A stretch of 37,559 nt of DNA, taken from positions 1-37,559 of the forward strand of contig PTKV01000015.1 in assembly GCA_002937895.1 (NCBI GenBank), given 5' to 3'. Positions 1-37,559 of this stretch are shown in pieces. The translations under genes and the position numbers were made by a program. Position 1 is the first letter of the stretch, and each line of letters starts with the position of its first letter. The notes beneath the pieces are model-generated. The model saw only the letters and a list, made by a program, of their open reading frames with translations. It was not told the origin of the DNA and made no database searches. Source of the stretch: Alphaproteobacteria bacterium MarineAlpha5_Bin9 (GTDB lineage: Bacteria > Pseudomonadota > Alphaproteobacteria > HIMB59 > GCA-002718135).

Positions 1-75
1 GGTGTTTAGCTCAGTTGGTAGAGCATCTCGTTTACACCGAGAGGGTCGGGAGTTCGAGTCTCTCAACACCCACCA
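1..75 (+). tRNA. tRNA-Val (anticodon TAC), lacking its first base
   Basis: Cloverleaf seen directly. The 3' acceptor strand AACACCC (65-71) pairs with GGTGTT at 1-6 plus one G that must lie just before the window, so the gene is cut by a single base. The anticodon stem TCTCG/CGAGA encloses the loop TTTACAC (31-37), giving anticodon TAC at 33-35, which reads GTA valine codons. The T-arm carries TTCGAGT. Discriminator A72 is followed by an encoded CCA (73-75). In many alphaproteobacteria tRNA-Val lies between hupB and the nuo operon, which fits its neighbours here. Confidence 0.95.
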
Positions 76-82
76 TAACTGC

Positions 83-160
83 GCGGGAGTAGTTCAGTTG
101 GTTTAGAACGCCGCCCTGTCACGGCGGAGGTCGCGGGTTCGAGTCCCGTCTCTCGCGCCA
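83..160 (+). tRNA. tRNA-Asp (anticodon GTC)
   Basis: Complete cloverleaf. Acceptor GCGGGAG (83-89) pairs with CTCTCGC (150-156) with one G-T wobble. The anticodon stem CCGCC/GGCGG encloses CTGTCAC, giving anticodon GTC at 118-120 for Asp codons GAC/GAU. The T-stem GCGGG/CCCGT flanks TTCGAGT. Discriminator G157 is followed by an encoded CCA (158-160). Only seven bases separate it from tRNA-Val, so the two are probably transcribed together. Its GC content is far above the surrounding DNA, as expected for structured RNA in an AT-rich genome. Confidence 0.97.
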
Positions 161-228
161 AATATTATTGTGCTATTCCTTGAATATTCTTGTATATATA
201 TTAATTATTCAATATCGAGTTTTTATAA
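161..228 (+). promoter_or_regulatory. intergenic gap before nuoA, probable nuo promoter region
   Basis: This 68-base AT-rich spacer separates tRNA-Asp from nuoA. Several weak sigma-70-like hexamers can be placed: TTGTGC (168-173) with TGTATA (191-196) at 17-base spacing, or TTGAAT (180-185) with TTAATT (201-206) at 15. Neither is decisive in such AT-rich DNA. I see no GC-rich hairpin with a T-tract after tRNA-Asp, so read-through from the tRNA genes into nuo is also possible. Confidence 0.3.
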
Positions 229-594
229 ATGGAATATCTTCTATCTGAATATTTGCCTATTTTAATTTTCATTTTTATTGGATTTTTTATTTCTTTAGGA
301 ATGACCGTCTTTTCTTTTTTTGTTAGCGAAAAAAATCCTGATAAAGAGAAATTATCAGCTTATGAATGTGGTTTTGAAGCATTTGATGATGCAAGAGGGA
401 GATTTGACGTAAGATTTTATTTAGTTGCTATATTATTTATTATATTTGACCTAGAGGTAGCTTTTCTTTTTCCTTGGGCTATTACTTTGGGAAAAATCGG
501 ATTCTTTGGTTTTTTTTCTATGATGATTTTTCTTATAGTTTTAACAATAGGTTTTGTTTATGAATGGAATAAGGGAGCGTTAGAGTGGGAATAA
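229..594 (+). CDS. nuoA: NADH-quinone oxidoreductase subunit A
   Basis: A small membrane subunit of complex I, next to the quinone site, with about three transmembrane helices (roughly residues 9-31, 62-82 and 88-110). The family-defining loop YECGFE (45-50) with Cys47 is present; it corresponds to the conserved ND3 loop near the quinone channel. The following stretch with [15 protein letters not shown] is also typical. At 121 residues it is the usual length. It starts with ATG after the tRNA-Asp spacer and is the first gene of the nuo operon. Its end overlaps the nuoB GTG start by 10 bases, which suggests translational coupling. Confidence 0.97.
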
Positions 595-1088
595 AAGAAA
601 ATAGTATTAAAGAAGATAATCAAAAAGTTTCTAAAAGTTTTATTTTAGCAAAATTTGATGATCTTCTTACTTGGGCAAGAACAGGTTCCTTATGGCCAAT
701 GACTTTTGGCTTAGCTTGTTGTGGAGTAGAAATGATGCACTCTTATATGAGTAGATATGATCTTGATAGATATGGTGTAATACCTAGAGCTAGCCCAAGA
801 CAATCTGATGTTATGATAGTAGCTGGAACATTAACAAACAAAATGGCCCCAGCTTTAAGAAAGGTTTATGATCAAATGCCAGAACCTAGGTGGGTAATTT
901 CGATGGGTTCTTGTGCTAATGGAGGAGGATATTACCACTATTCTTATTCGGTAGTTAGAGGTTGTGATAGAATAGTTCCTGTAGACATTTATGTTCCTGG
1001 TTGTCCACCAACGGCTGAAGCATTAGTATATGGTATTCTTCAGTTACAAAAAAAAATAAAACGATTTAATAAACATAAACAATTATAA
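585..1088 (+). CDS. nuoB: NADH-quinone oxidoreductase subunit B (N2 cluster)
   Basis: Peripheral-arm subunit that carries the terminal 4Fe-4S cluster N2, which passes electrons to quinone. All four expected ligands are visible: the adjacent pair Cys45-Cys46 in LACCGVEMM, Cys110 in GSCANGGG and Cys140 in VPGCPP. At 167 residues it is slightly short but full for the family. The start is GTG inside the end of nuoA; no ATG near it would give the same N-terminus. The stop overlaps the nuoC start by one base (TAATG). Confidence 0.97.
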
Positions 1089-1705
1089 TGATTTCAATTG
1101 AAAGCTTTAAAAAAAATCTTTCAAATGATTTTATTGATAAATTAAAAATATATAAAAACAGTAATTATATTGGATTAAATTTTGAATCAAAATTATTAAA
1201 AAAAATAATTTTAGAATTAAAAGCAAATGAAAAACTTAAATTTAATCAATTAATTGATTTAACAGCTGTTGATTTCCCATCAAGAGAAAAAAGATTCGAT
1301 ATTATATATTTGTTGTTAAGTTTAAAATTAAATACAAGAGTTCTTTTAAGAATTTCAATCAATGAAAATGAAAATGTAGATTCTCTTTATGACATTTTCC
1401 AATCTTCAAATTGGTATGAAAGAGAATGTTATGACTTATTTGGAATTCAATTTAATGGCCACCCTGATCTAAGAAGAATTATGACAGATTATAATTTTGA
1501 AGGATTTCCGCTGAGAAAAGATTTTCCTTTAACTGGTCATAATGAGGTTAGATATGATCATTTAGAGGAAAAAATTGTATATGAGCCTGTGGATCTTACA
1601 CAAGAATATAGAGATTTTGACAATATTAGTCCGTGGTCAGGAATTACAAATGAATTAAAGGGAGATGAAAAATTTATTGAGGATGATGTAGATGAAGGAA
1701 ATTGA
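1088..1705 (+). CDS. nuoC: NADH-quinone oxidoreductase subunit C
   Basis: 30-kDa-type subunit of the complex I connecting module. The family signature is clear: [10 protein letters not shown] (111-120), HPDLRR (125-130) and [10 protein letters not shown] (139-148). It is a separate 205-residue protein, not a NuoCD fusion as in Escherichia coli; the separate form is usual in alphaproteobacteria and mitochondria. It begins one base inside the nuoB stop and overlaps nuoD by 14 bases, so coupled translation of C and D is likely. Confidence 0.96.
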
Positions 1706-2870
1706 AATTAATTCAACTACTCTCAATTTTGGTCCCCAACATCCAGCAGCTCACGGAGTTTTGAGACTTGTGGTTGAACTTGATGGTGAAGTTGTAAAAA
1801 GAGCGGAACCTCATATAGGTTTATTACATAGAGGAACTGAAAAATTAATAGAACATAAAACTTATTTACAGGCAATTCCGTATTTTGATAGATTGGATTA
1901 TGTTTCTCCTATGTGCCAAGAGCATGCTTTTGCATTAGCAACTGAAAAACTTTTAAATATAGAAGTACCAAAAAGAGCTAAGTATATAAGAGTTATTTTT
2001 GCTGAAATAACAAGAATATTAAACCATTTACTTAATATACCCGCTTATGCCGCGGATATTGGAGCAGTAACTCCATTTTTATGGTGTTTTGAAGAAAGAG
2101 AAAAATTATTAGAGTTTCATGAATCTGTTTCTGGAGCAAGATTTCATGCTGCATATTTTAGACCAGGAGGAGTTCATCAAGATATGCCAAAAGGTATGGA
2201 AGAAAAACTAGATGAGCATGTTTCGACTTTACCAAAATTTTTTGATGATCTTGAAGAATTATTAACTAACAATAGAATTTTAAGACAACGCTCTGTAGAT
2301 ATAGGAGTTATTTCACCAGGAGAAGCAATAGAATGGGGTTGTTCTGGCCCAATACTTAGAAGCGCAGGTTTACCATGGGATTTAAGAAGATCTCAACCAT
2401 ATGATGCTTATGATGAAATTGATTTTGATGTTCCCATTGGAAAAAAAGGGGATTGTTTTGATAGATATTTAATTAGAATTGAAGAAATGCGAGAAAGTGT
2501 AAAAATAATTAAACAATGTTTAGAAAAAATTCAACCGGGAGAAATTTCAATTGTTGATAATAAAATTACTCCTCCAAAAAGAAAAGATATGAAAAAATCA
2601 ATGGAGTCTCTTATTCATCATTTCAAATTATTTACAGAAGGTTATAGAGTTCCAATAGGAGAAACATATTTTGCAGTTGAGGCACCAAAGGGAGAATTTG
2701 GTGTTTTTTTAATATCAGATGGTACAAGTAAACCATATAGATGCAAAATAAGAGCACCTGGCTTTGCACATTTACAAGCATTGAATCATATGTCTAGAGG
2801 TCATCTAATGGCTGATATTCCTGCCATTTTAGGGAGTTTGGATATTGTTTTTGGTGAAGTAGATAGATGA
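1692..2870 (+). CDS. nuoD: NADH-quinone oxidoreductase subunit D
   Basis: 49-kDa-type subunit related to the large subunit of NiFe hydrogenases; with NuoB it forms the quinone reduction site. The N-terminal loop GPQHPAAHG (14-22), with His17 and His21, is the conserved quinone-site hairpin, and the C-terminus ends in DIVFGEVDR as the family does. At 392 residues it is full length. ATG lies 14 bases upstream of the nuoC stop; the overlap with nuoE is the four-base ATGA type. No truncation or odd residues seen. Confidence 0.97.
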
Positions 2871-3454
2871 AGCACCCAGGATTAATTAATTCAATAAAAG
2901 AACATTCAATTTTTGAATGGTCCAAGAAAAATATAAATATTATTAACAAAATACTAAAAAAATATCCTTCTGAAAGAAAACAAAGTGCTGTTTTGCCTCT
3001 TTTGGATATTGCTCAGCGACAAAATAGAGGGTGGTTGTCTAAAAGTGCAATTGAAAAAGTTGCTTTTACACTTAGTATGCCAATAATAAGAGTAACTGAG
3101 GTAGCTACATTTTATTCAATGTTTAATCTTAGACCAATAGGAAAAAATTTTATTCAAATTTGTAGAACAACACCCTGTTGGTTAAGAGGAAGTAAAAAAT
3201 TATTAGAGGTAGCAAAAAATGAAACAGGTTGCGCTTTAGGAGAAACATCAAAAGATAATTTGTTTACTTTAGTTGAAGTTGAGTGCTTAGGAGCTTGTTG
3301 TAACGCTCCCATGGTTCAAATAAATGATAATTTTTATGAAGATTTAGATGAAAAAATTTTTTCAAATATTCTTCAAAAATTAAAAAAAAATATAAAAGTG
3401 AATCCAGGATCACAAATTGGTAGAAATGCCTCCGAGCCATTTGAAGGTAAATAA
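2867..3454 (+). CDS. nuoE: NADH-quinone oxidoreductase subunit E (N1a cluster)
   Basis: 24-kDa-type thioredoxin-fold subunit of the NADH-oxidising module, carrying the 2Fe-2S cluster N1a. The four ligands are Cys99 and Cys104 (CRTTPC), then Cys140 and Cys144 (ECLGACC). It is 195 residues. The C-terminal tail has [11 protein letters not shown], matching a GRxxSEP-type tail found in alphaproteobacterial NuoE, so the 3' end is genuine and not a read-through. It starts in an ATGA overlap with nuoD. Confidence 0.96.
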
Positions 3455-3455
3455 T

Positions 3456-4736
3456 ATGCTTAAAGAAAATGACAAAATTTTTCTAAATCTTAATGGAAAT
3501 CATAAATGGAATCTTGAAGGAGCATTATCGAGGGGTATTTGGTCTAACACTAATGAACTTATTAAAATCGGTAGTAAATCAATAATAGAAATAATTCAAA
3601 AAAGTGAGCTAAGAGGAAGAGGTGGCGCAGGTTTTCCTACTGGACTTAAGTGGTCATTTATGCCTAAGATATCAGACAAGCCTCATTATTTAATTATTAA
3701 TGCAGATGAATCAGAACCTGGTACTTGCAAAGATAGAGAAATTTTAAGAAATGATCCTCATCTTCTTCTCGAAGGTTGTTTAATAGCTGGATATGCCATG
3801 AATTGTAAAACTTGTTATATCTATATTAGGGGTGAATATTATAATGAAGGTGTAAATTTACAATTAGCTATTGATGAGGCGTATGAAAAAGGTTTTTTAG
3901 GAAAAAATTCTTGCAATTCAGGTTGGGATTTTGATGTTTATGTTCATAGAGGCGCAGGAGCATATATTTGCGGTGAAGAAACTGCTTTGCTTGAGAGCTT
4001 GGAGGGAAAAAAAGGACAGCCAAGACTTAAACCACCTTTTCCAGCTGGAGTAGGATTATATGGATGTCCTACAACAATAAATAATGTTGAAACTATTGCA
4101 GTAACACCAACTATTTTAAGAAGAGGCCCCGAATGGTTTGCCAGTTTAGGAACTAAAAAAAATACTGGAACAAAAATTTTTAGTATTTCTGGCCATGTTA
4201 ATAAGCCATGTAATGTAGAAGAAGAAATGGGAATATCACTAAGAGATTTAATTGAAACACATGCTGGCGGTGTTATTGGAGGTTGGCAAAATCTTTTAGC
4301 AGTGATTCCTGGAGGGGCAAGTGTTCCATTAATACCAAAATCAGTTTGTGATAATATAAATATGGATTTTGACAGTCTACAAAAAGTAAATAGCGGTTTA
4401 GGCACTGCTGCAGTAATTGTAATGAATAAATCAACAGATATAGTAGAAGCTATATCAAGATTATCATATTTTTATATGCATGAAAGTTGTGGTCAATGCA
4501 CTCCTTGTAGAGAAGGAACAGGATGGATTTATAGAATGATGGAAAAAATGGTAAAGGGTTCTGCTAAAATCTCTGATATAGATAAATTATTAGAAGTTAC
4601 AAAACAGGTTGAAGGTCATACTATATGTGCTTTTGGCGATGCAGCGGCATGGCCTGTTCAAGGTTTAATCAGGCATTTTAAACCAGAAGTTGAAAAAAGA
4701 ATTTTAGAATACAATAAGCATAAAGGAGCAGCCTAA
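3456..4736 (+). CDS. nuoF: NADH-quinone oxidoreductase subunit F (NADH/FMN site, N3)
   Basis: 51-kDa-type catalytic subunit that oxidises NADH through FMN. Seen: the nucleotide-binding glycine loop [14 protein letters not shown] (53-66), [15 protein letters not shown] (166-180), and the 4Fe-4S N3 ligands Cys345, Cys348, Cys351 ([13 protein letters not shown]) and Cys391. I chose ATG at 3456, giving 426 residues, instead of an in-frame TTG at 3417: the extra 13 residues lie wholly within nuoE, and a good Shine-Dalgarno GAAGG (3443-3447) is spaced correctly for 3456. Ends in a TAATG overlap with nuoG. Confidence 0.96.
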
Positions 4737-6778
4737 TGCCTAAAATTTTAATAGATAATAATGAAATAGAATTTAAAAGTGGCATGACAGTTCTACAAGC
4801 TTGTGAAATTGCTGGCAAAGAAATACCTAGGTTTTGTTATCATGATAGATTGTCTATAGCTGGAAATTGTAGAATGTGTTTAGTTGAAATAGAAAAATCC
4901 ACTAAACCAATTGCTTCTTGTGCGATGCCAGCTCAAGAGGGAATGAAGATTAAAACAAATTCTGAATTAATTAAAAAAGCTAGACAAGGTGTTATGGAAT
5001 TTCTTTTAATAAATCATCCTTTAGATTGTCCAATTTGTGATCAAGGAGGAGAATGTGATCTTCAAGATCAGGCTCTTTATTACGGTTTAGATAAATCAAG
5101 ATTTGAAGAAAATAAACGAGCAGTTACTAATAAGTATATGGGACCACTAGTAAGTACTATAATGACCAGATGCATTCATTGCACTAGATGTGTTAGATTT
5201 GCTTCTGAAGTTGCTGGAGTAGATGATTTAGGAATGTTGGGAAGAGGTGAAAATGTTGAAATAACTACTTTTCTAGAAAAGACTATAAAATCAGAACTTT
5301 CAGGCAATGTTATTGATTTGTGTCCAGTAGGAGCGCTAACTAGTAAACCTTATGCATTTCAAGCTAGACCTTGGGAACTTAAGAAAACTGAAACTATTGA
5401 TGTATTTGATGCAATGGGATCGAGTATAAGAATAGACTCTAAAGGAAAAACTGTTTACAGAGTTCTGCCAAGATTAAATGAAAGTATAAATGAAGAATGG
5501 ATTAATGATAAATCTAGATTTTCATTTGATGGTTTATCTAGACAAAGAATTGATGTTCCTTATATAAAGAAACATGGTAAACTTATTGAAACTTCTTGGG
5601 ATGAAGCAATAAGAACAATAATTTTTGAATTAAATAATAGATCTACAAATTATACTACAGCTATAAGTGGCAAATTTACTGATGTTGAAACACTTTATTC
5701 TTCAAAAAAATTTTTGAATTCTTTAAATTCAAATTTTTATGATTGTAGATTTGATAATACTCAATTAAAAATTAATAAAAGAGAAAGTTATTTATACAAT
5801 ACCTCTATATCAAAAACTGATTTAGCAGATACAATTTTAATAATTGGATCTAACCCTAAGTGGGAAGCTAGTGTTCTGAATTCTAGAATTAGAAAAGCTT
5901 ATTTAAATAATGATTGTAAAATAGGTTTAATTGGAAAAAAAATTGATTTAACATATAAATATACACATCTTTCAGATACTTTAGATTACTTAAATTCTAT
6001 TTTAGATGGGAGTAGTCCTTTTTGTAATTTATTAAAAAAAGCTTCGAGACCAATGATAATTATTGGTAATAGTGCTATAGATTATGAAAATGGAGAAGAT
6101 ATTCTAGATGTATGCTCATTAATTTCAAAGAAATATAATTTAATTAAGAATGATTGGAATGGATTTAATGTTCTGCAGCAAGATATATCAAGAGTTGGAG
6201 CTTTAGATATAGGTTTTTATAATAATAAGTTTTCAAAAAATTTTGACAAAAATTTATCTCAACATCTTTCTGCTCATAGACCATTGGTTTTTTTGTTAAA
6301 TCAAGATGAAATTCAAAAAGATATATTTAAAGATAGCTTTGTTGTGTATCTTGGACATCATGGTGAGGCATCAGCAGAATTTGCAGATATATTATTACCA
6401 GTACCGGCTTATACAGAAAAAAGTTCAACTTTTGTAAATATGGAAGGAAGGGTCATGCAATCGAATGCATGCTATTCGCCTATAGGAGAAGCAAAAGAAG
6501 AGTGGAAAATTTTTAGAGCACTTACTGAATTTTTTGGAAAAAAATTAAATTTTAATAATTTAACAGAACTAAGATTAGAGTTATGTAATGAAAATAAAAT
6601 TTTTAAAGAATTAAATGTTCTTCCAAACATAAATTCTTTAGATTTTGGTAATAAGAAATTGATATTAAAAAGATCTTTTGAATACAATATTAAAAATTTT
6701 TATATGAATGATATAATAAGTAGATCCTCTATCAATATGGCTAATTGTTCTAAAGAAATTTTAAATCAGGTTGAGTGA
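4736..6778 (+). CDS. nuoG: NADH-quinone oxidoreductase subunit G (N1b, N4, N5)
   Basis: 75-kDa-type iron-sulfur subunit linking NuoE/F to the rest of the peripheral arm. The N-terminal ferredoxin domain has 2Fe-2S ligands Cys34, Cys45, Cys48 and Cys62. N5 ligands are His94, Cys98, Cys101 and Cys107; N4 ligands are Cys146, Cys149, Cys152 and Cys196. The C-terminal two thirds are a degenerate molybdopterin-oxidoreductase-like domain, less conserved, as is normal. I see no Cys set for the extra N7 cluster found in some NuoG proteins. 680 residues is a usual length. Confidence 0.96.
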
Positions 6779-7794
6779 TGCTAAAAAATTTATATCTTAA
6801 TGAATATTTGTTTAACCTTCTTGTTATCTTAGCACAAATTTTTTCTGTTATAGTCCCAGTTTTCATTTCTGTAGCTTTCCTTATTTATGCTGAAAGAAAA
6901 GTTTTGGGGGCAATACAGTTAAGAAAAGGACCTAATGTCGTAGGTCCTTTCGGACTCTTACAGAGTTTTGCTGATGCTCTAAAACTTTTAACAAAAGAAA
7001 ATATTATTCCAACAGGATCTAATAAAATTATTTTTTTGTTAGCTCCTATTTTGACTGTTACCCTTAGTTTAGCTGGATGGGCTGTAATTCCTTTTGCTCC
7101 AGGGTTAGTAATTTCAAACATTAATGTTGGAATTTTATATTTGTTTGCAATTTCATCTTTGTCTGTTTATGGAATAATTTTAGCTGGATGGGCAAGTAAT
7201 TCTAAATATCCATTTTTAGGAGCTTTAAGATCAGCTGCGCAAATGGTTTCTTATGAAGTATCAATAGGTTTTGTTATCATTACAGTTTTACTTTGCGTTG
7301 GTTCATTAAATTTATCAAAAATTGTTGAAGCTCAAAAAACAGTTTGGTTTGCAATCCCTTTACTTCCAATGTTTATAATTTTTTTTATATCTGCTTTAGC
7401 AGAAACTAATAGATTGCCTTTTGATTTACCTGAAGATGAGGCTACTTTGGTTGCTGGATTTACAACTGAATACTCGTCCGCATCTTTTATGCTGTTTTTT
7501 TTAGGTGAATATGCAAGTATGATTCTTATGAGTGCATTAACAACGATTTTATTTCTAGGAGGTTGGTTACCTCTATTTGATATTTTTCCTTTTAATATTA
7601 TACCAGGAGTAATATGGTTTATATTGAAAATATTATTTATACTCTTTTTATTTCTATGGGTAAGAGGCACTTTCCCTAGATACAGATATGATCAATTAAT
7701 GAGATTAGGATGGAAAGTCTTTTTACCAATTTCTCTTTTTTGGGTAGTAATTACATCATCTTTTCTATTATTTTTTGATTTGATTCCCGAATAA
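6778..7794 (+). CDS. nuoH: NADH-quinone oxidoreductase subunit H
   Basis: ND1-type membrane subunit that joins the peripheral arm to the membrane arm and lines the quinone channel. It is hydrophobic, with about eight membrane helices. Family motifs are seen: [32 protein letters not shown] and [19 protein letters not shown], whose acidic residues line the charged channel. Two starts are possible: GTG at 6775 and ATG at 6778. I prefer ATG, which overlaps the nuoG stop as TGATG and gives 338 residues. The codons differ by only one residue, so the choice does not affect function. Confidence 0.96.
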
Positions 7795-7797
7795 TTT

Positions 7798-8280
7798 ATG
7801 TTTGTAAATTTTCTTAAATCTTTATTTTTATTTGAATTATTCAAAGGTTTTTACTTAACCTTTAAATATATGTTTAAATCAAAAGTTACTATCGATTATC
7901 CTCATCAAAAAGGCCCTTTAAGTCCAAGATTTAGAGGTGAACATGCCTTGAGGAGATATCCAAATGGAGAAGAAAGATGTATAGCGTGTAAACTTTGTGA
8001 AGTTGTTTGTCCAGCCCAAGCAATTACAATAGAATCAGAACCTAGGGCAGATGGCAGCAGAAGAACTACACGTTATGATATAGATATGTGTAAATGTATA
8101 TATTGTGGATTGTGTGAAGAGTCTTGTCCAGTTGATGCAATTGTAGAAGGTCCTAATTTTGAATTTGCAACAGAAACAAGAGAAGAATTAATTTATACTA
8201 AAGAAAAATTACTTTCAAATGGTGAAAGATGGGAACAGGAGATCGAGCAAAACTTAAGATTAAACAATCCATATAGATAA
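7798..8280 (+). CDS. nuoI: NADH-quinone oxidoreductase subunit I (N6a, N6b)
   Basis: Ferredoxin-like TYKY subunit with two 4Fe-4S clusters between NuoG and NuoB. The two Cys sets are complete: Cys61, Cys64, Cys67 in CIACKLC with Cys110, and Cys100, Cys103, Cys106 in CIYCGLC with Cys71. The N-terminal amphipathic segment (about 1-25) rests on the membrane in this family. It is 160 residues, typical of alphaproteobacteria. It starts three bases after nuoH and ends three bases before nuoJ. Confidence 0.97.
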
Positions 8281-8283
8281 ATA

Positions 8284-8898
8284 ATGACAATTTATTCAAT
8301 AATATTTTATTTTTTCTCAACTGTAGCAGTACTTTCAGCTTTGATGGTTATTAGCTCCAAAAATCCAGTTCATTCAGTCATGTTTTTAATTTTAAGTTTT
8401 GTTAATGCCTCTGGTTTATTTATTTTATTAGGCGCAGAGTTTTTAGCCATGTTACTTATTGTTGTTTATGTTGGTGCTGTAGCTGTATTATTTTTATTCG
8501 TCGTTATGATGCTTGATATTAATTTTGTTAAATTAAGACATGGTTTTCTTCAATATTTACCTATCGGATTAATTCTCGGTTTAGTGCTTTTGTTTGAGTT
8601 AATAATAATTTTTTTTACCAACAAATTTATTAATGAATCAAATATAAATAAAATTATATCTACTGAAAGTGAATTTGAAAATACAAAAAATATTGGTTTA
8701 GTATTATATACTGATTATTTTTATGTTTTTCAGATATCAGGTTTAATTTTGCTTGTAGCTATGATTGGATCTATAGTTCTTACTCTTAGAGATAGAAAAG
8801 GTGTAAAAAAGCAATCAATTTATATACAAGTGACTTCTGATTCTAGTAAAGCAATTGAAAAAAAGAAAATAAAATTAAAAGAAGGTTTAGATGTTTAA
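8284..8898 (+). CDS. nuoJ: NADH-quinone oxidoreductase subunit J
   Basis: ND6-type membrane subunit with about five helices. The conserved core around residues 50-80 has [20 protein letters not shown], which includes the pi-bulge-containing helix 3 characteristic of the family. At 204 residues, it has a lysine-rich cytoplasmic tail. Its end overlaps nuoK by eight bases, suggesting coupled synthesis of the J-K pair. Confidence 0.95.
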
Positions 8899-9202
8899 TA
8901 TAACGCTGGAACATTTTTTAGTTTTAGGTGCTATTTTATTTACAATTGGTTTATTAGGAATTTTTTTGAATAAAAAAAATTTAATAGTTATTTTGATGTC
9001 AATTGAATTAATATTATTATCTGTAAATATTAATTTTATTTCTTTTTCAGTTTATCTAAATGATATATCTGGGCAAATCTTCGCAATGCTTACTTTAACA
9101 GTAGCTGCTGCTGAGGCAGCTATAGGTTTAGCTATTTTAGTAGTATTTTTTAGAAATCAGGCATCTATTGCTGTTGAAGATATAAAAAATTTAAGGGGAT
9201 GA
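8891..9202 (+). CDS. nuoK: NADH-quinone oxidoreductase subunit K
   Basis: ND4L-type subunit with three helices in 103 residues. The two membrane-buried glutamates needed for proton transfer are visible: Glu39 in LMSIELILL and Glu75 in [10 protein letters not shown], equivalent to Glu36 and Glu72 of E. coli NuoK. The helix 2 sequence [11 protein letters not shown] is typical. It starts with ATG inside nuoJ and ends in an ATGA overlap with nuoL. Confidence 0.97.
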
Positions 9203-11112
9203 ATTTGATTTACGCTATAGTTTTTTTACCACTAATCAGTTTCTTTTATTGTATTTTTTTTGGAAGAATCTTTAATAAGAATACTTCATTTTATTTAAGT
9301 AGTTTTTTATTAATTGTCTCAGCTTTTTTTTCTTGGATTGTTCTATTTAATGCTTTAGATAATTATGAAATTCAAAAATACTATTTATTTGAATGGATCA
9401 CTTCAGAAAATTTTAACTCCAATTGGAGTTTTAGAGTTGATACTTTAACAATTGTTATGATGTTTTTAATATCAAATGTATCTGCGTGCGTTCATGTCTA
9501 TTCAATAGAATATATGTCGAATGATAAATCTTCATCAAGGTTTATGGCTTATTTAAGTTTATTTACATTCTTTATGTTATTTTTAGTAACAAGTGATAAT
9601 TTATTGCAATTGTTTTTTGGATGGGAAGGCGTAGGCCTCACTTCATATTTGTTAATTGGATTCTGGAATTACAAAGAAAGTGCGAATAAAGCTGCTATAA
9701 AAGCTTTTATAGTTAATAGAATTGGAGATTTTGCATTTTTAATAGGCATAGTTGGAGTTTTTTATTTATTTAACTCAATATATTTTGATGATATTTTCGA
9801 TATTAATTCAAATATAACAAAATATAATATTAATTTTTTTGGAATAAATTTATCATCAATAGATTTTATTTGCCTACTTTTATTTATTGGAGCTATGGGT
9901 AAGTCAGCACAATTAGGGCTTCATACATGGTTACCAGATGCAATGGAAGGACCTACTCCTGTTTCGGCATTAATTCATGCTGCAACAATGGTTACAGCTG
10001 GTGTTTTTCTTGTAGTAAGAATGAGTCCTATTTTTGAATATGCAAATTTTACAAATATGTTTATTACGCTTATAGGGTCTTCTACTGCTATATTTGCCGC
10101 ATCCATTGCTATCACACAAAATGATATAAAAAGAGTTATAGCTTATTCCACTTGTAGTCAGCTCGGTTATATGTTTTGTGCTGCAGGCTTAGGGGCTTAT
10201 AACATAGCTATCTTTCATTTGATAACTCATGGCTTCTTTAAAGCTTTATTGTTTCTATGTGCCGGATCAGTAATTCATTCGCTAAATAATCAGCAAGATA
10301 TGAGAAAAATGGGAGGTATTGCAAAAAAAATTCCCATCACAACATCTTTGATGTGGATTGGATCTATGGCAATTATAGGTTTCCCATTTTTTTCAGGTTA
10401 TTATTCAAAAGAAAGTATCTTAGAAATAGCATACTATAATAACAGTTCATTAGGGTTTTTCTCATATTATATTGGAATAATAACTGCTTTTTTAACCGCA
10501 TTTTATTCATGGAGACTTCTATTAATGACATTTCATGGAAAGACAAATTTATCTAATGAACAATTTAAATTGGTTCACGAATCACCATTGATCATGATTT
10601 TACCTTTAATTTTTTTAGCAGCCGGTTCCATTTTTTGTGGTTTTCTTCTTTATGATTATTTTGTTGGCTATAAAAATATATTGTTTTGGAACGAATCAAT
10701 TTCATTATCAGATGAGAAAGTTCAACATTTACCAACTTTTCAAAATTTATTTGTAAAAACTTTTGTATCTTTAGGAATCATTATAGCTACATTTTTCTAT
10801 TTCTATAATAAAAATTTGCCTAATTTATTCTCTAAAAATTTTAGTATATTTTATAAAATATTATATAATAAATGGTATATAGATGATATTTATAGTTACA
10901 TATTTATAAAACCAACTTTTTATATTTCTAATATCTTATTTGTCAAAGGTGACCAAAAAACAATTGATACCATTGGACCCAATGGTATTTCAAAAATGAT
11001 TAAAATATTTTCAAAGTTTTTGAGTTATTTTCAATCAGGCTTTATTTATCATTATGCTTTTTCAATGTTTATTGGCTTAATTCTTATTTTATCTTGGTTT
11101 ATGTTTTTTTAA
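9199..11112 (+). CDS. nuoL: NADH-quinone oxidoreductase subunit L (proton pump)
   Basis: Distal antiporter-like subunit, 637 residues, with many membrane helices and the long lateral helix near the C-terminus expected of this subunit. The pumping residues are present: Glu143 in [13 protein letters not shown] and Lys235 in [19 protein letters not shown]. The sequence [16 protein letters not shown], a family hallmark, follows. The overlap with nuoK is ATGA. The intact K and E residues indicate an active proton pump. Confidence 0.97.
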
Positions 11113-11113
11113 T

Positions 11114-12598
11114 ATGTTAAATCTACCCATATTAAGCTTAACTATTTTTTTACCTATAATAAGTGCAATTTTAATTTTATTTATCAAAGAAAATCAAGAC
11201 TCAGTTAATAATATAAAATTAACTGCTTTATGCTCTTCAATTGGAACTTTTATTTTAAGTTTTTTTTTATGGTTGTTTTATAAAAACTCATTTCCAAACT
11301 ATCAATTTGTTGAAAAATATAAATGGTTTCAAGATTTTAATTTTTACTATCACATCGGAATTGATGGAATTTCATTATATTTTGTTTTATTAACAACTTT
11401 TTTAACTCCTTTATGTATTCTTATAAGTTGGGACAGCATTAAATTTAGAGTTAAAGAATATATGATTGCCTTTCTTTTCTTAGAAACTTTATTAATAGGA
11501 ATGTTTTCTTCTATTGATACATTGTTATTCTATATTTTTTTTGAGGGAGTTTTGATCCCAATGTTTTTAATTATAGGTATATGGGGAGGAAAGAATAGAA
11601 TTTACGCTGCTTTCAAATTTTTCTTATATACGCTTTTGGGCTCAGTTTTATTGTTGGTAGCCGTTATTTATATTTATTTAAAAACTAATACTATGAATAT
11701 TCAAGAATTACAAAATTATGATTTTAATTTTTATATTCAAATTTGGCTATGGCTTGCTTTTTTTGCTTCATTTGCTATCAAAATTCCCATGTGGCCATTT
11801 CATACATGGTTACCAGATGCACATGTTGAAGCACCCACAGCTGGTTCAGTAATTTTAGCAGGTGTTTTATTAAAAATGGGAGGTTATGGCTTTATAAGAT
11901 TTTCTTTATCTATTTTCCCCGAAGCTTCTCATTTTTTTAGTCCTTTAATATTTGCCCTAAGTGTAATTGCAATTATTTATACTTCTTTTGTAGCTCTTGC
12001 TCAAACGGACTGGAAAAAACTTATAGCTTATTCATCAGTGGCTCACATGGGTATTGTAACAGTAGGTATTTTTATAGCTAATCAAAATAGTATTGAAGGC
12101 GCCATGATACAAATGTTAAGCCATGGTATAGTTTCTGCAGCTCTATTTATATGTATCGGAGTAGTTTATGATAGAACTAAAACAAGGGAAATCCATTCTT
12201 ATGGAGGACTAGTTAATAGAATGCCATTGTATTCATCATTTTTTATGATTTTTACTTTAGCCTCCGTAGGCTTGCCAGGAACAAGTGGTTTTGTAGGAGA
12301 ATTTTTAGTAATTTTAGGCACTTTTAAATATAATATTACACTGACATTTTTTGTTGCAACAGGAATTATCCTATCTGTAATCTACATGTTATATTTGTAT
12401 AAAAGAATAATTTTTGGTGAAATTACAAACGACAAACTGAATGAATTAACTGATCTTAATCTTCGAGAAAAAATCATTATGATTTTATTAATTTTATTAA
12501 TTTTAATAATGGGAATATATCCAAATCTATTTTTAGATCCTATGAGACAACCTATAGAGCAAATAATTTCAAATTATAATATAGCAAATGCAAATTAA
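11114..12598 (+). CDS. nuoM: NADH-quinone oxidoreductase subunit M (proton pump)
   Basis: ND4-type antiporter-like subunit of 494 residues. The conserved pumping residues are Glu144 in FFEGVLIPMF and Lys223 in FAIKIPMWPFHTWLPDAH. The motif HVEAPTAGSVILAGVLLKMGGYG follows, as in all NuoM/ND4. It begins one base after nuoL ends and overlaps nuoN by 11 bases. Nothing unusual in length or composition. Confidence 0.97.
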   Translation: MLNLPILSLTIFLPIISAILILFIKENQDSVNNIKLTALCSSIGTFILSFFLWLFYKNSFPNYQFVEKYKWFQDFNFYYHIGIDGISLYFVLLTTFLTPLCILISWDSIKFRVKEYMIAFLFLETLLIGMFSSIDTLLFYIFFEGVLIPMFLIIGIWGGKNRIYAAFKFFLYTLLGSVLLLVAVIYIYLKTNTMNIQELQNYDFNFYIQIWLWLAFFASFAIKIPMWPFHTWLPDAHVEAPTAGSVILAGVLLKMGGYGFIRFSLSIFPEASHFFSPLIFALSVIAIIYTSFVALAQTDWKKLIAYSSVAHMGIVTVGIFIANQNSIEGAMIQMLSHGIVSAALFICIGVVYDRTKTREIHSYGGLVNRMPLYSSFFMIFTLASVGLPGTSGFVGEFLVILGTFKYNITLTFFVATGIILSVIYMLYLYKRIIFGEITNDKLNELTDLNLREKIIMILLILLILIMGIYPNLFLDPMRQPIEQIISNYNIANAN

Positions 12599-14036
12599 TA
12601 TATATTCAATTTTATTGTTTCCTGAAATAATATTGTCTGTGGGTACTTTGTTTATTTTATTATTATCTCAAATTACTAAAATATTAAATTTTAGAATTAT
12701 ATCATATTTGTCGATTTTACTCTTATTTGTAACAATTATATTAATTTATAATAATAAGTATATTGATTTAGCATCTTATCATATATTTTTTACTAATTCT
12801 TTACTTATTCAATTTTTTAAAATCTTAGTTATTTTTGGAACTATTTTTACTATTTTTATTTCCATTAACTTTTTTGAAGATTTAAGATTAAATAAAATTG
12901 AAATTCCTATTTTATTTTTATTTTCTTCTTTAGGATTAATAATAATGGTTTCATCAAATAATCTGATGAGTATGTATTTAGGTATTGAATTACAAAGTCT
13001 ATCTCTTTATGTTTTAACAGCTATAAAGAGAGATTCAATTAAATCTTCTGAGTCTGGAGTAAAGTATTTTGTTTTAGGAGCTTTATCGTCAGGAATACTT
13101 TTATATGGATGCTCTCTTTTATATGGCTATACAGGATCCTCAAATTTTTATGATATCAAACTTTTTATAATTCAATTAAATAATTTAAATTTAGGAATAA
13201 CTTTTAGTTTAGTATTTATTTTAGTAGGCTTAGCTTTTAAAATATCTGCAGTCCCCTTCCATATGTGGACACCAGATGTGTATGAAGGTTCTCCTTCAGG
13301 AGTCACTGCATTTTTTGCAATAGTGCCTAAAATTGCTGGTTTAGTTTTAACTTACAGATTTTGCATTGAAATTTTTTATGAATTTTTAAATGATTGGAGA
13401 ATGATAATAATTCTTTTATCTGTATTATCAATGTTTTTAGGATCAATTGCTGCAATTTCTCAAAATAATATAAAAAGACTTCTAGCGTATAGCACTATCG
13501 GACATGTAGGTTATATGTTGATAGGATTAGCCTCAGCAAACACAGAAGGTATTTCTGGATTAATTATTTACATAACAATTTATCTTATTATGAATATTGC
13601 AATATTTGCATTTATTTTATCTATAAAAATACATGATCGATATATTGAGAAATTATCTGATCTATCAGGTATCAGTAAAAAAAATCCTATAGTTAGTATT
13701 TCAATATGTATAATCATGTTTTCATTGGCTGGTATTCCACCTTTTGCAGGTTTTTTTGGAAAGTTTTATATTTTTGTAGCTGCATTAAATGCAAATTTAT
13801 TATTTTTAGCTATATTAGGAGTTATTGCTAGTGTCATTTCGTCATATTATTATCTAAAAATTATAAAGATAATGTATTTTGAAGAAAGTAACATAATTCA
13901 TGAATTGAATATGACTAAATCAACAAGATTTATTGTTTTTATTTCTATTTTGTTTATTTCTTTTTTTATTATTTATCCAAATTTTTTAACAGGTATTAGT
14001 AAATCAATAAGTTTTTCATATTTTAATTTATTATAA
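12588..14036 (+). CDS. nuoN: NADH-quinone oxidoreductase subunit N (proton pump)
   Basis: ND2-type antiporter-like subunit, 482 residues, about 14 membrane helices. Glu134 in YLGIELQSLSLYVL and Lys218 in GLAFKISAVPFHMWTPDVYEG are the conserved proton-transfer residues. PSGVTAFFAIVPKIAG follows, as expected. It is the last nuo gene, and its stop overlaps the birA start by one base (TAATG), so the transcript clearly continues beyond the complex I genes. Confidence 0.97.
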   Translation: MQINIYSILLFPEIILSVGTLFILLLSQITKILNFRIISYLSILLLFVTIILIYNNKYIDLASYHIFFTNSLLIQFFKILVIFGTIFTIFISINFFEDLRLNKIEIPILFLFSSLGLIIMVSSNNLMSMYLGIELQSLSLYVLTAIKRDSIKSSESGVKYFVLGALSSGILLYGCSLLYGYTGSSNFYDIKLFIIQLNNLNLGITFSLVFILVGLAFKISAVPFHMWTPDVYEGSPSGVTAFFAIVPKIAGLVLTYRFCIEIFYEFLNDWRMIIILLSVLSMFLGSIAAISQNNIKRLLAYSTIGHVGYMLIGLASANTEGISGLIIYITIYLIMNIAIFAFILSIKIHDRYIEKLSDLSGISKKNPIVSISICIIMFSLAGIPPFAGFFGKFYIFVAALNANLLFLAILGVIASVISSYYYLKIIKIMYFEESNIIHELNMTKSTRFIVFISILFISFFIIYPNFLTGISKSISFSYFNLL

Positions 14037-14785
14037 TGAATATTGTTTCACTAGATAGAGTTATTAATAAAAATAAATTTAAATATTTCTACATACATTC
14101 TATTGATTCTACGATGGAAGAAGCAAAAAAATATATTGATTTAGGACATTCTAATATCATTATTTTAGCTAATGAACAAAAAAAAGGATATGGTAGAAGA
14201 GGAAATTATTGGGTAAGTGAGCCTGGAAATGTTTTTTGCACAATCAGTTTTAAAAATATTTTATCAAGAAAAGATATTTTTAAATTTAGTGTATTAACAT
14301 CTGTATCAATTAAACAATCTCTAGAATATCTTAACATTAATAATATATTTTTTAAATGGCCTAATGATATATATTGTAATAATAAAAAAATTAGTGGAAT
14401 AATTCAAGAGACTTATATAAATAAAAATTCAAAAGATATCATTAGTATTGGATTGGGTATTAATTTTTTATCATCACCTAAACTACAATCTTATAAAACT
14501 ACCTATGTTTTGCAATATAATAGTAAAATAAGTCGAGATAAGTTTTTTGAAATATTTATAAATTTTTTCTTTAAATCATATAACGACTATGTATATAGAA
14601 ATAATGATAAATTTTTCGAGATTTATAAAAAAAATCAAATGTTTGTAAATACAAATATTAAAATTATTAATGAAAAAAAACAAATTATAGAAGGAAGATT
14701 TCTTGGTATAAATGAAGATGGTTCACTGAATTTAAAGACTCAAAATAACCAGATTAAAATATTTTCAGGAAATATAGTTATTTAA
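14036..14785 (+). CDS. birA: biotin--[acetyl-CoA-carboxylase] ligase
   Basis: Biotin protein ligase, which activates biotin with ATP and attaches it to a lysine of carboxylase carrier domains. The biotinyl-AMP loop GYGRRG (51-56), KWPND (107-111) and KISGIIQE (118-125) are all visible. At 249 residues it begins directly with the catalytic domain and has no N-terminal winged-helix domain, so it cannot be a DNA-binding repressor like E. coli BirA. It sits immediately after nuoN and before RNase J, a common alphaproteobacterial position, although the coaX gene often found next to it is missing. Confidence 0.9.
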   Translation: MNIVSLDRVINKNKFKYFYIHSIDSTMEEAKKYIDLGHSNIIILANEQKKGYGRRGNYWVSEPGNVFCTISFKNILSRKDIFKFSVLTSVSIKQSLEYLNINNIFFKWPNDIYCNNKKISGIIQETYINKNSKDIISIGLGINFLSSPKLQSYKTTYVLQYNSKISRDKFFEIFINFFFKSYNDYVYRNNDKFFEIYKKNQMFVNTNIKIINEKKQIIEGRFLGINEDGSLNLKTQNNQIKIFSGNIVI

Positions 14786-16453
14786 ATGTTAAAAAATAAT
14801 CAAATTTTACCTAAAGAAGGCCTTTATTTCTTATCTTTAGGAGGAATAGGGGAGATAGGTGGAAACTGTTATTTATATGGGGTTGATAACAAATGGATAA
14901 TGATAGATCTTGGATTATCATTTGCAGATGAAAGATATCCAGGAGTTGATTTGCTTTTACCTCAAATAGATTTTTTAAATAAAATAGAATCAAATTTAGT
15001 AGGTGTCATTATTAGCCATGGTCATGAAGATCATGCTGGCGCTTTAGCATTTTATGCTGAAAAAATTAAATGTCCAATTTATGCATCTGGTTTTACTGCT
15101 TCTATAATAAAGAATAGATTAAAGGAATTTGGAAAAAGTTCATTAGTAGAAATTAATATTATAAAAACAAGTGAAGAATTAAAACTTAAAAATTTTGATT
15201 TAAATTTTATAAACACCACCCATTCTATTCCGGAACCATTTTCAATTTTGATAAAAACAAAATATGGTAATTTACTACATACTGCAGATTGGAAAATAGA
15301 TTCTAACCCAGAAGTTGGACATGATTTTGATAAAAATGCTTTTAAGTCATTGGGCAACCAAGGAGTTTTAGCGCTTATAGGCGACTCTACAAATGCTAAT
15401 TCTAATGATAGGCAAATATCTGAATCAGATGTTAAAAAAGAGTTAATTAAAATATTTTCTAGATATAATGATAGAATTGTTATTACATGTTTTTCATCAA
15501 ATATAGCAAGAATTCAAAGTATTGCAATTGCTGCAAAAAAAAATAATAGAAAAGTAGCATTAGTAGGAAGGAGTATTTTAAGAAATATTGAAGCAGCAAA
15601 AGAGAATGGTTATTTAAGTGATATAGATAATTTTATTACTGAAGAAGAGGCCTCATACATTCCTAAGGAACAAGTAGTGATTATTACAACTGGAAGTCAA
15701 GGTGAAAAAAGATCTGCCTTATATCGAATTGCTTATAATTCTCATCAAAATATAAGTTTAGATATAGGTGATGTAGTTATTTTTAGTTCAAAAGATATTC
15801 CTGGTAATGAAAAATCAATTAGCAATCTTCAAAATTTATTAATTCGTCAAAAAATAGATATTATTACTTGTGATAATGAATTAGTTCATGCATCTGGACA
15901 TTGTTATGCAGATGAAATAAAAAAAATGTATCAGTGGATTAGACCTCATATTTCAATTCCTGTTCATGGAGAACCTAAACATTTATTAGCTCATTCTATT
16001 TTAGCTCAATCTGTTCAAGTTCCTATAACTAAAATTTTAGATAATGGATTATGTTATAAAATTGCTCCTGGTAAACCTGAAATATCTACAAAAATTGAAA
16101 CGGGAAAATTAATTGTTGAGGGTAAAAAATATTATAATGCTAATGATGAATTCATTAAAAATCGAAGAAAAATTTCATTTGAAGGTTTAGTTGTATTATC
16201 AATAATAATAAACAGTGATTTATCTCTTCAAAAAGATATAATGATTTCAATAAATGGTTTACCATCAAAAAATTCAGAAAAAGCAATTATTTATTTTAAA
16301 GAAAATTTTTATGATCTTTATATTAGATTATCAGAAGATAAAAAATTATCAAATGAATACATTGAAAAAATATCAATTAAGGTTTTGCGTAAATATTTTA
16401 AATTAGAATATGGTAAAAAACCAGAAATAAATATACATGTAATTAGATTATGA
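14786..16453 (+). CDS. rnj: ribonuclease J
   Basis: Metallo-beta-lactamase/beta-CASP family RNase with 5'-3' exonuclease and endonuclease activity in mRNA turnover and rRNA maturation. The metal-binding motif is His78-x-His80-x-Asp82-His83. Further motifs are THSIPE (with the next His), LHTADWKID and GDSTNA. The C-terminal HASGH and VHGEPKH motifs belong to the beta-CASP part. At 555 residues it is full length. The ATG directly abuts the birA stop. Alphaproteobacteria commonly carry RNase J alongside RNase E, and this locus is where it is usually found. Confidence 0.93.
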   Translation: MLKNNQILPKEGLYFLSLGGIGEIGGNCYLYGVDNKWIMIDLGLSFADERYPGVDLLLPQIDFLNKIESNLVGVIISHGHEDHAGALAFYAEKIKCPIYASGFTASIIKNRLKEFGKSSLVEINIIKTSEELKLKNFDLNFINTTHSIPEPFSILIKTKYGNLLHTADWKIDSNPEVGHDFDKNAFKSLGNQGVLALIGDSTNANSNDRQISESDVKKELIKIFSRYNDRIVITCFSSNIARIQSIAIAAKKNNRKVALVGRSILRNIEAAKENGYLSDIDNFITEEEASYIPKEQVVIITTGSQGEKRSALYRIAYNSHQNISLDIGDVVIFSSKDIPGNEKSISNLQNLLIRQKIDIITCDNELVHASGHCYADEIKKMYQWIRPHISIPVHGEPKHLLAHSILAQSVQVPITKILDNGLCYKIAPGKPEISTKIETGKLIVEGKKYYNANDEFIKNRRKISFEGLVVLSIIINSDLSLQKDIMISINGLPSKNSEKAIIYFKENFYDLYIRLSEDKKLSNEYIEKISIKVLRKYFKLEYGKKPEINIHVIRL

Positions 16454-16488
16454 TATTTGTTAAGTATTAATTAAATATATATTGATTT

Positions 16489-17775
16489 ATGAAATTTTCT
16501 AAATATTTTATTCCAACATTAATAAATTCTCCTTCAGAAGCTGAAATTATTTCTCATAAACTTATGTTAAGAGCTGGAATGATTAAGCAATCTAGTGCAG
16601 GCATATATTCTTGGCTACCTATTGGTTTAAAAGTTTTAAAAAAAATAGAACAAATAGTTAGAGAAGAACAGAATAATGCGGGTGCTATTGAAATACTTAT
16701 GCCAACTATACAATCAGCTGATATTTGGATTAAATCAGGAAGATATAAAGAATATGGAAAAGAGATGTTAAGAATTCAAGATAGAAGTGGAAGAGAAATG
16801 CTATACGGACCCACAAACGAAGAACTTGTTACAGAAATTTTTCAAGCTCATATAAATTCTTACAAAGATCTTCCTAAAAATTTATATCACATTCAATGGA
16901 AGTTTAGAGATGAAATAAGACCTCGGTTTGGAGTAATGCGTGGAAGAGAATTTTTAATGAAAGATAACTATTCATTTGATATCAACAAAGAAAATGCTGT
17001 TATTTCATATAACAATATGTTCAAAGCTTATGTTAAATCTTTTCTAAGAATGGATCTAACTCCCATATCACTCAGAGCTGACAGTGGACAAATTGGAGGA
17101 GATCTTAGTCATGAATTTCAAATATTAGCTAAAACAGGTGAAAGTACTTTATATTTTGATAAAGAATTAGAATCCATAGATCCTCAAAATATTGATCCTA
17201 AAAAATTACAAAATTATTATGCTGTTGTAGACGAAATGTTCGATAAAAAAAATTGCCCTATTTCTGAAGAAAAACTGAAAATATCAAAAGGTATAGAAGT
17301 TGGCCACATTTTTTATTTTGGCACAAAATATTCTAAACCTCTAAATGCTTTTGTTCAAAATCAAAATGGAGAAAAAGTTGAAGTACATATGGGTTCATAT
17401 GGGATAGGAATTTCTAGATTAGTTGGAGCTATAATTGAAGCTCACCATGATGAAAAAGGAATAATATGGCCTGAAAGTGTTGCTCCATTTAAATTATCAT
17501 TAATAAATTTAATGCCTGAAAATGATGAATGTATTAAAATTTGTAATAGTTTATATAATTCTTTAAAATCTAATGATGAAATCTTGTATGATGATAGAAT
17601 TGTTAGTATTGGTAAAAAATTATCTGATAATGAACTTATAGGAATACCTCATCAAATTATTATTGGAAAAAATACTCTAAAAGATAAATTATATGAAATA
17701 AAAAATCGTAAAACAAATAAGATAATAAAATTAAGCTTAGAAGAAACTATGAACTATGTTGGAAAAATTTTTTAA
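16489..17775 (+). CDS. proS: prolyl-tRNA synthetase, short alphaproteobacterial type
   Basis: Class II synthetase that charges tRNA-Pro. Class II motif 2 (around FRDEIRPRFGVMRGREF, 139-155), TNEE (109-112) and motif 3 GSYGIGISRL (302-311) are seen; the C-terminal anticodon-binding domain follows from about 335. It is 428 residues, against about 570 in E. coli: the editing insertion domain that normally sits between motifs 2 and 3 is replaced by about 40 residues (222-260). This short architecture is the known alphaproteobacterial form and resembles mitochondrial ProRS. Confidence 0.94.
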   Translation: MKFSKYFIPTLINSPSEAEIISHKLMLRAGMIKQSSAGIYSWLPIGLKVLKKIEQIVREEQNNAGAIEILMPTIQSADIWIKSGRYKEYGKEMLRIQDRSGREMLYGPTNEELVTEIFQAHINSYKDLPKNLYHIQWKFRDEIRPRFGVMRGREFLMKDNYSFDINKENAVISYNNMFKAYVKSFLRMDLTPISLRADSGQIGGDLSHEFQILAKTGESTLYFDKELESIDPQNIDPKKLQNYYAVVDEMFDKKNCPISEEKLKISKGIEVGHIFYFGTKYSKPLNAFVQNQNGEKVEVHMGSYGIGISRLVGAIIEAHHDEKGIIWPESVAPFKLSLINLMPENDECIKICNSLYNSLKSNDEILYDDRIVSIGKKLSDNELIGIPHQIIIGKNTLKDKLYEIKNRKTNKIIKLSLEETMNYVGKIF

Positions 17776-17786
17776 TAATTTGCAAA

Positions 17787-19037
17787 GTGTTTAAAAACTA
17801 CGAATATTTAATTTTAAAAAGATTTCTTTTTTCAAAAAAATCTGATGGATATATTTCAATATTTTCTTGGTTTTCTATTATTGGCATAACTTTAGGCGTT
17901 TCAGTTATCATTATAGTCATGTCAGTAATGAATGGATTCAGAGAAGAGTTAACTAATCGTTTATTGGGAATAAATGGACATATAAACATTTTATCTACTA
18001 GTAATGAAATTACAGAATCAGATAAAAATATTATTATCAATATTAAAGATGATTCTTTATCTTTTTTTCCTATAATTGAAACTCAGGCTCTAATTATAGG
18101 AGAAGATTTATCTAAAGGTATTTTCATAAGAAGTTATGAAGTTGAAGATATTAAAAATAAAAAAATAATTAATAAAAGTTTAATTAAGGGCAGAATTTAT
18201 AAAACAAATTCCAATGAAGTGATAATTGGAAATTACATTGCTAGTAAACTAAACTTAGATATTGGAAGCAAATTTAAAATAGCTATTCCTAAGTCTGATA
18301 ATACAATTTTTGGAGGAATTCCAAGATTTAAAACTTTACAAGTATCAGGAATTTTTAATTTAGGAATGTATGAATATGATTCTAATTTTATTTTTACCGA
18401 TTCATCTATTTTAAGAAAATTATTATTGATTAAAGAAAATAATTTTTCTAGTATTGAAGTAATATCAAGTGATCCATCAAAAATAGAAAATTTTCAATCA
18501 TTAATAAACAACCAGTTGTCACAATTAAATATAGAATTATTTAGTATTAGTTGGAAGGAGAATAATTTTGCTTTACTCAATGCATTAAAAGTTGAAAAGA
18601 ATGTTATGTTTCTAATATTAATATTAATCATTCTTGTTGCTTCTATGAATATTATTTCGGGTCTCATAATTTTTGTTAAAGAAAAAAATAAAGATATAGG
18701 AATTTTAAAAACAATAGGAATGAATAATTTTAGTTTAATTAAAATTTTTGCAAGCATAGGTCTATTTATAAGTTTAATTGGAACTATATTTGGAGTAATA
18801 TTTGGTTTAATATTTTTATTTAATATCAAAAATATTCAAAATTTTTTAGAATTTTTATTTAATCAAAATTTATTTTCACCTGAGATTTATTATTTATCTT
18901 CTTTACCAGCTAGATTAAATTTAAATGAAGTATTTATTGTGGTATTAGTATCAATATTTATTTCTTTTTTTTCTATAATTTTTCCTGCATATAGAGCTGC
19001 AAAAATTGATCCAATAAAAACAATAAAAAATGAATAA
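17787..19037 (+). CDS. lolC: lipoprotein-releasing ABC transporter permease (LolC/E family)
   Basis: Inner-membrane permease that lifts lipoproteins off the membrane for transfer towards the outer membrane. The layout is classic: one N-terminal helix (about 27-50), a large periplasmic domain (about 51-265), then three C-terminal helices (about 270-295, 315-345 and 375-405). The stretch GVSVIIIVMSVMNGFREEL (38-56) is typical of LolC/E. It ends in PAYRAAKIDPIKTIKNE. It starts with GTG. It is the only permease gene here, so the transporter may be a homodimer of a LolF-like protein; the other permease could be elsewhere. Overlaps lolD by eight bases. Confidence 0.9.
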   Translation: MFKNYEYLILKRFLFSKKSDGYISIFSWFSIIGITLGVSVIIIVMSVMNGFREELTNRLLGINGHINILSTSNEITESDKNIIINIKDDSLSFFPIIETQALIIGEDLSKGIFIRSYEVEDIKNKKIINKSLIKGRIYKTNSNEVIIGNYIASKLNLDIGSKFKIAIPKSDNTIFGGIPRFKTLQVSGIFNLGMYEYDSNFIFTDSSILRKLLLIKENNFSSIEVISSDPSKIENFQSLINNQLSQLNIELFSISWKENNFALLNALKVEKNVMFLILILIILVASMNIISGLIIFVKEKNKDIGILKTIGMNNFSLIKIFASIGLFISLIGTIFGVIFGLIFLFNIKNIQNFLEFLFNQNLFSPEIYYLSSLPARLNLNEVFIVVLVSIFISFFSIIFPAYRAAKIDPIKTIKNE

Positions 19038-19707
19038 AAATTTAATTAACATAGAAGATTTAATTAAAAAATATAAATATAAAAATGAATCTTTATTAAT
19101 TCTTAATAAAATTAATTTAAAGATTAATTATGGAGATATTATTTCAATAAAGGGACCATCTGGAGTTGGTAAAACGACATTATTAAATATTTTGGGTTTA
19201 TTAGATTCTTTTGATGCAGGTAATTTTTCTTTTGATAATACTAATGTAACAAGTTTAAATGACATTAAAAAAAATCATTTTAGAAATAGAAATATTGGCT
19301 TTATACATCAATTTTTTCATCTTATACCTGAATTAAATGTTATTGAAAATGTAGCTTTACCTAATTTAATATATGGAAATAATAAGAATGAATCATTTAA
19401 AATGGCAACAAATTTAATTAAATATTTTGGTTTAAATGAAAGAAAGTTATTTAAGCCTAATTATTTATCAGGAGGAGAACAACAAAGAGTTTCTATTGCT
19501 AGAGCTTTAATAAATAAACCAAAATTGATAATAGCTGATGAAATGACTGGTAATCTTGATGAAAAAACTTCTGATGAAATTTTTGATTTTTTTATTAATG
19601 AAGTTAAAAAAAATAATCAAACTTTAATATTTGCAACACATAATAATAATTATGCAGAAAAGGCTAATATAAAATTGACTTTAACTAAAGGAAAGATAGA
19701 ATATTAA
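19030..19707 (+). CDS. lolD: lipoprotein-releasing ABC transporter ATPase
   Basis: Cytoplasmic ATPase powering the LolC-type permease encoded just before it. Walker A GPSGVGKTT (42-50), Q-loop Gln94, signature LSGGEQQR (146-153), Walker B LIIADE (166-171) and switch His204 are all visible, so it should hydrolyse ATP. An oddity is Met172 where nearly all ABC ATPases of this class have Pro (DEPTGNLD becomes DEMTGNLD). 225 residues is the usual length. It overlaps lolC by eight bases and the dnaE start by one (TAATG). Confidence 0.93.
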   Translation: MNKNLINIEDLIKKYKYKNESLLILNKINLKINYGDIISIKGPSGVGKTTLLNILGLLDSFDAGNFSFDNTNVTSLNDIKKNHFRNRNIGFIHQFFHLIPELNVIENVALPNLIYGNNKNESFKMATNLIKYFGLNERKLFKPNYLSGGEQQRVSIARALINKPKLIIADEMTGNLDEKTSDEIFDFFINEVKKNNQTLIFATHNNNYAEKANIKLTLTKGKIEY

Positions 19708-22700
19708 TGAACAGGCCCTTTATTCATTTAAGAACTTTATCTTCATATTCTTTATCAGAAAGTACTATTAAAATTGAAAATTTAATAAAATTAGCAAAAA
19801 ATTATAACATGCCTGCAATAGCTCTTACTGACAATAATAATATGTTTGGTGCTCTCGAGTTTTCTTTAGAGTGCCAAAAGAATGGGATACAACCCATTAT
19901 TGGTACCTCTATTAATATTTTAGATTTTTCAAATTCAAATTTTAATTCCCAAATAACTTTTTTAGTAAAGAATCAGGAAGGATATGAAAATTTATTATAT
20001 TTATCCTCACTTAGTCATACTTATAATGATAATAAAATCGGAGTATCTTTAAAAAAAATACTTGAATATTCAAATGGATTAATTTCATATATTGGTGGCG
20101 AATTTAATCCACTAATTTATTTAAATAAAAATAAAAAAAATAAAGAAAAAGATAATTTAATACAAACATTAAAAGAATCATTTGATGATAATTTTTATTT
20201 TGAATTGCAAAGAATAAAAAATTTACAAATTGATGATTATGAAAATGAATTTATTTCAATTGCAGAAAAATTTAGCATTCCACTTATAGCTTCAAATAAT
20301 ATAAAATATATTTCAAAAGATGATTATAATGCTCATGATGTACTACTCTGTATTGGAAATTCCAAACAAATTTCTCAGCAAGATAGATTAAAATCTAATC
20401 CTAATATATACTTTAAAAATAATGAAGAAATGTATGAAATTTTTAAAGATATTAATAATATATTAGATAATAATTTTAATGTAGCGATTAAATGTCAATT
20501 TTATCCATCTGAAAGTAAGCCAAGACTTCCAAAATTTCCAACAAAGTTAAAAACTAATGAAGATGATCAATTGTTTTTATCTACAAAGAATGGTCTAAAT
20601 CAAAGATTAAATAATTTAAAACTAAACAGTAATTCTCCTTCTAATTCAAAAATATATTTTGAAAGATTAGAATATGAATTGAAAATTATAATAAAAATGG
20701 GTTTTTCTGGCTATTTTTTAATAGTAGCAGATTTTGTTCAATGGGCTAAGAAAAATAAAATACCTGTAGGTCCTGGTAGAGGTTCTGGGGCTGGGAGTTT
20801 GGTTGCTTGGGCATTACAAATAACAGATCTAGATCCATTGAAATACGGTCTACTATTTGAAAGATTCTTAAATCCAGAAAGAGTTTCTATGCCAGATTTT
20901 GATATAGATTTTTGTCAAAATCAAAGAGACAAAGTGAAAGAATATGTAGATTCAAAATATGGTAGAGAAAGAGTAGCTCTAATTATTACTTTTGGAACTC
21001 TAGCTTCTAGAGCTGTTATTAGAGATGTGGGAAGAGTATACGGTGTCCCATACTCTGAGGTTGATAGATTTGCCAAGTTAATTCCTTATAATCCCTCAAA
21101 TCCACTAAGTTTGAGAGATTCTATAAAATCAGACAAAAATATCCAAGAGTATATAAGAAATGATGAAAGAATAAAAAATATTGTTGATACAAGTTTTATA
21201 TTAGAAGGTTTACATCGTCATGCATCTACTCATGCTGCTGGGGTAGTTATAGGTGATAAAAATTTAGTAAAATCCATACCTTTATACAAAGATCCAGACA
21301 CCTCATTTAATGCTACTCAATTTTCAATGAAATATGTTGAAAAAGCAGGTTTAATTAAGTTTGATTTTTTAGGTTTAACAACTTTGTCTATTATTGATGA
21401 AACAATTAAACATATACAGGTTTATAATAAAAATTTTTCATTAAGCAATATTCCTACTGATGATAAAAAAACTTTTAAAAATTTGAGTAAAGGTAATGCT
21501 ACAGGGGTTTTTCAATTAGAAAGTTCTGGAATGAGCAATGTTTTGAAACAACTTCAACCTGATAGATTAGAAGAAATTATTGCTGTTGTTGCTTTATTTA
21601 GACCGGGACCTATGGATAATATTCCATCATATTGTAATAGAAAGCATGGAAAGGAAGAAATTGATTATATTCATCCAATTCTAGAGTCAATTTTAAAAGA
21701 AACTTATGGAATAATTGTTTACCAGGAACAAGTTATGCAAATTGCTCAAGCACTTTCAGGCTATACATTGGGAGAAGCAGATCTGTTAAGAAGAGCTATG
21801 GGAAAAAAAATTCAAAAAGAAATGGATGCACAAAAAACTAGATTTATAGAAGGGGCTAAAAAAAATAATATTTCATATAATCAAGCTGCTTTTATTTTTG
21901 ATCTTGTAAATAAATTTGCAGGTTATGGATTTAATAAATGCCATGCAGCTGGATATGCATTAATAGCATATCAAACTGCATATTTGAAAACTCATTTTCC
22001 TGTAGAATTTATGACAGCATCCTTAAATTATGCTTTAGATAGAACTGATAGAATAATTTATTTAAAAAACGAATTAAATACTCTTGATATAAGTTTATTA
22101 AAACCTGATATAAATTTTTCTGATTCTAAATTTAAAATTGAAGTGCAACAAGATGGAAAAAAATCAATAAGATTTGCACTTTCAGCAATTAAAGGTGTAG
22201 GTTTAAATTCTATGATTAATTTAGTTTTGGAAAGAGAATCTAATGGTAAATACAATGATATCATAGACTTTTTTAGTAGAAATAAGAACGATGTAATTAA
22301 TAAAAGGCAATTAGAAAAATTAATTCAATCAGGATCTTTAGATTCATTATATGAAAATAGATCAATTTTATTTAATAATGTTGAAAAAATTGTTAAAATT
22401 TTTGCTTCAAACATAAACTCAAATTTAGAAAATCAAACAAGTTTATTTAAAACTGAAAAGATAAATTTTAATGATAAAAAAATATTTAATCACCAAATTT
22501 TATCTTGGAATATAAATGAAAAACTTAATTATGAATTAAATGTTGTAGGATTTTATTTTTCCGATCATCCTTTATCAAATTATCCTGATTTATTTTTTAA
22601 AAAAATTAATGCAATGGATTATTCAGATATAATTAAAAACAGAGAAATATATTCCTCAATTTTAGTTGGATCTATATTAGATATTAAGGAGAGATCAAAC

Positions 22701-23135
22701 AAAGATGGTAAAAAATATGCTTTTGTAACTATTTCAAATAAAACTTCTCAATTTGAAATTACTATTTTTAATGACATAATTAATAAATATAAAGAGTTGA
22801 TTTATGAAGGAAATTTAATAATTGCTAATGTAGAAGTTTTGAGAAATAATGATAATATTAGAATAATAGCTAAAAAAATACAAAATGTTAAAGATATTTT
22901 TGAAAAAACTAAATTTAAATTAAATCTTTTTATATCGAAAACCGAAGATCACAAAGTTTTACAGGAAATAACTAAATCATCTGAAAATAATCAGAATTCA
23001 TTATATGTATATTTAGAAAAAAATGGAGATTTGATTTCTTTTGATTTTACTAAAAAATACATAATTTCTGATTATTCAAAATTGGATAAGTTAAATCAAA
23101 CACAAAAACTTAATTATTCAATAGAAATTCAATAA
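19707..23135 (+). CDS. dnaE: DNA polymerase III subunit alpha
   Basis: Replicative polymerase catalytic subunit, 1142 residues, C-family. The N-terminal PHP domain (about 1-270) is degenerate: the first metal-binding His is replaced (HLRTLSSYS) and TDHGN-like sequence reads TDNNN. The polymerase catalytic acids are Asp397 and Asp399 in PDFDIDF and Asp553 in KFDFLGL; GPGRGSGAGSLVAW lies upstream. QTSLF (910-914) fits the beta-clamp binding motif. An OB-fold region follows. Proofreading would come from a separate DnaQ. It begins in a TAATG overlap with lolD and is the last gene before the rpsB promoter region. Confidence 0.97.
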   Translation: MNRPFIHLRTLSSYSLSESTIKIENLIKLAKNYNMPAIALTDNNNMFGALEFSLECQKNGIQPIIGTSINILDFSNSNFNSQITFLVKNQEGYENLLYLSSLSHTYNDNKIGVSLKKILEYSNGLISYIGGEFNPLIYLNKNKKNKEKDNLIQTLKESFDDNFYFELQRIKNLQIDDYENEFISIAEKFSIPLIASNNIKYISKDDYNAHDVLLCIGNSKQISQQDRLKSNPNIYFKNNEEMYEIFKDINNILDNNFNVAIKCQFYPSESKPRLPKFPTKLKTNEDDQLFLSTKNGLNQRLNNLKLNSNSPSNSKIYFERLEYELKIIIKMGFSGYFLIVADFVQWAKKNKIPVGPGRGSGAGSLVAWALQITDLDPLKYGLLFERFLNPERVSMPDFDIDFCQNQRDKVKEYVDSKYGRERVALIITFGTLASRAVIRDVGRVYGVPYSEVDRFAKLIPYNPSNPLSLRDSIKSDKNIQEYIRNDERIKNIVDTSFILEGLHRHASTHAAGVVIGDKNLVKSIPLYKDPDTSFNATQFSMKYVEKAGLIKFDFLGLTTLSIIDETIKHIQVYNKNFSLSNIPTDDKKTFKNLSKGNATGVFQLESSGMSNVLKQLQPDRLEEIIAVVALFRPGPMDNIPSYCNRKHGKEEIDYIHPILESILKETYGIIVYQEQVMQIAQALSGYTLGEADLLRRAMGKKIQKEMDAQKTRFIEGAKKNNISYNQAAFIFDLVNKFAGYGFNKCHAAGYALIAYQTAYLKTHFPVEFMTASLNYALDRTDRIIYLKNELNTLDISLLKPDINFSDSKFKIEVQQDGKKSIRFALSAIKGVGLNSMINLVLERESNGKYNDIIDFFSRNKNDVINKRQLEKLIQSGSLDSLYENRSILFNNVEKIVKIFASNINSNLENQTSLFKTEKINFNDKKIFNHQILSWNINEKLNYELNVVGFYFSDHPLSNYPDLFFKKINAMDYSDIIKNREIYSSILVGSILDIKERSNKDGKKYAFVTISNKTSQFEITIFNDIINKYKELIYEGNLIIANVEVLRNNDNIRIIAKKIQNVKDIFEKTKFKLNLFISKTEDHKVLQEITKSSENNQNSLYVYLEKNGDLISFDFTKKYIISDYSKLDKLNQTQKLNYSIEIQ

Positions 23136-23141
23136 TAATTC

Positions 23142-23169
23142 TTGAATTTTCTAAATTTATTTGTATAGG
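23142..23169 (+). promoter_or_regulatory. candidate sigma-70 promoter for rpsB-tsf
   Basis: In the 103-base gap after dnaE, TTGAAT (23142-23147) and TATAGG (23164-23169) form a -35/-10 pair with 16-base spacing. This would start transcription near 23176, just before the structured leader. It is the longest gap in the window and the only one whose GC content rises. The hexamers are imperfect, so the exact positions are inferred. Confidence 0.45.
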
Positions 23170-23238
23170 GTAAGCAAATTTAACACACAGAAAAAACCGG
23201 TGTTTACTTTTCTGTGGAGGATAAACCGGAGGATATAC
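23170..23238 (+). promoter_or_regulatory. rpsB leader: hairpin with possible pseudoknot over the ribosome binding site
   Basis: A perfect nine-pair stem is seen: CACAGAAAA (23186-23194) with TTTTCTGTG (23208-23216), enclosing a 13-base loop. Loop bases CCGGT (23197-23201) are complementary to ACCGG (23225-23229), which overlaps the Shine-Dalgarno GGAGG (23228-23232) six bases before the rpsB ATG. Pairing there would make an H-type pseudoknot that hides the ribosome binding site. A second, alternative pairing of GTAAGCA (23170-23176) with TGTTTAC (23201-23207) is possible. Autoregulatory rpsB leaders bound by S2 are known in E. coli, and a candidate structured RNA before rpsB has been reported for Ca. 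Pelagibacter ubique, so this is most likely an S2-responsive translational operator. Confidence 0.65.
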
Positions 23239-24012
23239 ATGAATTTACCTGATGTAAAAATTGAAAATTTATTAGACTCAGGAGTTCATTTTGGTCATAA
23301 TACTAAAAGATGGAATCCAAAAATGGAAAAATATATTTTTGGAGTCAGAAATAAAATTCACATAATTGATTTAAGAATTACTCTCCCATTAATTAATACA
23401 GCTTTGGCTAAACTATATGAAGTTGTTGTAAAATCAGGTAAAGTGCTTTTTGTTGGAACAAAAAAACAAGCTGCTCCTATTGTTGAAAATTTATCAAATG
23501 AAACTGATCAATATTTTGTAAATAAAAGATGGCTAGGAGGAACTTTAACTAATTGGAAAACAATTTCTAATTCAATTAATAAATTAATTGAATTAGAACA
23601 ATTACTATCTGAAAAAAATAAGGATACAAACTTATCTAAAAAAGAATTATTGGATTTCAGCAGAGAAAGAGATAAATTAATTCTAAATATTGGAGGAATA
23701 AGAAATTTAGGAGGTTTACCAGATATATTAGTAAGCTTTGATTCTGTTAAAGATAAAATAGCTTTATTGGAGGCAAATAAATTAAGAATACCTATTATTA
23801 GTATTCTTGATACAAACTCTGACCCCGACATAGTTGATTATCCTATTCCAGGAAATGATGATGCATTAAGATCTATTAATTTGTATGCTGAATTATTTAA
23901 AACAACAATACTTGAAGCAAAAAATAATATAGTTATAAAAGAAAAAGATGTTAAAGATTCAAATAATTTAGATAATAAAAATCAAAAAAAAAATCAAAAA
24001 AATAAAAAGTAA
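23239..24012 (+). CDS. rpsB: 30S ribosomal protein S2
   Basis: Small-subunit ribosomal protein of 257 residues with the family signature VHFGHNTKRWNPKMEKYIFG near the N-terminus (16-35), then IHIIDL, and a second conserved region VDYPIPGNDDALRSI near the C-terminus. I chose ATG at 23239: it has a strong GGAGG six bases upstream, and an in-frame TTG at 23161 would add 26 unrelated residues that cover the leader hairpin. The C-terminus ends in a lysine- and asparagine-rich tail. First gene of the rpsB-tsf-pyrH-frr cluster. Confidence 0.97.
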   Translation: MNLPDVKIENLLDSGVHFGHNTKRWNPKMEKYIFGVRNKIHIIDLRITLPLINTALAKLYEVVVKSGKVLFVGTKKQAAPIVENLSNETDQYFVNKRWLGGTLTNWKTISNSINKLIELEQLLSEKNKDTNLSKKELLDFSRERDKLILNIGGIRNLGGLPDILVSFDSVKDKIALLEANKLRIPIISILDTNSDPDIVDYPIPGNDDALRSINLYAELFKTTILEAKNNIVIKEKDVKDSNNLDNKNQKKNQKNKK

Positions 24013-24016
24013 ATAA

Positions 24017-24892
24017 GTGAATCAACTTTCTGACAATATAAAAGATTTAAGAAATAAAACTGGGGCAGGTTTTTTAGATTGTAAAAAGGCTCTTTTAGAA
24101 AATGATAATGACATTGACAATTCAATAAATTATTTGAGAAAAAAAGGATTAGCTAAAGCTTCAAAAAAATATTCCAGAGATGCAAAAGAAGGTGCTGTCG
24201 GCTGTTTTTCCAATGAGACAAAAACTGTTCTTTTAGAAATTAATACTGAAACTGATTTTGCTGCTAAAAATGAAGTTTTTCTTAATTTCTTTGAAAATCT
24301 TGGAAATAAAATTTTGATTAATTTTAGTGATTTAGAGGGTGATATTAATATAGATGATATTACAAGTAAAATAGTAGATAAAGAAAAAATATCAGACTTA
24401 TTAGATTCAGCTATAGCAAAAATTGGAGAAAATATAATTCTAAAAAAAATTTATTTTATAAATAAATCATCAGATACACAAATCTATACTTATACTCATA
24501 ATTCATATAGAAAAAATATTGGGAAAATTTGTGTTATTTTAAAAGCAAAAACTCATCTTAATGAAGAAACAACATTATTAGGGAAAAATTTATGTATGCA
24601 CATTGCTGCATTAAAACCTCTTTCTATAGACATTGACAATCTTGACAAAAAATTAATTCAAAATGAAAGAAATATCCAAATTGAAACAATTAATTCTTCT
24701 GGTAAATCAAAGGAAATTATTGATAAAATTTTAAATGGAAAAATGCAAAAATATTATTCTGAGGTTACTTTATTAAATCAAAAATATGTTCTTGATGATA
24801 AAAAAAATATTAAAGAAATAATTGAGGAGTTTAATAAATCAAATAGTTTTGAAATTTTAGATTATAAATTATTTATCCTTGGCTCAGAATGA
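24017..24892 (+). CDS. tsf: translation elongation factor Ts
   Basis: Nucleotide exchange factor that releases GDP from EF-Tu. The N-terminal UBA-like domain has [16 protein letters not shown] (11-26), a family hallmark; [10 protein letters not shown] (79-88) matches the TDFVA core motif that contacts EF-Tu, with Ala in place of the usual Val. It is 291 residues, full length. The start is GTG four bases after rpsB. I see no hairpin between rpsB and tsf that would lower tsf expression. It overlaps pyrH by an ATGA. Confidence 0.95.
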
Positions 24893-25596
24893 GTAGTAAA
24901 GATAGAATTTTAGTCAAAATATCTGGCGAAGCTTTAATGGGTGAAGAACAATTTGGATTAAATTTTCAAAAAGTCAATTACATAGCAAATGAAATAAAAT
25001 CAATATATTCTTCTAATTATCAAATTTGTTTAATTATTGGAGGAGGAAACATATTTAGAGGTATTCAAGGTTCTTCTGAAGGAATAGATAGGTCTACTTC
25101 TGATTATATGGGAATGTTAGCTACTGTAATTAATGCTTTGTCTATGCAAAGTGCACTAGAATCAATTCAAGTTCCTACAAGAGTTCAAACAGCAATTTCA
25201 ATGTCTCAAATAGCAGAGCCTTATATTAAAAGAAGAGCCATTAGACATTTAGAAAAGAATAGAATAGTCATTTTTGCAGCTGGAACGGGTAACCCTTATT
25301 TTTCAACAGATACTGCTGCTGCTTTAAGAGCTTCAGAAATGAATTGCAGTAAAATTATTAAAGCTACGAAAGTGGATGGAGTTTATGATAAAGATCCTAT
25401 AGAAAATAATGATGCTAAATTATATAAAAATATTTCATATATTGATGTATTAAATAAGGAATTAAAAGTAATGGATAGCACAGCAATAAGCTTAGCAAAA
25501 GATAGTAAAATACCAATAATTGTTACAAATTTAAATGTAAAAAACTGTATACTTAATGCTATTAATGGAGTGGGCAATTTTAGTAAGATAAGTTAA
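24889..25596 (+). CDS. pyrH: uridylate kinase
   Basis: Bacterial-type UMP kinase of the amino-acid-kinase fold; makes UDP from UMP with ATP, for pyrimidine nucleotides and cell-wall sugars. Visible motifs: KISGEALMG (8-16), [26 protein letters not shown] and [17 protein letters not shown], then [13 protein letters not shown]. It is 235 residues, typical. It sits between tsf and frr, the standard bacterial order, and starts in a four-base overlap with tsf. Confidence 0.96.
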
Positions 25597-25608
25597 TATA
25601 TTTAGATT

Positions 25609-26157
25609 ATGAACATAAAAGAAATAAATAATAAAATGGATGCAGCAATAAGTTTTTTTGAAAAAGAATTGTCATCTTTAAGAACATCTAGAGCTAATCC
25701 CTCTATGGTTGAAAATATTCTTGTTGATGCTTATGGAGTTAAAACACCTCTTTCTCAATTAGGAAATATAACTGTTCCAGAATCAACTCTTTTAACAATA
25801 CAAATTTGGGATACTAATTTACTAAATTCAATTGAAAAATCAATATCTGACTCAAATCTGGGTATTACACCACAAATTGATGGAAATTTGATTAGGTTAC
25901 CTATTCCTAAATTGAGTGAAGAAAGAAGAAATGAACTAGCAAAAGTAGTTTCGCAATATGGAGAGCAATCTAAGATAGCAATAAGAAATAATAGACGTGA
26001 ATTTATGGATAAGGCTAAAAAAGATGAGAAAGAAAACAATTTATCTCAAGATGAATTAAAAAAAATAATGAATGATATTCAAAAAATAACAGATGAATAT
26101 ATAAATAAAGTCGATAAACTTGTTTTAATAAAACAAGAAGAAATTTTGAAAGTATAA
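25609..26157 (+). CDS. frr: ribosome recycling factor
   Basis: Splits terminated ribosomes with EF-G. It is 182 residues; the conserved N-terminal LRTSRANPSMVENILVDAYG (24-43) and the C-terminal helix bundle are typical of the family, with the conserved RxEFMDKAKKDEKE-like segment near 125-140. ATG starts 12 bases after pyrH, with a weak AT-rich ribosome binding site. It is followed one base later by the uppS TTG, so translation is probably coupled. Confidence 0.95.
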   Translation: MNIKEINNKMDAAISFFEKELSSLRTSRANPSMVENILVDAYGVKTPLSQLGNITVPESTLLTIQIWDTNLLNSIEKSISDSNLGITPQIDGNLIRLPIPKLSEERRNELAKVVSQYGEQSKIAIRNNRREFMDKAKKDEKENNLSQDELKKIMNDIQKITDEYINKVDKLVLIKQEEILKV

Positions 26158-26158
26158 T

Positions 26159-26842
26159 TTGAAATCATCAAATAAGATTAATCATCTTGCAATAATAATG
26201 GATGGTAATGCTAGATGGGCAAAAAAAAATAAACTGTCTTTAGAAAAAGGATATAAAAAGGGAATAGAAAAATTAAACAAAGTAGTTGATATTTCAATCG
26301 AAAATAAAATTAATTATCTTTCTGTTTTTGCATTATCTACTGAAAATTTTAAAAGAAAAAATGTTCATATAATTTTTAATATTATAACTAATTTTTTAGA
26401 TGAATTTATTAATAAAATTAATAAAGAAAAAGTTAAAATTAATATATTTGGAAATAGATCTAATTTACCAAATAAAATAATTAAAATTTTCAACGATATT
26501 GAAAAAAAAACTAAAAATAATAAAAAAATTATTTTAAATGTTGGATTTAATTATGGTTCCAAAGATGAAATAATGATGTGCATAAAAAAGATAAAAAAAT
26601 CAAAAGAAATTGATTCTATTAATGAAAAAGTTATTAGGAAAAATCTTTATTTTCCCAATATACCTGATCCGGATATTTTGATTAGAACAGGAGGATTTAA
26701 TAGATTGAGCAATTTTTTACTTTATCAATTAAGTTATACAGAGCTTTTCTTTATTAAGAGTTTATGGCCAGATATAACTAAAAAACAAATTGAGAGTATT
26801 TTTATGCAATATCAAAAAATTGAAAGAAAACATGGTTTATAA
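26159..26842 (+). CDS. uppS: undecaprenyl diphosphate synthase (cis-prenyltransferase)
   Basis: Makes the C55 lipid carrier for peptidoglycan and LPS from farnesyl-PP and isopentenyl-PP. The catalytic Asp15 is in IIMDGNARWAKK; FALSTENF and the C-terminal RTGG, RLSNFLLYQLSYTELFF follow. At 227 residues it is slightly short. It begins with TTG one base after frr. In the normally well conserved RTxGExR motif the Glu is replaced by Phe and the next residue is Asn (GGFNR), an unusual substitution near the magnesium/pyrophosphate site. Overlaps cdsA by 11 bases. Confidence 0.92.
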   Translation: MKSSNKINHLAIIMDGNARWAKKNKLSLEKGYKKGIEKLNKVVDISIENKINYLSVFALSTENFKRKNVHIIFNIITNFLDEFINKINKEKVKINIFGNRSNLPNKIIKIFNDIEKKTKNNKKIILNVGFNYGSKDEIMMCIKKIKKSKEIDSINEKVIRKNLYFPNIPDPDILIRTGGFNRLSNFLLYQLSYTELFFIKSLWPDITKKQIESIFMQYQKIERKHGL

Positions 26843-27467
26843 TAATTTTTTTATAAGAATTATAACCTCAATATTTTTAATAATATTATTTATTTATTTA
26901 ATTTATGAAACTCAATATATAATTTTTTTTATATATTTTATTTATTTTCTAATCTTAATAGAATTATTAATTTATTTTAGAAAGAATTTATTAATATTGA
27001 TTATATCTTTATTTTATTTATCCCTCTCTTTTTTGTCTATAATTTATTATTTAGATAACTTCTTTGATAAAATTTTATTAATATATACTATATTGATAGT
27101 AACTTCTTTTGATACATTTTCTTATTTATTTGGTTCTTATTATGGAAATAAAAAAATTACTCCTGTAATTAGTCCTAATAAAACTTACATTGGATTATTT
27201 TCAGGTATTTTATCTTCAATTATTATTATTTTTTTTATTAATTATTTTGTAAATTATTTTTCTCAATATAGTCTATTGATATATACTATTACTTTAATTT
27301 TATTTTCATTTATAGGCGATATTTTCCAATCTTTTTTAAAAAGAAAATCAATGATTAAAAATTCTAGCAATTTTCTTCCTGGTCATGGAGGATTTTTTGA
27401 TAGATTTGATAGTTTAATTATGGTGTTTCTTTATTTGTTTATTTATAATTTTTATTTTAAATTATGA
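26832..27467 (+). CDS. cdsA: phosphatidate cytidylyltransferase (CDP-diacylglycerol synthase)
   Basis: Membrane enzyme that makes CDP-diacylglycerol from phosphatidate and CTP. The C-terminal signature is recognisable: GD (162-163), KR (170-171), PGHGG (183-187), then DR-x-D (190-193). The usual Lys-Asp of the signature reads Lys176-Asn177. The protein has several membrane helices and is 211 residues, much shorter than the roughly 270-285 of E. coli-type enzymes; the loss is N-terminal. I chose ATG at 26832 rather than an in-frame TTG at 26790, since those 14 codons lie within uppS and add no helix. Confidence 0.87.
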   Translation: MVYNNFFIRIITSIFLIILFIYLIYETQYIIFFIYFIYFLILIELLIYFRKNLLILIISLFYLSLSFLSIIYYLDNFFDKILLIYTILIVTSFDTFSYLFGSYYGNKKITPVISPNKTYIGLFSGILSSIIIIFFINYFVNYFSQYSLLIYTITLILFSFIGDIFQSFLKRKSMIKNSSNFLPGHGGFFDRFDSLIMVFLYLFIYNFYFKL

Positions 27468-28627
27468 AAAAAACTATAAATATTTTTGGTTCTACAGGAA
27501 CTATAGGTGTTAAAAGTTTAAATATTATTAGGGACTATTTTCCAAATTTTAAAATTAATTTATTAACAGCTAATAAAAATTGCAAGAAACTTATAGGTCA
27601 AATTAAAACCTTTAAACCAAATTTTGTTCATATATCTGATTTAAGTAAATATAACCAATATAAAAAAGAATTAAACAGTCTCAATATAAAAATTTTAGAT
27701 AAAAATGAATTAGATTTTTATTTAAAAAAATCTAAAAGTAATTTAACAATATTATCTATTTCTGGAAATTCTGCATTAAATTATATAGAAAATATTATTA
27801 TAAATACCTCTAATTTGGGTTTGGTAAATAAGGAATGTATTGTTGCTGGAGGAAATTTAATTATTAGTAAATGCAAAAAATATAATACTAAATTATTTCC
27901 ATTAGATTCAGAACATTTTTCAATATTTAATTCTCTAAGACATAAGACTAATAGTTCAAATATTAAAAAAATATTTCTAACTGCTTCCGGTGGTCCTTTC
28001 TTGAATAAAAATAGCAATAAAATTTTTAATGCTAAAATACATGAAGCATTAAAACATCCAAAATGGAAAATGGGATACAAAAATAGTATAGACTCAGCAA
28101 CCCTTGCTAATAAATGTTTAGAAGTAATTGAAGCACATTATTTATTTAATTTAGATTATAATAAATTAGATATAGTAATTCATCCTCAATCACTAATTCA
28201 TTCTATTATTGAATATAAAGATTATACTTCATGCTTTAATTATTTTTATCATGATATGTTTATTCCATTATTTAATTTTTTAAAATTAAATACATATAAA
28301 TTTAATGGCAATAAATCAATAAACTCAAAATTTAAAATAAATATAAATCAAACTTTTGATTTTTTTGCCCCTGATATAAATAAATATCCAATAGTTAATA
28401 TATTTAATAAAATGGATAAAAATATTTATGAAAATATAATTAAATTCAATACCGGAAATGAATTTGCAGTTAAATTATTCTTAATGAATAAAATAAAATT
28501 TGGTGAAATTCCTAAAATAATTGAAAAAACTCTTTCATTTAGTTTGAAATCTGATTTAAAGGATATTAATAAGATTTTAAATTATCAGATAGAGATAATT
28601 CAATTTTTGAGAAATAAATACTGTTAA
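27464..28627 (+). CDS. dxr: 1-deoxy-D-xylulose 5-phosphate reductoisomerase
   Basis: NADPH-dependent enzyme committing DXP to the MEP isoprenoid pathway. The nucleotide-binding GSTGTIG (9-15) is at the N-terminus; metal ligands Asp148 and Glu150 (PLDSEHFS) and Glu220 (NKCLEVIEA, with Asn216 and Lys217) are intact. NKECIV stands in place of the usual NKESLV. Length 387 is usual. Sits between cdsA and bamA; in most relatives rseP follows dxr, but here bamA starts four bases after the stop. Overlaps cdsA by an ATGA. Confidence 0.94.
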   Translation: MKKTINIFGSTGTIGVKSLNIIRDYFPNFKINLLTANKNCKKLIGQIKTFKPNFVHISDLSKYNQYKKELNSLNIKILDKNELDFYLKKSKSNLTILSISGNSALNYIENIIINTSNLGLVNKECIVAGGNLIISKCKKYNTKLFPLDSEHFSIFNSLRHKTNSSNIKKIFLTASGGPFLNKNSNKIFNAKIHEALKHPKWKMGYKNSIDSATLANKCLEVIEAHYLFNLDYNKLDIVIHPQSLIHSIIEYKDYTSCFNYFYHDMFIPLFNFLKLNTYKFNGNKSINSKFKININQTFDFFAPDINKYPIVNIFNKMDKNIYENIIKFNTGNEFAVKLFLMNKIKFGEIPKIIEKTLSFSLKSDLKDINKILNYQIEIIQFLRNKYC

Positions 28628-28631
28628 TTAA

Positions 28632-30905
28632 ATGATTATGAGATTTAATTTTAAATATTTAAAATATTTTTTATGCACTTTTATTTTTTCAATAAATCTT
28701 TATGCGCAATCAAATAAAGAAATTATTATTGAAGGTAATAAAAATGTAGATGATGAAATTATTTTTTCCATAATTAATGATAAAATTACTGATTATTCAA
28801 AAGAAAATTTAAATGATATAATTAAGGTTTTATATTCCACTGGAAATTTTAATAGCATTGAGATTGAATATAAAGATGACAATATTATTTTTAAAATTAT
28901 TGAAAATCCTTCTATTAATTCTATAAAATTTATTGGAAACGAACGTTTTAAAAAAAGTGAAATTTTTGAAATATTTAATGAAGATGATTTCTTTAGTAAT
29001 TATAATGAGTATTACATTAATAATTTTATTATTGAATTAAAAAATTTATATGCTTCATTCGGATATAATATTGTTAATATATCATATATTGCTAATAAAG
29101 TAGATGATCCTTCAAGCAATCTTGTAGATTTAATTTTTACAATAAATGAGGGAGATATTTCAAAAATTAATAGAATATACTTTATAGGAAATGATACATT
29201 TTCAAATTCAAAACTAAAATCTGTAATTAAATCACAACAACGAACATTATTAAATTTTTTCAGTAATACCAACTATAAAAAATATCAGGTCATTAATGAT
29301 AAAAAGCTTTTGATTAATTACTATAAAGAAAATGGATTCAAAGACGTTAATATTGATATTGAAAATGAATTTTTAACAGAAAAGAATAGATTAAATATTT
29401 ATTTTTATATTAATGAAGGAACTCAATATATATTATCAGATTTAAATTATGATACTACAAATTTAAAAGATGATAATGAGGCACTCGATAAATTTTTAGA
29501 TAATGAAAAGAATAAAATTCTTAAAAAATCTAATATTGTTTATAATCCTGAATTGATTAATGAATCTAAAAATAGGATTATAGCGTATCTAAATTCAATA
29601 GGAACTTATTTCTTTAAATTTGATATTTATGAAAAAGAAAACAACGAACTTATTGATATAATAATTCAGATTACAGATGAAGAACCTATATATGTAAATC
29701 AAATTAACGTATATGGTAATTCCAGAACTCAAGAAAAAGTTATCAGAAGGGAAATAAATTTTGCTGAAGGTGATCCATATAATGCTGAAAATATAAAACT
29801 ATCTAACACAAATTTAAAAAATCTAGGCTTTTTTAAAGATATTAAAATTAAAGAGAATAAAGTTGATGATCAAATTGATATTGATATAGTGGTTGAAGAA
29901 CAAACTACAGGTCAATTTCAGGTAGGTTTAGCAGTTGATTCTTTTCAAGGTCCTACTTTTATTACTGGTTTACAGGAAAAAAATATTTTTGGTGTGGGAA
30001 GAGAATTAAATCTTAATATTAATACATCTTCCAATAATACCATATATAAATTTGGAATAGTTGAACCATATATTTTTAATAGAGATATAGATTTTTTATA
30101 TAATCTTTCTTATACAGATAAAGATTTGTCTGATTCTAAATCTTATGAATTATATCAATTTAGTACTGATGTAGGAGTTGAATACGCACTTACTAATAAG
30201 ATAAATCACTCAGTTATTTTAGAGTATCAACTAAAAGATTATACAATAACTAATTCATCAGCTTCAAATAGCATCAAGCGTAATGGAGGAACTAATGCTG
30301 TAATAGAAGTTAGAAATGCTTTAAATTATTATGATTTAGATTCATTTTTACGACCTTCCAAAGGGAGTTATATTAAATTTGTTAATTCTTTTTCTCCAGC
30401 TACTAATGACGATAATGGATATATTACTAATACTTTTAATTATTCTAAATATTATACCTACAGAAAGAAAAATATTTTATCTTTTAAAACTAAAATAGGA
30501 AATATAACATCAATACAAAATAAAGAAATTCCCGTTGATAATAAATTTTCATTAGGAGGACGTTGGTTAAGAGGTTTTGATAGTTTTGGAGTTGGTCCTC
30601 GTGATTCCAGAAGTTCATATGTTGGAGGTAGAAATATTATTGCTGCAAAATTTGATTATCAAAGACCAATATTAGGAGATTCAAACAACCCTATAGATTT
30701 AAACTTGTTTACTGATTTTGGAAAAGTTTTTGATAATAAAATAGATCCAAAATCTTCTACTGAAAGTATTAGAGCTTCATATGGTTATGGAATAAAATTT
30801 TACTCCCCCATAGGACCTATTGGTTTTTCTTGGGCATTTCCTATTCAAGATGAAGAATATGATATAAAAAGAATGTTTTTATTTACTATTGGTAATTTAA
30901 ATTGA
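28632..30905 (+). CDS. bamA: outer membrane protein assembly factor BamA
   Basis: Omp85 core of the BAM complex that inserts beta-barrel proteins. It has a signal peptide (cleavage after LYA, about residue 25), five POTRA domains beginning near residues 28, 95, 177, 264 and 352, and a C-terminal barrel from about 430. The barrel lid motif LRGF is at 646-649 (VRGF in E. coli). 757 residues. The last strand reads FLFTIGNLN, so the terminal aromatic residue usual in outer-membrane barrels is replaced by Asn. The ATG at 28638 is an equally possible start. The stop overlaps the skp TTG start. Confidence 0.94.
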   Translation: MIMRFNFKYLKYFLCTFIFSINLYAQSNKEIIIEGNKNVDDEIIFSIINDKITDYSKENLNDIIKVLYSTGNFNSIEIEYKDDNIIFKIIENPSINSIKFIGNERFKKSEIFEIFNEDDFFSNYNEYYINNFIIELKNLYASFGYNIVNISYIANKVDDPSSNLVDLIFTINEGDISKINRIYFIGNDTFSNSKLKSVIKSQQRTLLNFFSNTNYKKYQVINDKKLLINYYKENGFKDVNIDIENEFLTEKNRLNIYFYINEGTQYILSDLNYDTTNLKDDNEALDKFLDNEKNKILKKSNIVYNPELINESKNRIIAYLNSIGTYFFKFDIYEKENNELIDIIIQITDEEPIYVNQINVYGNSRTQEKVIRREINFAEGDPYNAENIKLSNTNLKNLGFFKDIKIKENKVDDQIDIDIVVEEQTTGQFQVGLAVDSFQGPTFITGLQEKNIFGVGRELNLNINTSSNNTIYKFGIVEPYIFNRDIDFLYNLSYTDKDLSDSKSYELYQFSTDVGVEYALTNKINHSVILEYQLKDYTITNSSASNSIKRNGGTNAVIEVRNALNYYDLDSFLRPSKGSYIKFVNSFSPATNDDNGYITNTFNYSKYYTYRKKNILSFKTKIGNITSIQNKEIPVDNKFSLGGRWLRGFDSFGVGPRDSRSSYVGGRNIIAAKFDYQRPILGDSNNPIDLNLFTDFGKVFDNKIDPKSSTESIRASYGYGIKFYSPIGPIGFSWAFPIQDEEYDIKRMFLFTIGNLN

Positions 30906-31423
30906 AAAATATAGTTTTTACAATTCTTTTTTCCATTATTTCTTTTGAGGCCTTTACTCAAAATATTGGAACTATTAATTTTATTAAAATTTTTAATCAA
31001 TCATCTTCATATAAGCTTTTTATAGATCAAATTGAAGATTTTAAAAAAAAAAATATTGAAACTTTTACTAAAGAAGAAAAGATTTTAATATCTAAAAAGA
31101 ATGAAATTGAAGAATCAAAAATATTATTAAGTGAACAAGAATACATTAACAAAGTAAATGAGTTTAATGATTTAAAAATAATTTTTGATAATAAAATACA
31201 AACTTATAACAATATTATAGATAACAATATTAACAATAATGAAAAAATTATAATTGATAAAGTAACTGAAATAATTGCAAAATTAGCTAATGAAAAACAA
31301 ATAGATTTGGTTTTATCTGAAAAAAATTATTATTTGTCATCTGATAAAATAGATTTAACTAATGAAGTTATTGAAATTTTGAATAAAACTGAAATAAAAT
31401 TAAATTTTACAATAAATGAATAA
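30902..31423 (+). CDS. skp: periplasmic chaperone of the Skp/OmpH family
   Basis: Small periplasmic chaperone that escorts unfolded outer-membrane proteins to BamA. A signal peptide occupies roughly residues 1-20; the mature start IGTINFIKIFNQSSSYK has the pattern of OmpH/Skp, and residues 43-130 are charged and helical, matching the coiled-coil tentacles. 173 residues is the family length. The start is TTG overlapping the bamA stop. The low sequence conservation of this family limits certainty, but the position between bamA and lpxD supports it. Confidence 0.85.
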   Translation: MKNIVFTILFSIISFEAFTQNIGTINFIKIFNQSSSYKLFIDQIEDFKKKNIETFTKEEKILISKKNEIEESKILLSEQEYINKVNEFNDLKIIFDNKIQTYNNIIDNNINNNEKIIIDKVTEIIAKLANEKQIDLVLSEKNYYLSSDKIDLTNEVIEILNKTEIKLNFTINE

Positions 31424-32405
31424 TAAATTCTCTTTAAAAGATATTAAGAATTATCTTTCTGAAAATTATATAAATATACAAACCAATTTAAATGATAATA
31501 CTATTTTTGATAAAATATCAACTCTAGATTCATCTACATCCAATGATTTAACATTTTTTCACAATGAAAAATATTTAAATTATCTTAGCTCTACTAAGGC
31601 TAAAGCTTGTTTGATTAAAGATATATTTGCTGATAAATTAAATGGATCTTGCACTCCTATTATAGTTAAAGATCCATATTTATCTTTTGCATATATTTCT
31701 CAATATTTATTTAACAAGACTTCTTCAAATGGAATAATTGATCCTAAATCAAATATTTCTAACAAAGTAGAAATAGGAAAAAATGTTCAAATAAATAAAT
31801 TTGTTTCAATTCTTGAAAATACATTTATCGATGACAATGTTATTATTGCAGAAAATGCTGTTATAGGTCCAAATGTTTATATCAAAAAAAATTCATATAT
31901 TATGCCTAATTGCGTAATTTCTAATTCTGAAATAGGTGCTGATACTATAATTCAATCAGGATCTATTATCGGAGGAGAAGGATTTGGCTTTACTCCTGAA
32001 AAAAAAATTGAAATTAAACATTTAGGCAAGGTAATAATAGGTAATAATGTAGATATTGGTTCAAATACTACTATTGATAGAGGATCTTTAAATAATACGG
32101 TTATAGGCAATAATTCTAGAATTGATAATCTAGTTCAAGTGGCTCATAATGTTATTATTGGAGATAATTGTATTATTGCATCTCAAACTGGAATTGCAGG
32201 CAGCACTATTATTGGTAATAATTGCCAAATAGGAGGTCAGGCAGGTATATCAGGACATTTAAAAATTGGTGATAATGTTATAATTGCTGCTAAAAGCGGT
32301 GTAACTAAAAATATCAAGAGTGGATTTATAGTAGCAGGTTTTCCTGCCCAAGATATAAAAATTTGGAAAAAATCAATAATTAAACAATATAAAGATATAA
32401 AATGA
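31416..32405 (+). CDS. lpxD: UDP-3-O-(3-hydroxyacyl)glucosamine N-acyltransferase
   Basis: Third step of lipid A synthesis. An N-terminal domain (about 1-100) precedes a left-handed beta-helix built of hexapeptide repeats (about 107-310). Catalytic His244 is in VQVAHNVIIG, equivalent to His239 of E. coli LpxD; GGEGFGF (186-192) binds the nucleotide or acyl chain in the family. 329 residues. It overlaps skp by eight bases and fabZ by ATGA. Confidence 0.95.
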   Translation: MNNKFSLKDIKNYLSENYINIQTNLNDNTIFDKISTLDSSTSNDLTFFHNEKYLNYLSSTKAKACLIKDIFADKLNGSCTPIIVKDPYLSFAYISQYLFNKTSSNGIIDPKSNISNKVEIGKNVQINKFVSILENTFIDDNVIIAENAVIGPNVYIKKNSYIMPNCVISNSEIGADTIIQSGSIIGGEGFGFTPEKKIEIKHLGKVIIGNNVDIGSNTTIDRGSLNNTVIGNNSRIDNLVQVAHNVIIGDNCIIASQTGIAGSTIIGNNCQIGGQAGISGHLKIGDNVIIAAKSGVTKNIKSGFIVAGFPAQDIKIWKKSIIKQYKDIK

Positions 32406-32839
32406 TACTAGATTTAGAAGAAATCAAAAAACTTTTACCTCATAGAGATCCCTTTTTATTCATTGATAAATGCGAAATTACTAGTGTTGGCAAGTCTGGC
32501 AAAGGTTATAAAAAATTTTTAGATAAAGAATACTTTTTTAAAGGACATTTTCCTGAAATGCCTATTGTTCCAGGTGTTATTTTAATAGAATCCTTGGCTC
32601 AAACTGCAGGGTTAGTTGTAGCAAAGGGATTATCAAAAGAAAAAGAAAAATCAGTTTTATTTATGAGTGTTTCAAATGCAAAATTTAGAAAACCTGTTTT
32701 TCCAAATGATGAAGTAATTTTTGAAATAGAAATAATTAATAAAGTCAGAACAGTTTATAAATGTTATGGTGAGGCTAAAAGAAATAATGAAAAAGTATGT
32801 GAGTCTACTTTTTCAGCTATGATAGTGGATAAACAATAA
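32402..32839 (+). CDS. fabZ: 3-hydroxyacyl-[ACP] dehydratase
   Basis: Hot-dog-fold dehydratase of fatty-acid elongation, competing with LpxA and LpxD for hydroxyacyl-ACP. The catalytic His49 is in GHFPEMPIVPGVILIE and Glu63 follows; the N-terminal LLPHRDPFLFID (11-22) is a signature. 145 residues is typical. It sits between lpxD and lpxA, the normal order, and is followed by a 61-base gap, one of the few real spacers in the cluster. Confidence 0.96.
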   Translation: MILDLEEIKKLLPHRDPFLFIDKCEITSVGKSGKGYKKFLDKEYFFKGHFPEMPIVPGVILIESLAQTAGLVVAKGLSKEKEKSVLFMSVSNAKFRKPVFPNDEVIFEIEIINKVRTVYKCYGEAKRNNEKVCESTFSAMIVDKQ

Positions 32840-32900
32840 AGTAACATTCTGCAATAAACTGTATATTGAAAATTATTAACATTTTTATTAATAAATATGA
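32840..32900 (+). promoter_or_regulatory. 61-base gap before lpxA, weak internal promoter at most
   Basis: This AT-rich spacer breaks an otherwise overlapping gene run. TTGAAA (32867-32872) with TTAATA (32888-32893) gives a 15-base spacing that could be a weak promoter for lpxA onwards. I see no hairpin with a T-tract and no clear Shine-Dalgarno before the lpxA ATG. Its function is not certain. Confidence 0.25.
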
Positions 32901-33674
32901 ATGATTCATCCTACTGCAATAATATCAAGTAAATCAAAAATTTCAAAAAATGTTAAAATTGGTCCTTACTGTATTATAGATGAAAATGTATCAATTGATG
33001 AAAATACTGAAATAATTTCAAATGTTCATATTACTGGCAGAACTAAAATAGGAAAAAATAACAAATTTTTTCCATTTTCTTCGATTGGTAATATTCCTCA
33101 AGATTTAAAGTATAGTGGTGAAGAGTCTAAACTTATAATTGGTAATAATAATGTTTTTAGGGAGCACACAACTATAAATCCAGGAACTTCAGGTGGAGGT
33201 ATGATTACAAAGATTGATGATAATTGTTTATTTATGATTGGAACTCATATTGCACACGATTGCAATATTAGCTCAAATGTTATTATGTCAAACAACGCAA
33301 CATTAGCAGGACATGTAACTTTAAAAGAAAATGTGATTATAGGTGGTTTAAGTGCTGTTCATCAATTTGTTACTATAGGAAAATATGCAATGATAGGAGG
33401 AATGAGTGGAGTAGAAAATAATATTATTCCTTATGGATTATATTATGGCATTAGAAAAAATTTAAGAGGTTTAAATTTAATAGGATTAAAAAGAAAAGGG
33501 TTAGATAAAAATAATATTCAAATTATACAAAGAGCATTTAATATTATTTTTGATCCAAAAGAATCAATCACTAAAAATATTGAAAAATTAAAACAAAATG
33601 AAATTATAACAGAAGTAAGTGAAATTATTGATTTTATAAAATCAAATATGCAAAGAGGAGTCTGCAGAGTTTAA
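32901..33674 (+). CDS. lpxA: acyl-[ACP]--UDP-N-acetylglucosamine O-acyltransferase
   Basis: First step of lipid A synthesis. The beta-helix of hexapeptide repeats runs through most of the protein. Catalytic His119 is in IGTHIAHDC (His125 in E. coli), and REHTTINPGTSGGG (87-100) is characteristic. The C-terminal helical domain starts at about 190. 257 residues is a full-length protein. ATG after the 61-base gap; the stop overlaps lpxI by one base (TAATG). Confidence 0.96.
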   Translation: MIHPTAIISSKSKISKNVKIGPYCIIDENVSIDENTEIISNVHITGRTKIGKNNKFFPFSSIGNIPQDLKYSGEESKLIIGNNNVFREHTTINPGTSGGGMITKIDDNCLFMIGTHIAHDCNISSNVIMSNNATLAGHVTLKENVIIGGLSAVHQFVTIGKYAMIGGMSGVENNIIPYGLYYGIRKNLRGLNLIGLKRKGLDKNNIQIIQRAFNIIFDPKESITKNIEKLKQNEIITEVSEIIDFIKSNMQRGVCRV

Positions 33675-34489
33675 TGTCATTAATTGGAATAATATCAGGT
33701 TCAGGCAAGTTACCAATAGAAATTGGAAATAGATTAATAAATAATGGAAATCAGGTAATTTTTTTTTGTATTGAAAACAATGTAATTAAAAGTAACTATA
33801 AAAAATATAATCATCACTTCTTTAAATTAAACTCTATTAAAAAAATTATAAATCTTTTTAATAGTTATAATGTATCAAATTTAATTCTAGCTGGAGGAAT
33901 TAGAAGACCAAGTATCAAGGATATAAAATTTGATTTATACACTCTTAAATTTATCAAGCATTTTGGATTAGAAAAAAGAGGGGATGATAGCTTACTTTTA
34001 TCCATAGTAAATTTCTTTGAAAAAGAAGGTTTTAAATTTATAGATTGGAAAAAAAAGTGTGCTAATTTATTTTCAGATGAAAAGTATTTAACTAAAAAAA
34101 AACCAACTAATTCTAGTTTATCTAATTTAGAAAAAGGATTAAATTTCTTTAAAAAAATAGGAAGAACTGATCTTTGTCAAAGCTTGATCATTCAAAATAA
34201 AATTATATTGGGCATAGAGGCAGCAGAAGGGACAGATGAATTGATAAAAAGATGTAATGAATATAAAAAAAAAGGTGATAAAGGTGTATTAATTAAGCTT
34301 AGCAAATATAATCAAGATACTAGATTTGACATTCCTGTAATAGGATTAAATACAGTTAAATTAATTAAAAAATATAATTATGAAGGAATATTTTTAGAAA
34401 AAAATAAATTAATTATTATTGAAAAGGACAAAGTTATAAAATACTGTGATAATAATTCTCTTTTTATATCTTCTGTTAATAAAAATTGA
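33674..34489 (+). CDS. lpxI: UDP-2,3-diacylglucosamine pyrophosphatase LpxI
   Basis: Cleaves UDP-2,3-diacylglucosamine to lipid X; LpxI is the alphaproteobacterial replacement for E. coli LpxH. The N-terminal ISGSGKLP (7-14), LILAGGIRRP near 75, GIEAAEGTDELI near 178 and DTRFDIPVIGLNTV near the C-terminus, with Asp219 as the likely catalytic acid, match the family. 271 residues. Between lpxA and lpxB, which fits the pathway order exactly. Overlaps lpxB by four bases. Confidence 0.93.
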   Translation: MSLIGIISGSGKLPIEIGNRLINNGNQVIFFCIENNVIKSNYKKYNHHFFKLNSIKKIINLFNSYNVSNLILAGGIRRPSIKDIKFDLYTLKFIKHFGLEKRGDDSLLLSIVNFFEKEGFKFIDWKKKCANLFSDEKYLTKKKPTNSSLSNLEKGLNFFKKIGRTDLCQSLIIQNKIILGIEAAEGTDELIKRCNEYKKKGDKGVLIKLSKYNQDTRFDIPVIGLNTVKLIKKYNYEGIFLEKNKLIIIEKDKVIKYCDNNSLFISSVNKN

Positions 34490-35631
34490 AAAAATCAAAT
34501 TTAAAATTTTTTATTTGTGCAACTGAACAATCAGGTGAAAATTTAGCTCATAAGATAATAAAAGAAATTAAATTAAAGATACCCAAATCTAAATTTGCAG
34601 GAGTAGCTGGAACTAAAACTTCAAAATTTTTTTATAAAAAAATATATTCAACAAGTGATTTTAAATCAATTGGTATAATAGAATTGTTTGGTTCTATAAG
34701 AAAATATATTAAAATGATAGATCATTTATCTGAAGTTATAATTAAAGAAAAATTTGATTTTGTAATAACATTTGATTCACCAGATTTTAATTATAGATTA
34801 GCAAAAAAAATAAAATCAAAAAAATATTTAGGAAAAGCAATTCATTTTGTTGCTCCTACCGTGTGGGCATGGAGAAAAAATAGAGCTAAGCTTTTTTCAA
34901 AAGTATACGATAAATTATTTACTATTTTGCCTTTTGAAAATAAATATTTTGAAAAATATAATCTTAGTACAACATTTATTGGTCATCCTATTTATTATTT
35001 AAATAAAAGTTATAAATATAAATATAAATATAATAAAAAATCATATATTGCATTTTTACCAGGAAGTAGAGAAACAGAAATTAAAAGTTTAATGAGATAT
35101 TTTGATTTAGCTTCGAAATATTTATATGAAAATAAATACAACTTTAAAATCTTTATTCCTACCTTACCCCATCTTAAAAAATTAATAAATCATCATACCC
35201 TAAATTGGACTATAAAACCTGAAATTATTACTGATTCAAAATTAATTGAAAAAAAATTTAAATTAACATACTTTGCAATAGTATGTTCAGGCACTGCTTC
35301 TTTGGAAATTACTCTTAGAAAAATACCTCAGTTAGTTATTTATAAATTGAATATTTTTACTGAAATTATATTAAAATTAATGTCTGATATAAGATATGCA
35401 AATTTAATTAATATACTTTCTTCTAAAATGATTATTCCTGAAATAACAAATTCTAATTTAAATGACAGGGTTTTTATAAAAAGTTTATCTAATTTAATTA
35501 ATAATTATAAATTTCAATATAAATCACAAATTATTGGTTCTAAAAAATATATTAATAAATTTATATTAAAAAAATCTCCATCAGAAATTTCTATAAAAGA
35601 AATAAAAAATTATTTTTTCCAAAGCCATTGA
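34486..35631 (+). CDS. lpxB: lipid-A-disaccharide synthase
   Basis: GT19 glycosyltransferase that joins UDP-diacylglucosamine and lipid X. Family features seen: an N-terminal glycine-rich motif (ATEQSGEN, 12-19, where AGExSGD is usual), [10 protein letters not shown] (121-130), GHP (166-168) and [10 protein letters not shown] (190-199). 381 residues. It starts with TTG in an overlap with lpxI. A tandem TATAAA repeat codes for alternating Tyr-Lys between GHP and the GSR motif. Its last 22 bases overlap the opposite-strand end of gltA. Confidence 0.93.
35011..35034 (+). repeat. TATAAA hexamer tandem repeat inside lpxB
   Basis: Three exact TATAAA units and a fourth TATAAT variant run from 35011 to 35034, in frame, coding for residues 176-183 of LpxB (Tyr-Lys repeated, ending Tyr-Asn). 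Unit length is a multiple of three, so slippage would change length without breaking the frame. In AT-rich DNA such short repeats can arise by chance. Confidence 0.7.
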
Positions 35632-36968
35632 AATATTGATTTTTTTTCTCTTCTATTAACTTCTTCATATGATCTAGAATTCTTTCCATTATATAGTTGT
35701 CTTGGTCTGCCTATTTTATTTACTGGATCCTCTATCATTTCTTTCCATTGTGATATCCAGCCTACAGTTCTTCCAATGGCAAAAAGAACTGTGAACATAC
35801 TAGTAGGAAATCCTATTGCTTTTAGAATTATGCCAGAGTAAAAATCTACATTTGGATATAATTTTTTATCTATAAAATATTTATCTTTTAGTGCTATTTC
35901 TTCTAATTGAAGCGCAGTTTTAAGCAACGGGTCATCTTTTATATTTAATTCTTCAAGAATTTCGTGAGCAGTTTTTTTCATTACATCTGCTCTTGGATCA
36001 TAATTTTTATATACTCTATGACCAAAGCCCATAAGTCTAAATGGATCATCTTTATCTTTAGCTTTTTCTATATATTTATCAATATTAGACACATCACCTA
36101 TTTCTTCTAACATTCTTATAACTGCTTCATTAGCTCCACCATGAGCAGGCCCCCATAATGAGGCTATTCCAGCTGCAATACACGCAAATGGGTTAGCACC
36201 TGATGATCCAGCTAATCTAACAGTAGAAGTTGATGCATTTTGTTCATGATCTGCATGCAATATAAAGAATCTATCCATTGCTTTTGCTATTACAGGATTA
36301 ACTTTGTAATTGTTTGTAGGTAAAGAGAAAGTCATATGTAAAAAATTTTCTGAATAAGATAAATGATTTTGAGGATATACGAAAGGTTGTCCTATTGAAT
36401 ATTTATAGGCCATTGCACCTATAGTAGCAATTTTTGCTATTAATCTATGACACGCGATCATTCTTTGGTTTATATCTGAAAAATCTGTGCTATCATGGTA
36501 AAAAGCTGAAAGTGCACCTACAACACCTACCATTATTGCCATGGGGTGCGCATCTCTTCTAAATCCTCTATAAAAATATACTAATTGTTCGTTTAGCATT
36601 GTATGATTTGTAATTACATTTTGAAATTTAGATTTATCTTCTTGAGAAGGTAATTCACCGTGAAGTAGCAAATAGCAAACCTCTAAAAAATTACTATGAT
36701 ATGCCAAATCTTTAATATCATACCCTCTATGTCTTAAAATCCCTTTGTGCCCATCAATAAAGGTTATTTCAGATGAGCATGATGCAGTTGAGGTGAATCC
36801 AGGATCAAATGTAAACATACCAGTTTTTTTATAAAGATCCCTAATGTCTAAAACTTTTGGCCCTTCACTTCCTTCAATAATAGGCACATCATATGATTGT
36901 CCATTTTCATTATCAAATAGTGTAAATGATTTTAAATTATTTTTATTATATTCTTGAAAATCTGACAT
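35610..36968 (-). CDS. gltA: citrate synthase
   Basis: Joins acetyl-CoA and oxaloacetate to citrate, entering the TCA cycle. Type II (hexameric Gram-negative) architecture, 452 residues. The catalytic residues are His276 ([11 protein letters not shown]), His317 (GFGHRVYKN) and Asp375 ([10 protein letters not shown]); [15 protein letters not shown] (238-252) is the other hallmark. The N-terminal beta-rich domain before residue 50 is normal for this type. It is on the minus strand, 27 bases after gltX, so the two are probably co-transcribed. The 3' end overlaps lpxB by 22 bases. Confidence 0.97.
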
Positions 36969-36995
36969 GATATTTACTTATAACATATTTTACTA

Positions 36996-37559
36996 TCATT
37001 TAATTAAATAATTTGAAATTCTCGATATTGTGACCTCTTTACCTAATAAATATATTAGTGAATTAATTGAAATTCCATCCTTTTCATTTGTTAGAAGTTG
37101 TCTTAATGGTTTAGCGAAATTACCAAACTTGATTTTTTCTTTATTTATAAAGTTATTTAATAGATAATTTAGATTACTTTCATCCCAATTGTTTAATTTA
37201 TTTAATTCATCTTTAAATTTTTGTAAATATTTATCAAATTTTATATCTAAAATTTTGTTAGGTAATGTAGTAAAATTTGTATCAAAATAGATATTAATTA
37301 TTTTAACAAAATCATGAATTGTATTAATTTTTTCTTTATGAATTTCAAATATATTTTTAATTTTTAAATGATTTAATTTAAAATCAATTTTATTTTCATA
37401 ATTGTTTTCATAAAAATTTTTAATTAGATCGATATCAAAATATTTTTTTAAATAATAATTATTAAAAAAATCAATTTTTTTATAATTAAAAATACTTGAA
37501 GATTTAGATATTTTTTTAATATCAAATTTTTTAATTATTTTATCCATTTCAATTATTTC
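36996..37559 (-). CDS. gltX: glutamyl-tRNA synthetase, C-terminal fragment (cut by window end)
   Basis: Partial gene: the frame is open to the window edge, so the Met at 37547 is internal and the catalytic Rossmann domain with HIGH and KMSKR lies outside the window. The visible part has SSSIFNYKKIDFFNNYYLK, matching the S-P-x-x-F-D-x-x-K-L-x-x-x-N-x-x-Y-I region after KMSKR, and a C-terminal helical anticodon-binding domain ending with GNFAKPLRQLLTNE and ISINSLIYLLGKE, typical of GltX. It is very rich in Ile, Asn and Lys. Glutaminyl-tRNA synthetase is less likely, and the pairing with gltA is common in alphaproteobacteria. Stop is TGA at 36996-36998. Confidence 0.87.
   Translation of the reverse strand, partial: EIIEMDKIIKKFDIKKISKSSSIFNYKKIDFFNNYYLKKYFDIDLIKNFYENNYENKIDFKLNHLKIKNIFEIHKEKINTIHDFVKIINIYFDTNFTTLPNKILDIKFDKYLQKFKDELNKLNNWDESNLNYLLNNFINKEKIKFGNFAKPLRQLLTNEKDGISINSLIYLLGKEVTISRISNYLIK

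Follow-up and report, generated by a model that had tools for sequence, protein, structure and literature searches.

The leader that precedes rpsB in the 37,559-nucleotide stretch of DNA analysed here (the window) shares ancestry, judging from sequence comparison, with both the rpsB motif (Meyer 2009; RF01815) and the known S2 operator, and represents a lineage-specific compact form of them. Bacteria presumably use the rpsB motif to balance their output of S2. It combines a nine-pair stem, P1, with a pseudoknot whose 3' strand runs into the Shine-Dalgarno sequence (SD). What is established here is that this structure exists and is conserved, that it is homologous with the rpsB motif and that it overlaps the SD. 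We consider it likely that the leader acts as a reduced rpsB-motif pseudoknot of the H-type, which free S2 in excess would stabilise, blocking the SD and lowering rpsB-tsf translation.

Structure and surroundings of the leader

The following features are all on the + strand:

19707-23135, +, dnaE, the upstream gene (Pfam DNA_pol3_alpha, among others)
23142-23169, +, weak candidate promoter TTGAAT-16-TATAGG, putative, from a consensus search
about 23182-23241, +, compact rpsB leader element, the whole conserved unit (RF01815 at 18.4 bits, model R1, relatives)
23184-23185, +, C23184, which could pair with G23217, and bulged A23185 (RF01815 alignment)
23186-23194, +, 5' arm of P1, CACAGAAAA (base inspection, covariation)
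23197-23201, +, loop CCGGU, 5' strand of the pseudoknot (base inspection, class covariation)
23208-23216, +, 3' arm of P1, UUUUCUGUG (base inspection, covariation)
23217-23224, +, linker GAGGAUAA, fixed at 8 nt, from P1 to the pseudoknot strand (GAGGNNNA-type in nearly all parsed leaders)
23225-23229, +, ACCGG, 3' strand of the pseudoknot (base inspection, covariation)
23228-23232, +, Shine-Dalgarno GGAGG, its GG common to the pseudoknot strand (anti-SD CACCTCCTTTCT in same-family genomes)
23239-24012, +, rpsB, ribosomal protein S2, 257 aa (PF00318, E 4.6e-84)
24017-24892, +, tsf, elongation factor Ts, the operon's next gene (PF00889, E 3.5e-51)

Downstream of tsf lie a gene for an amino acid kinase family protein, by position pyrH, and then the ribosome recycling factor gene. 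The rpsB motif of Ca. Pelagibacter ubique likewise occupies the dnaE-rpsB intergenic region (Meyer 2009 Table, PMC2704228).

A preliminary description of the region 23170-23238, which fits the conserved part at about 23182-23241, had reported a perfect nine-pair stem, a CCGGT loop complementary to ACCGG and an overlap of ACCGG with a GGAGG six bases before the start codon. Each of these holds at base level: all nine P1 pairs between CACAGAAAA and UUUUCUGUG are Watson-Crick, and ACCGG and the SD have two bases in common (GG 23228-23229), with the SD ending 6 nt before the ATG at 23239. A GGAGG copy noted at 23216-23220 is also present but is not a duplicated SD; it consists of the P1-closing G and the conserved GAGG linker, which is found in E. 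coli too (GUGGAGGCAUAACCCC).

In the 13-nt P1 cap, CCGGU is flanked by 2 nt on its 5' side and 6 nt on its 3' side; together with the 8-nt linker, these loop lengths (2, 6 and 8 nt) plausibly fit an H-type pseudoknot. The pseudoknot duplex (-6.6 kcal/mol) and the SD:anti-SD duplex (-7.0 kcal/mol) differ little in energy, as would be expected of a switch. The 16S end was not found in the host's own assembly, from which it is probably missing, and the canonical anti-SD CACCTCCTTTCT was therefore taken from same-family genomes.

Upstream of the leader, a promoter scan at a strict criterion returned no site between dnaE and the leader, and the promoter-like TTGAAT-16-TATAGG lies 12 nt before the leader's conserved CACA. 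The recurrence of CTTGA in relatives near this site (23142-23169) suggests a candidate rpsB promoter just before the leader element.

Conservation and covariation

Comparative evidence, rather than thermodynamics, carries the case for the leader, as minimum free energy (MFE) folding against shuffles gave no signal (z -0.15 and -0.42) and P1 is absent from the MFE structure, appearing in the centroid. These near-zero z-scores would agree with a hairpin and a complementarity that arose by chance in AT-rich sequence between genes. In 5,000 dinucleotide shuffles of 23136-23241, a 9-bp stem alone arose 107 times and a 7-bp stem with a 5-bp loop-downstream pairing (at least 4 G/C) 6 times, while the 9-bp stem with that same pairing never occurred (0/5,000). 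Together with family-wide conservation and covariation, this leaves a chance origin practically no probability; the comparative evidence already refutes it.

All relatives from the window's family and its sister family that could be read carry the leader before rpsB. Consensus over the 34 readable leaders of the window's family is AGCACACAGAAAAAACCGGUGUUUUUNUUUCUGUGGAGGUUNAACCGGRAG..AUG. In the sister family, P1 is wholly different (GGUUAAUAGA/UCUAUUAACU, and GACCAGUGUU/AACACUGAUC in one leader), with an identical CCGGU/ACCGG. A model built from the element of the window's family alone (R1) finds a unique match in the host's own genome (23180-23240, E 2.3e-20) and, in a search of a sample of the order, matches in 71 genomes belonging to the window's family. 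It also detects compact rpsB leaders in another family, f10, where P1 takes many sequences and the loop is CUGGU or CCGGU. R1 matches in two genomes were discarded as not being rpsB leaders: those in G339 and in G299, the latter falling within a thiolase-like reading frame.

Compensatory changes in the stem and in the loop-SD pairing had been proposed as a check. For P1 they are strong: across 38 leaders, in an alignment fitted to the model and so leaning towards its structure, 7 of the 9 pairs show two-sided changes (68 such changes) and 97.6% of cells are paired, a level reached by 0/500 shuffles and far above slid controls. Over 71 distinct leaders, P1 pairing amounts to 96.4%, compared with 65.8% after column shuffling.

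For the loop-tail pairing, covariation is seen across the class, with CUGGU/ACCAG (6 leaders), CCAGU/ACUGG, CCGAU/AUCGG and UCGGU/ACCGA, but not within the window's family, where this pairing is invariant; a covariation analysis confined to that family had too little variation to work with. The local necessity of the loop-SD pairing would accordingly draw no covariation support from this family, and ACCGG could be conserved partly as an S2 contact or as the SD. Full loop-tail pairing occurs in 69/85 leaders, against at most 63 in 2,000 shuffles; the paired count is lowered by the profile-based choice of the loop strand, which misplaces it in some leaders.

A compact form of the rpsB motif

The preliminary description had left open whether the leader is the published motif or a lineage-specific version; the common skeleton and reciprocal detection show that it is the rpsB motif, reduced to a compact form specific to the lineage. 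The host bacterium has a small, AT-rich genome, and the alphaproteobacterial rpsB motif occurs in members of its class. RF01815 is found in 177 of 289 genomes of the class at E 0.001, 73 of them above the cut-off, and the window's order is without a match. At its gathering cut-off, Rfam returned no match to the leader, and at E 0.001 RF01815 has none in the host's own genome. A covariance search with the published motif does align it to the leader (23182-23242) but at 18.4 bits, below the 40-bit cut-off; relatives' leaders reach 22-26 bits.

This alignment places P1 and AACCGG at equivalent positions and makes C23184/A23185 the counterpart of the motif's conserved CAC(A)C bulge. CA precedes the P1 arm in 74/85 class leaders and in 34/34 of the window's family. 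Class leaders have a common skeleton of CACA, P1, GAGGNNNA and ACCGG followed by a separate SD, with an 8-nt linker of the GAGGNNNA type in nearly all that were parsed. R1 in turn finds rpsB leaders of other families, its matches coinciding with RF01815 places in G218, G126, G104, G252, G150, G130, G078, G293 and G337.

Like the rpsB motif, the leader stands directly upstream of rpsB, after dnaE, with compensatory changes in P1, a bulged A, the GAGG linker and a 5-bp pseudoknot between the cap and the 3' extension after P1 (AACCGG). It differs in that the pseudoknot strand is fused to the SD and the junction stems P2 and P3 are absent, the 2- and 6-nt loop segments leaving no space for them. 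Most likely, Rfam misses the compact leader because the RF01815 model expects P2/P3. Absence of P2/P3 in some representatives has been known since the 2009 description (PMC2704228); what is new is the degree of reduction, the fusion with the SD and the lineages concerned.

In E. coli, the rpsB leader (S2 operator; t44 RNA, RF00127) has the same skeleton, CACACACGUAUC...GAUACGUG-GAGGCAUA-ACCCC, in which GAGGCAUA is the counterpart of the window's 8-nt linker and a GGGGU loop is, by eye, complementary to ACCCC. Unlike the window's leader, it has an extended cap stem, other pseudoknot letters and an SD that lies well to the 3' side of the pseudoknot strand. In E. coli K-12 (NC_000913.3; L221:213-374), this leader is annotated as 'putative small RNA T44' (tff, RF00127). 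The tff/RF00127 sequence has the RF01815 skeleton (CACACACG..CGUGGAGGNNUAACC), and the search output gave no clan linking the two families.

The cap in the window's family is the smallest in the sample, with 17-19 bases inside 7 bp of P1; elsewhere the number never falls below 26 and its median is 55. In 33/34 leaders of the window's family and 14/15 of the sister family, the pseudoknot strand is overlapped by an SD of four or more bases, against 6/70 elsewhere in a class sample partly selected by RF01815 match. Median distances from ACCGG to the start are 8, 7 and 16 nt, respectively, where automatically assigned start codons cause some gaps outside the two families to be underestimated. In f10, ACCGGAG stands directly before the start in nearly all rpsB leaders, and three f10 loci gave no RF01815 match at E 0.5. 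The f10 leaders (0.9-2 Mb assemblies; L228-L246) are equally compact and SD-fused, and their pseudoknot frequently includes a U-G pair.

A broader reading, offered tentatively and at somewhat less than even probability, is that streamlined alphaproteobacteria cut the S2 operator to a ~50-nt H-type pseudoknot fused to the SD, turning indirect control of the E. coli type into direct SD occlusion, and that the same reduction occurred in the window's order and in the separate family f10. The leader illustrates how far a putative S2 control element can shrink, and whole small-genome lineages with this putative control are overlooked by RF01815.

Proposed regulation by S2

Autorepression of rpsB-tsf by S2 is established in E. 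coli and requires S1; the operator excludes the ribosome-binding site (RBS), and the details of repression are called unclear (PMC10931766). The window's leader would supply a ~50-nt construct for binding, probing and structure work on this system. S2 is the probable ligand of the window's leader because the leader is homologous with the known S2 operator. Free S2, in excess over 30S subunits, would most likely bind P1, the bulge and the pseudoknot, probably assisted by S1 as in E. coli; an rpsA homologue is present in the genome. Binding would stabilise the pseudoknot, whose 3' strand holds the first GG of the SD, so that ribosome access would be blocked and rpsB-tsf translation would fall. 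The direction of control (repression), the help of S1 and SD occlusion as the repressive step are thus predicted. The preliminary description was correct in its observations and in its lead, and S2 regulation in this organism is a prediction from homology.

Because some of the SD lies within the pseudoknot, occlusion is the simplest mechanism, and the overlap suggests direct occlusion, unlike in E. coli. Alternatively, the leader could bind S2 but leave the SD unoccluded and repress in the E. coli manner, for example by 30S trapping or by a complex of S2 and S1 on the leader; the SD overlap would then be only a by-product of intergenic shortening. The RBS outside the E. coli operator and its need for S1 (PMC10931766) are in line with this, as are most alphaproteobacterial leaders, in which the pseudoknot lies ~16 nt from the start and the SD is separate. 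It seems unlikely, however, when the overlap is near-universal in both families and recurs in the small-genome family f10. A role for the pseudoknot as a constitutive enhancer of translation, or as a landing site for S1, in place of an S2 switch is far less probable still: pseudoknots are high-affinity S1 targets (PMC10931766) and rpsB has one of the window's few strong SDs, yet the skeleton is common to the S2-responsive E. coli leader and the element is limited to rpsB in its own genome. For comparison with the proposed control by S2, the E. coli rpsO (S15) and alpha operon (S4) leaders also have an RBS pseudoknot under ribosomal protein control, with a different protein, gene and sequence and an entrapment mechanism (PMC10931766).

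Strong SDs are rare in the window, and that of rpsB is among the best placed; most window genes lack a recognisable SD, the exceptions being rpsB and two others, which start at 4736 and 33674. The C-terminal tail of S2 (window 23950-24012) is lysine/asparagine-rich and of low complexity (NNLDNKNQKKNQKNKK). At window 1-72, directly before tRNA-Asp, Rfam finds a tRNA that is cut off by the window start (62.9 bits) and is unlisted by ARAGORN.
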